Virus record (IMG/VR): IMGVR_UViG_3300009155_000048
Coordinates: 1 to 64,000 of that record
Origin: a virus
DNA: 64,000 bases
Reading direction: 5' to 3' (one strand)
Numbering within the stretch: the stretch's first letter is position 1; each line of letters opens with the position of its first letter. The position numbers and the translations under genes were made by a program. This document shows positions 1 to 64,000 of this stretch, one piece after another. The notes below the pieces were generated by a model. The model saw only the letters and a program-made list of their open reading frames with translations, ran no database searches and was not told the origin of the DNA.

Positions 1-2
1 CT

Positions 3-128
3 ACTTGGGAATCAGAATTTGGCAGTAGAACACCAAACACAACCGAAAAAATGGAATTTTATCATCAGATGAGAGAAGCTGGGTTTGATGGTATGGTTAT
101 ATTAGACACATTAAAAGATAAAATATAA
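3..128 (+). CDS. C-terminal end of an unidentified protein (partial)
   Basis: An open frame runs in from the left edge and stops at TAA 126-128, giving 41 residues that end DTLKDKI. The start lies outside the window. The segment contains MEFYHQMREAGFDGMVIL, an alternating helix/strand pattern, but it is too short to assign to a family. The next gene begins 10 bases later on the same strand, so the two are probably co-transcribed. Coding status rests on the uninterrupted frame and tight spacing. Confidence 0.6.
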   Translation, partial: TWESEFGSRTPNTTEKMEFYHQMREAGFDGMVILDTLKDKI

Positions 129-138
129 AAGCATAATT

Positions 139-672
139 ATGAAGAAATTCACAGATTTTAATAATTTCAAAAAGTTATATGAACAAGAAATTACACTTGG
201 TCAAACCACAAATACCGAGGAAACAACATCTACTCCTACACAAGAAGTAGAACAACTAACTGCACAAACCAAAACTGATGAAGTAACAAAATCAGAGCCA
301 GCTAAATTCCTTTCTAAATTATTAGAAAGTAGAGAAATAGCTCAAGTTTATCACTGGCAAGTAAAAGGTGATGAGGGTTCACACTCAGCTCACGTAGCTC
401 TTGCTGAGTACTATGACGAGATAATTGAACTTATTGACGAACTAGTCGAAGTTTATCAAGGACAATATGATCTAATTGATGAATATGATGTAATTGATAC
501 TAAAGAAACAAAAACTAAAGACAAAATTGAATACTTTCAAGAAGTAGTTCAATTTATTAAAGATACTAGATACAAAGCAATATTAGAAGAAGATACACAT
601 TTACAAAATACAATTGATGAAGTAGTTTCAACTATTTATAGATTGTTATACAAATTAAGATTCAATAGATAA
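139..672 (+). CDS. Dps/ferritin-like phage protein with N-terminal tag
   Basis: The 177-residue protein has a T/E-rich linker (about residues 25-55), then a helical domain. The run REIAQVYHWQVKGDEGSH at about residues 65-82, followed by AHVALAEYYDEIIELIDELV, resembles the Dps pattern (H-W-N-V-K-G ... H ... LY.EL) and small phage ferritin-like proteins. A role in binding iron or protecting DNA is inferred; metal ligands cannot be confirmed from one sequence. The N-terminus MKKFTDFNNF fits the short tag shared by many proteins here, which may direct packaging into the capsid. It converges on the next gene across a stem-loop. Confidence 0.6.
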   Translation: MKKFTDFNNFKKLYEQEITLGQTTNTEETTSTPTQEVEQLTAQTKTDEVTKSEPAKFLSKLLESREIAQVYHWQVKGDEGSHSAHVALAEYYDEIIELIDELVEVYQGQYDLIDEYDVIDTKETKTKDKIEYFQEVVQFIKDTRYKAILEEDTHLQNTIDEVVSTIYRLLYKLRFNR

Positions 673-681
673 TGGAAATCA

Positions 682-723
682 GAAAATAAGTTTCAAGTTC
701 TTTACTTTGAACAAACTTATTTC
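682..723. terminator. Bidirectional stem-loop terminator
   Basis: AAATAAGTTT pairs perfectly with AAACTTATTT around an inner GTTC/GAAC stem. It lies between two convergent genes, which is where a shared terminator is expected. Confidence 0.6.
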
Positions 724-738
724 TAAACAAGATAAAAT

Positions 739-1212
739 TTACTTTAGAAGAGTGTCTATTTTTACATCACGTAAATATGACACTCTTTCTCTTTTGTATG
801 TATCTATAGCATTTCCCCAATTTGGATTTATAGAAGGACTTGCACTATTTAAAGTTAATTGATCATAATATAATCTTAATAAATTACTACCTTCTATAAT
901 TAAATCCTCACCATGTAAATCCATTTGTTGTAAAAATTGACCAGTAGCATTATAAACCACAACAACAACTGAAAACATATCTCTTTTACAACCCTTTAAA
1001 TTATAGTCAAAGAAAACATCATCATATTGAATCTCAATATACTTTTTTTGTGGAGTAGGACCATACATTCTTTTTGACTCTTTATAAGAACTAGTGTTTA
1101 CTTCTTCTTTAAGATTCATATCAATAATAGAATCATCTTCTATTACCATAAAATATGGTTCACTAAAAAGATAAACTTCATAGTAATATTCTGATCTTGG
1201 CTTACTTTGCAT
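739..1212 (-). CDS. hypothetical protein
   Basis: 157 residues, not recognised. The N-terminus MQSKPRSEYYYEVYLFSEPY is strand-rich, and the rest alternates strands with few helices, so a small beta-sandwich is possible. It overlaps the end of the capsid-like mini-gene upstream by 11 bases in the same direction, so the two are likely translated from one message. No signal peptide or membrane segment is visible. A structural or head-associated role is only suggested by the capsid-derived neighbour. Confidence 0.55.
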   Translation of the reverse strand: MQSKPRSEYYYEVYLFSEPYFMVIEDDSIIDMNLKEEVNTSSYKESKRMYGPTPQKKYIEIQYDDVFFDYNLKGCKRDMFSVVVVVYNATGQFLQQMDLHGEDLIIEGSNLLRLYYDQLTLNSASPSINPNWGNAIDTYKRERVSYLRDVKIDTLLK

Positions 1213-1408
1213 TTTCTAAAACCTTTTTAATTTTCTTAGACCTTCTTTGTTGTTTGGTTTCTAAGATACCATATCTACTTTTAAGAACACTTTTGGGATT
1301 GAAATTTGAGTCTATTACAATAGGCTCGGATTCTTTAATAATATATGGAGCCCAAACATATCCAGGTTCAATACCTTTTCCTTTTTTACCAATTAAAACT
1401 CTATCCAT
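1202..1408 (-). CDS. stand-alone fragment resembling the C-terminus of the major capsid protein
   Basis: 68 residues. The sequence tracks the C-terminal part of this phage's own major capsid protein (gene at 52345-54096). LIGKKG matches VIGRKN, PGYVWAPYI matches PGIIFVPYL, and NPKSVLKSRYGI matches APRMLLRSRYAV, in the same order and with similar spacing. The last 20 residues are basic (RRSKKIKKVL) and differ from the capsid protein. It has its own ATG preceded by an A/T leader. It could be a capsid-interacting accessory protein, a vertex or decoration factor, or a recombination relic; the intact frame and own start argue against simple decay. Confidence 0.7.
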   Translation of the reverse strand: MDRVLIGKKGKGIEPGYVWAPYIIKESEPIVIDSNFNPKSVLKSRYGILETKQQRRSKKIKKVLENAK

Positions 1409-1429
1409 ATTTTATTATATGAAAAAAGA

Positions 1430-1738
1430 TTAGTAAAGATACTTTCTACCACTCTCATTATAATCTTTGAGATTATTAACGGTTGTATCTAAAAGTGATA
1501 AAGTATCTGATATTTTAGAATTAATAGATTCTAAGCTAGCTACTGAATCATCAATCTGGTCGTTAGACTTTTTAGATTTACTTCTAAAGTTAGATAATTC
1601 ATTTGTTAAAGATATAATCTCTTCTTTTTTAGCATCAATTGTTGATGATATGTTAGCTAACTGATTAATAATTTCAGAAACTCTATCATTTGAGATATCT
1701 ACGGTTTCATCTGCTTCAAAGAATTTTCTAATCTTCAT
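1430..1738 (-). CDS. small coiled-coil protein with N-terminal tag
   Basis: 102 residues, not recognised. After MKIRKFFEAD, which fits the recurrent N-terminal tag of this phage, nearly the whole protein has heptad spacing of I/L/V (IINQLANISSTIDAKKEEII) and should form a long coiled coil. The last 15 residues are polar. It lies divergently from the gene that starts 40 bases away. A scaffold-like or internal-head role is an inference from the tag and coiled coil. Confidence 0.6.
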   Translation of the reverse strand: MKIRKFFEADETVDISNDRVSEIINQLANISSTIDAKKEEIISLTNELSNFRSKSKKSNDQIDDSVASLESINSKISDTLSLLDTTVNNLKDYNESGRKYLY

Positions 1739-1751
1739 AATTAAGGTTTAA

Positions 1752-1764
1752 TTTTTAATATATA
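1752..1764 (+). promoter_or_regulatory. candidate phage promoter, TTTTTAATATATA
   Basis: One of the best matches to the TTAATATATA motif that recurs just before start codons in this window. It lies 14 bases before the ATG of the gene that follows. Confidence 0.45.
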
Positions 1765-1777
1765 GTATATATAAAAT

Positions 1778-2458
1778 ATGAAACGCAACAAACTAATATT
1801 AGAATTTACTGAGTTCAATGCTCAAAGAATGAATCCAGATTCAGCACAAATGGCTGTACAAGTTGATAATCCACAATTATCAGTCAATGCTTTTGATAGA
1901 CATGAAGACGCAATTAGAGCTGGTGTTTCTAGAATTAATAATATCTTGCATTCTTTATCAAATAGTGCTTCATTTAGAACATTGAAATCTAAATTTGCCT
2001 TAGAAGAACAAAAAATTACATCATTAAAAGTACTTAGAATTGTAAGTGCTGATGATGTTAACTATGATATTTATGTTAGTTTTGTAATTGATGATGAAGA
2101 ATATTTTGGTGTTATTGAAAATATTTTAACAAATGATACCATATTCAAATCTGAAGTATTTAAAGACTTTGACTTAGTTCAAAGTAAAGAATGGATTATC
2201 AGAACAAAGGGATTAATTATTAAAACACTTAAAAAGTGGTTACAACCCGAAGAAGGAAAATATACCTTAATTAATGATTATATCATTTGTTACTCAGTTG
2301 ATACCGGTAGAATGGTTCGTTTAGAAAAGGGAACTAAAGTAGAATTAGTAAGAGCATATGATAATAAGATTGTTATAAAATATAACAATGATTATTATAA
2401 CTTAGTTAATAATAATTTTATCTATTTTAATTATTGGTTTGAGAAGGTGATAATTTGA
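1778..2458 (+). CDS. hypothetical protein with N-terminal tag
   Basis: 226 residues, not recognised. The N-terminus MKRNKLILEFTEFNAQ is a variant of the shared tag. A helical stretch (residues about 45-80) is followed by alternating strands containing YDIYVSFVIDDEEYFGVIEN, then a basic/aromatic C-terminus rich in N and Y. No catalytic motif, membrane segment or cysteine cluster is visible. It is a single gene with its own candidate promoter and converges on the fibre genes with a 16-base gap. Confidence 0.55.
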   Translation: MKRNKLILEFTEFNAQRMNPDSAQMAVQVDNPQLSVNAFDRHEDAIRAGVSRINNILHSLSNSASFRTLKSKFALEEQKITSLKVLRIVSADDVNYDIYVSFVIDDEEYFGVIENILTNDTIFKSEVFKDFDLVQSKEWIIRTKGLIIKTLKKWLQPEEGKYTLINDYIICYSVDTGRMVRLEKGTKVELVRAYDNKIVIKYNNDYYNLVNNNFIYFNYWFEKVII

Positions 2459-2474
2459 GATGAGTTATTTATAT

Positions 2475-4130
2475 TTAACCAAAAAACTCTCCACCTCCAG
2501 ATCCACTACCTACAGTAGTCTCTCCAGCAACATAAGTTATACTTCCCGAAAAAGTAATATTATCTCTAGAAACATCTCTATATCTTGTTCCATTATTTCC
2601 ACCAGAATCAACATATGGTACAAATTGAACATAAAAATCACCGGTATGTGAAACTAATCCAGCTGTATCTACAAATACAGCCATTGCCGCAGGTCCATAA
2701 ACTGCATTTCCACTCCAACCACCAGAACCAACACCATATGATGTGTTTACTGGTCTGAATCTTTGTCCACTCAATCTTATTACCCATCCGTAGAAAGATC
2801 CAGTACTACCATTATATTGAATAGGGTTTCCTCTTGTTATAACAATAGATAAATGAACTAATGCACCAACTCTATACGCCTTTGCTGTATATGTTATCCC
2901 ACCGCTACTGAAACTATCTGTTAGTATTCCGAAAGTACCATCCACTGAATAATAAAGATAAGTAAGAGGTGAACTTAAATTAGTAACATCTTCATAATTA
3001 GTAATGCTTCCATTAGTTGATACTATATTACTCGTAGTACTAATTGTACCACTTACCAAAACATTAGTATTAAAAGTAGAAGTGTTACTATTAATAACTG
3101 CTTTAGTTGAACTATTTATTAAAAAATTATAACTACTTGCTGATGCTGATATAGAGTTAGAACTAGCACTAAATTGAGCACCACCTCCGGTAAATATAAA
3201 TTTATCACTTATTGTATTTACTGAAGTAACATTGGAAGTAGATCTAATTGACCCACTAACATCTAACTTATAAGATGGTGATGGTAAGGTAGTATTGATA
3301 CCAACATTTCCAGTACTTGATAAATACAAAGAATCCACAAAAGTTCCAGCTGGATCATTTGGCTTTCTATTTAAGAATCTTATCTCACCATCAGCCTGTC
3401 CGATTCTAGAAGAACCTTTAGTTGAGTCAAAAACAAAGTCATCACTATCATAATACCAGTTATATGCGATAATTGCATTTCCACCTTTGTGGATTGTTAA
3501 TGGCAAAGATTGACCAACATATGAAACCGGATAAGAACCAATCTGAATAGATTCTTTTGGATTATTTGTTCCAAAACCAATCGCACCAGATGGTGTTATT
3601 CTCATTCTTTCTGCAACCGAAACGGCAGAACCATCACCAGTACCAAATGCTAAACCACCTTCATTTCCATTTGTATCCGATGGATTATATGATATATAAG
3701 GACCATCTGTCCAAGATCCACCCGATGTTTTCCATCTAAACTGATTTTTAACTTCAACTGTTGTCCAATCAGGAGAACCAGTAGTAGTGTGTCTATTAAA
3801 TTGTGAAGATAATGATATATTACTACTTCCACTAGTAGATGATAAAAATAAAATATTTGACTTATTATTAAGTGTAGCACCAACAACACCAGTATCAACA
3901 TATGTATCACCAACTAAGCTACCGCTACCACCATAAATACCACCAGACTCTTGTGACCAAGTTGCACCATCCCAAAGATATGTTTTCTTGTTATCAGTTT
4001 GATAAACTTTCATACCTTCATATTTCCAAGTAATGCTAGACCTTGACACGGAACTAGTTGCTACTAATCTTGAATCAAGTGGAATGCTTTGATTTACGTC
4101 ATAATTGGAATTTATTAATATACCAGCCAT
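2475..4130 (-). CDS. tail-fibre / receptor-binding type structural protein
   Basis: 551 residues, rich in S, T, G and N. The middle contains phrases typical of phage fibres: MRITPSGAIGFGTNNP and SSTGNVGINTTLPSPSYKLD, the 'x-G-N-V-G-I-N-x-T-x-P' repeat found in long fibres. The start MAGILINSNYDVNQSIPL and a following WDGATW segment look like a fibre attachment region. The C-terminus ends in a glycine-rich tail (GSGSGGGEFFG). It follows the other fibre-type gene by 15 bases on the same strand, so they form an operon. Binding to the host surface is inferred from family style. Confidence 0.7.
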   Translation of the reverse strand: MAGILINSNYDVNQSIPLDSRLVATSSVSRSSITWKYEGMKVYQTDNKKTYLWDGATWSQESGGIYGGSGSLVGDTYVDTGVVGATLNNKSNILFLSSTSGSSNISLSSQFNRHTTTGSPDWTTVEVKNQFRWKTSGGSWTDGPYISYNPSDTNGNEGGLAFGTGDGSAVSVAERMRITPSGAIGFGTNNPKESIQIGSYPVSYVGQSLPLTIHKGGNAIIAYNWYYDSDDFVFDSTKGSSRIGQADGEIRFLNRKPNDPAGTFVDSLYLSSTGNVGINTTLPSPSYKLDVSGSIRSTSNVTSVNTISDKFIFTGGGAQFSASSNSISASASSYNFLINSSTKAVINSNTSTFNTNVLVSGTISTTSNIVSTNGSITNYEDVTNLSSPLTYLYYSVDGTFGILTDSFSSGGITYTAKAYRVGALVHLSIVITRGNPIQYNGSTGSFYGWVIRLSGQRFRPVNTSYGVGSGGWSGNAVYGPAAMAVFVDTAGLVSHTGDFYVQFVPYVDSGGNNGTRYRDVSRDNITFSGSITYVAGETTVGSGSGGGEFFG

Positions 4131-4145
4131 TTTTAATATTTATTT

Positions 4146-5774
4146 TTATGCAAATTTGAATGTCCAAGCTCCATAAGGTGTTGGTAAATTTGTAGTAGCA
4201 GGAGCAATTCCCAAACTACCATTATATATGTAAAATTTATAACTCTTTCCTGTCCATACACCCGAAGAACCAGCGGGAGCATTGACACCGGTAATAACCC
4301 ACTTAGTGAACGCATTAAAAATATTATTATTGGTGTGGTCTCTAATTTCAACTAAATCTGGAAAATCAGATGGATATCCAAAATAAATATATTTATTACT
4401 TCCAGAAAAATTAACAGTTTTATTAAAAGATGAATTAACCGAAGTAGCTGGTTCTGTAATAAGTGGTGTTAATTTATCAGTCACAATTGTTGTTGTAGAT
4501 GGATTTAATATATTAATAATAGTAGATGTTGTGTGTGATACAGTTGCTGTTCCATAGTACCAAGGAATAACTGTTTTAATAGTTGTTGGCGATGTTCTTG
4601 TTGTTACTGCATCTGTTATTGTGGTTACCCAATTAGTAGAATTATATGACGCAGTACCACTCAAGGATGCCGGAACAGTTACATTAACAAATCCAGTTGT
4701 TGTTCCAGTTGTAATTGATCCGACAACTGGTAAACTACCGACATATGCACCACCAGTTATACTAATTGTTGTTATTGAGTATGTCGCTGCACTTCTATTT
4801 ATTGTATAGTTAAGCTTCGCATTACTGATTAAAGCTGAATTACCAGCTTCAAATATAATTGTAGAAGCAGGTGAGATACCAGTTGTCTGTACAGTAGTAG
4901 CTAATGTTGGTGCAACATATGGATACAAAATTCTTCTAATCATTTCTACTACCGGAACATTACTAAATGTTGCACCTACTGGAATTGAACCAACTGCAGA
5001 TGGTATTGGAGTAGCATCTGTGAAGTTAATATTTTGACCATTGAGTAAAACCGGACTACCACTTATTGATACTGTTCCAGCTGAAATAAGAGAAGCTGAT
5101 GTGGATTGAGTGGCAACTGCTTCCCAAACCACCAATGGTGTTCCACCTGGATTTCTATAAGTTAAAACATAACCATCTGTAACTGATTGATTTTCAGTAT
5201 ATGTAGGAAAAACAACTCCATTTAAAGAGATGTTTCCATTATCACTTTTAATGTTAATATCACCACCTGATTTAGTTAATCCAACTTGGACATAAGAAGA
5301 GTTTCCTATTTCAAAGTTTAAGTAAGTGCCATTAGCCGTAGTAACAACTTTAGATTGCAAAAATGGAGAACTAACATCACCACCTTGGAAATTAGAGCCA
5401 GTGCCAGCCAAAATTGCAATTTTGGTATCATAGTTACTAGTTGGTTCAGTTCTTGTATTATAAAAGAAAATATCAACATCAGTGCTATTTGCCAATAAAT
5501 TACTGTTCATGATGTATTGACCATTTGCAGTCTTTTTACCTAAAAATATTTTACTTTGAATGTCATTTTGATCAATACCAATATAACTAGTTCCAAAACT
5601 AGGAATAGTGGTTGGTTTAAATATAGAATTTTCCCAAACAGTATAAACCGAATCTCTTATATCCTTTGGTAAAATTGCTTTAGATGTATTATCAGGCAAT
5701 ACACTTAAAACTTCAGTTATGTCTGTTAATTTAGTTGCATCTGTTGGTGGATTTCCAATACTATAAGTAGCCAT
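4146..5774 (-). CDS. tail-fibre-associated structural protein
   Basis: 542 residues from the preferred start MATYSIGNPPTD. The frame opens 15 codons earlier, but a TTTTAATATATA promoter-like motif sits inside that extension, so the later ATG is chosen. The N-terminal 120 residues include DIRDSVYTVWENSIF and GTSYIGIDQNDIQSKIFLG, typical of short phage fibre or baseplate-attached proteins. The rest is T/S/V-rich beta repeats (TTGTTTGFVNVTVPASLSGT). It is encoded directly upstream of the longer fibre gene, with which it probably assembles. Confidence 0.65.
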   Translation of the reverse strand: MATYSIGNPPTDATKLTDITEVLSVLPDNTSKAILPKDIRDSVYTVWENSIFKPTTIPSFGTSYIGIDQNDIQSKIFLGKKTANGQYIMNSNLLANSTDVDIFFYNTRTEPTSNYDTKIAILAGTGSNFQGGDVSSPFLQSKVVTTANGTYLNFEIGNSSYVQVGLTKSGGDINIKSDNGNISLNGVVFPTYTENQSVTDGYVLTYRNPGGTPLVVWEAVATQSTSASLISAGTVSISGSPVLLNGQNINFTDATPIPSAVGSIPVGATFSNVPVVEMIRRILYPYVAPTLATTVQTTGISPASTIIFEAGNSALISNAKLNYTINRSAATYSITTISITGGAYVGSLPVVGSITTGTTTGFVNVTVPASLSGTASYNSTNWVTTITDAVTTRTSPTTIKTVIPWYYGTATVSHTTSTIINILNPSTTTIVTDKLTPLITEPATSVNSSFNKTVNFSGSNKYIYFGYPSDFPDLVEIRDHTNNNIFNAFTKWVITGVNAPAGSSGVWTGKSYKFYIYNGSLGIAPATTNLPTPYGAWTFKFA

Positions 5775-5794
5775 TAATATATTCTGCTTTTTCT

Positions 5795-5806
5795 TATATA
5801 TTAAAA
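5795..5806 (-). promoter_or_regulatory. candidate phage promoter, TTTTAATATATA
   Basis: Reads TTTTAATATATA on the minus strand, about 20 bases before the chosen start of the fibre-associated gene. It decides that start, because the longer frame would run through it. Confidence 0.45.
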
Positions 5807-5820
5807 TCCCAATCGCCAAT

Positions 5821-5830
5821 TTAATATATA
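5821..5830 (+). promoter_or_regulatory. candidate phage promoter, TTAATATATA
   Basis: Exact match to the recurring motif, 6 bases before the ATG of the next plus-strand gene. It forms a divergent pair with the copy about 15 bases to the left. Confidence 0.4.
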
Positions 5831-5836
5831 ATCTAC

Positions 5837-6781
5837 ATGAAAAATATCAAATCATATCAACTATTCTTAGAAGATAAAAAAGTAGAGGCAAGTAAATCTA
5901 CAAGAGAAGTTATTATTCAATTTTTAATCACACAAGAAAGAATATCTGGATTATACTTTCGTGATTTTGACTTAATTGAAGATGACAACGGTAGAGAAAA
6001 GTTTATTATTGCTTACACACAAGATGGACCAAATGGTGAAAAACCACTAATGGATAAAATAGTTTTTGATATTATAGATTATTATACCTGGGGATTAGAA
6101 AGTAAGTATGATAAAGGTGACTATGAATTTGATAATACTTGGAGAAATCCTAAAACTAAACCTTTAGAAACAGCCATTAAAGACATGAAGTCAAACATAC
6201 TTCGTCAAATAATTTTTAATGATCCATCAAAAAAATTAGCAGAACCAAATAATGATGATAAAAAACTAATTGATAAGATTTTTGATAAAAATAATGTTTG
6301 GGAAATTTGTAAAAGTAAGGTCACTTCAATTATGAATTCAATCAATAAATATGATATTGAAGAAATTGAAGATAGGTTGGTAGAATATCACGATGAGTTA
6401 ATTGGATGGGAATTGATGATAATGTTTGCTTGGAATTACAAACAAAGTTGGCATGGACTTAAATCAGACTATATCATTGATGACCAAACTTGTAGATTAA
6501 TATGGGATGCCTTCTATGAAATGAATAAACCATATGAGAAAGCCACATTTGAAGAATTCATAAAAAATGTAAAGCCTTGTATTTATATAAACTTTGAAGA
6601 TGAAAGCCACAGAAGTCCAAAAAGATTATCACAGGTTGAACCAATAGGATTCAAAATTGGCAAAAGATTTGAACAATTATATGATGTTGAAGAAGTTAAA
6701 TATCCATATTATCCAAATACAAGAAGATTTGATGATGAATCAGATATATCTGATTACCAAATGACTATTATTATAAAATAA
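5837..6781 (+). CDS. hypothetical protein with N-terminal tag
   Basis: 314 residues, not recognised. It begins MKNIKSYQLFLEDKK, another instance of the recurrent N-terminal tag. The body is a mixed alpha/beta protein with many W, Y and acidic residues (for example ELIGWELMIMFAWNYKQSWH) and no cysteine cluster or membrane segment. It has its own promoter-like motif and ends at a strong terminator, so it is a single-gene unit. Its function is unknown; the tag would predict a virion-packaged protein if that reading is right. Confidence 0.6.
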   Translation: MKNIKSYQLFLEDKKVEASKSTREVIIQFLITQERISGLYFRDFDLIEDDNGREKFIIAYTQDGPNGEKPLMDKIVFDIIDYYTWGLESKYDKGDYEFDNTWRNPKTKPLETAIKDMKSNILRQIIFNDPSKKLAEPNNDDKKLIDKIFDKNNVWEICKSKVTSIMNSINKYDIEEIEDRLVEYHDELIGWELMIMFAWNYKQSWHGLKSDYIIDDQTCRLIWDAFYEMNKPYEKATFEEFIKNVKPCIYINFEDESHRSPKRLSQVEPIGFKIGKRFEQLYDVEEVKYPYYPNTRRFDDESDISDYQMTIIIK

Positions 6782-6783
6782 AA

Positions 6784-6807
6784 AATCCTCAAATTTCTTT
6801 GAGGATT
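6784..6807. terminator. bidirectional terminator
   Basis: AATCCTCAAA pairs with TTTGAGGATT around a TTTC loop, with A- and T-runs on either side. It serves the plus-strand gene on the left and the minus-strand mini-gene whose last codons lie in the stem. Confidence 0.75.
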
Positions 6808-6944
6808 CTTTCTATCTTCCACTTTCTACTTTTAATTTTCCACTTAGTGAACTCTTTACTATAAATTTGTTCATCATAGATTCGACCACCGTGTGTTTTT
6901 TGATTAAACTGAACAATCACACCTTCAAGGATATATCTATCCAT
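6789..6944 (-). CDS. 51-residue prohead-protease-like mini-protein
   Basis: The peptide begins MDRYILEGVIVQF and continues HGGRIYDEQIYSKEF. This resembles the start of the prohead protease domain of the gene at 54182-56293 (YILGGIFTEF ... NERIYTADKF), with the same Y-I-L-x-G-x-F ... R-I-Y order and spacing. The rest is basic and ends inside the terminator stem. Its ATG overlaps the stop of the upstream gene (TTAATGG), suggesting coupled translation. It lacks the catalytic part of a protease, so it could only bind or mimic; function unknown. Confidence 0.6.
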   Translation of the reverse strand: MDRYILEGVIVQFNQKTHGGRIYDEQIYSKEFTKWKIKSRKWKIERILKEI

Positions 6945-7342
6945 TAACTAAATAAGAATTCAATTTTAATTAAATCTTTGATTTTAGCAGTTGTTAAATT
7001 TAATTCATCAAAGTTTACCTTTTCATATTCAATAGTATTTTCAATACTCATTAAATCAAACATTTCTTTGTTAAAGGATTCAACATCTGAAATTCTAACA
7101 GCTCCAGGAATTGAATTTCCATTTTCATCTTGAGCCTGAATTGGATTTCCTTGCTCATCTTTTTCTAAATACTTATCAAAAATCTTCTTTTCTAATTTTA
7201 ATTTGTCCTCAACTAAAGAAGAAACCTCTTTGATAATTCTCATAAGTCTGAAAGCCAACTTTGCATTGATGTCCATATCAATCAACTCATTCAAAGCTGC
7301 AACTGTTTCATTATTCAATTGTGAATTTTTAATTACAATCAT
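6944..7342 (-). CDS. DUF1617-like phage protein
   Basis: 132 residues. The arrangement NNETVAALNELIDMDINAKLAFRLMRIIKEV, then a helical hairpin with DKYLEKDEQGNP and a C-terminal E/L helix, resembles the DUF1617 family of small phage proteins often found among morphogenesis genes. The molecular role is not established. A TATAAAAAAT box lies about 15 bases upstream of the ATG. It is followed by the protease-like mini-gene, whose start overlaps its stop. Confidence 0.6.
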   Translation of the reverse strand: MIVIKNSQLNNETVAALNELIDMDINAKLAFRLMRIIKEVSSLVEDKLKLEKKIFDKYLEKDEQGNPIQAQDENGNSIPGAVRISDVESFNKEMFDLMSIENTIEYEKVNFDELNLTTAKIKDLIKIEFLFS

Positions 7343-7359
7343 TTTATTTAAATTATTTT

Positions 7360-8079
7360 TTATACTTTATTATATATCATTTTATCCTCAATTTGTTTAA
7401 CTCTATCCAATGAAATATTATAATACTTTTCATCTCTTTCTATTAAAATATAACCTCTGTTTACTTTTAAAGAAGCAACCGCTGTTGTACCACTACCACC
7501 AAATGAATCTAATACAACATCATTTTCATTTGTATGTTTTTCTATAATTGACTTAAATAGTTCTAATGGTTTTTGAGTTGGATGTTCAGTTCTTTCTTTT
7601 CCATGACAAAGTGGGAAATTATAAATACCCTTATCATATTGAGAATTAAATGTCGGGTTCTTGCCTTTTGTGAAAGTGAAAAAGAATTCAATTGCATTTG
7701 ATAAGTAATTTATCTTAGAGTTAATAGGAGTTGGATTGTTTTTAACCCACTGACAGACTCTTGGTTGTCTAAATCCCCACTTCTCAGCTAATTCTTTTAA
7801 TATATCACATTTCCAAACATCATAAAAGATAATAAGAGTTCCACCTGGTTTTAATATTCTTTTATATTCACTAAATAACAAATCAAAGTTAATTTCTTCT
7901 TTATCCCATTCACCAAAGTCAATACTAATCTTATTGAACTTAGTGTTGTCCGAATTTTTAGTGAAATTAGAATTTTTAGAAATTTGATAAGGTGGATCAG
8001 TTAGTATTAGGTCAATAGAGTTCTTTGGTATTGTTTTTAAAACTTCAAAGCAGTCTCCTAATATAATTTGATTCGTCAT
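7360..8079 (-). CDS. DNA (N4-cytosine or N6-adenine) methyltransferase
   Basis: 239 residues, normal for a stand-alone beta-class DNA methylase (N6_N4_Mtase fold). The catalytic motif TDPPYQ lies near residue 29. The SAM-binding motif I, VVLDSFGGSGTTAVA, lies near residues 188-203, C-terminal to motif IV, the order of the beta class. The HPTQKP motif before motif I is also typical. It modifies an exocyclic amino group in DNA; the target sequence cannot be read. It probably protects phage DNA from restriction. No partner endonuclease is adjacent. It starts from an ATG preceded by a TTATATATAA stretch. Confidence 0.9.
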   Translation of the reverse strand: MTNQIILGDCFEVLKTIPKNSIDLILTDPPYQISKNSNFTKNSDNTKFNKISIDFGEWDKEEINFDLLFSEYKRILKPGGTLIIFYDVWKCDILKELAEKWGFRQPRVCQWVKNNPTPINSKINYLSNAIEFFFTFTKGKNPTFNSQYDKGIYNFPLCHGKERTEHPTQKPLELFKSIIEKHTNENDVVLDSFGGSGTTAVASLKVNRGYILIERDEKYYNISLDRVKQIEDKMIYNKV

Positions 8080-8123
8080 AATTTATATATAATACAAACA
8101 TGACCTTCCCTATTAATTATTTC

Positions 8124-8888
8124 CTAATCTTTCCAGATTGCTTCTAAATCAAGTTTAGACTTAACATCAACTACTCTACCATTTATTTGTAGTGAGTAAC
8201 TAACAACTCCCATAAATTCCTTAACTATCTTTCTAATTTTATCTTGTTCAGATGGATCTAAATCAAAATTAAAAATAGTTACTAAGTTTTCAATTTCCGA
8301 AAAAGTTAAATTATTCTTATTGCCAACAAAGAAAAGAAAATCATAATTATAAGAATTCCATTTTTTAGCATCTACATCACCTGATTTTAATACTAAAAAA
8401 TTTGTTAAACAATTTTCAATTCCAATAGAAGGCATTGAGAATCTATAATTATCAATAACAATCTCACCATTCTTTTTATCTACTTCATACTTATCAAAAT
8501 TGAAATAATTGAAAGTTTTATTACTAAATTCAATCAAATCTGGCTTACCCATCTCATCATTAAAGAATGGAATCCTAATAGTTTTATTCATAGTTAATTT
8601 AACTATTTCTAAAAATATAAAAATAATATCAACACTTTTGATGTCTTCAAACTTATAGTTTTTACTAAATTGAGTATTTGATGATACAATCTTTTTAACA
8701 GACTCAATTACCATATAAAGATTATCTTTATCATAGTTATACTCATAATCTATAATATCTTCTACATCAGCCTTTTTTATTCTTAGTTCAAAATCTGGCT
8801 TATAGAATAATCCTTGTGATGGCAAACTAAAAGTTTCAATCTTTTTGGTCTGTGATAAAAGACCTCTCATTATTTCAACAATACCCAT
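8124..8888 (-). CDS. baseplate hub / gp26-like protein
   Basis: 254 residues from the chosen ATG (MGIVEIMRGLL). The frame opens further upstream, but an ATAATATATAC motif lies in that extension. The segment TFSLPSQGLFYKPDFELRIK followed by ADVEDIIDYE resembles the opening of T4 gp26-type baseplate hub proteins (LPSkG ... i.i..mta.dE). The rest is an alpha/beta domain with LVLKSGDVDAKKWNSYNYDF. A role in baseplate assembly is inferred from that N-terminal pattern only. It is the last gene of a minus-strand group and is followed by the methylase. Confidence 0.5.
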   Translation of the reverse strand: MGIVEIMRGLLSQTKKIETFSLPSQGLFYKPDFELRIKKADVEDIIDYEYNYDKDNLYMVIESVKKIVSSNTQFSKNYKFEDIKSVDIIFIFLEIVKLTMNKTIRIPFFNDEMGKPDLIEFSNKTFNYFNFDKYEVDKKNGEIVIDNYRFSMPSIGIENCLTNFLVLKSGDVDAKKWNSYNYDFLFFVGNKNNLTFSEIENLVTIFNFDLDPSEQDKIRKIVKEFMGVVSYSLQINGRVVDVKSKLDLEAIWKD

Positions 8889-8958
8889 ATATGTGATTAT
8901 TATTTTTAAGTATATATTATCAAGTACTATTTCTATCTCAATAAAAAACATCAGATAA

Positions 8959-9192
8959 GATAAAGATCATGACTATTATGATGGTGAATTAATAAAAGAT
9001 AATTTTAATCTAAATTATAATAATGAAAATTATCCAACAATAGATCATAAGATCTCTATTCAACATGGATTCTTAAATGAAATTGACCCTTCTATTATAG
9101 GAGGTTTGGAGAACTTATGTATAACAAAAAGGTCAATTAACATATACAAGAATAAATTAACAGAAGAGCAATTTATAAGGAAATTGAATTAA
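8959..9192 (+). pseudogene. C-terminal remnant of an HNH-type homing endonuclease
   Basis: An open frame of 77 codons with no ATG begins just after a stop codon. It translates to PTIDHKISIQHGFLNEI, then IIGGLENLCITKRSIN and a lysine. That order (D-H ... G-G ... N-L-C-x-T-K-R-x-I-N) is the second half of an HNH nuclease core seen in phage intron- and free-standing endonucleases. The N-terminal part is missing and the 3' end overlaps the TROVE gene by 20 bases. It is read as a decayed nuclease gene. Confidence 0.6.
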
Positions 9193-10624
9193 TCTGATTA
9201 ATAAGTGCATTACGATCCTCCTTTAAAGCAGACATGACATCAAATACTCTATCGGAAAATCCAGCTAAACAGTAAATTTGATTTTGCGGCATTTGTAGTG
9301 TGCCAAGTCCAGCTAAATCAAAGCTGAATATGTGTGGGTTACAATTAAACTTCGACTTGTAAGAATTCAATTGAATTAAAGGACTATCATGTCCAATAAA
9401 AGATTGCATATCAGAAAGAATTATCATATTATCATAAGCTTTATTTGCCTTAACAAAAACATCTCTTAGGTTTGTACCACCACCACTGAATCGGAAACTG
9501 TTTCTAATTGTAAGAATAGAATCCATTGGATTGTATTGCTTATAGTTAGCTGATGTTGCGAATGTCATAACATCACAGTTGTTAGCTTTTGCTAACATAG
9601 CTCCGAAAAGTGATGCAATCTCGGATGGACGACCACTCATAGAACCCGATACATCAAGTACAACAAGAGTTTCACCATCAAATTTTGGCACATTCATACC
9701 AGAGATATCAAGAGCTTGGTTAATAGCAGTTAGTACTTTTCTAACATCAGAAGATGCACCCAACTTAGAAATTTCTTCATAAGCTGTTACAAAACGGAAA
9801 GGAAGAACTTTACTTCTTGAAATCATATATTCATCAGTCAATAAATCACAAGCTGCTGGAATAGCTTGAGGTGCTTGATTGATTATATTTCTCAAGTTTC
9901 TCAAAAGAGCAAAGTAACCAATCTTCTTAGTAGAGATTAACTCAACCCAAGCATCAGACTTCAATTTAGCCAAATCTCCTTCATCAGAAGCTTGTTGACC
10001 AGCTTGTGATAACATTGACTCCCAAGTTTGAGTATTCTTCAACTTATCATTAACAAGTGCGTTAAGAGCTGACTTGTTTCTTTCAGTTGGTACTGGATGA
10101 ACTAAGTTAACGATATCTACCAACTTAACTTCTTTGTTTTCGCCTTTATACTTAGCCAATTGATAAGCATCAAACTTATCAAAAGCTTTAGCAAAACCTT
10201 TCTTCAAAGAGTTTGGAAACTTAGGATGATTCTTATCAGTCTTGTTTGCCAAGTAATAAGACATGATTTCAGTCATATCATCAACACGACTAACAACTTT
10301 ATCATAAAAGTTTTTACCCCATTCTTTACCAGAAAGATCAGAAGCTAATTCACCGGCAAGTGCGTGTGTAATACTTCTCATACCAAATTCATCACGAGCA
10401 AAGATTGCGGCTTTAGCAGCAAATTCTTTGTTACTCATAGATTTAATTTGTTTCTTCAAGTCTTCCAATGTTTGGTTGGAATCACGATAGAATTGGTTAT
10501 TAACAAATGAAGTCAATAACAGAGAAACAAGAGCTAATTCATTAGACTCTTTATAAGCCTCACCACCAGCGTGGTTTGTAGTTTTTGTCTTTGGTTTTAC
10601 TACTGTTGCATTAAATTTTGACAT
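9173..10624 (-). CDS. TROVE-vWA (Ro60-like) RNA-binding protein
   Basis: 483 residues, close to the size of bacterial Ro orthologues (Rsr). Residues about 15-310 form the helical TROVE repeat region (NELALVSLLLTSFVNNQFYR ... FARDEFGMRSITHALAGEL). Residues about 315-480 form a von Willebrand A domain with an intact MIDAS, VVLDVSGSMSG, plus SGGGTNLRD and ILSDMQSF. Ro proteins are rings that bind Y RNAs and misfolded RNAs and work with PNPase or ribosomal RNA turnover. In phages the role is unknown. A structured RNA candidate lies immediately upstream on the same strand, as expected for a Y RNA partner. It starts at ATG after an A/T-rich leader. Confidence 0.93.
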   Translation of the reverse strand: MSKFNATVVKPKTKTTNHAGGEAYKESNELALVSLLLTSFVNNQFYRDSNQTLEDLKKQIKSMSNKEFAAKAAIFARDEFGMRSITHALAGELASDLSGKEWGKNFYDKVVSRVDDMTEIMSYYLANKTDKNHPKFPNSLKKGFAKAFDKFDAYQLAKYKGENKEVKLVDIVNLVHPVPTERNKSALNALVNDKLKNTQTWESMLSQAGQQASDEGDLAKLKSDAWVELISTKKIGYFALLRNLRNIINQAPQAIPAACDLLTDEYMISRSKVLPFRFVTAYEEISKLGASSDVRKVLTAINQALDISGMNVPKFDGETLVVLDVSGSMSGRPSEIASLFGAMLAKANNCDVMTFATSANYKQYNPMDSILTIRNSFRFSGGGTNLRDVFVKANKAYDNMIILSDMQSFIGHDSPLIQLNSYKSKFNCNPHIFSFDLAGLGTLQMPQNQIYCLAGFSDRVFDVMSALKEDRNALINQINSISL

Positions 10625-10658
10625 AGTTTTATATTTTTATTTTATTTATTTAAACGTA

Positions 10659-10693
10659 AAAGACCAGATTCACTTTTGGTAAATCTGGTCTTT
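10659..10693 (-). terminator. terminator of the structured RNA
   Basis: A perfect 12-bp stem, AAAGACCAGATT / AATCTGGTCTTT, with an 11-base loop and followed on the minus strand by TTTTACGTTT. It separates the RNA region from the TROVE gene, though read-through into TROVE is possible. Confidence 0.65.
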
Positions 10694-11247
10694 AATAAAT
10701 TTGAGGGACAGGAAAAGCTAGTTGAGCTGTCACAAGAGCTTTCTATTAGAGCGTATCTAACTTTGAAAGTTTGTCGAAATTTTTATTAGGATGTTTTTCT
10801 CCACCCAACTTTTTTATGGTCTTTAGTTTCAACCCCATATAGTTTAGTTCTTTCTGGTAGAACCATTGTTGTCAATGAACCAGTCTTTTTAACCACTTTT
10901 GGTGGGAAACATCAAGCTTGACAAGCCATTCTGTTTTTTTAAATCATAGTTTAATTTACGAAGTATCTCATCCTATGACCATGTCCTCAAACATATATAA
11001 TCGACCAGAGTAATCTATAAATGAGTGTTTTTTCATATCCTGCGAAGTAACTCATTTATTCACTACTGGAGTGTTTTTCTTTTATTCTGTGTTTCTAAAA
11101 AGTTTAGATAATCTCTAAAATTATTTTCTAAATTTCTCTTTCACACCGAACTGAGAATTTTTATATACTAACAATTAAAAAAATTAAAACTTTTTTAATT
11201 ATTTTTTTGTAATGATATATATGAACACTAAAATTTGTATTTTTTCA
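10659..11247 (-). ncRNA. large structured noncoding RNA upstream of the TROVE gene (candidate Y RNA-like or ornate phage RNA)
   Basis: About 590 bases without a convincing gene, but dense in helices on the minus strand. ATAAATGAGT and ACTCATTTAT (about 11025-11060) form a 10-bp stem that extends imperfectly through CCAG/CTGG. Other stems are TTTAGA-GATTA-TCTAAA, AAATTCTC/GAGAAATTT, CATTG-ACAA-CAATG inside CTGGT/ACCAG, GACAG/CTGTC and AAAGCT/AGCTTT. A strong terminator closes it. Upstream is the 29-bp element shared with the major capsid gene. Ro-family proteins normally pair with Y RNAs, but this is longer than known bacterial Y RNAs and more like large ornate phage RNAs. The ends are approximate. 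Confidence 0.6.
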
Positions 11248-11269
11248 AGGGTGGATTTTTTATAGATTA
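11241..11269 (-). repeat. 29-bp repeat, copy 1 (second copy 54156-54184)
   Basis: The stretch starting TTTTTCAAGGGTGG and ending TTTATAGATTA on the plus strand is identical, base for base, to the sequence upstream of the major capsid gene. On the minus strand both copies point toward the downstream product and contain TCTATAAAAAATCC, read here as a strong phage promoter. Confidence 0.8.
11255..11269 (-). promoter_or_regulatory. candidate strong/late promoter for the structured RNA
   Basis: Minus-strand TCTATAAAAAATCC, shared with sites before the capsid, protease/scaffold and (shorter) NrdA genes. It would place the RNA 5' end just below 11250. A plus-strand role for lysozyme cannot be excluded. 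Confidence 0.45.
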
Positions 11270-11309
11270 CCTTTATAAAAAGTGAAAAGTGAAAATAATA
11301 TATACATTT

Positions 11310-12092
11310 ATGAGACATTTATCAAACTATAAACAATTCAATGAAGAATTAATAATTCAACAAACTATTGATTATATCAATTTATCTATTAATGAGTCAT
11401 CAGATAACAAATCTATTTGGGATAACATTGTAAGTAAACTAAAAGGTCTTTCTGTAGATGGTAGAAAAAAGTTGATTAAATATGCTGTCGGAACACTCTT
11501 AGTTTTCAATACTATAACAAATGTTATTCAAATAATTAACAACTCTAACGCATCATCAGAAGATAAAGAAATTGCAATAGAAATGGTTGAAGAAAAAGAT
11601 AAAGAAGTTTTTAAACCTGGGTATGAATTTAAACTTTCAGAGGCTGGTTGGAACCATATCAAAAGTGAAGAAAAGTGTGAATTAAAAGCTTATACAATTG
11701 GAGATGGTAAAGTTACGGTTGGATATGGACATGCTGAGGATATTATTAAAACTAAATTAAGAAAAGGTCAAAAGATAACACAAGCTCAAGCTGATAAGTA
11801 TCTAAGAGAAGATCTAAAAGTAGCAGCTGATGGTGTAAGAAGAATATTCCAAGATTGGAATGATAGAGGAATAGATGTGAAAATATCACAAAGTATGTTT
11901 GATGCTTTAGTATCATTGGCTTTTAATTCGGGTGTTGGTAGTTTAAGACAATCGGAACTAATACAACACATCAAAAAAGGTGAGTTAAAATTAGCAGGTG
12001 ACTCAATTAAAGATTACAACTTAAATAAAAAATTTCCAGGATTAGAAACCAGAAGAGAAAAAGAAAGTGAAATGTTTTTAGCTTCTTTATAA
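11310..12092 (+). CDS. GH24 (T4-type) lysozyme with N-terminal membrane segment
   Basis: 260 residues from the chosen start MRHLSNYKQFNEEL. A frame seven codons longer exists, but TAATATATAC lies inside it and the later start matches the shared N-terminal tag. Residues about 55-75 (LIKYAVGTLLVFNTITNVIQ) form one hydrophobic segment. From residue about 105 the GH24 domain follows: the catalytic glutamate in KSEEKCELKAYTIGDGKVTVGYGH, then MFDALVSLAFNSG and the C-terminal PGLETRREKE. It cleaves peptidoglycan. The membrane segment could be a signal-anchor endolysin feature; the tag could instead mark a virion-borne enzyme. It is convergent with the GIY-YIG gene. Confidence 0.9.
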   Translation: MRHLSNYKQFNEELIIQQTIDYINLSINESSDNKSIWDNIVSKLKGLSVDGRKKLIKYAVGTLLVFNTITNVIQIINNSNASSEDKEIAIEMVEEKDKEVFKPGYEFKLSEAGWNHIKSEEKCELKAYTIGDGKVTVGYGHAEDIIKTKLRKGQKITQAQADKYLREDLKVAADGVRRIFQDWNDRGIDVKISQSMFDALVSLAFNSGVGSLRQSELIQHIKKGELKLAGDSIKDYNLNKKFPGLETRREKESEMFLASL

Positions 12093-12097
12093 AAATA

Positions 12098-13147
12098 TTA
12101 TAGACCATATTTTCTCCAACCAGACCAACCACAATTCTTATAAGATTTTTCCGGTTTTTGTGGATATCTCAAGTCAGGATTTTCTTTAGCATATTTTCTA
12201 TAACTAGTTATTGTATTTATAACTCCACTTTTTACTAAATCAGGTACAATAATTTCAAACTCTTCATAAGATATACACTTTCTTAGTTTCTCTCTGTGTT
12301 CTAATGTAAATACTCTATTTTTTAGACTTTCTGACAACTTCATCTTAGTTTCATCAGATAATTTTAGTTTATCAGATCCTTTATTCAACTTCTTATAGTT
12401 AGTATCTTTTAACTTCTGTCTATGTTCATCTGTAAATAATTCACCATTATCACTTTTATTTTTAAGAGATTTTGATATTCTATCATACCATTCTTGCTTA
12501 AGATCATCTGGTTTATTTATTCTTGCATCATTCATTCTTTTAACCATGAAATTTATTTCAACTTCTGAATAATTTGAAAACTGCTCTAATGTCTTCTCTC
12601 TTATTTTCTCTACGGTCTCTACACTTCGTTTAATACCAAACATAGGGTTTAGTTCTCCTCTATTACCAAAATTAGAATTTAATGTACCTACTCTTTTAGA
12701 AGCTTTCTCTGATAGTTTCTGTTTTAACTCAATTGATCTTTCAACTCCTACAATTTCTTCTAGTTTCTTTCCTTTGTTATGGTGTTCACCAATCCAAGTT
12801 ACACCACCATCACCACCATCAGTTGTGTTTAACAGCGGTCCTAAACCATCACAAGATTTACCTATTAGTCTAATTGTTGAAATCTCATAACTATCATAAT
12901 TTTCTTTTGTTAATCCTTCAATTATCTTAACTATTTTTGGTTCAAACCCATCATTTAATATACTTTTAATTTTAGATATTATTAAATTATTCTTTCCTTT
13001 TCTACTACCATTTGCAACTCTAAGATGTGTTAAGTATCTATCATTAACACCTTTACCAATATAAAAAGGTTCATACTCAAAATGGAAATCTCCAAATGAA
13101 TATGAACCTTTTTTTCTTGTGTCTAAATAAACATAAATATAATACAT
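12098..13147 (-). CDS. GIY-YIG homing endonuclease with NUMOD repeats
   Basis: 349 residues. The N-terminal GIY-YIG nuclease domain begins MYYIYVYLD and continues EPFYIGKGVNDRYLTH, with a glutamate further on for metal binding. The middle and C-terminal parts are basic and contain NUMOD3-type DNA-binding repeats (NFGNRGELNPMFGIKRS; LSDETKMKLSESLKN) and an HTH-like end. Free-standing enzymes of this kind (T4 Seg family) cut near their own gene in related phages and spread by repair. It sits just downstream of nrdA, a frequent target locus. TTAATATATA precedes the start by about 20 bases. Confidence 0.9.
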   Translation of the reverse strand: MYYIYVYLDTRKKGSYSFGDFHFEYEPFYIGKGVNDRYLTHLRVANGSRKGKNNLIISKIKSILNDGFEPKIVKIIEGLTKENYDSYEISTIRLIGKSCDGLGPLLNTTDGGDGGVTWIGEHHNKGKKLEEIVGVERSIELKQKLSEKASKRVGTLNSNFGNRGELNPMFGIKRSVETVEKIREKTLEQFSNYSEVEINFMVKRMNDARINKPDDLKQEWYDRISKSLKNKSDNGELFTDEHRQKLKDTNYKKLNKGSDKLKLSDETKMKLSESLKNRVFTLEHREKLRKCISYEEFEIIVPDLVKSGVINTITSYRKYAKENPDLRYPQKPEKSYKNCGWSGWRKYGL

Positions 13148-13165
13148 AAAATGATTGTTTTCTTT

Positions 13166-13175
13166 TATATATTAA
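13166..13175 (-). promoter_or_regulatory. candidate phage promoter, TTAATATATA
   Basis: Reads TTAATATATA on the minus strand, 18 bases before the start of the GIY-YIG nuclease gene. Confidence 0.4.
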
Positions 13176-13213
13176 GTTATGTTATGTCCCTCAACAAAAA
13201 CAAGTATCCGGGA

Positions 13214-15790
13214 TTACGAACCACATGCCATGCATTCCCCAGGATCTGAATCTAAGCTACACGAGATTTCAGCCATTTGTTCTTCAACTGTTTTTTGAAC
13301 AATTGCTTCTGGAGCTTTTGATTCTTGAACAGTGAACTTAACAGCGTCAGCCGCTGACTTAGTTCTCAAGTAATACATACCAGTCTTCAAATTACTCTTT
13401 GTCTCACGGTAAAATTTAGGATTACCATCTTTATCATAAACCACTTGACAATTAGGATCATTTACCGGAATAATTGGTTGACCATTAGAATCATTTAAGA
13501 AAGAACGTCTTCCCCAACCATAGAAGTGCATTGCTGTTAACTTACCAAAGTTTACATTTTCCATAAACACATTCATAGATTGTGTTTGGTCGATAAATGC
13601 TCCCCTATCAGCCGCCATATCAATAACATCTTTTTGTTTGATTTCCCAAACTGTTTTGAAAATCTCTTTCAAATTAGTTGGTACTTCTGGTACATTTTGT
13701 ACAGAACCATTTTGTTGAATAATCTTATTCTTAACAGAGTCATTCCAAATACCAAGTTTTACTAATTCTTTTACTAAGTATTTATTTACCATAATAAATT
13801 CACCAGAGATAACTCTTCTTAAATAAAGATTTGAAGTTTGTGCTTCACAAGATGCCTCATTTCCTAAGATAGATGCGGTAGAAGCCGTTGGCATAATACA
13901 AGTTGTTAAAGAATTTCTAACACCACATTTAAGAATATCTTCTCTTAATTTCTTCCAATCCCATCTATCAGTTGTAGTTGATCCCCACAAATCAAATTGG
14001 AATTTACCTTGTGAAATAGGTGAACCTTTGTATGTTGCATAATGTCCTGATTCTTTAGCTAAATCACAAGATGCTCTCATTGCCGCATAATAGATAGTTT
14101 CAAAAATTTGTTTATTTACACCTCTAGCCTCTTGAGAATCATAAGATGTTCCCATTAAGAAAAATACATCAGCCAATCCTTGAACACCCAAACCAATTGG
14201 TCTATGTAATAGATTAGAGAATTTCGCTGCTCTTGACGGATAGTAATTAACATCAATAACATTATTCAAATTGATAGTTGCTTGATAAGCTACATCATAC
14301 AGTTTATTATAGTTGTATGTCTTATTCTTATTGACAAATTTAGTCAATGAGATTGAAGCCAAGTTACAAACAGCTGTTTCATTTACCGACTCTTCACCCC
14401 AGAATTCACCTAATCCAACCGATTCAAGTAATTCTTTATTTTGAAGGATTTCTTTCTGTACTTTAGTAATTCCAGTCACCTCAACAATTTCCGCACAAAG
14501 ATTAGAACTCTTAACTACACCAATGTTAGCTTGGTTTGATTTCTCATTAATTGAATCTTTATAAAGAATATATGGGGTACCAGTTTCAACTTGTGACTCA
14601 AGAACTTTATTCCATAAATCTCTAGCCTTAACTACTTTCTTACCATAACCTTTAGATTCATAGTCCAAGTAAATTTTTCTGAAATCCTCACCATAAGTCT
14701 CAGTTAAACCGGGACATTCGTGGGGACACATTAAAGTCCAATCTTCATCTAAGTCAACTCTTTCCATAAAGATATCATTTGCCCAAAGTGCTAAGAAAAG
14801 GTCACGAGCACGTAATTCTTCTTTACCTTGATTCTTTCTCAAATCCAAAAAGTCAAAAATATCAGAGTGCCAAGGCTCTAGGTAGATGGCCATCGATCCT
14901 TTACGTTTTCCACCCCCTTGGTCAACCGCTCTTGCTGTTTCATTAAAGATTTTCAAGAATGGGATAATACCATTTGATGTTCCGTTTGTACCAGCAATAT
15001 AAGTACCTTTAGCTCTGATTTTGTTGAAAGCAATTCCAATACCACCAGCGTTTTTAGAGATTTGAGCAGATTCTTTAAGAGTATTAAAAATGCCTTCAAT
15101 AGAATCATCTTCCATATCTAATAAGAAACAAGATGATAATTGTGGTCTACCTGTACCAGAGTTAAAAAGGGTTGGAGTTGCGTGTGTATAGTAACCCTCA
15201 GAAAGTAAATTATAAGTTTCAATTACTTTAACAAGGTTCTCACCCCAAACCTGTAACGCAGTTCTCATATACATATATTGAGGACGCTCAGCAACTTTAC
15301 CATTCAACTTCAATAGGTAACTTCTTTCTAAAACTTTGAATCCAAAATAGTCAAAATTGTGGTCTCTAGAATGAACAATAGCCGAATCCAATTCATCAGC
15401 ATGTTTCATAACAATGTTATAGAAAGATTGTGAAACAACTGGTGAGTGTTTTCTTGTATTTGGATCCGTGTAGTTATATAAATCTTTAACTGTTTCACTG
15501 AAACTCTTTTTAGTCTCCTTGTGTAAAGAAGTAATTGCAATTCTTGCTGCTAATGTTGCATAATCTGGGTGCTTAGTAGTAAGAGCAGCAGCAGTTTCCA
15601 TAGCTAATTGATCCAATACTCTTGTTTCAATATCTGGAGTAATTCCTTCAATAACTTTTTGAGCAATCTCGAATGGTTGAATCCATTTCGGATCTAATCC
15701 ATAAGTTTGCTGATTGATTCTATCCAGAACTTTATCAAGCATTACTGGCTCTTTTTTGCCGTTTCTTTTTGTGACTTTTATATTAATCAT
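13214..15790 (-). CDS. nrdA: class I ribonucleoside-diphosphate reductase, large subunit
   Basis: 858 residues, full length for NrdA. An N-terminal ATP-cone (KVTKRNGKKEPVMLDKVLD, about residues 4-100) is followed by the ten-stranded barrel with SSCFLLD, NLCAEIVEVTG, CNLASISLTKF and PTASTASILGNEASCEA. The C-terminus ends GECMACGS, a redox-active cysteine pair. It makes deoxynucleotides for phage replication with a small subunit NrdB, which is not in this window. The reading frame is intact, with no intein or intron. The 5' side carries TCTATAAAAAAT about 100 bases upstream. Confidence 0.97.
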   Translation of the reverse strand: MINIKVTKRNGKKEPVMLDKVLDRINQQTYGLDPKWIQPFEIAQKVIEGITPDIETRVLDQLAMETAAALTTKHPDYATLAARIAITSLHKETKKSFSETVKDLYNYTDPNTRKHSPVVSQSFYNIVMKHADELDSAIVHSRDHNFDYFGFKVLERSYLLKLNGKVAERPQYMYMRTALQVWGENLVKVIETYNLLSEGYYTHATPTLFNSGTGRPQLSSCFLLDMEDDSIEGIFNTLKESAQISKNAGGIGIAFNKIRAKGTYIAGTNGTSNGIIPFLKIFNETARAVDQGGGKRKGSMAIYLEPWHSDIFDFLDLRKNQGKEELRARDLFLALWANDIFMERVDLDEDWTLMCPHECPGLTETYGEDFRKIYLDYESKGYGKKVVKARDLWNKVLESQVETGTPYILYKDSINEKSNQANIGVVKSSNLCAEIVEVTGITKVQKEILQNKELLESVGLGEFWGEESVNETAVCNLASISLTKFVNKNKTYNYNKLYDVAYQATINLNNVIDVNYYPSRAAKFSNLLHRPIGLGVQGLADVFFLMGTSYDSQEARGVNKQIFETIYYAAMRASCDLAKESGHYATYKGSPISQGKFQFDLWGSTTTDRWDWKKLREDILKCGVRNSLTTCIMPTASTASILGNEASCEAQTSNLYLRRVISGEFIMVNKYLVKELVKLGIWNDSVKNKIIQQNGSVQNVPEVPTNLKEIFKTVWEIKQKDVIDMAADRGAFIDQTQSMNVFMENVNFGKLTAMHFYGWGRRSFLNDSNGQPIIPVNDPNCQVVYDKDGNPKFYRETKSNLKTGMYYLRTKSAADAVKFTVQESKAPEAIVQKTVEEQMAEISCSLDSDPGECMACGS

Positions 15791-15887
15791 GTTAATTTAT
15801 TTTTTTGTATTGATATATATCGATCTATTTTTTAATAGTTTAATCTTATGTTTGTTTTTTTCAATTTTTTGTATTACCTTAAAAAAT

Positions 15888-15899
15888 ATTTTTTATAGA
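15888..15899 (-). promoter_or_regulatory. candidate strong phage promoter before nrdA
   Basis: Minus-strand TCTATAAAAAAT, the core of the element seen before the capsid and scaffold genes. It overlaps the end of the preceding gene and lies about 100 bases before the nrdA ATG. Confidence 0.4.
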
Positions 15900-16849
15900 A
15901 AATCTATGTGATTTAATTTATTTAGATTATACTTGAATTTGGTGTTATTTAAAATCTTTGTAATATTTTTAATATCTATTTCATAGATTTTTTCATATGA
16001 GTTTACTCTAAAAGTAGATGTTCCATAATCAGCTTCTATAACAACACCTGTAATATGTATTAGCTCAGTCACCATACCAGATGGATCTTCTCCTAAAAAT
16101 TCAATCTCAGTTCCCTCATAGATATTTCTATTAGAAACTTCTTTAGAATAATTTTGTTTGCCTATATGGTCTTGTAATTCACTTATTATTAAATTTCTCC
16201 ACTTGTTATCCAATAACTTGAACATATTAAATAAATTATCTGAGAAATAAACCGCTAATTCATTAAACAATTCTATATTTGTAAAACTTTCTTTTTGAAG
16301 ATTAGTTTTTAACAAAAAATAATATTGATTAAAGTCAACACGAGATGGTTTTCTTCTGTTATTTAGAAAGTTAATATCTGTATGTTTTGATAATACTTCA
16401 TATACTTTTTCTTTAATTCTCTTTTCTTTAATATAGTTCTCATTATCTACTGATTCAAACCAATAATGAGAAGATTTATCTACTTCAAAACTATCATTGA
16501 AGCTAGTACCAGTCATTTCAAGAGAATCTTCGGTTAAAGGGTCTTCCTTTTTACCTTTAAAGATAGAATCATATTTTAAGCTATGCTTTCCTTGAATGGT
16601 ATGTTTTGACAAAACAACATCATCTGCAGGTACCTCTGGTTTCAAATCAAACTCTAAGTCTTCATCATCAATCTCAATAACATCATTTAGATGTTCATCA
16701 TCATCTTCAATATCAATTGATTCAGAATCTACTTCCGCATCTGAAGTAGATTCTTCTTCAATGGGTGTAGATTCAGTTGAATCTACACTTTCTTCATTAA
16801 AGTCGTCTTCTAAATCTAGATCTACATCTTTTTTCTTTTTAGCACTCAT
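15893..16849 (-). CDS. hypothetical protein with acidic N-terminus, next to the helicase
   Basis: 318 residues, not recognised. After MSAKKKKDV the first ~90 residues are almost entirely D, E, S and T. Residues about 130-318 look folded, with a helical part (LFNELAVYFSDNLFNMFKLL) and a C-terminal beta part (EFLGEDPSGMVTELIHITGV). An acidic arm plus a globular domain is common in proteins that contact single-strand-binding or DNA-mimicking partners, but nothing more specific can be said. It follows the gp41 helicase gene by 19 bases, so a replication role is a fair guess. T4 gp59 similarity is not visible. Confidence 0.6.
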   Translation of the reverse strand: MSAKKKKDVDLDLEDDFNEESVDSTESTPIEEESTSDAEVDSESIDIEDDDEHLNDVIEIDDEDLEFDLKPEVPADDVVLSKHTIQGKHSLKYDSIFKGKKEDPLTEDSLEMTGTSFNDSFEVDKSSHYWFESVDNENYIKEKRIKEKVYEVLSKHTDINFLNNRRKPSRVDFNQYYFLLKTNLQKESFTNIELFNELAVYFSDNLFNMFKLLDNKWRNLIISELQDHIGKQNYSKEVSNRNIYEGTEIEFLGEDPSGMVTELIHITGVVIEADYGTSTFRVNSYEKIYEIDIKNITKILNNTKFKYNLNKLNHIDFL

Positions 16850-16868
16850 TTGTTTTGTTTATTTTTTA

Positions 16869-18200
16869 TTAGATAGAATCTAAAAACACATCATTTTCCA
16901 ATGTTAGATATGTCGAATTCAAATTTAATCTAACTTGTGATTTTAAAAAATCACCATCTCTTTGTTTTAACAATTTAAATCTATATATACCCTGTCTTTT
17001 CATCTCCTCAGTGCGAATTATGGCAAAGAAGCTATCAGCCGTCTCCGCTATTGCCTTAGATTCCGGAACTTGTTCTAAAGTAATATCGTTTGCATTCCAA
17101 GCATCCTTTGATACCTGTACTCCAGTAATAACCGGTATTTTAAATTTAGCACCAATTGCTCTTAATCCCTCAGCTAATGATTTACCTTTTGTATAAAGAT
17201 TATCACCAGCAATTCCTTTAACCGCAGCTACTAATGTTATATAATCAACAATAATTAAATCAATTTTAATTCCTTTTTTCTCTTTTAATTTCTGAACATA
17301 ATTATCAAAATCATTTACAGTAGCCGTTCCAGCTGCCCAAAACTTAGTAATAATCTTACCAACTTTTTTCTCGAACAAATCACCACTGTTATTATTTTTA
17401 AGGCTTTGTATTCTTTTCTTAATTGCTTCAGTGTCTTTACTTACAGTATCATAGTCATTAATAGGAATTCTCAATCTCATAGCACCAACACGCTTCATTA
17501 CCTTTCTCTCACTCATTTCAAGTGTGATATAAAGCACATTGTAACCCATATCAGCTGATTTAACCGCAAAGTTTTGCATCCACAATGATTTACCATTGTT
17601 TGTTTCAGCCATAATAACATTTAGCGTTGAAATATCCCAACCACCACCAAGCATATGGTCAATGGTTTCAAATCCTGAACGGATTTTAAATTTAGCGGAA
17701 TCTTGTACGTGATTTTCTGGATCATCAAAGTCAGAACCCATATCATCATCATTAACAAAATCGGTTTTAGACATTTGGTCAACAATACTTTTAATCTTAT
17801 TTGCCGCAATAACAGCTGATTCAAAGTCATTGACAGTATCTAAGTTTCTTGTTTCATCAATTATATCAACAGTACCACTTTTCAATCTATTGGAAAGAAT
17901 CCAAGCATTGAATCTTGGAACAATAAAGTTAATCTCATCATATTCAATAAGATTAACAGTTAACATAGCCTTCAAAATTTCTTTAGTAATAAGACCATCG
18001 CGGTCTTCCAAAGAAACCATTTCTAAAATTTGCTTCGGATGTGGAACTTCTGCATCCGAATTTTTCATCATGTAATTTCGGAGAATTGTGTAAACAAATT
18101 GAATCTCAACATTCTTAAAGAAGAATGGTTCAACAATATCAAAATATCTCTTATTCTTGATAATATACGCAAAAAATACCTTTTCTAAAGATATTGTCAT
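16869..18200 (-). CDS. replicative DNA helicase, DnaB/gp41 type
   Basis: 443 residues, close to T4 gp41. The N-terminal ~150 residues are the helical DnaB-N-like region. The RecA-type motor has Walker A AETNNGKSLW (about residues 196-205; the usual G/P at its start is A-E-T), then LYITLEMSE and Walker B LIIVDYITLV. Motif H4-like KIPVITGVQVSKDAWN and the arginine-finger region KLLKQRDGDF follow. It forms a hexamer that unwinds the fork and recruits primase. A TATAAATA box lies about 20 bases before the start. The unknown acidic protein follows in the same unit. Confidence 0.93.
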   Translation of the reverse strand: MTISLEKVFFAYIIKNKRYFDIVEPFFFKNVEIQFVYTILRNYMMKNSDAEVPHPKQILEMVSLEDRDGLITKEILKAMLTVNLIEYDEINFIVPRFNAWILSNRLKSGTVDIIDETRNLDTVNDFESAVIAANKIKSIVDQMSKTDFVNDDDMGSDFDDPENHVQDSAKFKIRSGFETIDHMLGGGWDISTLNVIMAETNNGKSLWMQNFAVKSADMGYNVLYITLEMSERKVMKRVGAMRLRIPINDYDTVSKDTEAIKKRIQSLKNNNSGDLFEKKVGKIITKFWAAGTATVNDFDNYVQKLKEKKGIKIDLIIVDYITLVAAVKGIAGDNLYTKGKSLAEGLRAIGAKFKIPVITGVQVSKDAWNANDITLEQVPESKAIAETADSFFAIIRTEEMKRQGIYRFKLLKQRDGDFLKSQVRLNLNSTYLTLENDVFLDSI

Positions 18201-18218
18201 TCAATATTAATTATTTTT

Positions 18219-18226
18219 TATTTATA
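18219..18226 (-). promoter_or_regulatory. T4-late-like box TATAAATA before the helicase
   Basis: Reads TATAAATAAAAAAT on the minus strand, 18 bases before the helicase ATG. TATAAATA is the T4 late promoter consensus, and a gp55-like factor is encoded here; in such AT-rich DNA chance matches are frequent. Confidence 0.3.
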
Positions 18227-18331
18227 GTTGCTGGGATAGTCTAAGTTTAATACATATTGTTCATGAAATTAATTCTCATTTACCAATTTTATTAATTTGT
18301 AAATTTTACCAGTTTATATTATAATAAAAAA

Positions 18332-18706
18332 TTAAGAAAATATCCAATTAAAATTTGGATATTTTTTTGTAATATGTGACCAATATCCACCACTAACATC
18401 ATTATCAACAATAATAGTGTCACCATCTTTAAGATTTTGTAAAATCACTTCTACAACTTTTGTAGCAATACCCTTTTGATTAGTAGAATTAACTATAGAT
18501 TTGATTTCTATAGCATCTTCATGAAATTTAAGTAAGAGTCCAAGAATAGAATCTTTTGAAATCAAAGAAACTTGTGGCCTGTTGAGTTTGTCTAATTCAG
18601 TAGAGGCCCATAAAAAGTTTTTAGTCACTTTAATATGTGGAAAATATGTAGATAACTCATTTGATATTTGAGTCATTAAGTTAAATTTATTGAATTCTAA
18701 TATCAT
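18332..18706 (-). CDS. GNAT-like acetyltransferase fold, small
   Basis: 124 residues. EIKSIVNSTNQKGIATKVVE resembles the GNAT strand-4/acetyl-CoA-binding loop (i.si.v....rgkGigt.ll), followed by DTIIVDNDVSGGYWSHITKK, a common end of phage GNAT-like proteins. The canonical Q/R-x-x-G-x-G/A is reduced to N-Q-K-G-I-A, so activity is uncertain. The N-terminus MILEFNKFNLMT loosely fits the shared tag. It overlaps the SCM-family gene upstream by 4 bases, implying coupled translation. Confidence 0.5.
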   Translation of the reverse strand: MILEFNKFNLMTQISNELSTYFPHIKVTKNFLWASTELDKLNRPQVSLISKDSILGLLLKFHEDAIEIKSIVNSTNQKGIATKVVEVILQNLKDGDTIIVDNDVSGGYWSHITKKYPNFNWIFS

Positions 18707-20955
18707 ATGTAAGGATTTAAATCTCTAAGTGAAATTGAATTACTAATAAATGACATAAATGCGTCTCTACTTATGTTATACTCTCTAGCCATTTCATCCG
18801 AAACAACTCTAATATCTCCACGTAAATCATCAATATAATTTCTAACTATCTTTCTACAAATTTCAGTAAAATCTGAAAAGTAGATGCCTGATATATCACC
18901 ATCACGGTCACGTATATTACTAATTCTATCCATGAAATTGGTAGCCTTTTCTGATCTCAACCAATCATTAACCATACCTCTTGAGTCACTAGTATCATCA
19001 TAAATTATAAAAGCTAATGTTAATCCAGATAATATTTCATACACTAGTTGTACTTGGTCATCGGTTAAATTGTAATTTTCAAATCTTGAAAGGATTTCAA
19101 GATTAATAGATTCATCAATTGTCATAAATTTTTTCCAAACTAAATCAAAAAATTTTAAATATAAATCAGTACCATCTATGCCACTCATTTTGCTATCGAT
19201 TTCAAATTGTCTTCTATAACCAGATGAATTTTTTAACCAAAGCTCATGAAACTTTGTTTTAGTTTCAATAATTGAATCTTTAGTAGATTGGTCAATATTT
19301 GACTCATTTACAAAGTTCATAAATTTTGTATAGTTTAATTGTTCATAAGATGATCTAAAATCAACTACACTAATCCATTTATTATCGTCACTCGGAGTCA
19401 ATCCAAATAAAATAGCATCTTCTCTAAGAAGATATGCTCTACCATCTCTTTCTTTAACTAATTCGGTGAAGTTGTTAACTTTTGGTATAACATCATAATA
19501 TCTACCACAATCAAAAAGCTCAAAACACCCCTGTTTTATTTGCCATTCATTCCAAAAATCTTTTACCACTAAATCATCACTGTAATATCTTTCACCACCG
19601 AGTTTATAATCTGGTGTCTTCCAATCATTCGACTTTAGCTTTGTTTCTATTTCAAATAGATTCTCATGACGTTCCATTTTTGAAATAAAATCAATTGGAT
19701 GTAAGTAATCACCAATATATTTAGTTGCAACTTTAATTATTGCATCTCTATGTATTAATCCAAATTCTTTAGTATCCACAGCTTGTCTCTTATCAATCCA
19801 ATCTTGCATTGATTCCGACCAAACAGCATTGTCTTGATATATCCACTCATCTAAAAATTCACATTTTTTACACATAGACTTTGGAACCCACCCAAACTTA
19901 CTATCTTCTATAGCTTCCTTTCTATTAATAAACATATTTAGCTTTTTTGAGAATACATGACTTAATCTACTTGGTAATCCCTCATTATGATTTCTAATTT
20001 CAGATACAGAATAGTTTCTTGTGATATCTTTATCATGCCAATGATTAAAATTGGAAACATATCCATTACCTAAAATTTTTCCTTCTTTATCAATCTTTTC
20101 ATATAAATAATTGAAACTATCAGCATATGGATAATGTTCAAAATTAACTTTATTTAAGAAAACTTTCATCTCATATTGATTTTCCGAATTTTTATGTGAT
20201 GCTAATATCTTTGGATCTTTATTACATAAGTTATCAACAACCCAATCAAATAAGAATTGAAAATCAGAGTCTTGTTCTGTATAGATTCTATCTAAGTAAA
20301 ACTTTTTATTACCTTGTGATGTTTCATCCAATACCCAAAATAGTGCTCTAGCTACTAATTTACCCTCATCTGTGATAATTACCATTGATATTTTATCTGG
20401 ATTTTCAGCATAAATATTCATAAAGTGATTAACCTTTTCATATCTCATACAAGAACTACCTAACGTTCCTTTATCAGAGTTATAATTATTTATATTATAC
20501 CATTTTAGAATATCTTTACCTTTAACAACTTCAGTTTTACGACTTACAATACCATGTTTTTTATTCCAAGTAGATTTGAAATTATTGATGAATTTTTCAA
20601 CATCGGTATCTTTGAATTGGTTGTGTCCATTATCTTTAAGAATCTGATTAATCATTCTACCAATTTTAGCATTACCTTTAGTTTTGGTAGTAACATCATC
20701 ACCTTTAGTTAGAAATCTTTGATATTGATTATCTGGTAAAAATGAAACCTCATCATTCTTTTCTTTATCAACATCAATTAGGTTGTAATTAGTTTTAATA
20801 TCAGGTTTATCATCAATAATACTATATAAAATATCAGCTATCTTATCACCATTTGGCATATCATGTATAATGTTCTTAAATTCTTTTGATGTAACCATAA
20901 CAGATTCCAACAATTGATATACTAAATAATCACTATATTTACGAGCTAATTTCAT
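18703..20955 (-). CDS. SCM-family phage protein, paralogue 1
   Basis: 750 residues, family not recognised, but clearly related to the genes at 28553-30565 and 33105-34685. Order of conserved parts: tag-like N-terminus MKLARKYSDYLVYQLLES; a helical module with VSFLPDNQYQ and IGRMINQILKDNG ... DVEKFINNFK; GKDILKWYNINNY; GSSCMRYE; LVARALFWVL; LDRIYTEQDSD; and YPYADSFNYLY. The invariant C, R, W and D-R suggest an enzyme active site or a conserved binding core. The C-terminal half has CKKCEFLDEWIYQD and a helical tail unlike the paralogues. No membrane segment. It follows the DnaJ-zinc-motif membrane protein by 1 base. Possibly a virion-packaged effector. Confidence 0.7.
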   Translation of the reverse strand: MKLARKYSDYLVYQLLESVMVTSKEFKNIIHDMPNGDKIADILYSIIDDKPDIKTNYNLIDVDKEKNDEVSFLPDNQYQRFLTKGDDVTTKTKGNAKIGRMINQILKDNGHNQFKDTDVEKFINNFKSTWNKKHGIVSRKTEVVKGKDILKWYNINNYNSDKGTLGSSCMRYEKVNHFMNIYAENPDKISMVIITDEGKLVARALFWVLDETSQGNKKFYLDRIYTEQDSDFQFLFDWVVDNLCNKDPKILASHKNSENQYEMKVFLNKVNFEHYPYADSFNYLYEKIDKEGKILGNGYVSNFNHWHDKDITRNYSVSEIRNHNEGLPSRLSHVFSKKLNMFINRKEAIEDSKFGWVPKSMCKKCEFLDEWIYQDNAVWSESMQDWIDKRQAVDTKEFGLIHRDAIIKVATKYIGDYLHPIDFISKMERHENLFEIETKLKSNDWKTPDYKLGGERYYSDDLVVKDFWNEWQIKQGCFELFDCGRYYDVIPKVNNFTELVKERDGRAYLLREDAILFGLTPSDDNKWISVVDFRSSYEQLNYTKFMNFVNESNIDQSTKDSIIETKTKFHELWLKNSSGYRRQFEIDSKMSGIDGTDLYLKFFDLVWKKFMTIDESINLEILSRFENYNLTDDQVQLVYEILSGLTLAFIIYDDTSDSRGMVNDWLRSEKATNFMDRISNIRDRDGDISGIYFSDFTEICRKIVRNYIDDLRGDIRVVSDEMAREYNISRDAFMSFISNSISLRDLNPYI

Positions 20956-20956
20956 A

Positions 20957-21853
20957 TTATTGTTCTTTTATTAAAGTATTTTTACCTAAGTCTTTACCTT
21001 CTCCATCTTTAATATCATATGGTCTAGCAAAAGTAGGTTTATCTAAATCTTTATTAATTTTAATGTTCAATTTATCTTTTAGTTTAGTAACTAAATAGTT
21101 AAATCCATTTTTTGCTAAAAATGTACCAATACCAACACCAATAGAAAGAAAATTCATTGGAAGTGTTTCAATATTAAAATCATACTTATCAATCATCCAT
21201 CTAATTGCATTCATTGATGGTATTAAAATAGTTGTATAAGCAAACATATCTAAAAATCCACTTATTATATAAGGAGTATTCTTAAAAATAGTCTTAAATA
21301 AATTACCAATTGATTTGAAACAAGAAACTAATTTTTTAACAATTCCATTTCCAAATCCTCTTAATTTTAATTCTTCTAATATAGTTCTCGCATCTGCCTT
21401 AGTTACTTCACTCTTAAATGCTCCAGAACCATTACAAGACTTACATTCTTCTTCACTTCCATCTTCTTCTTCTTCTTCACCGATGTAACCCAATCCATCA
21501 CAGTCTGGACATTCTACAACATCATCTCCAGCTTTATTATTCTTTTCTTCTAAGTAAGTAATAGCAAGAGCGGCAATAGTTAATAAAACTATATTCTCTG
21601 AATTCAAATCTACTTTAAGATTGCCATTTTTAATAAGATTTTCAACAACTGGATACATTGCTCTAATTCCAGCACCAAATGTAAAAACTAAACTATAGTT
21701 AAATTTCAAATCTCTTGATAAAGATTTAAGAATATTCTGAATATACGAATCATCAACAGATTCATTTAGCTTAGGATTAATAATCATTTCAATAAGTTCT
21801 TCAGCCATTTTTAATGACTCTTTGTGTTGATTATATTTTAATATTTTAGACAT
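20957..21853 (-). CDS. membrane protein with DnaJ-type zinc motif
   Basis: 298 residues, not recognised. The N-terminus MSKILKYNQHKES fits the shared tag. Hydrophobic segments occur near residues 85-100 (IVLLTIAALAITYL), 195-215 (PYIISGFLDMFAYTTILIPS) and 235-250. Between them are CPDCDGLGYI and CKSCNGSGAF, two CxxCxGxG units as in the DnaJ zinc finger, separated by an acidic loop. The protein may therefore sit in a membrane with a cytoplasmic zinc hairpin. It is expressed with the SCM paralogue next to it. The third SCM paralogue carries many copies of the same zinc unit, which links the two in theme. Confidence 0.6.
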   Translation of the reverse strand: MSKILKYNQHKESLKMAEELIEMIINPKLNESVDDSYIQNILKSLSRDLKFNYSLVFTFGAGIRAMYPVVENLIKNGNLKVDLNSENIVLLTIAALAITYLEEKNNKAGDDVVECPDCDGLGYIGEEEEEDGSEEECKSCNGSGAFKSEVTKADARTILEELKLRGFGNGIVKKLVSCFKSIGNLFKTIFKNTPYIISGFLDMFAYTTILIPSMNAIRWMIDKYDFNIETLPMNFLSIGVGIGTFLAKNGFNYLVTKLKDKLNIKINKDLDKPTFARPYDIKDGEGKDLGKNTLIKEQ

Positions 21854-21916
21854 ATTGAATATATATTAATTATTATACTTTAATTTTTAACTTTAATAAA
21901 AATGTACATTTTGGTA

Positions 21917-21930
21917 TTAATATATATTAA
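21917..21930 (+). promoter_or_regulatory. candidate phage promoter, TTAATATATATTAA
   Basis: A palindromic version of the motif directly before the ATG at 21932. Its position favours that start over one ten codons upstream. Confidence 0.4.
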
Positions 21931-21931
21931 A

Positions 21932-22123
21932 ATGAAATGTATTAAATTATTTGAAAACTTCTCTGATAGTGATTCAGAAAAACCAAAAGAAAGACCTGAG
22001 AGAAAAGCAAGACCTGAAAAAAAGGACATTAAAAGATGTATTGGTCAATGCGAAAGAAAGTTTTTCTTAAAAGACGGCAAACCAGTTGTGTATTGTCCAT
22101 CTTGTGATAGAATATTGAATTAA
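21932..22123 (+). CDS. small zinc-ribbon-like protein with N-terminal tag
   Basis: 63 residues from MKCIKLFENFSDSD, a model example of the shared tag. A charged P/E/K/R-rich linker follows. The C-terminal 30 residues carry RCIGQCERKFFLKDGKPVVY then CPSCDRILN, two CxxC-type knuckles that should bind one zinc. The longer frame upstream would place the promoter-like motif inside the gene. It is the first of three small tagged genes in a row on this strand. Confidence 0.65.
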   Translation: MKCIKLFENFSDSDSEKPKERPERKARPEKKDIKRCIGQCERKFFLKDGKPVVYCPSCDRILN

Positions 22124-22124
22124 A

Positions 22125-22139
22125 TTTTTAATATATATA
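22125..22139 (+). promoter_or_regulatory. candidate phage promoter, TTTTTAATATATATA
   Basis: Strong match to the recurring motif, 25 bases before the next start codon. Confidence 0.45.
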
Positions 22140-22164
22140 GTTATATAAAAAACAAGTAAAAAAC

Positions 22165-22458
22165 ATGAAATACTTAAAATTATTTGAAGACTACAAACAA
22201 GAAGAATTGTGCAAAGAATGTGATTGCAAACTATCTGAATGTAAATGTGACAATGCTGAAGAAGCAAACGAAGCTAAAAAGGCTAAGCCAGATTTCTTAG
22301 ACTTAGATAAAGACGGTGATAAGAAAGAGTCTATGAAAAAAGCAGCTGCTGATAAAAAGAAAGATGGTAAGTCAGAAAAGCCTGCTAAATTAACCGCAGC
22401 TCAAAAGAAACTTCCAGAAGGGCTGAGAAAAGCAATTGAAGCTAGAAAGAAAAAGTAA
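22165..22458 (+). CDS. small tagged basic protein with EF-hand-like loop
   Basis: 97 residues. MKYLKLFEDYKQEE is the clearest copy of the shared tag. A cysteine-rich stretch CKECDCKLSECKC follows. Then comes PDFLDLDKDGDKKESM, which contains an EF-hand-type calcium loop core (DLDKDGDKKE) known from many T4-like phages of aquatic bacteria. The C-terminus is lysine-rich (LRKAIEARKKK). Small basic proteins with such a tag would suit internal head proteins injected with DNA; this is inference. Its stop overlaps the next ATG (TAATG). Confidence 0.65.
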   Translation: MKYLKLFEDYKQEELCKECDCKLSECKCDNAEEANEAKKAKPDFLDLDKDGDKKESMKKAAADKKKDGKSEKPAKLTAAQKKLPEGLRKAIEARKKK

Positions 22459-22721
22459 TGAAACATCTAAGAACTTTTGAGAGTTTTTCTAAGTCAACCG
22501 AAGATGAAACTAAAGATTTCTTAGATCAATTTGGCGAAGACTCTGATGCAGCTAATACTATAGGAATTGGCGTTCCTTGTACAGACTGTAATTGTGTTGT
22601 AGAAGAATGTAATTGTGGATGCAAATCCTGTAAAACAAAACAAAAACACGGTGTTAGTTTCAAAAGAGAACCATATAAACAAGATTATACACCAGATAAA
22701 AAAGATGAAATAACAAAATAA
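22458..22721 (+). CDS. small tagged cysteine-rich protein
   Basis: 87 residues, not recognised. It begins MKHLRTFESFSKST, the shared tag. The middle holds CTDCNCVVEECNCGCKSC, eight cysteines in 18 residues, probably a metal cluster. The end is basic and polar. It is translated in overlap with the previous tagged gene and followed by a strong terminator, so it closes a three-gene unit of small tagged proteins. Confidence 0.6.
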   Translation: MKHLRTFESFSKSTEDETKDFLDQFGEDSDAANTIGIGVPCTDCNCVVEECNCGCKSCKTKQKHGVSFKREPYKQDYTPDKKDEITK

Positions 22722-22748
22722 AAAACCACTCATATATGAGTGGTTTTT
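22721..22748. terminator. bidirectional terminator
   Basis: AAAAACCACTCAT pairs with ATGAGTGGTTTTT, with T-runs on both strands. It separates the small tagged genes from the helicase gene that converges on it. Confidence 0.85.
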
Positions 22749-22751
22749 TAT

Positions 22752-24023
22752 TTATGATCCAACTTTGACATCTATCCGTTTAATTGCTACTTGTAACCAA
22801 TCCGGTATTAAATGTGAACTATACTTTAAGATATCAGAAAAGGATCCATCTATAATAATCGTATCTGCGAAATCGGTTTTGCTCCTTACTGAACGACCAG
22901 TCATTTGTAGTAAACCACAAACAGTTTTCCAGGCATACCACTCTGGATTATTTTTCTGTCGCATTTTGTTTTTTTGTGAACCGAGGCTAGGATACGGAAT
23001 TTTAGCTATAATTTGAAATCTACTTCTATCATGGTCAAATGAAACTCCAGTTCCAACAGATGGACTAACAAAAACTGTTGGATCCTCTGTTTCAAAATGT
23101 TTTCTCAACATTTCATCTTTATTACTGGATTCATGAAACACTAATCTTGGATTGTCAACGCCTCTTTGGATCCAATTTGATAACTCAAAAGAATTGGTGT
23201 GAATGATTCCTTTTTTACCTTCATACTTTTTCAACAACTTATGTAAATAAGTAACATAATTCTTAAATGTTTCTTCTTTTTTAGCATAAGACATTTTACC
23301 CAATGGCATATAATATATTGGTCTGTTTTCAACCGGAAACGGTGATGGTACAGAATAGTAAACTGTTTTATCTTCATCTAATCCATTTAATTCTGAAAAT
23401 AATCTTTTATCTAAAATAGTACCAGACATTAAGATAACCATATCATACTTACTCCAAACATACTTATCTAAGTAGTCATAAGCCCAAATTGGTTCTAATG
23501 ATAATTCTTTTTGATCTGTTTTTTCATTGAAATAAGTTTCAAGTACCCAATTGTGTGGATTTTCTTTATATTCTTTTAAGAAAAGGTCAATTTTTAATTG
23601 ATATTGTTTTAAGTCACTTATAACTTGCATCAACTTAACATCGCTATTTCCACCAACACCAGTTATCTTAGATATTCTTAAATCTCTTTTATCTTGTTTA
23701 ATATTTCTACCACCTTGCATAGACTTATCAACATCATCAATGGTTTGAATAACCTCACCTTTAAGATACTCTAAGAAAGTAATATACTGAGTAATAGTTC
23801 CAACTTTTTTAAGTTTCTTTAAGATATCATCCTCATTAGTAAACTTCAATTTCTTAACAGTAGTTTCTGTTATTTTAATAGAAACAAAATCACTCATTAC
23901 ATCATCAAATTCGTGGCAATTACTAACACAATGATTACTTGCAAAATAATTGTGATTGTCTTTTATATGTAAATTATAAACATCTTCTTTATAATCTATT
24001 TTTTTAATACTTTTAATTTTCAT
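22752..24023 (-). CDS. DinG/XPD-like helicase, C-terminal part preceded by split-intein C half
   Basis: 423 residues. The first 35 residues are an intein C-terminal half: VYNLHIKDNHNYFAS (block F) and HCVSN before Cys36 (block G; the usual penultimate His is Ser). From Cys36 the host protein resumes CHEFDDVMSDF, completing the D-E-C-H box begun in the gene at 24861. Further motifs are ILMSGTILDKR, GIIHTNSFELSNW, VSPSVGTGVSFDHDRSRFQI and the motif VI QMTGRSVRSKTD. It is a superfamily 2 helicase that needs trans-splicing with the N part to be complete. Its ATG overlaps the stop of the nuclease gene (ATGA). Confidence 0.9.
   Translation of the reverse strand: MKIKSIKKIDYKEDVYNLHIKDNHNYFASNHCVSNCHEFDDVMSDFVSIKITETTVKKLKFTNEDDILKKLKKVGTITQYITFLEYLKGEVIQTIDDVDKSMQGGRNIKQDKRDLRISKITGVGGNSDVKLMQVISDLKQYQLKIDLFLKEYKENPHNWVLETYFNEKTDQKELSLEPIWAYDYLDKYVWSKYDMVILMSGTILDKRLFSELNGLDEDKTVYYSVPSPFPVENRPIYYMPLGKMSYAKKEETFKNYVTYLHKLLKKYEGKKGIIHTNSFELSNWIQRGVDNPRLVFHESSNKDEMLRKHFETEDPTVFVSPSVGTGVSFDHDRSRFQIIAKIPYPSLGSQKNKMRQKNNPEWYAWKTVCGLLQMTGRSVRSKTDFADTIIIDGSFSDILKYSSHLIPDWLQVAIKRIDVKVGS
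23919..24023 (-). other. split-intein C-terminal half (Int-C)
   Basis: 35 codons from the ATG to the Asn before Cys36. Its length and block F/G order match natural split inteins of the gp41-1 kind. Ser replaces the usual penultimate His. Confidence 0.8.
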
Positions 24024-24889
24024 TTCTCAAACTGTTTTAAATTTTTAACTATCTTATCTTCACTTGGTTGCCCTTTTACTATACTTTCATTATAGTTTCT
24101 GATAAACCACTTATCTGTTATTATTACAAATTTATAGTCTTTTAGATTACACCACTTTTTAGCATATCTAATTTTAGTTCTAACTTTATGGTCATCAATA
24201 TTTGATAGAGGTTTTATCTCATATAAAATCTTATTTTCAGTATCAACAAAATCAACTATATAATTATGTTGTACTCCTTTGTATTTGTATGGAATAACAA
24301 CTTTCTCATAAATCAAATCAACATTAAATAATTGAAAATAAGCTTCCCAGGTGGATCTAGTTTTAGTTTTGATAAATTCATTTCCTCTGTAAAATTCTAT
24401 TTCACATCTCGATTTAGCCCAACTATTAGTAACATTAGGTATAAATTTACCATCTCTTATATTGGCCTTCATCTTAACTGAATTTTTATTACACATAGAT
24501 TTAAAAGTTTCACTACTCATCCTATGACTTGTATTATTTTCACCAAGTTGTCTATCCGAAATTGATTTATAATTACACTTAGGATCATCACAGAACTTAT
24601 AAATTCCATATTTTTTTCTAATTAAATTAAAATCTTCTCTATTTGGGAACAAACTTGTAATTTTTCTTTTATTTGGACAATTTTTACTTTTACACTTCTT
24701 ATCCCAATGTTCTGTTAAAAATTCAAAACAAGTTTTAATTTCATCAAATTTTAATTTATAACCTAATTCTAAAAATATCATATTTAATGATGATATCTTA
24801 TCCCTTTCCAATTTCTTATAAATAAATCTGTCTTTAATACTTGAGATATAATCATATATTTTATTCTTCTCCTCTATTGTCAAATTCAT
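24020..24889 (-). CDS. PD-(D/E)XK-type homing endonuclease inside a fractured gene
   Basis: 289 residues between the two halves of the split helicase, in a different frame. Features are a zinc-knuckle-like CKSKNCPNKRK and C...C pair in the first third, a central basic region, and a C-terminal nuclease core HNYIVDFVDTENKILYEIKP (D ... E-x-K), then AKKWCNLKDYKFVIITD. This is the PD-(D/E)XK/Vsr-like pattern found in endonucleases of 'fractured' intein genes (Dassa and colleagues, 2009). It would cut intein-less alleles and copy the whole cassette. Its start overlaps the N half by 29 bases and its stop overlaps the C half by 4. Confidence 0.8.
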   Translation of the reverse strand: MNLTIEEKNKIYDYISSIKDRFIYKKLERDKISSLNMIFLELGYKLKFDEIKTCFEFLTEHWDKKCKSKNCPNKRKITSLFPNREDFNLIRKKYGIYKFCDDPKCNYKSISDRQLGENNTSHRMSSETFKSMCNKNSVKMKANIRDGKFIPNVTNSWAKSRCEIEFYRGNEFIKTKTRSTWEAYFQLFNVDLIYEKVVIPYKYKGVQHNYIVDFVDTENKILYEIKPLSNIDDHKVRTKIRYAKKWCNLKDYKFVIITDKWFIRNYNESIVKGQPSEDKIVKNLKQFEK

Positions 24890-25196
24890 GGGATTCTATT
24901 TTTTCATTTATATATAAAATCTCATCTTCTTCATTCAAATCTTCTACTTTTTTCCAATCACCATTTAATAACTTTACTTTGTGATTACCTGTTATTTTTA
25001 AATTGTCACCATTTTCCATTTCAATCTCATACATCTGTTTGCCTTTATTTAGGTTCCTATGCAATTTAACAACTGGCTTTATTTCTATATCACCACTGTC
25101 CTCATTTATAGTTTTAACTAAATCACCAATCTCTATATCTTTTATCTTTTTAAAACTTCCATCAGATAAAGTTATTTCAGTATCAGGATGAAGACA
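24861..25196 (-). other. split-intein N-terminal half (Int-N)
   Basis: 111 codons plus stop from Cys168 of the helicase fragment. CLHPDTEITLSDG is a standard intein block A; the insertion falls exactly inside the D-E-x-H box. Confidence 0.85.
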
Positions 25197-25697
25197 CTCA
25201 TCTACAATTAAAACATTAGCCTTTCTTTGATCCATAACTCCATTATTATAAAGAGCATATATTAAATATAAGTAAAAATTAGTTAAACTAACTCTACCAC
25301 CAATGTATCCACCTTTGGCATCATCATACGGACAAAAATCACAACTGGTTTTATTTAGTCTATTAAACTCTTTACCATTTGCACAAGAACAAGCGTATTG
25401 AGCACACTCATAATTTTCTTTACCTTTTAGATTATTGATGGATTCATATGTATCATCATATTGGTCTTGTAGAATTTTACCAGCAGTTATAATATCAACT
25501 TTTGATCCAACATCAATTTTTGAGGTATACCAATCAGATATCATCATAGCTAAGTGACTTTTACCACTACCGACCGGCATATTTAATAGGAAAAACTTAG
25601 TATCTGGTTTATCACTCTTAGTCTTTATAATGAAGTCAAGTGCGTCTGTTTGTTCTTGACGTGGTGTATATTTGATTAAATCTTTCTTAATTGACAT
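24861..25697 (-). CDS. DinG/XPD-like helicase, N-terminal part with split-intein N half
   Basis: 278 residues. Residues 1-167 are helicase: a Q-motif-like PRQEQTDAL, Walker A NMPVGSGKSHLA (about 39-50), and four cysteines in CAQYACSC ... CDFCPYDD that match an iron-sulphur cluster of the XPD/DinG family. The host part ends LIVDE. From Cys168 an intein N half begins CLHPDTEITLSDGSFKKIKD and runs 111 residues with the block B-like GNHKVKL. The protein stops without a nuclease domain, so splicing must occur in trans with the product of 22752-24023. Together they give a helicase of about 555 residues. Confidence 0.9.
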   Translation of the reverse strand: MSIKKDLIKYTPRQEQTDALDFIIKTKSDKPDTKFFLLNMPVGSGKSHLAMMISDWYTSKIDVGSKVDIITAGKILQDQYDDTYESINNLKGKENYECAQYACSCANGKEFNRLNKTSCDFCPYDDAKGGYIGGRVSLTNFYLYLIYALYNNGVMDQRKANVLIVDECLHPDTEITLSDGSFKKIKDIEIGDLVKTINEDSGDIEIKPVVKLHRNLNKGKQMYEIEMENGDNLKITGNHKVKLLNGDWKKVEDLNEEDEILYINEKIESHEFDNRGEE

Positions 25698-25731
25698 AAA
25701 AGTTATATAGTCAATATTTAGATTAGTTTAA

Positions 25732-25741
25732 TTAATATATA
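25732..25741 (+). promoter_or_regulatory. candidate phage promoter, TTAATATATA
   Basis: Exact motif 5 bases before the ATG of the HAD-family gene. Confidence 0.4.
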
Positions 25742-25746
25742 CAAAT

Positions 25747-26415
25747 ATGAGATATCTACAAATGTATGAAAATTTTGACAAAAATCAAAAAGATGAGACT
25801 TTATACATCTTTGACTTTGACGATACCATTGTGGATAGCCCAAGATTTGAAGAGTTAGCAATCGAATACCTTAAAGAAAGTGAAACAATTGGAACTCTTT
25901 TGCAAAAATCTGTAAATCAAATTAATATTACTTTTCGAGATTTAAAAATTGAAGATGGTAGATTATATGTAAATGATCCAGATGAAAAAATCAAATTAAA
26001 AGGAAACTGGGTTAGAAAGAAAAAACGTGTTTACTTAGTAGCTCCTGATAGATTCTATTTTAGTGATTTAAGTCTTCCAAAATCACCAACTAAGTTATCA
26101 GAACTTTATAATCAAGTTGAAAATAAAGCTATCGTAACTGGTAGAATGAAAGTAATGAAATCTAAAATCGAAAAGGTTTTAGATGAATTTGGATTAGAAC
26201 AACCAAATCATGGACTTTTTTGTTATCCATTAGGTGATGAAACCACTGATAAGGTTGCAATCTGGAAAGGAAAGACTATTGTTCAGCTAATCAAAGATAC
26301 TGGTTTTAAGAAAGTTAAATTCTACGATGATAACTCTAAATGGGTTAACAAAGTTGTCGAAGCCGTTAAGAGAGACTTGCCTGAAATTGATTTTGAAGGA
26401 ATTAAAGTTAAATAA
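25747..26415 (+). CDS. HAD-superfamily phosphatase with N-terminal tag
   Basis: 222 residues. MRYLQMYENFDKNQ is the shared tag. The HAD motif I, IFDFDDTIVDS, starts near residue 22, with both aspartates. Motif II is AIVTGR, and motif III/IV lies in KVKFYDDNSKWV. It resembles phage 3'-phosphatase/polynucleotide-repair type HAD proteins, which act on nucleic-acid ends or nucleotides; the substrate is not certain. It is the only gene between two divergent/convergent replication genes and meets the polymerase gene tail to tail with no gap. Confidence 0.75.
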   Translation: MRYLQMYENFDKNQKDETLYIFDFDDTIVDSPRFEELAIEYLKESETIGTLLQKSVNQINITFRDLKIEDGRLYVNDPDEKIKLKGNWVRKKKRVYLVAPDRFYFSDLSLPKSPTKLSELYNQVENKAIVTGRMKVMKSKIEKVLDEFGLEQPNHGLFCYPLGDETTDKVAIWKGKTIVQLIKDTGFKKVKFYDDNSKWVNKVVEAVKRDLPEIDFEGIKVK

Positions 26416-27906
26416 TTATAACTCAGCTTCTAACATTTTAATTTCATCTAAAACTTTTTTTAGTTCATCTTTTTTAGACATCATTATTTTTTTATTTTTC
26501 TTTCTATCCGCATAAACATCTTCCAACATTTTAATTGTAGGTGAGTTTCTTTTTTCAAAAACAACTCCATTTACACAAACAACATGGTTACTGTTTATTT
26601 TAACCCCATTATCACAATACTCTTTATTATTTGGATTTTGTATTCCTATAAAATTTTCAGGAGCGATATAGAACTGTCTCTGAGTAGTTGGATAAAGTGA
26701 TGCAAAATCATAGGTTACACACCACTGATTCATACCAGTTACCGGATCCTTTACCCAACCACCAGCAATACCAACATTTTCACCAGGCTCTTTATCACCT
26801 CTAAATAAAACTATATTTTCTTGTTCACGAAATCTATTTCTGAGAACACCCTCTGTAATAGCTAAAGAACCAAGTGCATTATTCATCTGTGAGATAACAT
26901 CCACAATCTTTATTTGCGCAAGTGATGAAATCGCATAAATAATTGAGATATAGTTTCTGGATTCATGTATCTTTTGTACTAACACGGAGTCAACCGCGTT
27001 ATAGTACATAAATGTTTCAAAGTCATCCTCATACAATCTTTGTAGTGAACCTGTATATTTAATCTTTTCAACCCCAACTAACTTACTAGACACGAAATCC
27101 AATGAAGATGATTCTTTTACTTTAATTGATGTGTCACAGATTTCATACAACTGCATATAGTCAAAAATCATTCTATGTGCTGGCATTTCTTCATTTGACA
27201 TCCAAACCTTATTTAATCTTTTTGTTAAAGAAGCAACTGCTGGATTAATATCATACTCTCTACCATTAACATATTTTTTAAGCTTTCTAGCACGATTCAC
27301 TAAATAAACCCAGTCATAGTTAATAAAGTTCCAACCAGTGATGAGTGGCATTTTTGGAATCATCTTATAAAAGAAAGCATACATCATATCAAATTCATCT
27401 TCATATTTGATATATTTTAGTTTATAATTAGAACCAAACTTAGCAAAGTACTTATTAGTATTATCTTTAATACGCTGTTGCATATCTTCTGGCATATCTT
27501 TTAATCCAAGTAGAATGATTTTATCATCATATACAATTGAAATAGATAGAACTTTTGTGGGAGCTGTCTCAGCATCAGGAAAACCATCAACAATCTCAGT
27601 CTCAATATCGACAAAGTAGATATTTGGAAGATTATACTCAAATATCTCTTCTTTTTCCTTTTCTGGAAGAGAATCTAAGAACTCATAGATAGCATATCTA
27701 TCTGGAGTATTCACTTCCTCGTGTTTAACATTCTTACCATCCCAAGATTTGAATGTTGGATGACGGTCTTTATCATCATCATCACAAACAATATATTTTT
27801 TGGGATTCTCCCATTCGTAATATTTTAGTTTTATATCGCCGGTTTTATCAACATAACTTACTACTAATCGCTTACTATTATTTAAATATTGTGTATCTAC
27901 TAACAT
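26416..27906 (-). CDS. family B DNA polymerase, N-terminal half (exonuclease plus motif A)
   Basis: 496 residues versus about 900 in T4 gp43. Exonuclease motifs are present: FVDIETEIVDG (Exo I), ITGWNFINYDWVYL (Exo II) and MYYNAVDSVLVQ (Exo III). Polymerase motif A, VTYDFASLYPTTQRQF, lies near residue 410. The protein then ends in a helix, YADRKKNKKIMMSKKDEL, with no motif B (K-x-x-x-N-S-x-Y-G) or motif C (D-T-D). No second half is in this window. Split gp43 genes are known from some T4-like phages with a break close to this point. The ending is a clean stop, so a two-subunit polymerase is the best reading. Confidence 0.92.
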   Translation of the reverse strand: MLVDTQYLNNSKRLVVSYVDKTGDIKLKYYEWENPKKYIVCDDDDKDRHPTFKSWDGKNVKHEEVNTPDRYAIYEFLDSLPEKEKEEIFEYNLPNIYFVDIETEIVDGFPDAETAPTKVLSISIVYDDKIILLGLKDMPEDMQQRIKDNTNKYFAKFGSNYKLKYIKYEDEFDMMYAFFYKMIPKMPLITGWNFINYDWVYLVNRARKLKKYVNGREYDINPAVASLTKRLNKVWMSNEEMPAHRMIFDYMQLYEICDTSIKVKESSSLDFVSSKLVGVEKIKYTGSLQRLYEDDFETFMYYNAVDSVLVQKIHESRNYISIIYAISSLAQIKIVDVISQMNNALGSLAITEGVLRNRFREQENIVLFRGDKEPGENVGIAGGWVKDPVTGMNQWCVTYDFASLYPTTQRQFYIAPENFIGIQNPNNKEYCDNGVKINSNHVVCVNGVVFEKRNSPTIKMLEDVYADRKKNKKIMMSKKDELKKVLDEIKMLEAEL

Positions 27907-27970
27907 TAATTTATTTTTACTTTTGTTTTTATATCATGAAATCTGCATATTGTTCATGTTTTAAAATAAA

Positions 27971-27995
27971 AAACCCTCTTTTTTAGAGAGGGTTT
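27971..27995. terminator. bidirectional terminator
   Basis: AAACCCTCT pairs with AGAGGGTTT. It ends the unit to its right on the minus strand, before the polymerase gene starts its own. Confidence 0.7.
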
Positions 27996-28000
27996 GAGTT

Positions 28001-28525
28001 TTAGAAATCAATATCGAAAAAATCTAACTTATTACCACTTGAGTCAGTGACCATTAAATCAGAGTTTCTTAGAATCTGTGCCTCATAATATTTACCAACA
28101 CGGAATAAAGTTCTAATAAAAGGAATATCATCACTATTTTTATCAATTCTTTCAGAGTCAATCATTAGACAAAGAACTCTTCTATCATCTTCTGGGTTAT
28201 AGTTGATAACATTTTCATCCATGTCTTTCTCTGCTCCTTTCTTAGCATAACAAATAAATTTGGTTTCTAATGTTTCACCAGAAACAACATATTTAATATT
28301 GACATTTGTATCTGGTTTAATATCTACTTCCTCATTTAGATATACTCTAACCCAAAAGTAAACTTTCTGAGATTCTACTATTTCATTTCTTGGTTTAAAA
28401 TCAACACCACTATAATCAACTTTATCTAAATCAATTGACTTAGCTTGTTCAACTAAGCTATTAACATAATTTTGTTGAATTTCTTTTCTATCCGGAAAGG
28501 GATTAAAAACTCCAGGTTTATTCAT
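28001..28525 (-). CDS. hypothetical protein upstream of the DNA polymerase
   Basis: 174 residues, not recognised. The N-terminal 60 residues are helical (NPFPDRKEIQQNYVNSLVEQ), the rest beta-rich (VYFWVRVYLNEEVDIKPDTN, then GKYYEAQILRNSDLMVTDSS), ending acidic with F-F-D-I-D-F. An acidic aromatic C-terminus after a beta domain recalls single-strand-binding proteins, but no OB-fold motif can be claimed. It has a TATAAATA box about 20 bases upstream and a terminator directly after, so it is a single-gene unit. Confidence 0.55.
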   Translation of the reverse strand: MNKPGVFNPFPDRKEIQQNYVNSLVEQAKSIDLDKVDYSGVDFKPRNEIVESQKVYFWVRVYLNEEVDIKPDTNVNIKYVVSGETLETKFICYAKKGAEKDMDENVINYNPEDDRRVLCLMIDSERIDKNSDDIPFIRTLFRVGKYYEAQILRNSDLMVTDSSGNKLDFFDIDF

Positions 28526-28544
28526 TTTATAAAATAATATTTTT

Positions 28545-28552
28545 TATTTATA
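28545..28552 (-). promoter_or_regulatory. T4-late-like box TATAAATA
   Basis: Reads TATAAATAAAAAAT on the minus strand, 19 bases before the next start. The same extended string occurs before genes starting at 18200 and 46623. Confidence 0.3.
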
Positions 28553-30565
28553 TTATTCTACTGGTAGTTTGTTTGGATTTTTAGTAAAATATCTAAGTGC
28601 CTGAATCATTGAAAATTCTTTACCCTTTATCTCATTATAGATTAATCTAAAGGAATATTCTAAGGTAGCAGAAGTCATCTGTAGATAATAATTGATTTCA
28701 TCTTCATCATTATATTCTGGAAATACTATCTCAAACATCTTAATGAATTTTGATAATCTATCTTTATCAAAACTTGGATATTTTGTATTATACTCACTAA
28801 CACCTTCACAAAATTCAATTAGTGAATTCTCAAATATTTTTTTAATTTGTACTTTTAGTAAATTTGATTGAACATGATTTCTATAAATATTCTCAGCTGA
28901 TAAAAATGCCAAATCAAATATAGTGTTATTGCCTTTTACTTTAATATCCAAAGAGTCATTAAATATTTTTAGTGCATTACTAAATCCACCATTATCAATT
29001 ATTGTATTATTATTAGAATAGAAATTTTGACTATCTTTTAGTCTAAAGTTTGCAGATTCTAATTCTTCTATAACATCATCAGAATTTTCCTTTTCTTCTA
29101 ATGATTTTAACATTTCAACATAATGTACATTCATATAAACCTTTTTATAATAATCATCTATTAAAATAAATTGAGTAGAATCATCTTTTATACTTAATTG
29201 ATAGAACTTAATAAGATCAGAAGTAGCTATACAATCTTCATTTTCAACTTCATCACCAATTGAGAATATTTCTTTATATCTTGGTATATCAGATTTTTTA
29301 ACCTCATAAACACATTTCACATAGTCTTTATGATACCATCTACCATTTATTTCTTTCATAAGTGATTTCAAGTACCAACTACCATCCATTTCATCTTCAG
29401 CAATTAAATCATGATCTTTTGGAAACCAATCTGTATCTCTTGAACTTATATAAACTTCAACAGAGTCATCTTTTGGTAAGTTATCTGATAAAGTTTCAGA
29501 ATAAACACTATCCCCATCACATATTTCTGAATTATGATATTCACTCCAACAACAATTATTCATAGGTAAGTAAGACTGATGATACTCTGACCAAATTACT
29601 TCTTCTTCTGGATAAGATTCATCTATCCACTCACAATAAACTAGATTCTGCCTATCAAAACCACCACCAGTATCTTGACAGTATAAAAGTTCTCTTTTAA
29701 CATCAACACTCGGCTCATAATTATACAGCTTTTTATTCACTGTATAATAATAAGGCATAGTATCCATATATGGGTAATATTCATATTCTTTAGTATCACT
29801 TTCTAATTGCACCACAAGCCTACCAGAATATTTCTTAAATGATAACTCACAATTTTTTTCCTTAACCCAATTTAACATCATTTCTTCTTCAGAAGAATCA
29901 GTATAATAAATTCTATCTAAATATGGACCTTTATCAGTTTGCCAAAGTAAAGCTCTTGATACAAGTTTTTCTTCACCATCTTCAAATTTGGTTAATATTA
30001 AAAGATTACAAACACTAGGATTTTCAACATAAATATCTAAGTATTTTTGACACTCTTCATATCTCATACAAGACTTACCGAGTGTGCCATATCCACTTGA
30101 TGTTTTTTCACAATAATTATCACCTAAATACCAAAATCTAATATCCTCACCTTTAACCAATCTGATTGGATCTTTCTTTTCTTTTTTGGATTTATTTGTA
30201 TTATAAGCAGCTTTGAATTTATCAACAAACTTACTTAATTCGACATCAGTGTATTCTTTACCATTATCTTTGAGAATCTGTCTAATAATTCTGGATATAT
30301 TAGTTTTATTATTTTTATCCGAGAATAAATCTAAAGGATTAATACCAGACTTTATTTTATTTTGAAATTGATTATCTGATACAAAGTGCAATCTATCATT
30401 AGTATCTGATAGGTCTATGGCATTATACTGAGTTTTAATGTCTTTATTAACTAACTCTAAAAAATCTTGGGCGATTTTATCGTCAATTTTCTTCAATATT
30501 TCTTCGAAATATCCAGAAGTAAATAGAACAGATTCCAATAAAAACTGATAATAACCTTTAATCAC
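28553..30565 (-). CDS. SCM-family phage protein, paralogue 2
   Basis: 670 residues from a GTG start giving (M)IKGYYQFLLESVLF. The frame opens 31 codons earlier, but that would run across the divergent promoter and into the opposite gene, and the GTG start restores the N-terminal pattern of the paralogues. Conserved parts in order are LHFVSDNQFQ, ISRIIRQILKDNG ... ELSKFVDKFK, GEDIRFWYLGDNY, GKSCMRYEE, LVSRALLWQT, LDRIYYTDSSE and YPYMDTMPYYY. The middle has a repeated W-S-E-Y motif (VIWSEYHQSYLP; CCWSEYHNSEI). Function unknown. It is transcribed alone, away from 30620. Confidence 0.7.
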   Translation of the reverse strand: MIKGYYQFLLESVLFTSGYFEEILKKIDDKIAQDFLELVNKDIKTQYNAIDLSDTNDRLHFVSDNQFQNKIKSGINPLDLFSDKNNKTNISRIIRQILKDNGKEYTDVELSKFVDKFKAAYNTNKSKKEKKDPIRLVKGEDIRFWYLGDNYCEKTSSGYGTLGKSCMRYEECQKYLDIYVENPSVCNLLILTKFEDGEEKLVSRALLWQTDKGPYLDRIYYTDSSEEEMMLNWVKEKNCELSFKKYSGRLVVQLESDTKEYEYYPYMDTMPYYYTVNKKLYNYEPSVDVKRELLYCQDTGGGFDRQNLVYCEWIDESYPEEEVIWSEYHQSYLPMNNCCWSEYHNSEICDGDSVYSETLSDNLPKDDSVEVYISSRDTDWFPKDHDLIAEDEMDGSWYLKSLMKEINGRWYHKDYVKCVYEVKKSDIPRYKEIFSIGDEVENEDCIATSDLIKFYQLSIKDDSTQFILIDDYYKKVYMNVHYVEMLKSLEEKENSDDVIEELESANFRLKDSQNFYSNNNTIIDNGGFSNALKIFNDSLDIKVKGNNTIFDLAFLSAENIYRNHVQSNLLKVQIKKIFENSLIEFCEGVSEYNTKYPSFDKDRLSKFIKMFEIVFPEYNDEDEINYYLQMTSATLEYSFRLIYNEIKGKEFSMIQALRYFTKNPNKLPVE

Positions 30566-30582
30566 AATTTTAAGTGTATTGA

Positions 30583-30602
30583 TTTTAATATATATATTAA
30601 AA
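30583..30602. promoter_or_regulatory. palindromic divergent promoter candidate
   Basis: TTTTAATATATATATTAAAA reads as the recurring TTTTAATATATA motif on both strands. It lies between two divergent genes, about 18 bases from each start, and supports the GTG start of the left one. Confidence 0.5.
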
Positions 30603-30619
30603 TTATCCACCGAGAAACT

Positions 30620-31384
30620 ATGCTTAAAAAGTTCAATGAATATTTTGTTCAAGCACAATTTGAACCAATTAAATCTTTTTATCTTAAAGATGACTTAAAC
30701 CGTGATGTTTGGGATGATAATGATAAATTGGATGAAGATATTAGAGAGCAATTAATTAGGATTGGAGAAGACTTTTATGAAGGATTAGAACTATCTGCTG
30801 AAATTGTAGATATTGCTTTCTGTGGTTCATTGTGTAACTACAATTGGTCAGAATATAGTGATGTTGATTTACATATTATTGTTAAATTTGATGACATCAA
30901 TGAAGATCACGAGTTGGTTGAAAAAATGGTAGACTACGCAAAGAAAGTTTGGAATGAACAACATGATATCACCATTAAAGAATTTGATGTAGAAATAGCT
31001 GTCCAAGATGAGGAAGATTTATATGGCGCTATTGAAGGTGGTAGAATGGGTGGTGTTTACTCATTATTAAATGATGAGTGGATTAAGAAACCAAATAAAG
31101 AAGATTTTACACCAGATGAAGATTTAATTAGAAAGAAAGCTTCTGATATTATGACCACGGTTAAGGAATTAGAAGAAGATTATGGATCAGGTGTTGAATA
31201 TGATGAATTAATGAAAAAACTTAAAAAAGTTTGGAAAAAAGTTAAAGATGGTAGACAAGCTGGTTTAGATAGAGAAGGAGAATACTCAATTGAGAATTTA
31301 GTTTTCAAGTTATTGAGAAGAAATGGATATATCCAAAGAATTATGGATGTAAGAAGAAAAGCATATGATAAACAATTTAAATAA
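30620..31384 (+). CDS. MNT-type nucleotidyltransferase with N-terminal tag
   Basis: 254 residues. After MLKKFNEYFVQAQ (shared tag) comes a nucleotidyltransferase core: CGSLCNYNWSEYSDVDLHII near residues 74-93 (G-S ... D-x-D), and a third carboxylate in IKEFDVEIAV. A helical C-terminal domain with LDREGEYSIENLVFKLLRRN follows. Such enzymes add nucleotides to proteins or RNA, or act in toxin systems. The target here is unknown, and no partner HEPN gene is seen. The next gene starts 2 bases after its stop. Confidence 0.8.
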   Translation: MLKKFNEYFVQAQFEPIKSFYLKDDLNRDVWDDNDKLDEDIREQLIRIGEDFYEGLELSAEIVDIAFCGSLCNYNWSEYSDVDLHIIVKFDDINEDHELVEKMVDYAKKVWNEQHDITIKEFDVEIAVQDEEDLYGAIEGGRMGGVYSLLNDEWIKKPNKEDFTPDEDLIRKKASDIMTTVKELEEDYGSGVEYDELMKKLKKVWKKVKDGRQAGLDREGEYSIENLVFKLLRRNGYIQRIMDVRRKAYDKQFK

Positions 31385-31386
31385 TT

Positions 31387-32079
31387 ATGTCAAATATTAA
31401 GATAAAAGAAATTGAAGAAACCTTCAAACTCACTTTTGAAGAAGAAGAGGGTAAAGTTAGCTCTATTGAAACTGTTTATGAAATGTCGGAAAATGAAGAC
31501 TTTTATAAATTAGTAATATCAATACATAATCTTTCTATTGAAGATACTTTAATTATACACACCAAATTTATTTTTAAGACTGATTTAAAAAAACAAAATA
31601 TCATTGATGATTCTTTTATTTATTTATATGATATCAATTGTATATACCATAAAGTTGAGTTCAAAAATGTAATAGACTTAAAAAATAAAATTGAAGATAT
31701 TATTAAATCTAATGATTTTGGTGAAGATATTCAAATTCTTTCCGATTTTATCGAAGCACCGGCTATGTTCTTGAATTACTATATGAAAAGAGCTAAGATT
31801 ACAGATTACAGTATTTTTGATGTTATTTATGATCCTAAATTCAAAACACAACCTTGTGATAAGACTACATTTGACTTTGATATCAATATTAATAATAACT
31901 ATAATATTCATTTATCTATTTCTAAAATAGAAAGAAAAAATGATGATGATATTGATACTTATAAATTTCAATTTAGATTCTTAGATGAATATAAAACTGT
32001 TACAAATGATACATTAAATAATATACACTTTATCATTGGTAGTAATATTGCCAAAATATTAGATGAAAAGTTGAAATAA
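31387..32079 (+). CDS. hypothetical protein
   Basis: 230 residues, not recognised. Alternating strands and helices rich in I, D, N and K; no cysteine, membrane or catalytic motif. It ends DEKLK 40 bases before the next gene. The 2-base spacing after the nucleotidyltransferase implies a shared message and perhaps a shared pathway. Confidence 0.5.
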   Translation: MSNIKIKEIEETFKLTFEEEEGKVSSIETVYEMSENEDFYKLVISIHNLSIEDTLIIHTKFIFKTDLKKQNIIDDSFIYLYDINCIYHKVEFKNVIDLKNKIEDIIKSNDFGEDIQILSDFIEAPAMFLNYYMKRAKITDYSIFDVIYDPKFKTQPCDKTTFDFDININNNYNIHLSISKIERKNDDDIDTYKFQFRFLDEYKTVTNDTLNNIHFIIGSNIAKILDEKLK

Positions 32080-32118
32080 TAAAAATAATATATACATATA
32101 TAAAATAACTCAATAACT

Positions 32119-33102
32119 ATGAGAAAAGACAATACACAAAACTATCAAACTCCAAACACTAGAATACAACATTTTAGTGATTTCACCGCAAATGCTGGTG
32201 CTGAAAAGAAAGAGTTAGGTGATGTTAAACGTTCATTTATGGATAATGAGGATAATGTCCATAATTTACCAAATTTAACTAAGATGAAGTATAATAAAGT
32301 TACACATAAAATGGACACCTTATCTAAAGATGAGGTAAATGATAAAATTGACTCACTAGGTGATGTTAAAGAACCATCTCATAAATTTAAAATTGCCGAT
32401 GATGAAGTAAATCCTAATCATAAATTTCAAAACAACACAGAAGTTAAAGAATCAAAGATAATCAAATCATTTGAAGCTTTCGGAGCTGGTTTTGTTGATA
32501 ATCCACAAATTCCACAATTAAATAAAAATATGGAAGTTGATACACCAATGGAAGATGAAATTGAAGGTGGGTGTGGATGTTGTGATGATTGTACTGGTGA
32601 CATGGGATGTCCTTGTGGATGCGAAGATTGTACTTGTTCATCTGATGTTGATTATAGTGATGAAATGGTTAGTTATGAAAATAATGAAGATGTTAAATCA
32701 TATATGTTTTTTGGTAATCTACAAACAGTTCATAGATTGTCTTGTGAATTATCAGAGTATCCAGAAGAACAAGTGAATAGTCTATTAAATGAAGGTCACA
32801 ATTGGGCAGAAGACCATATATCAGTAACTAAAGAATTAGTTAGTCATGTTTATAACTTTTTAATGAATAAAGGGTTAAATGAACATTTAGATGTGAGTGG
32901 TGTAGAGCACGGTGGTGGTAACAATTATATGTTCTTTGCTAATCTTAAAAACATTTCTAAGTGTTGTGAAGAAATACTTGAGATGGATAGAGATGTGATA
33001 GATGAACTATTAGAAAATGGACATGATTGGGCAGAAGATCATATGGCTGCTGCAAAAGAAGATATAAACCAAGTTTACGACTGGTTAAAAAGTGAAATTT
33101 AA
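32119..33102 (+). CDS. hypothetical protein with cysteine cluster and duplicated domain
   Basis: 327 residues. The first 140 are low-complexity and charged. Residues about 150-175 hold a dense cysteine stretch (GCGCCDDC, then CPCGCEDCTC), probably metal-binding. The C-terminal half is a tandem duplication: YMFFGNLQTVHRL ... EGHNWAEDHISV and YMFFANLKNISKC ... NGHDWAEDHMAA, each ending in a Y-x-x-L helix. The H-x-W-A-E-D-H motif is invariant between copies. The function is unknown. A similar theme of cysteine clusters occurs in the tagged proteins at 22 kb. The next gene starts 2 bases after the stop. Confidence 0.6.
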   Translation: MRKDNTQNYQTPNTRIQHFSDFTANAGAEKKELGDVKRSFMDNEDNVHNLPNLTKMKYNKVTHKMDTLSKDEVNDKIDSLGDVKEPSHKFKIADDEVNPNHKFQNNTEVKESKIIKSFEAFGAGFVDNPQIPQLNKNMEVDTPMEDEIEGGCGCCDDCTGDMGCPCGCEDCTCSSDVDYSDEMVSYENNEDVKSYMFFGNLQTVHRLSCELSEYPEEQVNSLLNEGHNWAEDHISVTKELVSHVYNFLMNKGLNEHLDVSGVEHGGGNNYMFFANLKNISKCCEEILEMDRDVIDELLENGHDWAEDHMAAAKEDINQVYDWLKSEI

Positions 33103-33104
33103 AA

Positions 33105-34685
33105 ATGCTAAAGAAATATACAGACTTTTTATTTGAATCATTATTATTAGAATCTACTTTGATTTATTCTGATAAATTTAAGAATTTACTCAAAGAAATA
33201 GATTCTCCAATAGCTAAAGCTTTACAAGATATTGAAAGTAAAGACTTAACTGTAGCTAATAACTATATTGATGTATCTGATGATAAAGAACAAATTTCTT
33301 TTATACCGGATAGAAGAGCTCAACAAATATTAAGTCCTGAAAATTTAGAAAAATTTGCTATTTATAATGGTGATGGTGGTATACTAACTCATGGACCATC
33401 AAATACCGCAATCTTTGACTTATTAGATTATCAACCAACCGGTGATAGAATGTATAGACCAGAAGTAGGAACAAAAGGTGAAGTTTTATCAAAAGCAGTT
33501 GGACCATCATCTGGTAAAACATATCTTAAAATACAATTTCCAGATGGTATATCAGTTATCAACCAGGAAAAAATTAAATATGAAGATGTAAGTAAATTAC
33601 CATTTACACAAGGTCGTCAAAAAATCAGAATTGGTAGAGGAATTAAAGGTCTTCTAGCAGCAGGTGGCGCTACTTTTACTGATACCGAATTAGAAAAATT
33701 TGTAAATCTTTACAAAGCTGAAATTGAAAAGATGAATGATGTCTTTAGACATTTTGAGTTAGTGGAAGGTGATGATATTGCTAATTGGTATAATTATAAC
33801 AATTATGAATTAGGAAGAAATAAAGGGCCATTAAGTGGATCTTGTATGTGTTCAGTTCCATCAAGTTACTTTGAAATCTACACAAGTAATCAAAATAGTT
33901 GTGAGTTATTAATACTTAAAACAGAAGATGGTCAGAAAATAAAAGGTAGAGCATTAGTATGGAAATTAAAATCACCAGAAGGAATTACTTACATGGATAG
34001 AATCTATACACATAATGATTCTGATGTAGAGTTATTCAGACAATATGCTAAGAAGAATGGTTGGTATTATAAACCAAATAATAACCATATGACTAGTAAT
34101 GATATGGTATCACCTGATGGTTCAGTTGTTAGAATGGGAACATTAGTGGTTAAAGTTAAAAGAGGTGGATACGGAAGATATCCTTACTTAGATACACTTA
34201 AATATTATAACCCGGAAAATGGAACTTTATCCACTGAACAGATGGGTGATTGTTATACATTAGAAGACACAGGAGGTTCATATACAAATAATGATGATTG
34301 TGATTTTTGTGGTGGAGATGGTCGAGTAGATTGCCCGGATTGTGACGGAGATGGCGATTTTAGATGTTCAGAATGTGACGGAGATGGGGATATTGAATGT
34401 TCAGGATGTGATGGACATGGAAAAGTAGATTGCTCAAGTTGTGATGGAGAAGGAGAAGAAGAGTGCTCATCTTGTGATGGTACTGGAAAAGATGGTGATG
34501 ATGATTGCTCAGATTGTGATGGTAAGGGTAAAATTGAATGCTCAAGCTGTGATGGAGAAGGTAAGAAAGAATGTGATGAGTGTAGTGGCAATGGTACAAT
34601 TGGATGTGATAATTGTGGTGGAAATGGTAGAGAAGATTGCTCCAACTGCGATACTTCCGGAAGAGTAGATTGCCCAGAATGTTGA
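33105..34685 (+). CDS. SCM-family phage protein, paralogue 3, with DnaJ-type zinc-repeat tail
   Basis: 526 residues. N-terminus MLKKYTDFLFESLLLES (tag). Then ISFIPDRRAQ, a ~80-residue insertion, IGRGIKGLLAAGG ... ELEKFVNLYK, GDDIANWYNYNNY, LSGSCMCSV, IKGRALVWKL, MDRIYTHNDSD and YPYLDTLKYYN, in the same order as in the two paralogues. The last ~130 residues are about a dozen CxxCxGxG-type units (CPDCDGDGDF, CSSCDGEGEE, CDNCGGNGRE), far more than the four in DnaJ. Each pair should bind zinc, making a long zinc-stabilised stalk. Probably binds protein or RNA; function unknown. Confidence 0.75.
   Translation: MLKKYTDFLFESLLLESTLIYSDKFKNLLKEIDSPIAKALQDIESKDLTVANNYIDVSDDKEQISFIPDRRAQQILSPENLEKFAIYNGDGGILTHGPSNTAIFDLLDYQPTGDRMYRPEVGTKGEVLSKAVGPSSGKTYLKIQFPDGISVINQEKIKYEDVSKLPFTQGRQKIRIGRGIKGLLAAGGATFTDTELEKFVNLYKAEIEKMNDVFRHFELVEGDDIANWYNYNNYELGRNKGPLSGSCMCSVPSSYFEIYTSNQNSCELLILKTEDGQKIKGRALVWKLKSPEGITYMDRIYTHNDSDVELFRQYAKKNGWYYKPNNNHMTSNDMVSPDGSVVRMGTLVVKVKRGGYGRYPYLDTLKYYNPENGTLSTEQMGDCYTLEDTGGSYTNNDDCDFCGGDGRVDCPDCDGDGDFRCSECDGDGDIECSGCDGHGKVDCSSCDGEGEEECSSCDGTGKDGDDDCSDCDGKGKIECSSCDGEGKKECDECSGNGTIGCDNCGGNGREDCSNCDTSGRVDCPEC
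34300..34684 (+). repeat. tandem repeat coding for CxxCxGxG zinc units
   Basis: Roughly 24-30-base degenerate units encoding C-x-x-C-D/G-G-x-G, about a dozen copies. The repeat is at the protein level; the spurious opposite-strand frames through it are shadows. Confidence 0.85.
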
Positions 34686-34695
34686 TAATAAAACT

Positions 34696-34875
34696 ATGGA
34701 AAATATTTTAACATATGAAGATTTTGTAACCGAGAGTTACAATAAACCAAGAAAGGGCATGAAAAGAAGATGGTCAACTAAATATAAGAAGGCCATCAAC
34801 TGTTCAAACCCCAAAGGCTTTTCTCAGAAACAATTTTGTAAAAGAAAAAGAAATGGTGGAAAATACAAATCTTAA
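34696..34875 (+). CDS. small basic tagged protein (59 residues)
   Basis: Begins MENILTYEDFVTESY, a variant of the shared tag, and continues KPRKGMKRRWSTKYKKAINC, then NPKGFSQKQFCKRKRNGGKY. The N-P-K-G-F-S-Q-K motif with a basic tail is common at the C-termini of short T4-like phage proteins. Its composition suits DNA or capsid binding. It starts 10 bases after paralogue 3 and its stop overlaps the opposing RpiB gene by 4 bases. Confidence 0.65.
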   Translation: MENILTYEDFVTESYNKPRKGMKRRWSTKYKKAINCSNPKGFSQKQFCKRKRNGGKYKS

Positions 34876-35309
34876 ATAGATATAGAAGGATTGATTTTAT
34901 CAACTCTTTTTTCATGCCTACCACCCTCAAATTCCGTGTCTAAAAATACCTCTACTATTCCAATTGCTTCTTCAATTGAAATAAATCTAGCAGGTAAACA
35001 CAAAACATTAGCATTATTATGTTGTCTAGCTAGTGAAGCAATCTCACTATTCCAACAAAGAGCAGCTCTAATATCTCTCCATTTATTCGCAGTCATACAA
35101 ATACCATTTCCGGTACCACAGATTAGAATACCAATAACAGATTCTTCATCTAAAATTGAAGCAGTAACAGCATGTGCATAATCTGGATAATCTACACTTT
35201 CAGTAGATTCAGGTCCAAAATCAATTACAGGGACTCCTTGTTCGGAAATCCAATTAATTAAGGCTTCTTTCATTTCATAACCAGCATGGTCAGATCCAAT
35301 TGCAATCAT
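34872..35309 (-). CDS. rpiB: ribose-5-phosphate isomerase B (RpiB/LacAB family)
   Basis: 145 residues, normal RpiB length. It starts MIAIGSDHAGYEMKEALINW with the phosphate-binding D-H-A-G. ILICGTGNGICMTANK carries the catalytic Cys (here C-G-T-G-N-G). RHEKRVDKI at the end is also typical. It interconverts ribose-5-phosphate and ribulose-5-phosphate in the pentose phosphate pathway and could feed nucleotide synthesis together with NrdA and ThyA. It is a host-derived metabolic gene. It overlaps the next minus-strand gene by 4 bases. Confidence 0.9.
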   Translation of the reverse strand: MIAIGSDHAGYEMKEALINWISEQGVPVIDFGPESTESVDYPDYAHAVTASILDEESVIGILICGTGNGICMTANKWRDIRAALCWNSEIASLARQHNNANVLCLPARFISIEEAIGIVEVFLDTEFEGGRHEKRVDKINPSISI

Positions 35310-36004
35310 AATAATTCATCTAATTTTCTATCTCTATTAATTTGGACATATTTAGCATTATATTCATTCACATAGTGAAGATTAATAAAGTTATTTTTAT
35401 TTAAAACAATTTGATAATTTAATTGTGATATAAATTTCGGCCCACTCAACGAAGTGGTGTTAATATTTGAAGCCACCGGTTCATCAATTTCATAATTATA
35501 ATTAAATGAGTCTTCTTTACCACAAATGATTGTCTTATCATCCCATCGCTTGAAAGCATCTATATAAACAGATATACCTCCAATTTCACCTAATTTATAA
35601 AAAGTATTACTATTACTTACCTTATTTATAGATTCATTGTGGAATAAAACAGATTCTTGAGCAAACATTCCAATTTGAGATGAACAAATGATAAAATCAA
35701 AGTTATTTTCTTTTAGATAATGATAGAGTACACCCATACCATCCGATTCGGATAAATTCATAACATCTAAGAATTCCTCTGATGTAGATTTCATTTCCTT
35801 AAATATTTCTTTATGAAATGATTGAGACAATTCTTGTATCAATAAAGAATTATATTTCGCATCAATATCTAATTTTAGATTAAATGCGTTTTGAAGTGAT
35901 ACCATTTCATCTCTAGTGATAGACATAGATACTTGTATTTTCTGTGATACCGGGAGTCTTTTATCCAACACTCCTAATTTTAATAATTCTGAATTAATTT
36001 GCAT
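35306..36004 (-). CDS. capsid-like protein, shortened homologue of the major capsid protein
   Basis: 232 residues. Residues about 22-70 match the capsid protein around its residue 340-390 (KIQVSMSITRDEM; QELSQSFHKEIFKEM against NELSQTISKQIVSKIFEM). Residues about 140-160 match near capsid residue 495 (LGEIGGISVYIDAFKRWDD against VGQIGDIQIYVDPYMKYND), then ICGK against VIGRK. The C-terminus diverges. It is less than half the length of the capsid protein and lacks its N-terminal part. It could be a vertex (gp24-like) or other minor head protein. It is translated with RpiB and the DUF1653 gene in overlap. Confidence 0.65.
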   Translation of the reverse strand: MQINSELLKLGVLDKRLPVSQKIQVSMSITRDEMVSLQNAFNLKLDIDAKYNSLLIQELSQSFHKEIFKEMKSTSEEFLDVMNLSESDGMGVLYHYLKENNFDFIICSSQIGMFAQESVLFHNESINKVSNSNTFYKLGEIGGISVYIDAFKRWDDKTIICGKEDSFNYNYEIDEPVASNINTTSLSGPKFISQLNYQIVLNKNNFINLHYVNEYNAKYVQINRDRKLDELL

Positions 36005-36200
36005 CTATTAAAGTAAATCTTTTTTCACCATCTTCTGATTCAGAATTCCAAATCTCATATGGTCTAACATACACCGAACCAAAGTTCAGTGACTTATACA
36101 CAACCAATCTTTCTTGTGTTTCTGTGTGTACTGCCATTGATATAATCTCATAGGTACCACCTTTGTAATGTTTATAAACTTGCCCCGGTAGTGGATACAT
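35994..36200 (-). CDS. DUF1653 protein
   Basis: 68 residues, the usual length. GQVYKHYKGGTYEIISMAVH, then ETQERLVVYKSL, VYVRPYEIW and a final RF are the family pattern. The biochemical role is unknown. It overlaps the Dam-type gene upstream by 29 bases and the capsid-like gene downstream by 11. Confidence 0.85.
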   Translation of the reverse strand: MYPLPGQVYKHYKGGTYEIISMAVHTETQERLVVYKSLNFGSVYVRPYEIWNSESEDGEKRFTLIDAN

Positions 36201-37152
36201 CTTTATTAGTTAATTTTTTACCAGTAGTTGGATCGTAATTTAGAATTAACATCTCAACACCTTTTGCTTGTTCTTTCTTTGTATCAGCGTTATTACCACC
36301 TTGTGCTGAACTTCTAAATACTTCTTTTTCAGTCCAAACATATTGGTCTCTTGGTAACAACTCTTCCAACAAAGGAAAATAATAATAAGAAAGCGACCAA
36401 CGACATTTAGTTGTTTTCAACAATTCCAACAATCTTCTATGAGAAGCTGGTCCAAATACACCTTCTTTATCAGCACCATACCAAAATAATCTCTTAGCAT
36501 CATCTTCACCTTTAGATTCATCAAATCGAGCATATGGTGGGTCTAAATACAAATAAGTATCTTCCGAGTCATACTTAGTAATCAATTCTTCAAAGTCAAT
36601 ATTATAAAACTCGGTGATTGATTGTAATTTTTGAGTATAAGTATTCTTCTTTAATTTAGAAATAAGAACTTCTAACTTCAAACGGTCTTTATCTTTTTTA
36701 TAACCGGAGAAACCACCACCTCTTGGGTACACGCTCGAAAAACTTGATGTAATTAAGAAGGCATAAATAGCAGCTTTTTCAAAATCACCAATTTCAAAAT
36801 TCATATTATCAAGAAATTCATTTTTTGTATATTCTTGATATACTTTTTTGTAAAAATCCCATTTTTTGATTGGATCAATTTCGTTTGTGTGTAACAAAGT
36901 ATTTTTAAGGTCCTCTAAATAAGGTAAAAATTTACCAGGTTCCGAACAACATTTATAAAGATTAACTTGATGACGATTTTTATCATTATAAATAACTGTA
37001 TCAAATTTCAAAGATTCATCATCCATATATGTGGCCATTGATCCAGAGAATGGTTCAATATATGTTTTTATTTCACTTTTTGGAATTTTTGAATTTATAA
37101 ATTCCTTAAATGCTGAGGAGCTTTTTCCTCCAAAATACCCATATAATGCCAT
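36172..37152 (-). CDS. dam: DNA adenine methyltransferase (Dam, D12 class)
   Basis: 326 residues. Motif I, IEPFSGSMATYM, lies near residue 32, and catalytic motif IV, LYLDPPYARFD, near residue 200; this is the alpha-class order of Dam/D12 enzymes. The target-recognition part lies between them. It methylates adenine N6, typically in GATC, and may shield phage DNA. YGYFGGKS at the N-terminus is the usual first SAM contact. A TATAAATA box lies about 20 bases upstream. The C-terminal ~25 residues (TGKKLTNKDVSTTGASL) look disordered. Confidence 0.92.
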   Translation of the reverse strand: MALYGYFGGKSSSAFKEFINSKIPKSEIKTYIEPFSGSMATYMDDESLKFDTVIYNDKNRHQVNLYKCCSEPGKFLPYLEDLKNTLLHTNEIDPIKKWDFYKKVYQEYTKNEFLDNMNFEIGDFEKAAIYAFLITSSFSSVYPRGGGFSGYKKDKDRLKLEVLISKLKKNTYTQKLQSITEFYNIDFEELITKYDSEDTYLYLDPPYARFDESKGEDDAKRLFWYGADKEGVFGPASHRRLLELLKTTKCRWSLSYYYFPLLEELLPRDQYVWTEKEVFRSSAQGGNNADTKKEQAKGVEMLILNYDPTTGKKLTNKDVSTTGASL

Positions 37153-37172
37153 GTTAATTTTATTTTATTTTT

Positions 37173-37180
37173 TATTTATA
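37173..37180 (-). promoter_or_regulatory. T4-late-like box TATAAATA before dam
   Basis: Minus-strand TATAAATAAAAAAT 20 bases before the ATG, same extended form as at 18219 and 28545. Confidence 0.3.
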
Positions 37181-37188
37181 TCAGAATC

Positions 37189-38100
37189 CTATAAGAAGTT
37201 TTTATATTCTTCTTTAATAAAATTTTTATATCTAGTCATCAATTTTATACAATCATCATCTATTTTGTTACCTCTTGATATATTAGTAATTTTTTCAAGT
37301 GGTCTTAAATTATCTAAAGAATTAGCAATATGAAATGGAGTATCATCTTTGAATAAGGAGACATGAACTATATGGTCAATTTGCCATTTTTTTCCATAAT
37401 TTTCCCAACTAAGATCATCATAAAATTTACTCTCTAAATTTGATTTTAGTTCATCAGGAGTGTATTTTAGTAAATTATACGTTTTGTCTATTTTAAATAA
37501 AGTTTTTCTATTCAAATAGTTTTTTAATACTTGTCTCCAAGCATGAATATGTATATTCTTTTTATAATTATTTTTATCTTTTTGTCTTCTATCCTCAATC
37601 CTTTTAGAATTTCTGATTTTCCTATCGATATCTCTACAAGATTTACAAATGTGCATATATCTTCCATTTTTAATCAAATAGTCCGACAATTCTCTGTTAA
37701 TATTACATTTTATACAATTTATGTAACCTCTTTCTTCTATTTCTTTTGTTATCTTATCATATTTTTCTTTTGTTTTTAACTTATTTTCTTCACTTCTATT
37801 GAATTTTTCATCACCATAGACTTCTTTAAGTGTTAGTTTATTTTTAAATTGAGCACAAGATGAATTACAAGTGTAGATATTATATCTTTTAATATTTTTA
37901 TTATATTTTTGGTAAGCCAAAAACTTCTCACTTCCACAAATATCACACTTAACATTTATTTTTAAATTTGACTCAACTGGTAGTTGATTTACTGGTATTT
38001 CAATTTTATGATTACACTTTATATCCTGATATCCTAAAGATTTATAATATTCTATATTTAGGTGTGATATTGTTGTTTTAATGTATTCATCCAGAATCAT
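37189..38100 (-). CDS. HNH homing endonuclease
   Basis: 303 residues. The N-terminal domain (YYKSLGYQDI; CDICGSEKFL) resembles that of the truncated protein at 56860-57270. Two zinc knuckles follow (CIKCNINRELS; CKSCRDIDRK). The C-terminal HNH core is WQIDHIVHVSLF ... NSLDNLRPLEK ... NISRGNKI. It would cut DNA site-specifically and move itself between related phages. It lies between dam and a small RHH gene and has no flanking intron signs. Confidence 0.85.
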   Translation of the reverse strand: MILDEYIKTTISHLNIEYYKSLGYQDIKCNHKIEIPVNQLPVESNLKINVKCDICGSEKFLAYQKYNKNIKRYNIYTCNSSCAQFKNKLTLKEVYGDEKFNRSEENKLKTKEKYDKITKEIEERGYINCIKCNINRELSDYLIKNGRYMHICKSCRDIDRKIRNSKRIEDRRQKDKNNYKKNIHIHAWRQVLKNYLNRKTLFKIDKTYNLLKYTPDELKSNLESKFYDDLSWENYGKKWQIDHIVHVSLFKDDTPFHIANSLDNLRPLEKITNISRGNKIDDDCIKLMTRYKNFIKEEYKNFL

Positions 38101-38152
38101 AACTTTATTTACATTTTTTATATAACTTATATATAAAAAATATCACTTCCTT

Positions 38153-38308
38153 ATGGAAAAATATAAACAAACAAAAAAGAAATATAACTCAGACAAAACT
38201 TTTGTTCAGATATCAAAGGATCTACACCAAAAGTTAAAAGATCATTGTAAGGAAAGTGGAATAAGTGTTAAAGACTTCTTGGAGAATTTAATTTCCAAAA
38301 ACATATAG
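38153..38308 (+). CDS. ribbon-helix-helix DNA-binding protein (51 residues)
   Basis: After a basic start (MEKYKQTKKKYNSDK) comes TFVQISKDLHQKLKDHCKES, then GISVKDFLENLIS. A single strand followed by two helices with G-x-S/T between them is the RHH (Arc/CopG) pattern. It probably binds an operator as a dimer. It is preceded by a TATATAAAAAATATC leader and its stop abuts the end of the gene at 38309-38992. Confidence 0.65.
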   Translation: MEKYKQTKKKYNSDKTFVQISKDLHQKLKDHCKESGISVKDFLENLISKNI

Positions 38309-38992
38309 TTACCACCAAAGCCAATTTGCGCTCTTGTAATTATCTACAAATTCTACATCTTTATCTTTATATAAAATATTATGTAAAGTTTGTTTTGATT
38401 TTGCTCTTTGAGAACGATTCAAAGTTTTTCTAAAGTGTTTAGGAGCATTGTGATAATTTCTTTTCTCATCATAAAAATTATGAAGAAGTTTAGATTCTAA
38501 TTCAGATTCCTCTTGTTGAAGAATTTCATCAATTAACTTAACTTTAGTTCTATACTCTTTAACATAGGTAATATCCCAATAAAAACTAGGAACAGTACAA
38601 TAGTACCAAATGCCCCATCTACGGGTGTATGGGTCTTCTTTGAAGTGTTTTTGTACTTGAGAAGGAAGTAAATCATAAGCATATTGACTGATACTTGAAA
38701 TGTGTGGCTTGTGATAAATTGAAAAAGTCTTCTTTTTATCCCAGTCAAATAACTCAATTCTACGAGCAAATGAAGTAGTACCAAAGTTATCACAGATAGT
38801 CCAAAAAACCCAATCATCTTGACGGTTTTGGATATCTTGACGTGGTTCAAGTTTGGCAATATAACCAATAAATTCTGGTTCTGGAAGTTCTATCCATCCA
38901 AGGTTACGTTGTGCGTTTCTATTTTCGAGCAACTCTTTTTTAAGGCGAAGGTATTCCTTCTCTTTAAGAAATTGTTTATTTCTCTTTTTCAT
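38309..38992 (-). CDS. hypothetical basic protein
   Basis: 227 residues, not recognised. It is rich in K, R, W and Y (GWIELPEPEFIGYIAKLEPR; WGIWYYCTVPSFYWDITYVK) and has a basic C-terminal tail (KHFRKTLNRSQRAKSKQ) ending N-W-L-W-W. No cysteine pairs or membrane segments. The composition suggests RNA or DNA binding. A perfect stem-loop ends three bases before its ATG, a possible translational control site. It lies downstream of the tmRNA on the same strand. Confidence 0.55.
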   Translation of the reverse strand: MKKRNKQFLKEKEYLRLKKELLENRNAQRNLGWIELPEPEFIGYIAKLEPRQDIQNRQDDWVFWTICDNFGTTSFARRIELFDWDKKKTFSIYHKPHISSISQYAYDLLPSQVQKHFKEDPYTRRWGIWYYCTVPSFYWDITYVKEYRTKVKLIDEILQQEESELESKLLHNFYDEKRNYHNAPKHFRKTLNRSQRAKSKQTLHNILYKDKDVEFVDNYKSANWLWW

Positions 38993-38995
38993 TAT

Positions 38996-39022
38996 GTTTT
39001 GTTAGTTTTTTACTAACAAAAC
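38996..39022 (-). promoter_or_regulatory. stem-loop abutting a start codon (candidate translational operator)
   Basis: GTTTTGTTAGT pairs perfectly (11 bp) with ACTAACAAAAC around a five-base loop. On the minus strand the stem ends 3 bases before the ATG at 38992. It could control initiation or be a terminator/processing site after the tmRNA. Confidence 0.5.
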
Positions 39023-39061
39023 TTCAATTCCTTATTGTAGATATATTTTTTCATAATGTAT

Positions 39062-39092
39062 TAAAAAACCCACTTAATTTTTAAGTGGGTTT
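39062..39092 (-). terminator. tmRNA terminator
   Basis: On the minus strand AAACCCACTT pairs with AAGTGGGTTT and is followed by a T-run, a few bases beyond the tmRNA 3' end. Confidence 0.8.
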
Positions 39093-39098
39093 GATTTG

Positions 39099-39451
39099 TG
39101 GAGGTGTCGGTGACGAAACCGAGTCTTCCTTAGTTAACGCAAATTATTCATTCACAGGCTTAGAGAATTTTTCTAAATTCTTCAAAATATAAATTTTTAT
39201 TTTTACGAGTTTCAAACTTAAACTTTCTCGGAACTTTTACAGAGTTCTTACTGTTGGAAACCTATTAAGCTAATACAGCTACTTCGTTTGCCTTTAAGAT
39301 GTTGTTGCGTAGAGCAAATACTAAATCTTCTTTGCCTGCTACTTCAGTTGTTTTGCCGTTTAAAGCGTTTGATACCGTGATTTAATCGGTTAGATATCAT
39401 CCGATGCCTGCATAATTAACCTTACCCTACGAATCAATACTAATCACCCCC
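39099..39451 (-). ncRNA. ssrA: transfer-messenger RNA (tmRNA) with long tag
   Basis: About 353 bases. The 5' end GGGGGTGATTAGTATTGATT resembles the bacterial tmRNA start and pairs (GGGGGTG) with CACCTCC at the 3' end. The 3' end reads A-C-A-A, so CCA is not encoded. The T-arm is TCGGT/ACCGA. A long helix H2 forms from GTTAATTAT and GCAGGC with ATAATT, TTAAC and GCCTGT. Pseudoknot PK1 is ATCGG/CCGAT interlocked with GATATC/GGTATC. Thirteen bases after it an open frame runs from GGC (39357) for 30 codons, starting GKTTE and ending ANEVAVLA, to TAA-TAG. It would rescue stalled ribosomes with host SmpB. It is closed by a terminator. Confidence 0.95.
39265..39357 (-). other. tmRNA tag reading frame (30 codons)
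   Basis: The resume codon is taken as GGC because it lies 94 bases from the 5' end and 13 after PK1, as in known tmRNAs, and Bacteroidota tags start with G. A shorter 8-codon tag from GCA (ANEVAVLA) is possible but would be 160 bases from the 5' end. Confidence 0.65.
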
Positions 39452-39467
39452 GTGTTAATTACTTTTA

Positions 39468-39498
39468 CAAAGATATATATAATATCCTAAAAATCAAA
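39468..39498 (-). promoter_or_regulatory. Bacteroidota-type host promoter for the tmRNA
   Basis: TTTG, a 19-base spacer, then TATCTTTG, matching the Bacteroidota consensus TTTG-N19-TAnnTTTG exactly. The start point would be a few bases before the mature 5' end at 39451. Confidence 0.75.
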
Positions 39499-39519
39499 AA
39501 AAGTTTAATTTTTTAAAAA

Positions 39520-40035
39520 TTAAAATGGAACATCATCTTTCTTAAATGAACCACTCTTTTTACTATCATAGTAAAAATCAACAGTTAATAATGGATGACC
39601 TTCTTTAGTTTCCCATAAATCCATTTCGGATTCATATTGAATAAGTGTATCAGTTGTTAACTTCTTCAAAAAACCCATAATTTTCATTAATTTATTAAAT
39701 CTCTCAGTTTTGTTCAAAACAAACTGAATACTTAAATCATAACCATCAGTAGTAACATAATAGTTTTCAATATTAGCTAACTTAATCATTTGTCTAATTA
39801 AAGATGCTAAATGTTCTAAAACATCATCGGATGTTGGATCATTGTCTCTACGATCGTAGTCTTCTTCATCTTCGTCATCATAATCATCATCATAGGGGTC
39901 ATCATACATAGATTCTTCATCTTCACCACCATAGTATTCACTATCACCAAAATCAGAGCTATCTGATGTATTATCAAATTCATCCTCTTCTCCGCGTTCT
40001 TCATTTAGAAGTTCTTTATAGTTTTTTAGTTTCAT
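39520..40035 (-). CDS. hypothetical protein with tag and very acidic stretch
   Basis: 171 residues, not recognised. It begins MKLKNYKELLNEERGEE (shared tag), followed by ~50 residues almost all D, E, Y and S (for example YDDPYDDDYDDEDEEDYD). The C-terminal ~100 residues are a folded alpha/beta domain (EHLASLIRQMIKLANIENYY). The end D-V-P-F resembles the acidic C-termini of phage single-strand-binding proteins, though no OB-fold is evident. Its ATG overlaps the stop of the peptidase gene upstream. Confidence 0.6.
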   Translation of the reverse strand: MKLKNYKELLNEERGEEDEFDNTSDSSDFGDSEYYGGEDEESMYDDPYDDDYDDEDEEDYDRRDNDPTSDDVLEHLASLIRQMIKLANIENYYVTTDGYDLSIQFVLNKTERFNKLMKIMGFLKKLTTDTLIQYESEMDLWETKEGHPLLTVDFYYDSKKSGSFKKDDVPF

Positions 40036-41678
40036 TATTCAAGTTCTATTTTTATATGATCATCGTAGAATTTAATATCTGGATCTAATTTATATGTAGT
40101 AAACAATTGTTGTAATTGTGTTAAGTCTTTATAGAAGTGATTAATATCATTATCATTTATTTCTAAATCAATAACTAATTTACCATTCTCACCTTTTATA
40201 CTATCAACATTATAGAAAATTGATTTCTTAAATTGCTTGATTAATCTATTATACTTTCTAGCAATTGCATCATCAAATCCGATCTTTCTTTTAACCTCTA
40301 ATTTATCCCAATTAGCTGCAACACAAGCTTGAGCCAATCTTTCTAAATAAGTAATATTTTGCAATTCATCATGTGTGTGTTCATTAAAATAACCAACCGA
40401 TACGTTAGTACACTCTCCAATCATATCAATAAAATTAGCAGAATCCGTAAATACACCAGTTGGATCTAAATTTAATTTCAATCCACTTTTATTTAATTCT
40501 TTACAAAGAGACTCTGCAAATTCATTAGAACAACAAGGAATACCCATCTGTGATGTGATTACCGAATAGTAATTTCTTCTATCAAAAGATACCATTTTCT
40601 TAATATCCTTCATAAATTCATACGAATCATAGTCCATTGCAACTTTACCAGAACCAACACCACCTCTTTCTTCACCATAGAAGAACCAATATACACCGGG
40701 TATTTGTTTATCAATCATATACATAAGAATAGCAACTCCTGATTTATCATCAGCTCCTAAGATAGAAGTACCATCCGTCATTATAAAATCTTGACCATCT
40801 TTTTTATATCCAACTAATCCAACTTTATCTTTTGTTCTAGAAGCAGTATCTAGGTGACAAGTAAAAGCGGTATCGGAGTTACCAATTATTGTGTAATAAT
40901 TACCATATTTATCTCTTGTTAATCCAGGTGTTATAAAAGGAACAACTTCTTCCTCATGTCCCATCGGATAAGTTTCGGTAACAAGTGAAATAAATGTTTC
41001 TCTAACATTACTTGGTTCGTACTTAAACTCTCTTGGTGTAATTAGGTTACCAACTTTAGACTCTTTACCCGATATTTTGCCAATAATTTTATTATAAGAT
41101 TGTGTAAATTTAAAAATTTGGTCTTGTGTAAACTTTTCTTTGAAGAAGTATCTAATAAACTGAGCCACTTTAATTTGACCAGGTTTAGATCCGGTCTTAA
41201 TATCAAAATACCATTCTTTATCCGAAATGTCTAATTCTGTAATACCCATTACATTTTTAATATCTGGGTTAGAATCCAAAGAGTATAAATCCCAAACAAT
41301 ATCACTACCAGGTCTTATCTTATCTAACATTTGCCAGAAATCATCAGTGAACTTAATTAAAGTTGGACCACTTTGTTGCTCTATTTGTTGGTTTTTGTAA
41401 AATCCCATTTCCTTTTTTGTTTCCTTTTTATTAGCCTTTTCATTGAAGATGTGTACAAATGCTTCTAAATCATCTTCATTCACATAATCATTTCCTAAAA
41501 CTTGCTTTAATAAATCAGAAGTCATATTTTCTTTTCCCAAAGTCACTCTTTGTGAAGAAGGAACATCACTTCTATTCATTGAAGCTTGAAGACCGTTTAT
41601 TATTTTTCTAAAGAAATGTGAATATCCCATTTCATCAAAAATATCTAATGCTCCTTTAGTCAAATAAACTGCCTTCAC
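40035..41678 (-). CDS. M20/M28/M42-like metallopeptidase fused to a phage N-terminal module
   Basis: 547 residues, starting with GTG. Residues ~230-460 are a zinc peptidase-like domain: FTCHLDTAS, SILGADDKSGVAILMYM, FFYGEERGGVGSG, VSFDRRNYYS, FTDSANFIDM and YFNEHTHDE, supplying the His, Asp and Glu ligands of this fold. Residues ~1-210 contain a module also seen in the SCM proteins: FTDDFWQMLDKI ... DISDKEWYFDI ... VAQFIRYFFKEKFTQDQIFKF. The second paralogue, at 47323-48417, has only the peptidase part. Substrate unknown; an aminopeptidase or amidohydrolase role is possible. TAATATATAC lies directly before the GTG. Confidence 0.8.
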   Translation of the reverse strand: MKAVYLTKGALDIFDEMGYSHFFRKIINGLQASMNRSDVPSSQRVTLGKENMTSDLLKQVLGNDYVNEDDLEAFVHIFNEKANKKETKKEMGFYKNQQIEQQSGPTLIKFTDDFWQMLDKIRPGSDIVWDLYSLDSNPDIKNVMGITELDISDKEWYFDIKTGSKPGQIKVAQFIRYFFKEKFTQDQIFKFTQSYNKIIGKISGKESKVGNLITPREFKYEPSNVRETFISLVTETYPMGHEEEVVPFITPGLTRDKYGNYYTIIGNSDTAFTCHLDTASRTKDKVGLVGYKKDGQDFIMTDGTSILGADDKSGVAILMYMIDKQIPGVYWFFYGEERGGVGSGKVAMDYDSYEFMKDIKKMVSFDRRNYYSVITSQMGIPCCSNEFAESLCKELNKSGLKLNLDPTGVFTDSANFIDMIGECTNVSVGYFNEHTHDELQNITYLERLAQACVAANWDKLEVKRKIGFDDAIARKYNRLIKQFKKSIFYNVDSIKGENGKLVIDLEINDNDINHFYKDLTQLQQLFTTYKLDPDIKFYDDHIKIELE

Positions 41679-41687
41679 TTGTATATA

Positions 41688-42080
41688 TTATTTTTTAGAT
41701 ACGGTTATTTCATAAGCATTGTTATAATCAACCTTAACTTGTCCAGGATTCATACCTTGTTCTTTTTTAACAAACTTCTTTTTACAGTAAACAATAAGAA
41801 CATCTTCTTTATCCGACTTAGAATTCTTAGCAGATATTTGTGCTACCTTTTTAATAACTTCTTTTGTTGGTATCATATCTTTAACTTTAATTAAAACATG
41901 GCTTCCAGGAACACCTTTGGCATGAAACCAGTAATCCTCATCTGATGATAATTCAAATGTTACATAATCATTAGACTTAGCATCTTTACCTTGATAAACA
42001 ATAAACCCATCAACATCTAATTTCTTATAGTTTGGTTTATCTAATTTCTTAGACTCATTAAAATTCTTTAAGTATTTCAT
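41688..42080 (-). CDS. stand-alone NFACT-R (DUF814) RNA-binding protein
   Basis: 130 residues. After MKYLKNFNESKK (shared tag), the NFACT-R pattern is complete: DGFIVYQGKDAKSNDYVTFE, DYWFHAKGVPGSHVLIKV, then IKKVAQISAKNSKSDKEDV and MNPGQVKVDYNNAY. In cells this domain is the C-terminal part of RqcH/Tae2/NEMF, which binds stalled 50S subunits and adds C-terminal tails. Here the NFACT-N, HhH and coiled-coil parts are absent. It could bind ribosomes or tRNA during rescue. The tmRNA lies 2.2 kb downstream on the same strand. It follows a 30-residue gene with a 4-base overlap. Confidence 0.88.
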   Translation of the reverse strand: MKYLKNFNESKKLDKPNYKKLDVDGFIVYQGKDAKSNDYVTFELSSDEDYWFHAKGVPGSHVLIKVKDMIPTKEVIKKVAQISAKNSKSDKEDVLIVYCKKKFVKKEQGMNPGQVKVDYNNAYEITVSKK

Positions 42081-42169
42081 TTGTTTATGACTTTATTTAA
42101 ATATGATAATCCGTTATCCTCAATGTCCCTGGATAACTCATCAATTTTTTTGATTTTGGCGTTCTTCAT
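42077..42169 (-). CDS. 30-residue peptide upstream of NFACT-R
   Basis: MKNAKIKKIDELSRDIEDNG then L-S-Y-L-N-K-V-I-N-K. A basic amphipathic helix. TTTAATATATATA lies just before the ATG and the stop overlaps the NFACT-R start (ATGA), so it is likely translated. It may be a leader or a small partner; no family recognised. Confidence 0.5.
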   Translation of the reverse strand: MKNAKIKKIDELSRDIEDNGLSYLNKVINK

Positions 42170-42173
42170 ATTT

Positions 42174-42186
42174 TATATATATTAAA
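42174..42186 (-). promoter_or_regulatory. candidate phage promoter, TTTAATATATATA
   Basis: Minus-strand match to the recurring motif, 4 bases before the small gene that leads into NFACT-R. Confidence 0.4.
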
Positions 42187-42243
42187 TTGAAGGACAATAA
42201 AAGTTACTTAAAAACAAAAATTTAACTTTCAACTATAAAGCTT

Positions 42244-43554
42244 ATGTCTAAACTAATGAAACTTAACGAAATTCAAGACGAGTCTGTATTAAATGATATC
42301 TTTAATAATGAGATAATAATATTTGAAGATATACAAGGTAGTAAAATATATGTAAACTGGAATGGTTCCAATTTTACAATTAAATCAAAATCATTATCAT
42401 CGGATCCTATCAATATGATTGATTTAGCTATGCAAAATTATTATAATAATGCTATTAGTTTTTTTAATAATCTTGATAACAGAGTTAAAGGATTGATTAA
42501 TAAAAAATGGTGGTTTTGTTTTGAATTTTTCCCAGATAATCAACCAGCAAATATTGAATACAATAGAGTTCCTAAAAATAATTTAGTCTTAACTTCTATC
42601 TACAAAGGTAACAAATTTGATTATACCATTGATGAATTAGAAGAATATGCTAGATTACTTGATGTTGATGTAATTCCGGTAATTTTCAAAGGCAAACTAA
42701 ATGAAAAAGTTATAGAAGCAATTAAATATTTCTTAAACACAAGTGAGTCAGACTTAGAATATGTATTTGGCGAGAAGTCATTTTCTTACTTCTTCTATAA
42801 AATATTAAGTCCACAAACTCAAAATTCATTTTTGATGAATGAAGACTTTCAAAAAAATGTTGAGAAGTTAATAATAAGAATTGATGGTAAAGATGTATCA
42901 TTTGAAATTTTGAATCCATTATATAAAAGAATATCGGACACAAACTCAACAGACTTTGTTGAAATTTACACACTTATATTAGTTAATTTCTTGAATTTCT
43001 GTCAATCAATAGACTTTAATCAAATTAAAGTAAAGGGAAATAAAAGAGATGAAGTTTATATCTATTTAATTTGTAAGTTATTCAATATGTACTTATCGGA
43101 AGTAAAAGATGATATTGCTAATTTTCAATTTACTGTACCCGAATTCTTTGATAAAGATAAATTTAGAATTAACACAGAGTTGATTCCAAATAAAATGACT
43201 AAACAATTCATTTCAGAGGATAAAAAGTTTGAATATATTTTCAAAGTAATTTTAGGTAGTTTCAATAAGAAGAGAAAGAAACCAATTGGCGTATTCACAG
43301 AAGGAACAATTAACATATTTAACAATTTTGTACAAATGATACAAGAAAAAATTGATGAATTCTTTAACAAAAAAAGTGAGATTGAATTAACCAGAAGTGG
43401 ACTAATTGACTTCTCACAATGGTTTGATGTTAAATATGATGTGGATGCGGAAGAAAATGTTTATCCAGATGTATATACCGAATTAGAAAAAGGTAAGGAA
43501 AAAGATAAAAAAGGAACAAAGGGTGGAAAGTTTGGAGAATATGAAAAGAAATAA
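42244..43554 (+). CDS. hypothetical phage protein, possibly ligase-like
   Basis: 436 residues. GSKIYVNWNGSNFTIKSKSL, then WWFCFEFFPDNQPANIEY and PKNNLVLTSIYKG, resemble the strand order of RNA/DNA ligase nucleotidyltransferase domains (motif III-like F-x-F-E/F-F). The motif I lysine (K-x-D-G) is not obvious, so a covalent nucleotidyltransferase is a weak guess. The C-terminus is lysine- and glycine-rich (EKGKEKDKKGTKGGKFG). It begins MSKLMKLNEIQDES, tag-like. It heads a plus-strand unit of four overlapping genes. Confidence 0.5.
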   Translation: MSKLMKLNEIQDESVLNDIFNNEIIIFEDIQGSKIYVNWNGSNFTIKSKSLSSDPINMIDLAMQNYYNNAISFFNNLDNRVKGLINKKWWFCFEFFPDNQPANIEYNRVPKNNLVLTSIYKGNKFDYTIDELEEYARLLDVDVIPVIFKGKLNEKVIEAIKYFLNTSESDLEYVFGEKSFSYFFYKILSPQTQNSFLMNEDFQKNVEKLIIRIDGKDVSFEILNPLYKRISDTNSTDFVEIYTLILVNFLNFCQSIDFNQIKVKGNKRDEVYIYLICKLFNMYLSEVKDDIANFQFTVPEFFDKDKFRINTELIPNKMTKQFISEDKKFEYIFKVILGSFNKKRKKPIGVFTEGTINIFNNFVQMIQEKIDEFFNKKSEIELTRSGLIDFSQWFDVKYDVDAEENVYPDVYTELEKGKEKDKKGTKGGKFGEYEKK

Positions 43555-43714
43555 TATAGGTGGAGTATTTAAGGTTAATGCAACGGTAACAAAAACTATG
43601 ATTGAAGACTTAGAGAAACAACACGGGATTGATTTAGTCCAAAGATTGGAGAGTTTACTTGTTTTATTAACAGTTAGAAGACACCGAATTGAAAAAATAT
43701 TATCTAAAATTTAA
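43541..43714 (+). CDS. 57-residue protein resembling a segment of the major capsid protein
   Basis: IEDLEKQHGIDLVQRLES matches IEDIKANTGMDIVQKMES of the capsid protein at about its residue 350, with VNATVTKTM before it matching the preceding beta strand. After that it ends in a basic helix (VRRHRIEKILSKI), where the capsid protein has NELSQTISKQ. The ATG lies inside the end of the previous gene (14-base overlap); an ATG six codons earlier is also possible. The capsid segment covered is the long helix region of the HK97-type fold. Confidence 0.6.
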   Translation: MKRNNIGGVFKVNATVTKTMIEDLEKQHGIDLVQRLESLLVLLTVRRHRIEKILSKI

Positions 43715-43845
43715 TGCCATCTGCTCTTATATCAAAACCAAATAATTGGAGTATTTTATTGAAATATAAGAGAAGAGAAAAGTTGACTAAAATCTTAAAT
43801 AAAATATTAAAAACAATTTCGGTAAATTACATTATAATTGTATGA
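43714..43845 (+). CDS. 43-residue basic peptide (possible gene)
   Basis: Begins MPSALISKPNNWSILLKYKR and ends TISVNYIIIV. It shares one base with the upstream stop and its own stop overlaps the downstream ATG (ATGA). This end-to-end arrangement suggests translation, but no family is recognised. Confidence 0.4.
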   Translation: MPSALISKPNNWSILLKYKRREKLTKILNKILKTISVNYIIIV

Positions 43846-45065
43846 TCCAAGTAAAAGAGTATAAACCGAAATCTAAATACAACATAAGAAAAAAGTTAGA
43901 GTCAAAAAGATACAGTGTTCAATTTCTACCCGAACTTCTAATTCAAGAATCTCTTAATAAAAACTTCACATACAAAGAAACTAAGCTTAAAACAGCTTAT
44001 CTAATTGATATCACACACAATTTATTACTTAAATACTACTTCAAGAAAGATAACTTATTTAATCTATCATCAGTAGTTCTTAAAGAAAAATATGGTTATC
44101 TATATAACTATTATATGGACTATCTTGTTTCTAAAGACATTCTTAAACTAGTAAAAAATCACCAAAAAGGTAAAAATGCCAGAATCTATAAATTAAATGA
44201 AAAGATTATTAATGGTAAAATCACTCGATATAAAAATGAGGATTCAATCCTATTAAAGAAATACAAGAATGCTGTATCTTTAATTGAGAAACAAGATATA
44301 GACAGTAATACAATCAATCCAGATGTAAAGAGAAAATTAGTTGATGATTTATTTCATGTTCAAATTCAATTTGATAAGGCTATATTTTTCTTAGATTCAA
44401 CTCTACAAGATGTAGATATCTATAATAGAAATAAGTATAGTGTTGAATGTATAAATGATAAACACATATTCTATCACTTTGATAACTATGGCAGAATGCA
44501 CACAAATTTTACTATTTTAAAATCTTTTATTAGAAAAAATTGTCTTCTTATTAATGGAGAAGAAACCAGTGAAATTGATATCAAAAATAGTCAACCATTA
44601 TTTCTCTGTAAGTTAATAGAATCCGATGGTTTAATAATTGTCAATACTGATGAATTTGAACTTTTCAAATTTTTGACATATAATGGTAAGTTCTATCAAT
44701 ACTTAATGGATAATTCCAAGTATAGAGATAGAAAAAATGTTAAAGAAATGATTTATAAGGTTTTTTTTGGTAAGAACTTCAAAAGCAAAGGTGATGATTT
44801 ATTTAAATCATTATTTCCTACAATACATGAATTTATCAAAATCTACAAAAAAGAACATGGTGATTATAGAATTTTAGCACATGACCTTCAAAATTTAGAA
44901 AGCAATCTAATTTTTAACAAAATTGTAAAGGAGATCATGTATATATACCCTGAGGTAAATTTAATAACTATACATGATAGTATTATTTGTAATACAAAAT
45001 ATAGAGATGTGGTTGAAAAGATTTTCCACAAAAACTTAGAAAAAGAATTTCAAAAAATAATATAA
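43842..45065 (+). CDS. polymerase-like protein with reduced palm motifs
   Basis: 407 residues. Three motifs appear in the order and spacing of family A DNA polymerase / T7-type RNA polymerase palms: EIDIKNSQPLFLCKLI (motif A-like Asp, about residue 245), NVKEMIYKVFFGKNFK (motif B-like K ... F-G, about residue 300) and NLITIHDSIIC (motif C-like H-D-S, about residue 380). The N-terminal 200 residues are basic and helical, with no exonuclease motif. It is half the size of a normal polymerase. It could be a primase-like or template-independent enzyme, or an inactive relic. Similar unnamed proteins are known from Bacteroidota mobile elements, as I recall. Confidence 0.55.
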   Translation: MIQVKEYKPKSKYNIRKKLESKRYSVQFLPELLIQESLNKNFTYKETKLKTAYLIDITHNLLLKYYFKKDNLFNLSSVVLKEKYGYLYNYYMDYLVSKDILKLVKNHQKGKNARIYKLNEKIINGKITRYKNEDSILLKKYKNAVSLIEKQDIDSNTINPDVKRKLVDDLFHVQIQFDKAIFFLDSTLQDVDIYNRNKYSVECINDKHIFYHFDNYGRMHTNFTILKSFIRKNCLLINGEETSEIDIKNSQPLFLCKLIESDGLIIVNTDEFELFKFLTYNGKFYQYLMDNSKYRDRKNVKEMIYKVFFGKNFKSKGDDLFKSLFPTIHEFIKIYKKEHGDYRILAHDLQNLESNLIFNKIVKEIMYIYPEVNLITIHDSIICNTKYRDVVEKIFHKNLEKEFQKII

Positions 45066-45069
45066 TATA

Positions 45070-45240
45070 ATGAAAAACTACGGGTTATACACAAAAGAAA
45101 GAGGAGATAGAGTTGTTGAGATAATTAATAGAGTTCAAGCGGAAACACTTGAAGAAGCTATTATAATCTTTTCTAAAATAAAGAAACTTACTAAGAAAAA
45201 TATCATAGATATTTTTGACGTTAAAGAGATAACCAAATAA
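45070..45240 (+). CDS. 56-residue hypothetical protein
   Basis: MKNYGLYTKERGDRVVEIIN then VQAETLEEAIIIFSKIKKL. A small alpha/beta pattern seen in many short phage proteins; A-x-T-L-E-E-A is a typical turn-helix. The stop codon lies inside the loop of the terminator that follows. It starts 4 bases after the polymerase-like gene, so it is co-transcribed. Confidence 0.55.
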   Translation: MKNYGLYTKERGDRVVEIINRVQAETLEEAIIIFSKIKKLTKKNIIDIFDVKEITK

Positions 45241-45254
45241 GGTTATCTTTTTTA
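45227..45254 (+). terminator. terminator overlapping a stop codon
   Basis: AGATAACC pairs with GGTTATCT and is followed by TTTTT. The stop TAA is in the loop. Confidence 0.75.
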
Positions 45255-45261
45255 ATATATA
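45251..45261 (+). promoter_or_regulatory. candidate phage promoter, TTTAATATATA
   Basis: Directly after the terminator and 6 bases before the next ATG, so the following gene is a new unit. Confidence 0.4.
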
Positions 45262-45267
45262 CCTGAT

Positions 45268-45843
45268 ATGTTTAATCTATCAGATCCAAATATTTCCTAC
45301 TTACTCATATCACCAGAAAAAAGTGATAATCTACCTTCAGATAATAATTTAAATTGTGAGAAGGTTTGTAGTATTTTATACTCTAAAGATTATACCATAA
45401 TACCAGTAACCGGATATTATGAGAATAAATATGAAAAGTCTTTTATTGCAATAAGCTCTAATGATGATAATGATTCTCTAAGATTTGATGCGATTTATTT
45501 AATGGATAAATTTGACCAAGATGCTGTTATAGTTAAATATAAAGGCGATGAAATAGCAACAAAAGTAGAATCTACCGGAACAGAAAAACCAATGAGTGTT
45601 GCCATTTATGACTCCGACTTAAAAAATAAAACTTATCTATATAACGGTGTTTCTTTTTCATTTGTAGAAAAGAAAAGATACTTTTTCCCAAAGAAAAAAG
45701 AAGACCTAAAAAACGGAATGATTGTTGAGTTCTTTAATAATAATAAATGGATACAAAGACAAGTAATTAACATTGAATCGGAATATGAAAAAATGTTTAA
45801 ATTACTTATAAAATATGAGAAAATAAGAGTAGAATGTAAATAA
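45268..45843 (+). CDS. DUF3293-like protein
   Basis: 191 residues. NLNCEKVCSILYSKDYTIIP ... VTGYYENKYEKSFIAI ... DKFDQDAVIVKYKGD resembles the DUF3293 family (N ... L ... G-Y ... E-x-S-F-x-V ... Q-x-x-V/I). That family has no known activity. The C-terminal 60 residues (FFPKKKEDLKNGMIVEFFNN) look like a separate small beta barrel. It is a single gene bounded by a terminator on each side. Confidence 0.5.
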   Translation: MFNLSDPNISYLLISPEKSDNLPSDNNLNCEKVCSILYSKDYTIIPVTGYYENKYEKSFIAISSNDDNDSLRFDAIYLMDKFDQDAVIVKYKGDEIATKVESTGTEKPMSVAIYDSDLKNKTYLYNGVSFSFVEKKRYFFPKKKEDLKNGMIVEFFNNNKWIQRQVINIESEYEKMFKLLIKYEKIRVECK

Positions 45844-45845
45844 AA

Positions 45846-45875
45846 AAGAGAGTTAAATTAATTTAACTCTCTTTT
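45846..45875. terminator. bidirectional terminator
   Basis: GAGAGTTAAATTAATTTAAC continuing to TCTC is a near-perfect palindrome with A- and T-runs outside. It serves two convergent genes. Confidence 0.8.
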
Positions 45876-45879
45876 TCTT

Positions 45880-46623
45880 TTATTGATATTTATTAATCAT
45901 TCCAATTTTTGGAACCATAATATTAATATGACCTTGTAATTTATTGACATCACCATCTTGATAGAAATCATAAATTTTTTTATTTCTTTCTTCAAGTGAA
46001 GTATCTAAGGGTTCCTTACTATGACCAAAGTGATACCCAGTAAACTCCATCTGTTTGTAGTTTAACATTTTCATTATTTTCATATCTTGAAATTTATTCT
46101 CATATCCAATTCCGATAAAATCTTCATTCCATCCACCAATTTTAAATATAGATTCTTTTTTGAAAAGAGATATACCATCAACCATGCTATTCTTAAACCC
46201 AGGTCTCTTAATATTCAAGATGTTATTTATATCAATAACAGATTCTTGTGGAGTTAAATTGATAATATTTGTAGTTGGAATAACACAATCACAATTATCC
46301 AAAGATTGTAATGAAGCAATTAAATCATTTGGGTTCATAATAAAATCAGCATCACCAAATATAACAACCGGCGACATCGCTCTTCTCAATCCAACATTGT
46401 AAGCCCAAGATTTATTAAATGGAACTTCACTCTCAATGAAAATATGAGAGGCTCTTAGATTTAGATTTTTAATTTTAGAATGTTTATCCTGTTCAACAAC
46501 AATAACATCCACACCTTGAAATCCAGAAAGCCAATCAATTACTCTTCTTAGAGAAATAATTCTATCAGGTCTATACTTAAATGGAATTATATATGTAAAC
46601 TTGGGGATATAAGTATTTTGCAT
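45880..46623 (-). CDS. family 2-like glycosyltransferase (GT-A fold)
   Basis: 247 residues. FTYIIPFKYRPDRIISLRRV is the usual GT-A start, VVIFGDADFIM holds the D-x-D-like metal motif near residue 92, and KIGGWNEDFIGIGYENKFQD is the acceptor-side G-G-W-N-E-D-F motif of galactosyltransferase-like enzymes. It transfers a sugar to an unknown acceptor: phage DNA bases, host surface glycan or a virion protein. T4-like phages use such enzymes to glucosylate modified DNA, but no base-modifying hydroxymethylase is visible here. A TATAAATA box lies about 20 bases upstream. Confidence 0.8.
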   Translation of the reverse strand: MQNTYIPKFTYIIPFKYRPDRIISLRRVIDWLSGFQGVDVIVVEQDKHSKIKNLNLRASHIFIESEVPFNKSWAYNVGLRRAMSPVVIFGDADFIMNPNDLIASLQSLDNCDCVIPTTNIINLTPQESVIDINNILNIKRPGFKNSMVDGISLFKKESIFKIGGWNEDFIGIGYENKFQDMKIMKMLNYKQMEFTGYHFGHSKEPLDTSLEERNKKIYDFYQDGDVNKLQGHINIMVPKIGMINKYQ

Positions 46624-46640
46624 GCAATTTTTTTATTTTT

Positions 46641-46648
46641 TATTTATA
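46641..46648 (-). promoter_or_regulatory. T4-late-like box TATAAATA before the glycosyltransferase
   Basis: Minus-strand TATAAATAAAAAAT, 18 bases before the ATG, as at 18219, 28545 and 37173. Confidence 0.3.
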
Positions 46649-46667
46649 TAATGATATTTGAATTTTG

Positions 46668-46699
46668 TTTGATATATTCAAATAAATAACCTATATTTG
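46668..46699 (+). promoter_or_regulatory. Bacteroidota-type promoter
   Basis: TTTG, a 20-base spacer, then TATATTTG. It fits the host-type consensus apart from one extra spacer base, and implies a start codon after about 46705. Confidence 0.5.
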
Positions 46700-46717
46700 C
46701 TGTTTATATATAATTAT

Positions 46718-47278
46718 ATGATTGATTTATCCAAAGGACTAAGTTTATTTATATCAAATGATAACCAAATTGAACTATGTTTATCCAGTCTGACTAACTT
46801 TTTATCAGAAGAATACACAGTTTTAACTTTCTCTTTTGGCAAAGATAAATTTGGATTATCACCAACAGAAGATAACTTTAAAGAACAAGTTAAAAAGAAT
46901 CTCTTTAGAGTTGAAATGCTAGTAGTTCACCTTAACTATAAATTAAAGAATTATACTGACTTTTTCAATTTTTTAACAAGTTTAAATCTTATAGTCTTTA
47001 TAGTGACACCACGATCTAAATCAGATATTTTGTTAGATAACTCCGGTAGTTACATTAGAAACTTCTATGAGGTTAAAGATAATCCAGATTATTTAACATC
47101 AAGTCTTAAAAGGTTTTCAAATCTAACAATTACAAATATTGATTTGGATTCTTTACCCGATAAATATTTAATCAAAAATATTAATACTGATGAAGAGTTC
47201 ACAGTAAGTCAATATAAGAAATCTTATATTAGAGATAAGAAAATTGACATTTTTTTAGATGATAATGACCAGGATTAA
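46718..47278 (+). CDS. hypothetical protein
   Basis: 186 residues from MIDLSKGLSLFISNDNQIEL. An earlier ATG in frame lies inside the promoter and is rejected. Mixed alpha/beta (TVLTFSFGKDKFGLSPTEDN; LNLIVFIVTPRSKSDILLDN), possibly a small Rossmann-like domain, without a recognisable P-loop or catalytic residue. The end is acidic (IFLDDNDQD). It is followed after 44 bases by the peptidase paralogue. Confidence 0.5.
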   Translation: MIDLSKGLSLFISNDNQIELCLSSLTNFLSEEYTVLTFSFGKDKFGLSPTEDNFKEQVKKNLFRVEMLVVHLNYKLKNYTDFFNFLTSLNLIVFIVTPRSKSDILLDNSGSYIRNFYEVKDNPDYLTSSLKRFSNLTITNIDLDSLPDKYLIKNINTDEEFTVSQYKKSYIRDKKIDIFLDDNDQD

Positions 47279-47322
47279 AAAATTATCCTTATCTTTGTTT
47301 TATATACATAACAATTCTATAA

Positions 47323-48417
47323 ATGAGAGTTAGAAGAAAGTTCCTACAATTGACCAGTCAGACAGTTCCATATGGAACAGAATCTAAAATTAGAAAATTT
47401 CTACCAAAAGGAATAAGTAAAGACCAACATGGTAACTATTTTATGACAATTGGTGATAATTTCACCACTATGTTTACTTGCCACTTAGATACGGCTTGTA
47501 AATATGATAAGCCTGTTAAACACGTTCAAACAGATAATCTGATAATGACTGATGGCTCAACCATCTTAGGTGCTGATGATAAAGCCGGAATGACCGTTCT
47601 ACTCTATATGATTGAGAAAAAAGTACCAGGACTATATTATTTTTTTATAGGTGAGGAAGTTGGGTGTATTGGTAGCTCAAACTTATCAATGACTTTTGAT
47701 TGGACGAACATCACAAAAGTAGTCTCATTTGACCGAAGAGGCACCAAATCAATTATTACCGAACAGTTTTGTGGCAGATGTTGTTCAGATGAATTTGCTC
47801 AAGCATTAGCCGATGAACTAAATTCAACCGGTCTAGGATTAGAAATGGAACCAGATGATACTGGCATATTAACGGATTCAGCACAATTTGTTGATTTAGT
47901 TCATGAATGTACAAACATATCAGTTGGATATTGGAATGAACACACAACCAATGAGATACAAGATATTGAATTTTTATCTAGATTGTGTAGAGCCGTTGTT
48001 AAAATTGATTGGGAATCTCTTCCTATATTCAGACAACCAGGTGATGATGATTGTGGCATCTGGGAAGAAGATGAAGTTGAAGTTCTTGATGATGAATATA
48101 CAGAAAGTGTATTTACATATATCTCAGAAGATAGTGTTACTAAAAAAATGTATATATCTAAAACTTGGATAGAGTGTGAAAAAGACTTAATCAACAAGAT
48201 GTTGTTACAAAAAGGATATACACCAAAGTTAATAATTTGGGATGGCACTTCTTGTTATTGTCAAGAGCATGAGTCATATGATTTTATAGGAAATAGACAG
48301 GATTTAATAAATTTTATTCCCGAACTACAATATATACCATATTCACATTTGAAGTCTAATGTTAAATTAGGTAAAGACTATACAAAACTATCAAAAATCG
48401 CCGAATATGCAAACTAA
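47323..48417 (+). CDS. M20/M28/M42-like metallopeptidase, second paralogue
   Basis: 364 residues. FTCHLDTACK, TILGADDKAGMTVLLYM, FFIGEEVGCIGSS, VSFDRRGTKS, LTDSAQFVDLV and YWNEHTTNE correspond point by point to the domain at 40035-41678. The N-terminal phage module of that protein is missing. The last 120 residues are a different alpha/beta tail (YISEDSVTKKMYISKTWIEC). The zinc-ligand set is complete enough to be active. Its 3' end overlaps the HAD gene by 11 bases. Confidence 0.8.
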   Translation: MRVRRKFLQLTSQTVPYGTESKIRKFLPKGISKDQHGNYFMTIGDNFTTMFTCHLDTACKYDKPVKHVQTDNLIMTDGSTILGADDKAGMTVLLYMIEKKVPGLYYFFIGEEVGCIGSSNLSMTFDWTNITKVVSFDRRGTKSIITEQFCGRCCSDEFAQALADELNSTGLGLEMEPDDTGILTDSAQFVDLVHECTNISVGYWNEHTTNEIQDIEFLSRLCRAVVKIDWESLPIFRQPGDDDCGIWEEDEVEVLDDEYTESVFTYISEDSVTKKMYISKTWIECEKDLINKMLLQKGYTPKLIIWDGTSCYCQEHESYDFIGNRQDLINFIPELQYIPYSHLKSNVKLGKDYTKLSKIAEYAN

Positions 48418-48988
48418 ATCTATTATACTTGACTTATATGGTACTTTATTATACTCCGAGTATAAAGCTAGACCTTATCTAAACTTATTTAAGAATATAG
48501 GTCTAACCAAAGAAGAAATGAACTATTGGGCGGATAAAGTCATGACCAAAAATTATTCATATCTACAAGAGATTGTAGAAGAAATAAAACCAGGCCAATT
48601 TGTATATACATCACAATTAGAACATGATATAAAATTAGAAATTGAGTCAACACACTTATTTGATGATACTATTCAAGTATTAGAAACTCTTTCTAAAAGG
48701 TATAAACTCTATCTATTATCAAATATTGCTACTCCATATAAAGAGTGTGTGTTTAATTTAGGTATTGATAAATACTTTGATAAGATATTCTTTTCCTGTG
48801 ATATTGGATACAGAAAACCCCAACCCGAAGCCTTTGAAATGGTCATAAAACATAGCGGTTTACAACCTAAACAATTACTTATGATTGGGGATAGTCAGAG
48901 ATCTGATTATGAAGGTGCCTTAAATTCTGGAGTTAAAGCAGTACTTAAAAACAAGCCTCTCAATCTGATACTATCAGAGATTAACTAA
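48407..48988 (+). CDS. HAD-like phosphatase
   Basis: 193 residues. Motif I is IILDLYGTLLYS: the nucleophile Asp is kept, but the second Asp of D-x-D is Tyr, as in 2-haloacid dehalogenases. Motif II is LLSN, motif III GYRKPQPEAFEMV, and motif IV LMIGDSQRSDYEGA. The fold and order match small HAD hydrolases of the phosphoglycolate phosphatase type. Substrate unknown; loss of the general acid Asp may mean altered chemistry. It overlaps the peptidase gene and converges on the small gene at 48981. Confidence 0.8.
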   Translation: MQTKSIILDLYGTLLYSEYKARPYLNLFKNIGLTKEEMNYWADKVMTKNYSYLQEIVEEIKPGQFVYTSQLEHDIKLEIESTHLFDDTIQVLETLSKRYKLYLLSNIATPYKECVFNLGIDKYFDKIFFSCDIGYRKPQPEAFEMVIKHSGLQPKQLLMIGDSQRSDYEGALNSGVKAVLKNKPLNLILSEIN

Positions 48989-49175
48989 GAATAATACCTG
49001 GATTTTTATATCCTTTTTGTTCTACAATCTCCAATAGTTGATTAGGACTTAAATTAGTTTTATCCCAACCTTTCTTTCTTGCATATTCGGAAATAAATTT
49101 CTCTCTCAACATATTAACATCATCAGTTGATAAATTGTTAGTTGATTTAATTAATTTTTCATTATCGCTTTGCAT
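48981..49175 (-). CDS. 64-residue hypothetical protein
   Basis: MQSDNEKLIKSTNNLSTDDV then REKFISEYARKKGWDKTNLS and LLEIVEQKGYKNPGIILS. Mostly helical with a conserved-looking W-D-K-x-N-L-S-P-x-Q-L turn. It is a small single gene; short proteins with the same layout are frequent in Bacteroidota phages, but no function is known. Its 3' end overlaps the HAD gene by 8 bases. Confidence 0.55.
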   Translation of the reverse strand: MQSDNEKLIKSTNNLSTDDVNMLREKFISEYARKKGWDKTNLSPNQLLEIVEQKGYKNPGIILS

Positions 49176-49242
49176 ATTTACTTTTTATTTTTGTAAAAGT
49201 ATATATTAAGAGTTTAACCTTGGAAATTCCAAAAATTTTCCA

Positions 49243-49250
49243 TATATTTG
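49243..49250 (+). promoter_or_regulatory. possible Bacteroidota -7 element TATATTTG
   Basis: TATATTTG with a partial -33 (CTTG, 20-base spacer) only 5 bases before the ATG of the next gene. If used, the message would be nearly leaderless. Confidence 0.3.
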
Positions 49251-49254
49251 TAGT

Positions 49255-49776
49255 ATGGTTATCAAGATAAGAGGCATATTAGAATTTAGTCCAGAGGATG
49301 TGACCAGAAAACACAGAAATCAATCCTCTTGGAAAAGAGTTGCTATCATCAAAACTGATTGTGACTTAGACCGATACTATGCTTGGTTTTTAAAGAAAAG
49401 ATTCAATCTAGAATTAAATAAGAATCTTAGAGGTACTCACGTTACTTTTATCAATGATAAATTTGAAAAAGGTATATTTGACCAATTTGCTCCTCTTTTT
49501 AATGGTAAAGAAATAAATTTCTACATAGAAACCGAACCAAGATCTAATGGTGAGCATTGGTGGTTGAGAGTTCACTGTCCAGAAGCAGAGTCTATAAGAG
49601 AACTTATGGGTTTAAGTAGAGATCCATACTTTGGATTACACTTAACATTAGGACACGCTAATGAAAAATACATAGCTCACTCTGAATACATTACCGAACA
49701 ATGTAAGAGATTTGAGATAATTTCTAACGAACCTCGTAGACCACTCAATGAGCATGAAATAATAGAGTTCAAGTAA
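49255..49776 (+). CDS. 2H phosphoesterase (LigT / Acb1-like fold)
   Basis: 173 residues with two H-x-T motifs: GTHVTFIND (His62/Thr64) and FGLHLTLGHAN (His129/Thr131), each at the end of a strand. That pair defines the 2H phosphoesterase superfamily, which opens cyclic or 2'-5' phosphodiesters. T4 57B (Acb1), an anti-CBASS enzyme that degrades cyclic oligonucleotide signals, belongs to this fold and has similar size and motif spacing as far as I recall. Anti-defence activity is therefore a reasonable hypothesis; RNA-end processing is the alternative. Confidence 0.75.
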   Translation: MVIKIRGILEFSPEDVTRKHRNQSSWKRVAIIKTDCDLDRYYAWFLKKRFNLELNKNLRGTHVTFINDKFEKGIFDQFAPLFNGKEINFYIETEPRSNGEHWWLRVHCPEAESIRELMGLSRDPYFGLHLTLGHANEKYIAHSEYITEQCKRFEIISNEPRRPLNEHEIIEFK

Positions 49777-49796
49777 ACAAACTTGAACTCTTTTTA
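49764..49796 (+). terminator. terminator overlapping the end of the 2H gene
   Basis: AGAGTTCAAGT pairs with ACTTGAACTCT, followed by TTTTT. The stop codon of the 2H gene is in the stem-loop. Confidence 0.7.
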
Positions 49797-49806
49797 TATC
49801 ATGACT

Positions 49807-50601
49807 ATGCCAGAGATTTCGGAAGTTAGAATAATGTCTGATTTTATTAATCAGAATTCCAAGAACAAATTTAATAAAGCCTTTCACGTTGAAAAAGGAA
49901 ATATTCCTACACAATTCCTTGATAAAGAATTTGATATAAAATCTGATTCTAGAGGAAAAGAACTATTACTATTCATTGATGATTTACCTATTCATGTCTT
50001 TATGGGAATGAGTGGCAATTGGAAATATACTCCAACTGAAAAATGGAATGAAACTAAATTCACTAGGCTTAGACTAGATGACGAAACCGGACACTCACTA
50101 TTATTATATGGTGGGTTTATGGGACCAAAATACTCGGTTGGTAAACCATTCACCGGAACCAAAAGAGGACCAGATCCAACTAAAGAGTTTGATGATTTCA
50201 AATCAAATATCTATAAGAATATAGACAATAAAGCTTTTGATAAACCTATCTGCGAAACTTTACTTAATCAAGAGTATTTTAATGGAATTGGCAACTATAT
50301 CAGAAGCACCTTAATATTCTATGCTGATGTGAATCCATTTGAAAAAGCAAGAACTATATTACAAAATTCTGATAGAGTACTTAATTTATGTAAGGATGTT
50401 CCTCTTAAATCTTATGAATTGAACGGTGGGCAACTCAAAGATTGGAAATCACCATTTGATACCGACTCTACTGAATTTAAGAAATGGGTATTTTATCAAA
50501 AGGGATTGGCTTGTACCGATAAAACCGGTAGAACATTCTGGTTTGATGAGAAATGGAAGGACTATTGTCCATATGAAATTAAGAAAAAACGTGGAAAATA
50601 A
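49807..50601 (+). CDS. Fpg/Nei family DNA glycosylase-lyase
   Basis: 264 residues from MPEISEVR. This start is chosen because the catalytic residue must be Pro2 with Glu3; two ATGs further upstream are rejected. The H2TH region is LLNQEYFNGIGNYIRSTLIF, near residue 160. FVFYQ/K-type C-terminal residues are present (FYQKGLACTDKTGRTFWFDE), but the usual four-cysteine zinc finger is not; this may be a zincless finger as in NEIL1. It excises oxidised bases. It overlaps the following P-loop gene by 29 bases. Base repair enzymes of this family are uncommon in T4-like phages. Confidence 0.88.
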   Translation: MPEISEVRIMSDFINQNSKNKFNKAFHVEKGNIPTQFLDKEFDIKSDSRGKELLLFIDDLPIHVFMGMSGNWKYTPTEKWNETKFTRLRLDDETGHSLLLYGGFMGPKYSVGKPFTGTKRGPDPTKEFDDFKSNIYKNIDNKAFDKPICETLLNQEYFNGIGNYIRSTLIFYADVNPFEKARTILQNSDRVLNLCKDVPLKSYELNGGQLKDWKSPFDTDSTEFKKWVFYQKGLACTDKTGRTFWFDEKWKDYCPYEIKKKRGK

Positions 50602-51061
50602 CTTTATTTATAGTGATAGAGGTGAGGGTAAAACTGAATTTATAACAAGATTAGCCAATGATTTATATAGAAAAGGTGGTTATAAAATAGATTTTTATTC
50701 ACTAACATCAGAGAGTTTACCGAATTTAGAAAGAGGAATTTCATATGATATTTACCCAAATAATATTGTAAATAGAAATTACATTTTAGACCTCAAAAAA
50801 GAAAAGATAAAAGCAGGTAAACTAGATATTCTTTTCATAGATGATATAGATTACTTAGATAATTGGGATGATATATTATCACTAAATTGTGATAAATTTA
50901 TCACTGTTGATATATTGGAAGAAAGAAATTACCCAAAAAGAAGCTGTAATATGGTAAAATTAAAAGGAAACTATAATCTTTTTCACTTACCTGATATAGA
51001 ATATAATAGCTTCTTAAAACCTTATTTAAGAGAGAAAAAATTAGACATATTATTAAAATGA
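50573..51061 (+). CDS. small P-loop ATPase
   Basis: 162 residues from MKLRKNVENNFIYSDRGEGK. A longer frame begins within the glycosylase gene but has no support. Walker A is SDRGEGKTEF (near residue 16), and Walker B is ILFIDDIDYLD (near residue 95). The fold is a minimal RecA/AAA-like core without lid. It could be a nucleotide kinase-like or DNA-packaging helper protein; none is specific. It overlaps the ThyA gene by 4 bases, so they are co-translated. Confidence 0.6.
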   Translation: MKLRKNVENNFIYSDRGEGKTEFITRLANDLYRKGGYKIDFYSLTSESLPNLERGISYDIYPNNIVNRNYILDLKKEKIKAGKLDILFIDDIDYLDNWDDILSLNCDKFITVDILEERNYPKRSCNMVKLKGNYNLFHLPDIEYNSFLKPYLREKKLDILLK

Positions 51062-51888
51062 TCAAAGCAGATAAATACTACATTCAGAATCTTGTAAATA
51101 TTATGAGTGATGGAACATTTGATGAAAACCCAAGACCAAAATGGTCTGATGGAAACCCAGCTCACTCAAGATTCATTACTCAAGTATTTGAGGAATATGA
51201 CTTATCAAAAGGTGAGTTTCCAATTACTACATTGAGAAATACTGCAATTAAAACCGGAATTAAAGAAATACTTTGGATTTATCAAAAACAATCAAATTCA
51301 TTAGAGGTTGCCAGAGAGATGGGCATTAATTGGTGGGATGAATGGAACATTGGGGATGGAACAATTGGTCAAAGATATGGCGCTACAATAAAAAGATATG
51401 ATTTGGTAAATAAAAGACTAACCTCATTAAAAGAAGATCCATTTTCAAGAAGACATATTATTAATATGTATCAAGAATCGGATATGGAAGAAACAAAAGG
51501 ATTACACCCCTGTGCATTTGAGACACATTGGTCAGTTAGGAAAATAGATGGTGACTTCTATTTAGATTTAACATTAATTCAAAGAAGTAATGATTATATA
51601 ATGGCTGGGTATATCAATAAGATTCAATATGTTGCATTACAAATGATGTTTGCATCCCACTTAGGATATAAAATTGGTAAATTCTGTCATTTTGTTCAAA
51701 ATCTTCATGTTTATGATAGACATTTTGAGGCATTAAATGAAATATTAGATAGACGTGGTCTAACTAATCAACCATATATTTCATTGAAATCTGATAAAAA
51801 CTTTTACGATTTCACAATAGATGACTTCGAGATACATAACATAGATGGTATTAAGAAGTTAAACTCTAATTTAGAAATAGCTGTTTAA
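51058..51888 (+). CDS. thyA: thymidylate synthase (ThyA)
   Basis: 276 residues, standard length. The catalytic cysteine is in GLHPCAFETHWSVR (near residue 148), preceded by SRRHIINMY. The folate/dUMP-binding motif is QRSNDYIMAGYINKIQY (usual R-S-N-D). NLHVYDRHFEAL is the conserved dUMP contact near the end. It converts dUMP to dTMP with methylene-tetrahydrofolate. With NrdA and RpiB it supplies precursors for replication. It ends in a terminator. Confidence 0.96.
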   Translation: MIKADKYYIQNLVNIMSDGTFDENPRPKWSDGNPAHSRFITQVFEEYDLSKGEFPITTLRNTAIKTGIKEILWIYQKQSNSLEVAREMGINWWDEWNIGDGTIGQRYGATIKRYDLVNKRLTSLKEDPFSRRHIINMYQESDMEETKGLHPCAFETHWSVRKIDGDFYLDLTLIQRSNDYIMAGYINKIQYVALQMMFASHLGYKIGKFCHFVQNLHVYDRHFEALNEILDRRGLTNQPYISLKSDKNFYDFTIDDFEIHNIDGIKKLNSNLEIAV

Positions 51889-51893
51889 AACAA

Positions 51894-51920
51894 AAAAGTC
51901 CTTATATTATAAGGACTTTT
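51894..51920. terminator. bidirectional terminator
   Basis: AAAAGTCCTTATA pairs with TATAAGGACTTTT. It separates thyA from the convergent head-gene cluster. Confidence 0.8.
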
Positions 51921-51929
51921 ATTCTAAAT

Positions 51930-52223
51930 TTAGAAAGTTACTGAATCTCCACTATCTGGGAAAATTCCGGTATTATAACCCAATTCTGGGAAACTAATAA
52001 CTAAATTTTTAGCACCAGATGGGGTACCGCCAATAGCAGTTCTTGAGAAAGTAACAGACTCAGTTCCATCTAATGTAGTTCCTAATATGGTAAAATTCAC
52101 ACTATTAGTAAGTCCACTAAGTGTAGCTGGTCCTCCTCCTCTTACGTGAAAAGCTTGGTAGTTCACAGTTAATACGTTCGCTGAATACGTAGCCGAAGTG
52201 ATGTGGATGTAAGGTCTTGACAT
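51930..52223 (-). CDS. small beta-rich virion protein next to the capsid gene
   Basis: 97 residues from MSRPYIHITSATYSANVLTV. An earlier frame opening is rejected because TTTTAATATATA lies within it. The sequence is almost all beta strands with glycine turns and no charged helix (FHVRGGGPATLSGL). It lies directly downstream of the major capsid gene but has its own promoter-like motif and is bounded by terminators. Position, size and composition suit a decoration (Hoc/Soc-type) or tail-tube-adjacent structural protein. Not assigned to a family. Confidence 0.55.
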   Translation of the reverse strand: MSRPYIHITSATYSANVLTVNYQAFHVRGGGPATLSGLTNSVNFTILGTTLDGTESVTFSRTAIGGTPSGAKNLVISFPELGYNTGIFPDSGDSVTF

Positions 52224-52243
52224 AATATTAAATATTTTTCTTT

Positions 52244-52255
52244 TATATATTAAAA
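52244..52255 (-). promoter_or_regulatory. candidate phage promoter, TTTTAATATATA
   Basis: Minus-strand motif 20 bases before the start of the small virion protein. It follows the capsid-gene terminator, so the small gene is separately transcribed. Confidence 0.45.
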
Positions 52256-52297
52256 TAAAAAAGTGATTTCCTTCACTATTTGATTTTTTTAAAAAAA

Positions 52298-52325
52298 ACA
52301 AACCCTCTCAATTGAGAGGGTTTGT
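52298..52325. terminator. strong terminator after the capsid gene
   Basis: ACAAACCCTCTCA pairs with the mirrored TGAGAGGGTTTGT, flanked by A- and T-runs. It ends the major capsid message. Confidence 0.9.
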
Positions 52326-52344
52326 TTTTTATCATTACTATAGA

Positions 52345-54096
52345 TTAGTTAAGTAATCCAGGAGTATCAGACACTTTAATTGTCATATACTGCTTTTGAG
52401 GATACCAACCCACTTCAGCAACTGCGTATCTAGATCTTAACAACATACGTGGAGCGAATGTAGCTTCAGAGATGATACTGATTGACTGAGCCATTAAGTA
52501 AGGTACGAAGATGATACCTGGTTGATCAGGATTGTTCTTTCTACCAATAACGATACGGTTATCGTTATACTTCATGTAAGGGTCAACATAGATTTGGATA
52601 TCACCGATTTGACCAACTGGATACAATTGACCAGAACCGTTGATTTTAGATTTAGTTGGATTAATAGTATATCCAGCGACATCCATTAAAGCTGCAGCTA
52701 AACCTCCGTTAGTTACTGCGAATTGTGCAGGACCAACACGACCTTCTGTTGCAATATAGTTAGAAGCGTGAACCATCTTAGTGATCAACTTACGTTGAAC
52801 AGCGTGTGTAGTTTCACCACCAACTTGAGTTTGAGTGTAAAGAGTATCTAAGTCAAAAATAGTTGGACTAGAGATGTTATTGCTATAAGTAGCACCAGAT
52901 GCTGGAGCTGAAGATCTGTTCAAGTCACCCATTTCAAAGATTTTAGATACAATTTGTTTAGAAATTGTTTGAGACAATTCGTTAACAAGGATAGATTCCA
53001 TTTTTTGAACGATATCCATACCAGTGTTAGCTTTGATGTCTTCAATTTCAGTTCTTCTAAGAGCTGAAGATACTTCAATAGTACCAACCGCGATAGACTT
53101 AGTAGAAACTTTTGGTCCAATTACACCAGCATAAGTCAAATCATCTTCAGCACGACTCATTGGGTATCTACCATTCTGAGAGTTTGTAGAGAAGTTTGTA
53201 GAGAAACCTGGTAATTGATCTTCTAATGCAGAAATCATAGTAACAGTTAAGTTAGAAGTACTTGAGAAAGTAAGACCAGGAATAGCTGTTAATTGAGACT
53301 GGATTGTAGCAGAAGGAGTAAATGTATTTTGAGTTTGGTCAAAAGCTGCTGCTGCTGGGTTATAAACGTTAGCAATTGTTTGTGAACCAATAGTAGCATT
53401 TGCTTGTCTAAATGCTCTGAAGATAGGAAGACCATCGATACGAGAGTAACCTAAGAATTCAAGAACGTTAGCTTTAGAACCACTAATAGATGTACCTGTT
53501 GAAACAGATGCAGCATAGTTACCTAAAGTAAAGTAAGCCTTAGTACCAGTAGCACTTTGGAAACCACCAACTGTTAAAACGATATCAGTTGAAGAAATTG
53601 CAGTTGAAACTTTAGTACCAAACGCACCACTTTGTAACATACCAGCTGTATCAGTTGAGTTAGTTGATACGATTTTAAATACTTGAGGTGCACCATATGT
53701 AGTATCAACATCATCATATTGGAAGTCAATATACAATAAGTCTAATTTTGGACCTGGTGAAGGTTTTACAGCAACTAAATCTAAACCGATTGTTTGAGCT
53801 GCGATTTTCATAGCAACTGGTAATAAGTTTTGACCTAAGTCACCAGAACCAGCCGAACCTGAGTTACTTGACCAGTTAGTACCAAGTGTAGTACCTGATA
53901 AAGTTGATGGTTGAGGAGATGTAACTGCACCCATACCTTGGATTGTTGCGTTTACATACGCATTTTCATTGATAGAGTGGAACTCTGCGTATTCTGACAT
54001 CCAATCAAGTCTGTCTTCACCAGCAACGCCCATGTTCTCTAATACTGGAGACCACTTCTTCAATGCTTTTTGTTTGTCTATTCTAATGTGTGACAT
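52345..54096 (-). CDS. major capsid protein (gp23-like, HK97 fold)
   Basis: 583 residues. Typical gp23 features are the N-terminal WSPVLENMGVAGEDRLDWMS, cleaved-propeptide-like first ~60 residues, MSRAEDDLTYAGVIGPKVST, then TEIEDIKANTGMDIVQKMES and the C-terminal VGQIGDIQIYVDPYMKY ... APRMLLRSRYAV. It forms the hexamers of the head shell after cleavage by the prohead protease encoded upstream. Its codon use is richer in C/G than its neighbours, as for a highly expressed gene. The 29-bp promoter-like repeat lies 60-90 bases upstream. Three small genes in the window resemble segments of it. Confidence 0.95.
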   Translation of the reverse strand: MSHIRIDKQKALKKWSPVLENMGVAGEDRLDWMSEYAEFHSINENAYVNATIQGMGAVTSPQPSTLSGTTLGTNWSSNSGSAGSGDLGQNLLPVAMKIAAQTIGLDLVAVKPSPGPKLDLLYIDFQYDDVDTTYGAPQVFKIVSTNSTDTAGMLQSGAFGTKVSTAISSTDIVLTVGGFQSATGTKAYFTLGNYAASVSTGTSISGSKANVLEFLGYSRIDGLPIFRAFRQANATIGSQTIANVYNPAAAAFDQTQNTFTPSATIQSQLTAIPGLTFSSTSNLTVTMISALEDQLPGFSTNFSTNSQNGRYPMSRAEDDLTYAGVIGPKVSTKSIAVGTIEVSSALRRTEIEDIKANTGMDIVQKMESILVNELSQTISKQIVSKIFEMGDLNRSSAPASGATYSNNISSPTIFDLDTLYTQTQVGGETTHAVQRKLITKMVHASNYIATEGRVGPAQFAVTNGGLAAALMDVAGYTINPTKSKINGSGQLYPVGQIGDIQIYVDPYMKYNDNRIVIGRKNNPDQPGIIFVPYLMAQSISIISEATFAPRMLLRSRYAVAEVGWYPQKQYMTIKVSDTPGLLN

Positions 54097-54155
54097 AATT
54101 TTTTTTTATTTTTTTTGTTTTTCTTATATCTATATAGTATCCTATTTTTCCTTAA

Positions 54156-54184
54156 TTTTTCAAGGGTGGATTTTTTATAGATTA
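54156..54184 (-). repeat. 29-bp repeat, copy 2 (first copy 11241-11269)
   Basis: Identical to the copy before the structured RNA. Here it lies upstream of the major capsid gene and touches the end of the protease/scaffold gene. Confidence 0.8.
54170..54184 (-). promoter_or_regulatory. candidate strong promoter for the major capsid gene
   Basis: Minus-strand TCTATAAAAAATCC, about 75-90 bases before the ATG. The same core lies about 65 bases before the protease/scaffold gene and about 100 before nrdA. Confidence 0.5.
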
Positions 54185-56293
54185 AAGATTTTTGAATCTC
54201 TCCATAATTGCAGTTACATCACCATCAGACAATTTGTCTTCTTGAATTAACGCATTATGTTCAACTAATTTTTTAGTTACAGATTCATTTTTCTTGAATG
54301 GTCTTGTTAACCAGAAATGTTCAACTTTTGATTCAGTTGTTAAGTCTGGGTACAATCTAGCTTGCGATAAGATAGACTTTTTAGAAGATTCATTCAATTG
54401 TGACCAGATTGGCTTAATGTTTTCAGGCATCAATCTAATCAATCTCTCTTCAAGAGATTCATTTTTAACAGATAACGCTTCTCCAATCATCTTTAACACA
54501 TCAGAACTAGTGAAATAACTCTTTTCGTTTATGTAAAGTTTTACTTGTTCTTGCTCCTCGTTTGTTAAGCTGTAATAGCTATCAACTTGGGACTTGTTTA
54601 AGAATTTTAAGAAATGTAAATCATTGGACTCAGAAACTTTACGTTTTTTAGCTTCTTCAATTAATTTATCAATTTGTTGAGATAATTCTGTATCAGAATT
54701 GCCTTCGAATTTAGATTCTTCTCCATAAGGATTTTCCTCTTCTTTTTCATGTGCCATTGGCATTCCCGGCATTCCTTCTTCTTCACCATATGTACCTTCT
54801 TCTGAAGCTACTAAGTGAGGCATACCTTCTTCTTCCTCTTCTTCATATGCCATTGGCATTCCTTCTTCTTCTGAAGCAATCATTTCAAATCCTACTTCTT
54901 CTAAAGTTGGGAATGAATTACCTTTACTTTCATTTAATTTATTACCATTTAATTTCTCAGCAATTAAACCCGCGTAAGAAACAGTTTTATCTAAGTTTTC
55001 AGCAATATACTCAGAGTAAGCGATGTTATCATCTAAGTGTTCAGCAATGTATTCAGAGTAAGCGATGTTACCTTCTACATGCTCAGCTAAATATTCAGAA
55101 TAAGCAATAGAGTTATCTACATGCTCAGCGATATACTCAGAGTAAGCAATATTCTTATCTAAGTTTTCAGCGATGTACTCAGAGTAAGCAATATTCTTAT
55201 CTAAGTTTTCAGCGATGTACTCAGAGTAAGCAATATTCTTATCTAAGTTCTCAGCTAAATATTCAGAATAAGTGATATTCTTATCAACATTCTCAGCTAA
55301 ATATTCAGAGTAAGAAATATTTTTGTCTAAGTTTTCAGCTAAGTACTCAGAATAAGTGATGTTCTTATCTAAGTTTTCAGCTAAGTATTCAGTGTAATTA
55401 ACAGCCTTTTCTAAGTTTTCAGCTAAATAATCATTGTGAGAGATCAACTTATCAGTAGTTGATTTCAATGATTTATTTTCATTAACCACAACTTGAACTT
55501 TTTCAGCTAAGTAATCTAAATACTTAACCATTTGAGAGTTAGTCTTATTAAGTTCTTCATAGTACTCAAGAAGTTGCTCTAATTTTTTCGGATTGATGTT
55601 ACCTGATTTAATAGCAGATTGTGCAGCTTTCTTAGTAGTAGCGATTTCATTAATCAAATACTTAGAATAGTCAGCTAATTGCTGTTTGGTAACGAAGTCA
55701 TTCTGGTTCATATTGAATAGTTCGTTTATTTTTGACTCATCGGACATTTCATATATCCTAAAGTTAGTTTTATTGGAAAACCCATATGATTCATTTATGG
55801 ATTTCATTCTAGCTGAAGCAAATCCTGGGTCAGCAACAATGTCGTAAGTAAACAATTTCTTTAAAGTAACAGTACCATCTGATTCAGTGATACCAGCAGC
55901 TCTTGAAGAAACGAATACAGGACAACCATCATCAACTAAAGATTTAGCTTCTTTACCCCAATAGGTATTCAATAATTTAATCTCACCCTCAACACGATTA
56001 GATTCTTTAACATAAGAAGCTTTTCTAATAATGTGTGAAGCGCGAGATAATGATGTATCAAATACATCTGGGTGATCGAATTCACCATAAACAACACCCA
56101 TATTTTGAATACGGTCATTAAGTTCTTCTAAACAAGGAATAAACTTATCTGCAGTGTAGATTCTTTCATTACGGTTTTTAACACCGAACTCAGTAAAAAT
56201 ACCACCTAAGATATAGTCTTTCTTGCCACCAGAAACTTGAACGCTCTCCTTTAATGGGTTTGAGTTGTTTTCAACGATTAAGATTGGTTTCAT
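54182..56293 (-). CDS. prohead protease fused to scaffold/core protein (gp21-gp22-like)
   Basis: 703 residues, far longer than T4 gp21 (about 210) or gp22 (about 270). Residues ~20-200 are a T4-type prohead protease: DYILGGIFTEFGVKNRNERI, GEFDHPDVF with the likely catalytic His, and PVFVSSRAAGI with the likely catalytic Ser. Residues ~210-460 hold helical linkers and eleven to twelve 14-residue repeats of the form Y-S-E-Y-L-A-E-N-L-D-K-N-I. Residues ~470-540 are E/G/M/P-rich. The last ~160 residues resemble scaffold ends (LSDGDVTAIMERFKNL). It would assemble the inner core and then digest it. Confidence 0.88.
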   Translation of the reverse strand: MKPILIVENNSNPLKESVQVSGGKKDYILGGIFTEFGVKNRNERIYTADKFIPCLEELNDRIQNMGVVYGEFDHPDVFDTSLSRASHIIRKASYVKESNRVEGEIKLLNTYWGKEAKSLVDDGCPVFVSSRAAGITESDGTVTLKKLFTYDIVADPGFASARMKSINESYGFSNKTNFRIYEMSDESKINELFNMNQNDFVTKQQLADYSKYLINEIATTKKAAQSAIKSGNINPKKLEQLLEYYEELNKTNSQMVKYLDYLAEKVQVVVNENKSLKSTTDKLISHNDYLAENLEKAVNYTEYLAENLDKNITYSEYLAENLDKNISYSEYLAENVDKNITYSEYLAENLDKNIAYSEYIAENLDKNIAYSEYIAENLDKNIAYSEYIAEHVDNSIAYSEYLAEHVEGNIAYSEYIAEHLDDNIAYSEYIAENLDKTVSYAGLIAEKLNGNKLNESKGNSFPTLEEVGFEMIASEEEGMPMAYEEEEEEGMPHLVASEEGTYGEEEGMPGMPMAHEKEEENPYGEESKFEGNSDTELSQQIDKLIEEAKKRKVSESNDLHFLKFLNKSQVDSYYSLTNEEQEQVKLYINEKSYFTSSDVLKMIGEALSVKNESLEERLIRLMPENIKPIWSQLNESSKKSILSQARLYPDLTTESKVEHFWLTRPFKKNESVTKKLVEHNALIQEDKLSDGDVTAIMERFKNL
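54950..55440 (-). repeat. tandem 42-bp repeats coding for 14-residue units
   Basis: Eleven to twelve units of 42 bases encoding variants of YSEYLAENLDKNIA. The middle copies are nearly identical at DNA level. They lie between the protease and scaffold regions of one gene. Copy number may vary by slippage. Confidence 0.9.
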
Positions 56294-56357
56294 TTATCGC
56301 AATTTATTTTTTATAACTGTATATATTGACCTTGAAAAACCGTCTTTTTTCTTAGAA

Positions 56358-56372
56358 GGATTTTTTATAGAT
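56358..56372 (-). promoter_or_regulatory. candidate strong promoter for the protease/scaffold gene
   Basis: Minus-strand ATCTATAAAAAATCC, shared 15-base core with the capsid and structured-RNA sites, about 65 bases before the ATG. Confidence 0.5.
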
Positions 56373-56413
56373 ACCTTTAGAACTTTATCCCATCTAAGTC
56401 ATATAAATTTCTA

Positions 56414-56863
56414 ATGAAAAGAGTAAAAGTTATAATTTTTCAAAAAAATGAAGATTCTTTGGATGAAATTGTTCAATTTTTATCTAAATCGGAAAACTCA
56501 AAAGAATTTTATTTAAAAATGAATAGAGATAAATTCATAAATGAAATTTTATCTATTTCCGATCCAATTCATCAATGGATGCCATTTTTAGAGTCACTAT
56601 CACCAATAAAACTATATGACAAATATGGATCCACTTATCAGTCAAAATATAGAGAAGTACTTAACATATCAACAATATCACACCATATTAAAAGTATAGT
56701 TGTAGAAAACAACACTCTATATGGAATTATTGATATACTAGACACACCAATAGGTGGACGAATTCAATCATTAGATGCAGAACAGATGGTACTAAATCCC
56801 ATATATAATACAGGTGAAATCATAACATTTGATATAGATTTTAATATAAGGGAAGCAGCATGA
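56414..56863 (+). CDS. hypothetical protein, possibly prohead-protease-like
   Basis: 149 residues. HHIKSIVVENNTLYGIIDIL then DTPIGGRIQSLD resembles the beta-hairpin region of prohead proteases (v.....g..L.G...il.Tp.G). No His/Ser catalytic pair can be assigned with confidence. It is encoded opposite to the head genes, inserted between the portal and the protease/scaffold genes together with the nuclease-like gene it overlaps by 4 bases. Unrelated function is equally possible. Confidence 0.5.
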   Translation: MKRVKVIIFQKNEDSLDEIVQFLSKSENSKEFYLKMNRDKFINEILSISDPIHQWMPFLESLSPIKLYDKYGSTYQSKYREVLNISTISHHIKSIVVENNTLYGIIDILDTPIGGRIQSLDAEQMVLNPIYNTGEIITFDIDFNIREAA

Positions 56864-57270
56864 TACTAACTAGAGAAATTATAGTAAAAATAAATGAGTC
56901 CAACTTTTCATATTATGAAGAGTTAGGATATGATGTTGCTATTGGAGAAGCTCTAATAATTCCAGTTGAATTATTATCAACAGGAAGCCACTATAAAATA
57001 GATTGTAAATGTGATGGATGTAGTATAGTTAAGGAAGTCATATTTAAGAATTATGTTAAATATGATAATAAATGGGGCGAGTACTATTGTAGAAAGTGTT
57101 CAGAGAAGAAAAGAAAAGAAACTCTTAAAGAAAATTATGGCGTTGAATATCCAATTCAAAACAAAGAAATAAAGAAAAGGATTAAGAAAACTATGATTGA
57201 TAAGTTTGGAGTAGATAACCCAACAAAATCAAAAGAAATTATTTCTAAAAGAAAAAAAGTCTCAAATTAA
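56860..57270 (+). CDS. truncated homing-endonuclease-like protein
   Basis: 136 residues. SYYEELGYDVAIGEALIIPV and CKCDGCSIVKEV with CRKCSEKK match the N-terminal zinc-type domain of the HNH nuclease at 37189-38100. The second half holds the paired repeat ENYGVEYPIQNKEI / DKFGVDNPTKSKEI, found in DNA-binding parts of phage nucleases. The nuclease core itself is missing, so the protein is a DNA-binding remnant or a shortened regulator. It ends in a terminator and may be the mobile part of the inserted pair. Confidence 0.65.
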   Translation: MILTREIIVKINESNFSYYEELGYDVAIGEALIIPVELLSTGSHYKIDCKCDGCSIVKEVIFKNYVKYDNKWGEYYCRKCSEKKRKETLKENYGVEYPIQNKEIKKRIKKTMIDKFGVDNPTKSKEIISKRKKVSN

Positions 57271-57286
57271 TTTTTGAGACTTTTTT
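57254..57286. terminator. bidirectional terminator
   Basis: AAAAAGTCTCAAA pairs with TTTGAGACTTTTT. It lies between the convergent nuclease-like and portal genes. Confidence 0.85.
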
Positions 57287-57287
57287 A

Positions 57288-58994
57288 TTAGAATTCAAAT
57301 TCAGCACCTTCACCACCAGCTTCTCCGCCACCACCTTCACCACCCGGTTCTGGACCAGCCTCCGGAGTTGTTTGAGCTCCTCCTTCAGGGGCAGCTTGAG
57401 CACCACCTTCGGCACCAGGTTCACCACCTTCAGCACCAGCTTCAGCACCACCTTCTGGGCCAGCACCACCGCCTTTACCAGATTTAATCCAATAGGCTTT
57501 ATTTTCTTCTTTTTCTTCTGGTGTCAATTTCATAACTTTATCAATTAAATAATCAATATGGAAATATGGTTGGCCATCAGCAGTTTGAATTCCCAACATA
57601 GTGCCTAAAATACTAGCTCTCTTTTCAAAATTTGCCAACTTTTTCCACTCTTCAAATAATTGATTTGAATTAAAATTGATATCTACTTGGTTTAAGAATA
57701 TCTCATCATTTTTCAATTCTGGAAATTCCATACACATTTGTAATTTAAGTGGTTTAACAATTAATTCTTTATAGTTAGCTCTTAAACGGTTAATAAAGTT
57801 ATTAAATTTAACTTCATCTCTAGTCATCTCAGCCGCATCACTAAATACATTACCACCACCATTTTCTTTATCAAATCTTTGGAAAGGAATTTTAGATGCT
57901 CTTTTTAAGATATTAAAGAACCAAGTTAACATATCATTCTCATTTAAGTTGTGACCTTCCGGTGAGACTAATTCCATACCAGGTGTACCAGCATCTCCTT
58001 CTGGGAACCACACTTGTTTATTATATGGTAAATGTTTTCTACCATTTATAGTAACAGTACCCAATGTATCATCCCATTCAACTTCTTCCGAGTAATCAGC
58101 AATTAATTGACCAATTTGTTCTTCAGCACGTTGTCTAGGTAAACCTTTAATTGGAATAGTAAACTTTTGATAAACAGTAGCGTTGATAATATTGAACATA
58201 ATTTTAGTTTGTTCAAGAATCTTTAACTGATTATATGGTTTAATTAAACCCTCAAGATATGAAGTTTCAGAATAATCATTCTGTGTTGAATATGAAATAA
58301 ATACCAATTGAGAATCTAAGAAGATTCTTCTTAATTGTGGATCCTCTGGATATTGAATCCAAAGATTACCAATAGATGGCTCATATGCTGGAACTAATGT
58401 TTCGGGTCTTAGTCTATTAAAGTGAATAATATTTTTTTTCTTATCATCCCAAACAATTTCAATTGCAATATAACCATCAATTAAGAAGTCTTTCATCATA
58501 TTCCAAGCAGTGATATTATCACCAAATCCAAATCTATTATAAATAATTTCAAAATACTCTTGATACTTATCCTTAATATCTTGTGAGTAGTCATTTGATA
58601 AAGGTCTAGGTGAACAAAAATCATTCTCATTATAGATAATTGCCTCATCGGAAACCGATGAAACAAAATCTCTTAATTCATCCTTAATTGAATATTCTCT
58701 TAAAATTCTTCTCTTATCAGCATAACTTCTATCTAAATACGGAACCGACTTTCTATTAAGAACAGACGCAACCGCTTTGGATGAAAAGAAATCATACATC
58801 GAATTATTTTTCTGACTGTACGGATCCTCATTAATACCAACACCGACAGTGTTTCTGATAATCATATCATCATACTTCATACCGAAGTTTGATAAATTAC
58901 GAAGCAATCTATTAAAAAGACCCTTATTCTCAACCGCAGATGAGATATAAGTAGAATTTTGATTTTGTTGATTTAGCGGATTATAAGAAGCCAT
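57288..58994 (-). CDS. portal protein (gp20-like)
   Basis: 568 residues, near T4 gp20. The N-terminal region has KYDDMIIRNTVGVGINEDPY and VLNRKSVPYLDRSYADKRRI. The central wing/stem holds WNMMKDFLIDGYIAIEIVWD, NRLRPETLVPAYEP and RDEVKFNNFINRLRANYKEL. The last ~65 residues are a G/A/E/P tail (AGAEGGEPGAEGGAQAAPEG), absent from T4. It forms the dodecameric ring through which DNA is packaged. The motif TTTTTAATATATA precedes the start by ~20 bases. The order portal, protease/scaffold, capsid matches T4 20-21/22-23. Confidence 0.92.
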   Translation of the reverse strand: MASYNPLNQQNQNSTYISSAVENKGLFNRLLRNLSNFGMKYDDMIIRNTVGVGINEDPYSQKNNSMYDFFSSKAVASVLNRKSVPYLDRSYADKRRILREYSIKDELRDFVSSVSDEAIIYNENDFCSPRPLSNDYSQDIKDKYQEYFEIIYNRFGFGDNITAWNMMKDFLIDGYIAIEIVWDDKKKNIIHFNRLRPETLVPAYEPSIGNLWIQYPEDPQLRRIFLDSQLVFISYSTQNDYSETSYLEGLIKPYNQLKILEQTKIMFNIINATVYQKFTIPIKGLPRQRAEEQIGQLIADYSEEVEWDDTLGTVTINGRKHLPYNKQVWFPEGDAGTPGMELVSPEGHNLNENDMLTWFFNILKRASKIPFQRFDKENGGGNVFSDAAEMTRDEVKFNNFINRLRANYKELIVKPLKLQMCMEFPELKNDEIFLNQVDINFNSNQLFEEWKKLANFEKRASILGTMLGIQTADGQPYFHIDYLIDKVMKLTPEEKEENKAYWIKSGKGGGAGPEGGAEAGAEGGEPGAEGGAQAAPEGGAQTTPEAGPEPGGEGGGGEAGGEGAEFEF

Positions 58995-59014
58995 AAAATT
59001 TTAAAAATTTCTAG

Positions 59015-59027
59015 TATATATTAAAAA
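59015..59027 (-). promoter_or_regulatory. candidate phage promoter, TTTTTAATATATA
   Basis: Minus-strand motif about 20 bases before the portal start. Confidence 0.45.
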
Positions 59028-59051
59028 CAGAGTTTCCCATATATATTAAGT

Positions 59052-59744
59052 TTAACGACCATATTTTTCAAGGCTTTTCTTGATTCTATCAGCATGTCCT
59101 TTTAATAGTTTGTAGTTTTCTTTTATATCATCTGAAATTTGATAAAAGTCTTTTATCAAAACTTTACTCATTTCAGCATCTCTATCAGCTCTATCGCCTA
59201 ACTTAGCACTCCAAATCTCATAGAGTTTTCTAGGGTCATATTTATTTTTAGGGTGACCAGAATATAAGAATCTAGGAACTGCTTCCATATTTATCTTATG
59301 GACTAGTTGAACTTGTTGAAGATTATATTCAACCAAAGCATACTCAAATCCATAATTCATCAATTCTCTATAAACTCCTTGAAAATCAACTTCTAATAAA
59401 TTATTGTTTTCAAAGTCTTCTTCTTTGATGTACTTATCAAATATACTCACCCGAACTTCAAGTGGGATAAAATTAAAATTAATACCTATTATAATTATAA
59501 GATTCTCAAATTTCTTAAAATCAACAGTGAAAATTGGAGAATATCTCATCCAATTAGAATCATCCATATAATGTAAGTGATAAAACCCACTCAATTGCAT
59601 CTGACCAACATTCATACTAGTAACTTCACTATCTGATTTACTAAACTTATTATAGAAATAAAGTGAGTTATTTTTATAATTCTCAGCAATTCCATTACCA
59701 TAAACCAAATTATTTAATTTAACTCTTTCTAATAATTCACCCAT
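59052..59744 (-). CDS. structural-region hypothetical protein
   Basis: 230 residues. GFYHLHYMDDSNWMRYSPIF then NLIIIIGINFNFIPLEVRVS is a strongly patterned segment that I associate with T4-like morphogenesis proteins but cannot name. The C-terminal 70 residues are a basic helix (HADRIKKSLEKYGR). It lies one gene upstream of the portal on the same strand. TTTTTTAATATATA is found about 20 bases before its start. A neck, portal-vertex or tail-sheath-terminator role is possible from position alone. Confidence 0.55.
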   Translation of the reverse strand: MGELLERVKLNNLVYGNGIAENYKNNSLYFYNKFSKSDSEVTSMNVGQMQLSGFYHLHYMDDSNWMRYSPIFTVDFKKFENLIIIIGINFNFIPLEVRVSIFDKYIKEEDFENNNLLEVDFQGVYRELMNYGFEYALVEYNLQQVQLVHKINMEAVPRFLYSGHPKNKYDPRKLYEIWSAKLGDRADRDAEMSKVLIKDFYQISDDIKENYKLLKGHADRIKKSLEKYGR

Positions 59745-59762
59745 AGGATATTAATTTATAGA

Positions 59763-59776
59763 TATATATTAAAAAA
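59763..59776 (-). promoter_or_regulatory. candidate phage promoter, TTTTTTAATATATA
   Basis: Minus-strand motif 18 bases before the minus-strand gene; it also lies 13 bases before the divergent gp4-like gene. Confidence 0.45.
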
Positions 59777-59788
59777 TAACATTAAGGT

Positions 59789-60298
59789 ATGTTAAATAGT
59801 GCTCCAAAACAACCAGGTAAATATCACCAAGGATTGTTTACTCCAAGTAACAAAGACAAAGTAATTAAATTAAACTCACAAGGTGGATTATACTATCGTT
59901 CCGGATTAGAACAGAAAATGATGGTCTATCTAGACAATAATGAAAAGATTATCAATTGGGGATCAGAACATCTTAGAATACCCTACACTAAAACAGAATG
60001 GGTATCAGAAAATCAAGATTATAAAACATCAGAACATACTTACTATCCTGACTTTTATTATGAGTTAAAAAGAGAGGATGGATCAATTTCTAAAGTTGTT
60101 GCTGAAGTAAAGCCTTATTCAGAAACAATTGAACCTAAATTGAATCCAAATCCAACAGCTAAACAGATGAAGAACTTTGAATATGCTCTTAAAATGTATA
60201 ATAAAAATCTAAGTAAGTGGACTTACATGATTGAATATTGTCAAAGAAAAGGATTTGAATTTATTATTATTACTGAAAAAGTCCTTGGATCAAGATAA
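59789..60298 (+). CDS. head completion nuclease (gp4-like)
   Basis: 169 residues, close to T4 gp4 (gp50). GLYYRSGLEQKMMVYLDNNE then WGSEHLRIPYTK, YYPDFYYELKR and VVAEVKPYSE give the PD-(D/E)XK nuclease core (E ... P-D ... E-x-K). T4 gp4 is needed to finish DNA-filled heads. The C-terminal helix has AKQMKNFEYALKMYNKN. It is encoded divergently from the head-region gene at 59052 and overlaps the membrane-protein gene by 29 bases at the 3' end. Confidence 0.88.
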   Translation: MLNSAPKQPGKYHQGLFTPSNKDKVIKLNSQGGLYYRSGLEQKMMVYLDNNEKIINWGSEHLRIPYTKTEWVSENQDYKTSEHTYYPDFYYELKREDGSISKVVAEVKPYSETIEPKLNPNPTAKQMKNFEYALKMYNKNLSKWTYMIEYCQRKGFEFIIITEKVLGSR

Positions 60299-60632
60299 TA
60301 ATAAGAAAGAAAACACTCATAATAGTGTTTATACCATCATATAAATTTATAGCAATATTTCTCTTGGTTGATAAGATAACATACTTAAATAGACCAAGAA
60401 AAATAATACCAAAGAAATATATCCACAAATGTGAGAATAAACCAATCGGTAACCAAATTAAATAGAATATCTTAAATAGATAGAAAAATAAATTTGGGAT
60501 AGCACTTTTAATATCCAAATTTGGATCAAATTTAGCAAAAATTTTATTACGATTGGTTAGTTGATATACCTCAACCACAATAAAAACAAGTGAAAGAGCA
60601 TAGAAAAAATTAGACAAAAGGTTCATCTTCAA
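60270..60632 (-). CDS. small multi-span membrane protein
   Basis: 120 residues with four hydrophobic segments: ~6-22 (SNFFYALSLVFIVVEVY), ~45-62, ~63-83 (GLFSHLWIYFFGIIFLGLF) and ~100-118 (TIMSVFFLIIILIQGLF). Charges are few and lie in loops (STKRNIAINLYDG). Size and topology allow a holin-like or superinfection-exclusion protein, but there is no sequence signature. It overlaps the preceding gene by 23 bases, so translation is coupled. Confidence 0.55.
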   Translation of the reverse strand: MKMNLLSNFFYALSLVFIVVEVYQLTNRNKIFAKFDPNLDIKSAIPNLFFYLFKIFYLIWLPIGLFSHLWIYFFGIIFLGLFKYVILSTKRNIAINLYDGINTIMSVFFLIIILIQGLFQ

Positions 60633-60924
60633 AAATAGTTTTTATTTCTCCTAGATTTTTTAAATTTGTGAGAGAATTTTGCATTAGTCTTATACTACCA
60701 GATTTACTTACTTCATTAAAAATCTCATCAGATACAGACACTTCAATCGGATCACCCACAATTCTGTCGTATTCATGAGGAATAGCATCTGAATCTCTAC
60801 TTTCATAAGTCTTTCTTATGTAAGATTTATATTCATCCTTTGTTAAATGTAGTGAACAACCATCAGGACGAATTCCCCATCCACGTTCAGACTCTTCCCA
60901 ATACTGTAAATAAACGCTTTTCAT
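60610..60924 (-). CDS. hypothetical protein
   Basis: 104 residues. SVYLQYWEESERGWGIRPDG then CSLHLTKDEYKSYIRKTYES resembles short conserved phage proteins with a W-G-x-R-P-D-G-x-S-L-H motif; their role is unknown. The remainder is mixed alpha/beta with VGDPIEVSVSDEIF. TATAAATA occurs 10 bases before the start. It is expressed with the membrane protein. Confidence 0.55.
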   Translation of the reverse strand: MKSVYLQYWEESERGWGIRPDGCSLHLTKDEYKSYIRKTYESRDSDAIPHEYDRIVGDPIEVSVSDEIFNEVSKSGSIRLMQNSLTNLKNLGEIKTIFEDEPFV

Positions 60925-60934
60925 ACTTTTGTGA

Positions 60935-60942
60935 TATTTATA
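60935..60942 (-). promoter_or_regulatory. T4-late-like box TATAAATA
   Basis: Minus-strand TATAAATA 10 bases before the start of the hypothetical/membrane pair. Confidence 0.3.
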
Positions 60943-61001
60943 GTGATATTAATTAAACTCTTAAAGTTTAGCAAATATAATAAATAAAAATTAATTATAC
61001 A

Positions 61002-62153
61002 ATGAGAAAAATAACATTTCATTTAGAGTATATTTGGTTAGACGGTAATTATCCTCAACAAATACGTTCAAAAACAAAAATAGTGGAGAAAGAAATCACC
61101 GACGATATTATTGAAGATATTCAAAATAGTGAAACCGGAGATGTACGCGAACCATTCTATAATGATTGGAAAAAAAATCCAAAATCATTACCAATGTGGA
61201 ACTTTGATGGATCTTCCACTGGCCAAGCCGAAACTTCTAAATCAGAATTGTTATTACATCCAGTAAATATTTTCATGGATCCAGTTAAACACAATGGATT
61301 TATAGTTATTTCTGAAGTATATAATACCGACATGACACCACATCATACTAATAAAAGAGCCAAAATGGTTGAAATGGTTGAAAAGTATGACCAAGAAACA
61401 ATGTGGGGATGGGAGGCTGAGTATTTCATTTATGATAAAAAAACTAATAAACCACTTGGATGGCCAACAGAAGGATATCCTAGACCACAAGGACCATTCT
61501 ATTGTGCAGTTGGTGGTAATAATGTTGATGGACGCGAATTTGTCGAAGAACACACAACATTATGTGAAATTACAGGTTTGAAAATTTCTGGAATCAATGC
61601 TGAAGTTGCTCTTGGTCAATGGGAATATCAAATTGGACCAGTTTATGCAATAGATGGTGCTGACCAAATGTGGATTTCTAGATTTTTATTACAAAGATTG
61701 TCTGAAAAATATGGATATTTTATTGAATTAGAACCTAAACCATATAAAGGAAATGATTGGAATGGATCGGGAATGCACGTTAACTTCTCAACTAAAGAAA
61801 TGAGAGATGATTTGAAAAACAAGAAAAAGTTAGTTATTGAAGCTTGTGAAAAATTAGGACAAAAAGTAGAAGAACATATTGCAGTATATGGACCAAACAA
61901 TGAAGCTCGTTTAACTGGATCAAATGAAACTTGTTCAATTAAAGAATTTAGATATGGAATTGGAGATAGAACAGCTTCAATTCGTATTCCTTCTTCAATT
62001 GAAGACAAAACAACTCCTGGATACTTAGAAGATAGAAGACCAGCTTCAAATGGTGATCCATATGAAATTGTAACTAGAATGGTCAAAACCATCTGTGGTG
62101 GAAAGTTAGATAAAAAATCTGATAAGAAAAAGAAGAAAGAACAAGAAGCATAA
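61002..62153 (+). CDS. glutamine synthetase, type II (eukaryote-like GSII)
   Basis: 383 residues, normal for GSII and shorter than bacterial GSI (~470). Signature pieces are YIWLDGNYPQQIRSKTKIV, MWNFDGSSTGQAE, WGWEAEYFIYDK, GPFYCAVGGNNVDGREFVEE, INAEVALGQWEYQIGP, DWNGSGMHVNFSTKEM (ammonia/ATP loop), RTASIRIPSSIED and GYLEDRRPASNGDPY. The metal-binding Glu and Arg residues are present. It makes glutamine from glutamate, ammonia and ATP in the cytoplasm. A lysine-rich tail of ~18 residues is extra. It is a single gene with its own terminator and is unusual in a phage; a role in nitrogen supply for nucleotide synthesis is inferred. Confidence 0.95.
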   Translation: MRKITFHLEYIWLDGNYPQQIRSKTKIVEKEITDDIIEDIQNSETGDVREPFYNDWKKNPKSLPMWNFDGSSTGQAETSKSELLLHPVNIFMDPVKHNGFIVISEVYNTDMTPHHTNKRAKMVEMVEKYDQETMWGWEAEYFIYDKKTNKPLGWPTEGYPRPQGPFYCAVGGNNVDGREFVEEHTTLCEITGLKISGINAEVALGQWEYQIGPVYAIDGADQMWISRFLLQRLSEKYGYFIELEPKPYKGNDWNGSGMHVNFSTKEMRDDLKNKKKLVIEACEKLGQKVEEHIAVYGPNNEARLTGSNETCSIKEFRYGIGDRTASIRIPSSIEDKTTPGYLEDRRPASNGDPYEIVTRMVKTICGGKLDKKSDKKKKKEQEA

Positions 62154-62160
62154 AAAGAAA

Positions 62161-62187
62161 AACCTCTCAAATTTGAGAGGTTTTTTT
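62161..62187. terminator. bidirectional terminator
   Basis: AACCTCTCAAATTTGAGAGG plus TTTTTTT, a perfect palindrome. It follows glutamine synthetase and overlaps the last codons of the minus-strand small gene. Confidence 0.9.
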
Positions 62188-62337
62188 AATTTTATTAAAT
62201 ATTTTATTTATTTTTCTAATTCTAACTTCTTGTTTTGTTTCATATTGAATACTAACTTTAGCATCAACAAAAGAAGGTTGTGATACAACATCTTGTATAA
62301 AGTCAGACCAATTATATTGTGCGAAGTTCTTGGACAT
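62167..62337 (-). CDS. 56-residue basic protein after gp55
   Basis: MSKNFAQYNWSDFIQDVVSQ then FVDAKVSIQYETKQEVRIRK, ending KINKIFNKIKKTSQI. Helix-strand pattern with a basic C-terminus. Its ATG overlaps the stop of the sigma-factor gene (TAATG) and its last codons lie in the terminator. In T4 a small regulator (gp33) works with gp55, but similarity cannot be shown; co-translation makes a partner role conceivable. Confidence 0.5.
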   Translation of the reverse strand: MSKNFAQYNWSDFIQDVVSQPSFVDAKVSIQYETKQEVRIRKINKIFNKIKKTSQI

Positions 62338-62663
62338 TAAATTGAGTGAAGACCCATTCCATCATTACTTGATTCAATACTAATCAATCTAATTTGATGG
62401 TCATTATCACCTTTCTTTTTATAAAGTTCATTATAACCTTTAGCAATACCACGTTTGAATACTTCTGTAAAGTAAGCGAAAGCATTATCAGATTTTTCCT
62501 CATTGAAGTTATACCAATTAGAAAACATATCTAACAGACCAGATTGATAACAATCCATTCTATCATCATTGTTATAATATCTCATTTTTTTAATTGTTCT
62601 TTTAGCAAGAATCTCTAACATCAATTTAGATTTGTTAGTTAATTTTCCTTGTGCTTTTGACAC
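62337..62663 (-). CDS. late-transcription sigma factor (gp55-like)
   Basis: 108 residues from a GTG. MRYYNNDDRMDCYQSGLLDM then FNEEKSDNAFAYFTEVFKRG matches region 2 of the T4 gp55 sigma factor (Y-x-x-D-x-M ... F-D/N-x-x-K-x-N-x-F-A-Y-F-T). The frame stays open for 29 codons upstream (to 62750) and reads YLHNKDLFVEIIVSKAQGKL, which matches the gp55 N-terminus (Y-V-N-N-K-E-L). No ATG or GTG lies in that part, so the true start is non-standard or the sequence has a one-base error. It directs RNA polymerase to TATAAATA-type late promoters. Confidence 0.82.
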   Translation of the reverse strand: MSKAQGKLTNKSKLMLEILAKRTIKKMRYYNNDDRMDCYQSGLLDMFSNWYNFNEEKSDNAFAYFTEVFKRGIAKGYNELYKKKGDNDHQIRLISIESSNDGMGLHSI

Positions 62664-62787
62664 TATGATCTCGACAAAGAGATCTTTATTATGTAAGTAA
62701 ATAGTAGTAGAATTATTTTTTATTATCAGTCCAACTGAAATGCTTTCATGTTATATAGAACATTAAAATAAAAGTTTATAAATAAAA

Positions 62788-62815
62788 AAAACTCTCAAAT
62801 TTCTTTGAGAGTTTT
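62788..62815. terminator. bidirectional terminator
   Basis: AAAACTCTCAAA pairs with TTTGAGAGTTTT around TTTC-type loop bases. It ends the large minus-strand gene at the right edge. Confidence 0.8.
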
Positions 62816-62833
62816 CATTAAATTTTATTTTAA

Positions 62834-64000
62834 TTAAGCCTTAACTCTTTCTTTATATTGTAATTCTTTAACAGATTGTAATTCGGTATTTAATACTTCT
62901 TTTCTCTTGTTTAAGTTATTTAATGCTACAGACAAAGCGTTTGATTCACCAATCATCTTTATAGAGCCATTTACTTTATCAATGTTAAATTGAACATCTT
63001 CAAGCTTTAATACAATTTCTCTTTCTTTATCTTCTAATCTTCTTTTTGTAATTAATTCTTTACCTAATTTATTCTCATAGAAGAATGTTAAATCATAGTT
63101 TAATTCATTTCTTACTTCATTTACCAATTCTAAAGCCGACTCATATTTAAAGAATGAATTGCCATATCTTTCATCACATCTGTATAAGAAAGTTGCATTT
63201 TTATAATTGAATGCAAATACTTCTAAATATGGATTAATTAAGTTATTAACTCTTTTAACCACATCCATTTCAACAAATTTATTTAAGTTATTTGAAGTTT
63301 CAAGTAAAATTGGATAGAATTGTTTGTTTACAATTGGAATAATTGGAGAAGCAAATAAACTTTCTAATGTAGTTTCTTTGTTCATTTCATCATCATTGAT
63401 GAAGATAACACCTTTTTTATTTACTGCTAAACCAATAGTTAAATTTTCAGAAATTCTGAAATTAACTCTATCTTCAGTGATAGTAGCATATCTCATACCA
63501 ATCTCAAGATTACGAAGAGTTCTTAACTTATCATTATCTGTTACATGAGTCTCTAAAAGAGTTTTCTCAACATTATTCTCAGAAAGTAAGAACCAAGAGT
63601 CCTTAACTAAACAAAGATAACCTTCTTCAACTTGTTCAACAATTGTGAACACTGATTCTGATTTACCACCAGAAAGAAGATTAGATTTTTGTTGAGGTGA
63701 TTTTGTTAAATTATGAACAAATAATTTAATTTCTGGAACCCAGTCATAAACTGCCAATTCATTAAGAACTTTAGACATTCTATCTTGATCTGATTCCAAG
63801 TTAATAGTTTGTAAAAGAACATTAATAGGCTGTCTGTAAATTTCACCTTGATTTTTACTATTTAAAACATTATACAAATGTTTTAATTCATATACCAATT
63901 GATACTCAGACACATCATCATTTAATGACTCTAATAAACCTTTAATTTCCTTGTCAAAAGTGTAAGCTTTTAGTTTCTCATTAAGAGACAAAACGATTGT
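62834..64000 (-). CDS. hypothetical protein, cut by the right edge
   Basis: At least 385 residues. The first possible start inside the window is TTG at 63991, but the frame is open to the edge (T-I-V-L-S-L-N-E-K), so it likely begins outside. It is mostly alpha/beta with a C-terminal coiled coil of ~90 residues (KRRLEDKEREIVLKLEDVQF ... KELQYKERVKA). No known motif is visible. A virion or structural role is possible given its size and coiled coil. It is followed by a terminator and then the gp55 gene. Confidence 0.55.
   Translation of the reverse strand, partial: TIVLSLNEKLKAYTFDKEIKGLLESLNDDVSEYQLVYELKHLYNVLNSKNQGEIYRQPINVLLQTINLESDQDRMSKVLNELAVYDWVPEIKLFVHNLTKSPQQKSNLLSGGKSESVFTIVEQVEEGYLCLVKDSWFLLSENNVEKTLLETHVTDNDKLRTLRNLEIGMRYATITEDRVNFRISENLTIGLAVNKKGVIFINDDEMNKETTLESLFASPIIPIVNKQFYPILLETSNNLNKFVEMDVVKRVNNLINPYLEVFAFNYKNATFLYRCDERYGNSFFKYESALELVNEVRNELNYDLTFFYENKLGKELITKRRLEDKEREIVLKLEDVQFNIDKVNGSIKMIGESNALSVALNNLNKRKEVLNTELQSVKELQYKERVKA

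What the first reader, a model, noticed from the sequence alone, without database searches (positions are those of the whole stretch)
22752..25697. Fractured helicase gene: split intein in the D-E-x-H box with a PD-(D/E)XK nuclease gene between the halves
The N half ends LIVDE then intein block A (CLHPDTEITL). The C half opens with a 35-residue Int-C (HCVSN) then CHEF. A free nuclease gene with EIKP core lies between, overlapping both. This matches the rare 'fractured gene' arrangement described by Dassa and colleagues (2009), here in an iron-sulphur DinG/XPD-like helicase. The penultimate Ser instead of His is unusual and may affect splicing.
Basis: partly seen in the sequence, partly recalled or inferred. 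Interest (0 to 1): 0.75.

Follow-up and report, generated by a model that had tools for sequence, protein, structure and literature searches.

The report
Walker-B split intein with homing nuclease
A huge-phage DNA helicase gene is cut in two at its ATPase active-site motif by a mobile element, made of two half-inteins that should re-join the protein and a nuclease gene that probably spreads the element; the same arrangement sits at the same motif in at least six kinds of phage ATPase.

Summary
Two helicase halves (167 + 388 residues) are separated by a 1,278-bp insert placed between the Glu and Cys codons of motif II (LIVDE|CHEF). The insert holds IntN (111 aa), a 289-aa nuclease gene and IntC (35 aa). 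The fractured-gene reading is strongly supported. A sibling phage, 94% identical over 10 kb of flanks, has the same helicase intact at the empty site. Ten occupied alleles are scattered among 64 empty ones, so the element moves. In one allele the nuclease has decayed while both intein halves and helicase halves stay intact. Two corrections. The penultimate Ser is normal here (6/6 DinG/XPD-like, 23/29 UvsW copies). The nuclease is TnsA-like PD-(D/E)XK, closer in fold to TnsA than to the Vsr/EDxHD homing nucleases recalled for the founding fractured genes. The case is also not isolated: of 60 distinct nuclease loci, 52 show both intein flanks, and all 54 scored 5' junctions are DE|C of Walker B, in DinG/XPD-like and UvsW-like helicases, clamp loaders, TerL, PhoH and a CobS-like ATPase. 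Trans-splicing and homing remain inferred. New variant of a known kind.

The parts
25197..25697 (-). N-extein: helicase N part (167 aa) with Walker A (VGSGKS), four Fe-S cysteines, ending at motif II ...VLIVDE
   Evidence: ResIII 1e-7; PHROG DNA helicase 2e-22; the four Cys are invariant in intact homologues
24861..25196 (-). IntN: 111-aa N-terminal intein fragment (Cys1 CLHPDTEITL, B block ITGNHKV) plus stop
   Evidence: Hint 8e-12, Intein_splicing 2.8e-9; family HMM 2e-40; C1 and B-block His 39/39 in the family
24020..24889 (-). nuclease gene, 289 aa, TnsA-like PD-(D/E)XK (RSTWE, D213, E224-I-K226), presumed homing endonuclease; overlaps IntN ORF by 29 nt and IntC ORF by 4 nt
   Evidence: PF08722 7e-7; PHROG endonuclease 1e-26; AF2 pLDDT 89.8, best credible Foldseek match TnsA prob 1.00
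23919..24023 (-). IntC: 35-aa C-terminal intein fragment, own ATG, ...NHNYFASNHCVSN
   Evidence: Intein_splicing profile positions 122-152, 3e-5; family HMM 2e-21; terminal Asn 39/39
22752..23918 (-). C-extein: helicase C part (388 aa) starting CHEFDD, with Helicase_C_2 and motif VI (QMTGRSVRS)
   Evidence: Helicase_C_2 2.7e-13; PHROG DNA helicase 4e-65; 98% identical to intact L097
23919..25196 (-). whole mobile insert, 1,278 bp, absent from the sibling L097; GC 24.4% against about 30% in both exteins

Best explanation
This is a mobile fractured-gene element: a naturally split class 1-type intein whose two halves are fused to the two halves of a phage DinG/XPD-like Fe-S helicase at motif II (Walker B, LIVDE|CHEF), with a free TnsA-like PD-(D/E)XK homing endonuclease gene between them. 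Proposed working: the three overlapping genes are transcribed and translated together as separate proteins. IntN and IntC find each other, fold into one Hint domain and splice in trans, restoring an uninterrupted 555-residue helicase (LIVDECHEF). The nuclease cuts intein-free alleles of the same gene at or near the motif II codons in co-infecting phages, and repair from the occupied copy inserts the element, sometimes with a little flanking DNA. Removal would need a precise deletion inside an active-site motif, so the element persists. Shown: anatomy, homologies, conserved catalytic residues, empty-site alleles, scattered distribution, signs of purifying selection on all parts, and one copy with a decayed nuclease but intact intein. 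Inferred: splicing, DNA cutting and homing.
For: Anatomy and domains. Exact empty site: sibling L097, flanks 94.1% over 4.5 kb and 94.7% over 5.7 kb, helicase uninterrupted, difference exactly 1,278 bp. Two further close occupied/empty pairs: L130/L149 (96.5-96.8% beside the site) and L021/L098 (96.4%, same metagenome accession). Occupied alleles scattered: 9 occupied tips need 9 changes on the helicase tree, shuffled mean 8.6. C1, B-block His, terminal Asn and +1 Cys are each 39/39 in typical copies. IntN, IntC and nuclease diverge with dN/dS of about 0.10-0.38, 0.01-0.15 and 0.11-0.43 where computable. L132 retains both intein halves and both helicase halves while the nuclease is reduced to frameshifted remnants. 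The same nuclease family is flanked by IntN and IntC in 52 of 60 distinct loci, 5' junction DE|C in 54 of 54 scored. Insert GC 24.4% against 30%. No group I/II intron by Rfam.
Against: No splicing or cleavage experiment exists. Two accessory residues depart from the class 1 norm: block F Asn in place of Asp, and block G penultimate Ser in place of His. Synonymous sites are near saturation in most pairs, so dN/dS values are rough, and extein divergence partly accrued while alleles were empty. The record is a 107-kb fragment, so another helicase elsewhere in the genome cannot be excluded. The sibling's +1 residue is Ala, so insertion there would have needed co-conversion or a later change to Cys.
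Confidence: 0.9

Rival explanations
1. Genes in pieces without splicing: the halves assemble non-covalently into a working two-subunit helicase and the intein remnants are inert tails.
For: Split enzymes that work without ligation are known in T4-like phages (NrdA of Aeh1, from general knowledge; reference listed in PMC3322345). Penultimate His and block F Asp are missing.
Against: The nucleophiles and catalytic His/Asn are invariant across 39 diverged copies, and IntC is the most conserved part of the insert (82-97% identity, dN/dS about 0.01-0.15). L132 keeps both intein halves intact after the nuclease has decayed. The break falls inside motif II.
Confidence: 0.05
2. The locus is a dying gene: the nuclease insertion destroyed the helicase and the parts are drifting.
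For: An interrupted essential-looking gene; Campylobacter phage CP21 shows a similar cassette with broken frames.
Against: All helicase motifs are intact. Against its sibling the window differs by 5 non-synonymous changes in 473 codons outside the junction, with 70 changed codons in all. Ten distinct occupied alleles all keep their intein-helicase frames open.
Confidence: 0.02
3. RNA-level rescue: a group I or II intron, or programmed frameshifts, joins the halves.
For: Nuclease genes often sit in phage introns, and the ORFs overlap.
Against: No Rfam intron match. The insert ends are intein protein motifs and not intron cores. Overlap lengths and relative frames vary between loci.
Confidence: 0.02
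4. The nuclease is not a homing enzyme but a phage function (repair or packaging) lodged in the intein.
For: TnsA-like domains also occur in gp4-like head-closure proteins, one of which is in this window.
Against: The family is almost always nested between intein halves, its presence varies between siblings, and it decays without loss of the intein (L132).
Confidence: 0.05

Closest known systems
Fractured genes of Dassa et al. 2009 (NAR 37:2560; not held in the library; content from general knowledge and citing papers)
   Same: Phage enzyme gene broken by a split intein with a free endonuclease gene between the halves.
   Different: Dassa et al. described a Vsr-related endonuclease family in about half of 26 loci (recalled). 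Here the nuclease is TnsA-like; TnsA matches at Foldseek prob 1.00, I-Bth0305I at 0.69 and Vsr at 0.38. I could not check whether any of their loci hold this family or this host gene.
AceL NrdHF split intein (PMC7891396)
   Same: Fractured gene in a phage-like contig, 98-aa IntN and 48-aa IntC.
   Different: Class 3 intein and GIY-YIG nuclease in nrdHF.
MIJ3 PolB split intein (PMC6892783)
   Same: Jumbo-phage replication gene split by an intein with a nuclease ORF between the halves.
   Different: HNH nuclease; IntC block G ends VHN.
TerL split inteins of T4-like phages (AceL-TerL and GOS-TerL type, recalled)
   Same: TerL loci found here carry the same nuclease family at the same DE|C point.
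   Different: The TerL copies are split close to the N end (IntN about 32-41 aa, IntC about 105-115 aa); the window intein is split at the usual endonuclease site (111 + 35).
Campylobacter phage PhoH inteins (IBB_35, PMC3322345; CP20 and CPt10 here)
   Same: PhoH reported interrupted by inteins in 2012. Here the CP20 PhoH gene is shown split at VDE|C with the same nuclease family.
   Different: Different host gene; penultimate Lys.
TnsA of Tn7 and gp4-like head-closure proteins
   Same: Shared PD-(D/E)XK TnsA-like domain.
   Different: Those act in transposition and head completion; no intein context.

Membership tests
Split intein (Hint superfamily, class 1 type) | IntN with Cys/Ser/Thr1 and B-block T-x-x-H | tested here: met
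   C1 and T-G-N-H present; C1 and His 39/39 in the family; Pfam Hint 8e-12
Split intein (Hint superfamily, class 1 type) | IntC with F and G blocks, terminal Asn and +1 Cys/Ser/Thr | tested here: met
   HCVSN|C; terminal Asn 39/39 and +1 Cys 39/39
Split intein (Hint superfamily, class 1 type) | Block F Asp and penultimate His (usual, not universal) | tested here: not met
   Asn in place of Asp (Asn 38/39 in family); Ser in place of His (6/6 DinG and 23/29 UvsW copies). Usual but not required features.
Split intein (Hint superfamily, class 1 type) | Ligates exteins in trans | not testable with these tools
   needs expression
Fractured gene | One enzyme gene broken by a split intein with a free endonuclease gene between the halves | tested here: met
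Fractured gene | Nuclease of the Vsr-related (EDxHD) family seen in about half of the founding loci (recalled) | tested here: not met
   TnsA closest by fold; I-Bth0305I and Vsr much weaker; Pfam TnsA-like. Not a requirement for membership.
Homing endonuclease element | Present and absent in otherwise near-identical alleles | tested here: met
   WIN/L097, L130/L149, L021/L098
Homing endonuclease element | Cuts the uninterrupted target site | not testable with these tools
   needs a cleavage assay
XPD/DinG-like Fe-S helicase | SF2 motifs, four Fe-S Cys between motifs I and II, Helicase_C_2 domain | tested here: met
   Helicase_C_2; DEAD_2 in homologue L004; Cys 98/105/119/122 (L002 numbering) invariant in intact homologues

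The most novel reading that the evidence does not exclude
A family of TnsA-like nucleases has specialised on the codons of the Walker B 'DE' in unrelated phage P-loop ATPases, has been captured by at least two differently split inteins at that point (usual split in helicases, clamp loaders and PhoH; near-N-terminal split in TerL), and has occasionally jumped between gene families. The motif would then act as a common docking site that drives the origin of split inteins.
Probability: 0.45. Interest if true: 0.75.

Novelty: new variant of a known kind. Interest (0 to 1): 0.62.

Why it matters
Fractured genes have mostly been described as single cases. Here one nuclease family can be followed through occupied alleles, near-identical empty alleles, one allele with a decayed nuclease, and six host-gene families, nearly always at one active-site motif. 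This makes the homing cycle of a split intein directly testable, including how a nuclease enters and leaves an intein and why split inteins form. It also supplies dozens of new natural split inteins, many without the penultimate His, for protein-ligation work, and it explains short 'helicase' or 'terminase' fragments in phage annotation.

Tried and rejected
Sequence search of the nuclease profile against the PDB found nothing; fold search was needed. Rfam found no intron. The apparent IntC match in LR745206 (from query residue 15) and a similar one in LR756501 were spurious extensions: both genes are intact. The founding paper (Dassa 2009) is not held, so its locus table could not be compared. 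Loci without both intein flanks were read one by one: most are contig ends or recoded, and only L095 has a clearly different site. The idea that penultimate Ser marks a defective copy was rejected.

Full report
WHAT IS THERE. The window lies in a 107,134-base virus record. Its T4-like major capsid and portal genes and closest relatives among 635-642 kb metagenomic phages mark it as a fragment of a huge phage. On the minus strand three ORFs overlap: 24861-25697 (278 aa), 24020-24889 (289 aa) and 22752-24023 (423 aa). The first is a helicase N part followed by an intein N fragment (Hint 8e-12, Intein_splicing 2.8e-9). The last is an intein C fragment followed by a helicase C part (Helicase_C_2 2.7e-13). 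The middle one carries a TnsA-like endonuclease domain (PF08722, 7e-7). The overlaps are 29 nt and 4 nt. Cutting out 23919-25196 (1,278 bp) joins GAG (Glu) to TGC (Cys) and gives one 555-codon helicase reading ...VLIVDE-CHEFDD.... The host gene is DinG/XPD-like: homologues match DEAD_2 and Helicase_C_2, and four cysteines between motifs I and II are invariant in intact homologues.

EMPTY SITES. LR756502 and LR745206 carry the same gene uninterrupted in the same neighbourhood (LIVDESHEF, LIVDEAHDF). A scan of viral contigs with the helicase profile returned 79 loci, most of them intact. The decisive one is L097: 94.1% identical over 4.5 kb on one side and 94.7% over 5.7 kb on the other, helicase intact, and missing exactly the 1,278 bp. 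Two more close pairs exist: L130 (occupied) with L149 (empty), 96.5-96.8% beside the site, and L021 (occupied) with L098 (empty), 96.4%, from the same metagenome accession. On a tree of 82 C-exteins, nine occupied alleles need nine changes; shuffled labels give 8.6 on average. Occupancy therefore follows no clade, as expected of a mobile element. The tree cannot by itself tell gain from loss.

TRACES OF THE PROCESS. Around the joint, the window and L097 differ at 8 of 12 codons (-9 to +2), four of them non-synonymous, against 5 non-synonymous changes in the other 473 codons (Fisher p = 3e-5 for this chosen window; p = 0.004 when every 12-codon window is allowed). This fits a short co-conversion tract brought in with the element, although independent change near the site is possible. 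Among 64 distinct empty alleles the +1 residue is Ala in 41, Cys in 12 and Ser in 11; all occupied alleles have Cys. L132 has complete IntN, IntC and both helicase halves, but the nuclease is reduced to short frameshifted remnants. The nuclease can thus be lost while the intein is kept, which is expected if the intein must splice to make helicase. Between the window and other occupied alleles, rough dN/dS is 0.10-0.38 for IntN, 0.01-0.15 for IntC (where computable) and 0.11-0.43 for the nuclease; synonymous sites are near saturation, so these are indications only. The insert is poorer in GC (24.4%) than both exteins (about 30%).

CATALYTIC RESIDUES. Over 39 typical copies from distinct nuclease clusters, Cys1, the B-block His, the terminal Asn and the +1 Cys are each 39/39. 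Block F has Asn where Asp is usual (38/39). The penultimate residue is Ser in 6/6 DinG-type and 23/29 UvsW-type copies, His in all clamp-loader and CobS-like and most TerL copies, and Lys in PhoH.

THE NUCLEASE. AlphaFold2 with a 35-row alignment gives pLDDT 89.8 and pTM 0.68. The best credible Foldseek matches are TnsA of Tn7 (probability 1.00, E 7e-3, weak in absolute terms); I-Bth0305I, the EDxHD homing nuclease, follows at 0.69 and Vsr at 0.38. The invariant D213, E224 and K226 and the RSxWE motif fit a PD-(D/E)XK active site. Other nuclease types reported between halves of a fractured gene are the Vsr-related type (Dassa 2009, recalled), GIY-YIG (PMC7891396) and HNH (PMC6892783). I could not read Dassa 2009, so I cannot exclude that some of its unassigned loci belong here.

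A FAMILY AT WALKER B. Searching phage records with the nuclease alone gave 48 records. Those inspected have it inside broken genes: TerL (SG1, SEA1, Thanatos-2, phiS), UvsW (PM2, STP4-a), PhoH (CP20, CP21), a UvsW-like helicase of Lak phage (read with TAG as Gln) and a clamp loader (LR756500). A profile scan of viral contigs gave 80 more loci. Together these form 60 clusters at 95% nuclease identity. Of these, 52 have an intein N junction upstream and an intein C junction downstream, and all 54 N junctions scored read DE|C. For the 39 typical copies the boundary was set by the intein profile alone; for the TerL copies the DE|C pattern was part of the search and was checked by eye. PHROG matches on 20 representative C halves name the hosts: DinG/XPD-like helicase, UvsW-like helicase, clamp loader, TerL, PhoH and a CobS-like AAA+ ATPase. 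The exceptions are contig ends, recoded phages and L095, which has another TerL site. In the nuclease tree the host genes cluster (12 changes, shuffled mean 27.8), with DinG-type copies lying in two places among UvsW-type ones; deep forks are weak. This suggests homing mostly within one gene with occasional jumps. TerL copies are split near the N end, so the nuclease probably entered at least two intein backbones at the same protein motif. This is inference.

VERDICT. The observation and its interpretation hold (confidence 0.9 for the mechanism class). Splicing and cutting are inferred. The kind is known; the nuclease type, the host gene, the Walker B rule and the occupied/empty/decayed series make it a new variant.

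Noticed in passing
window 26416-27906 (-): DNA polymerase B gene is only an N-terminal half (ends after motif A). The same short form is in L002 and L003, and no C half matches elsewhere in the 107-kb record. No intein motif is seen at its end.
   Followed up: partly
window 59789-60298 (+): TnsA-like head-closure protein (gp4-like, PF08722 6e-15) near the portal gene; the homing nuclease and this virion protein share a domain family.
   Followed up: partly
L132 2461-4792: Occupied helicase allele in which the nuclease is a frameshifted remnant while both intein halves and both helicase halves are intact.
   Followed up: yes
L095 133-5844 (and L096): TerL appears to be in three pieces, with a LAGLIDADG-like domain in the first ORF, a second nuclease of another family (DUF7487, PHROG homing endonuclease) and a TnsA-like nuclease at a different site (AFIE|C ... 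SHN|T).
   Followed up: partly
L068 2776-6313: TerL in three pieces: Walker B split with nuclease, then a second split (AAQE|C) with no nuclease between.
   Followed up: partly
L032 2827-3981 (same contig as L164): DinG-like helicase also carries an intein C end at the P-loop (SNHN|SGKS), so Walker A and Walker B are both interrupted.
   Followed up: no
L010 467-2212 and L011 1642-3393: TerL N part, short IntN and nuclease are fused in one frame, so splicing would release the nuclease joined to IntN.
   Followed up: no
L015 (Campylobacter phage CP21) 918-3780: PhoH cassette with broken frames in IntN, nuclease and C half, unlike the open frames in CP20: decay or sequencing errors.
   Followed up: no
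L006 2513-5810 (Lak phage): UvsW-like helicase of a TAG-recoded Lak phage is fractured at IIDE|C; the frames are open only when TAG is read as Gln.
   Followed up: partly
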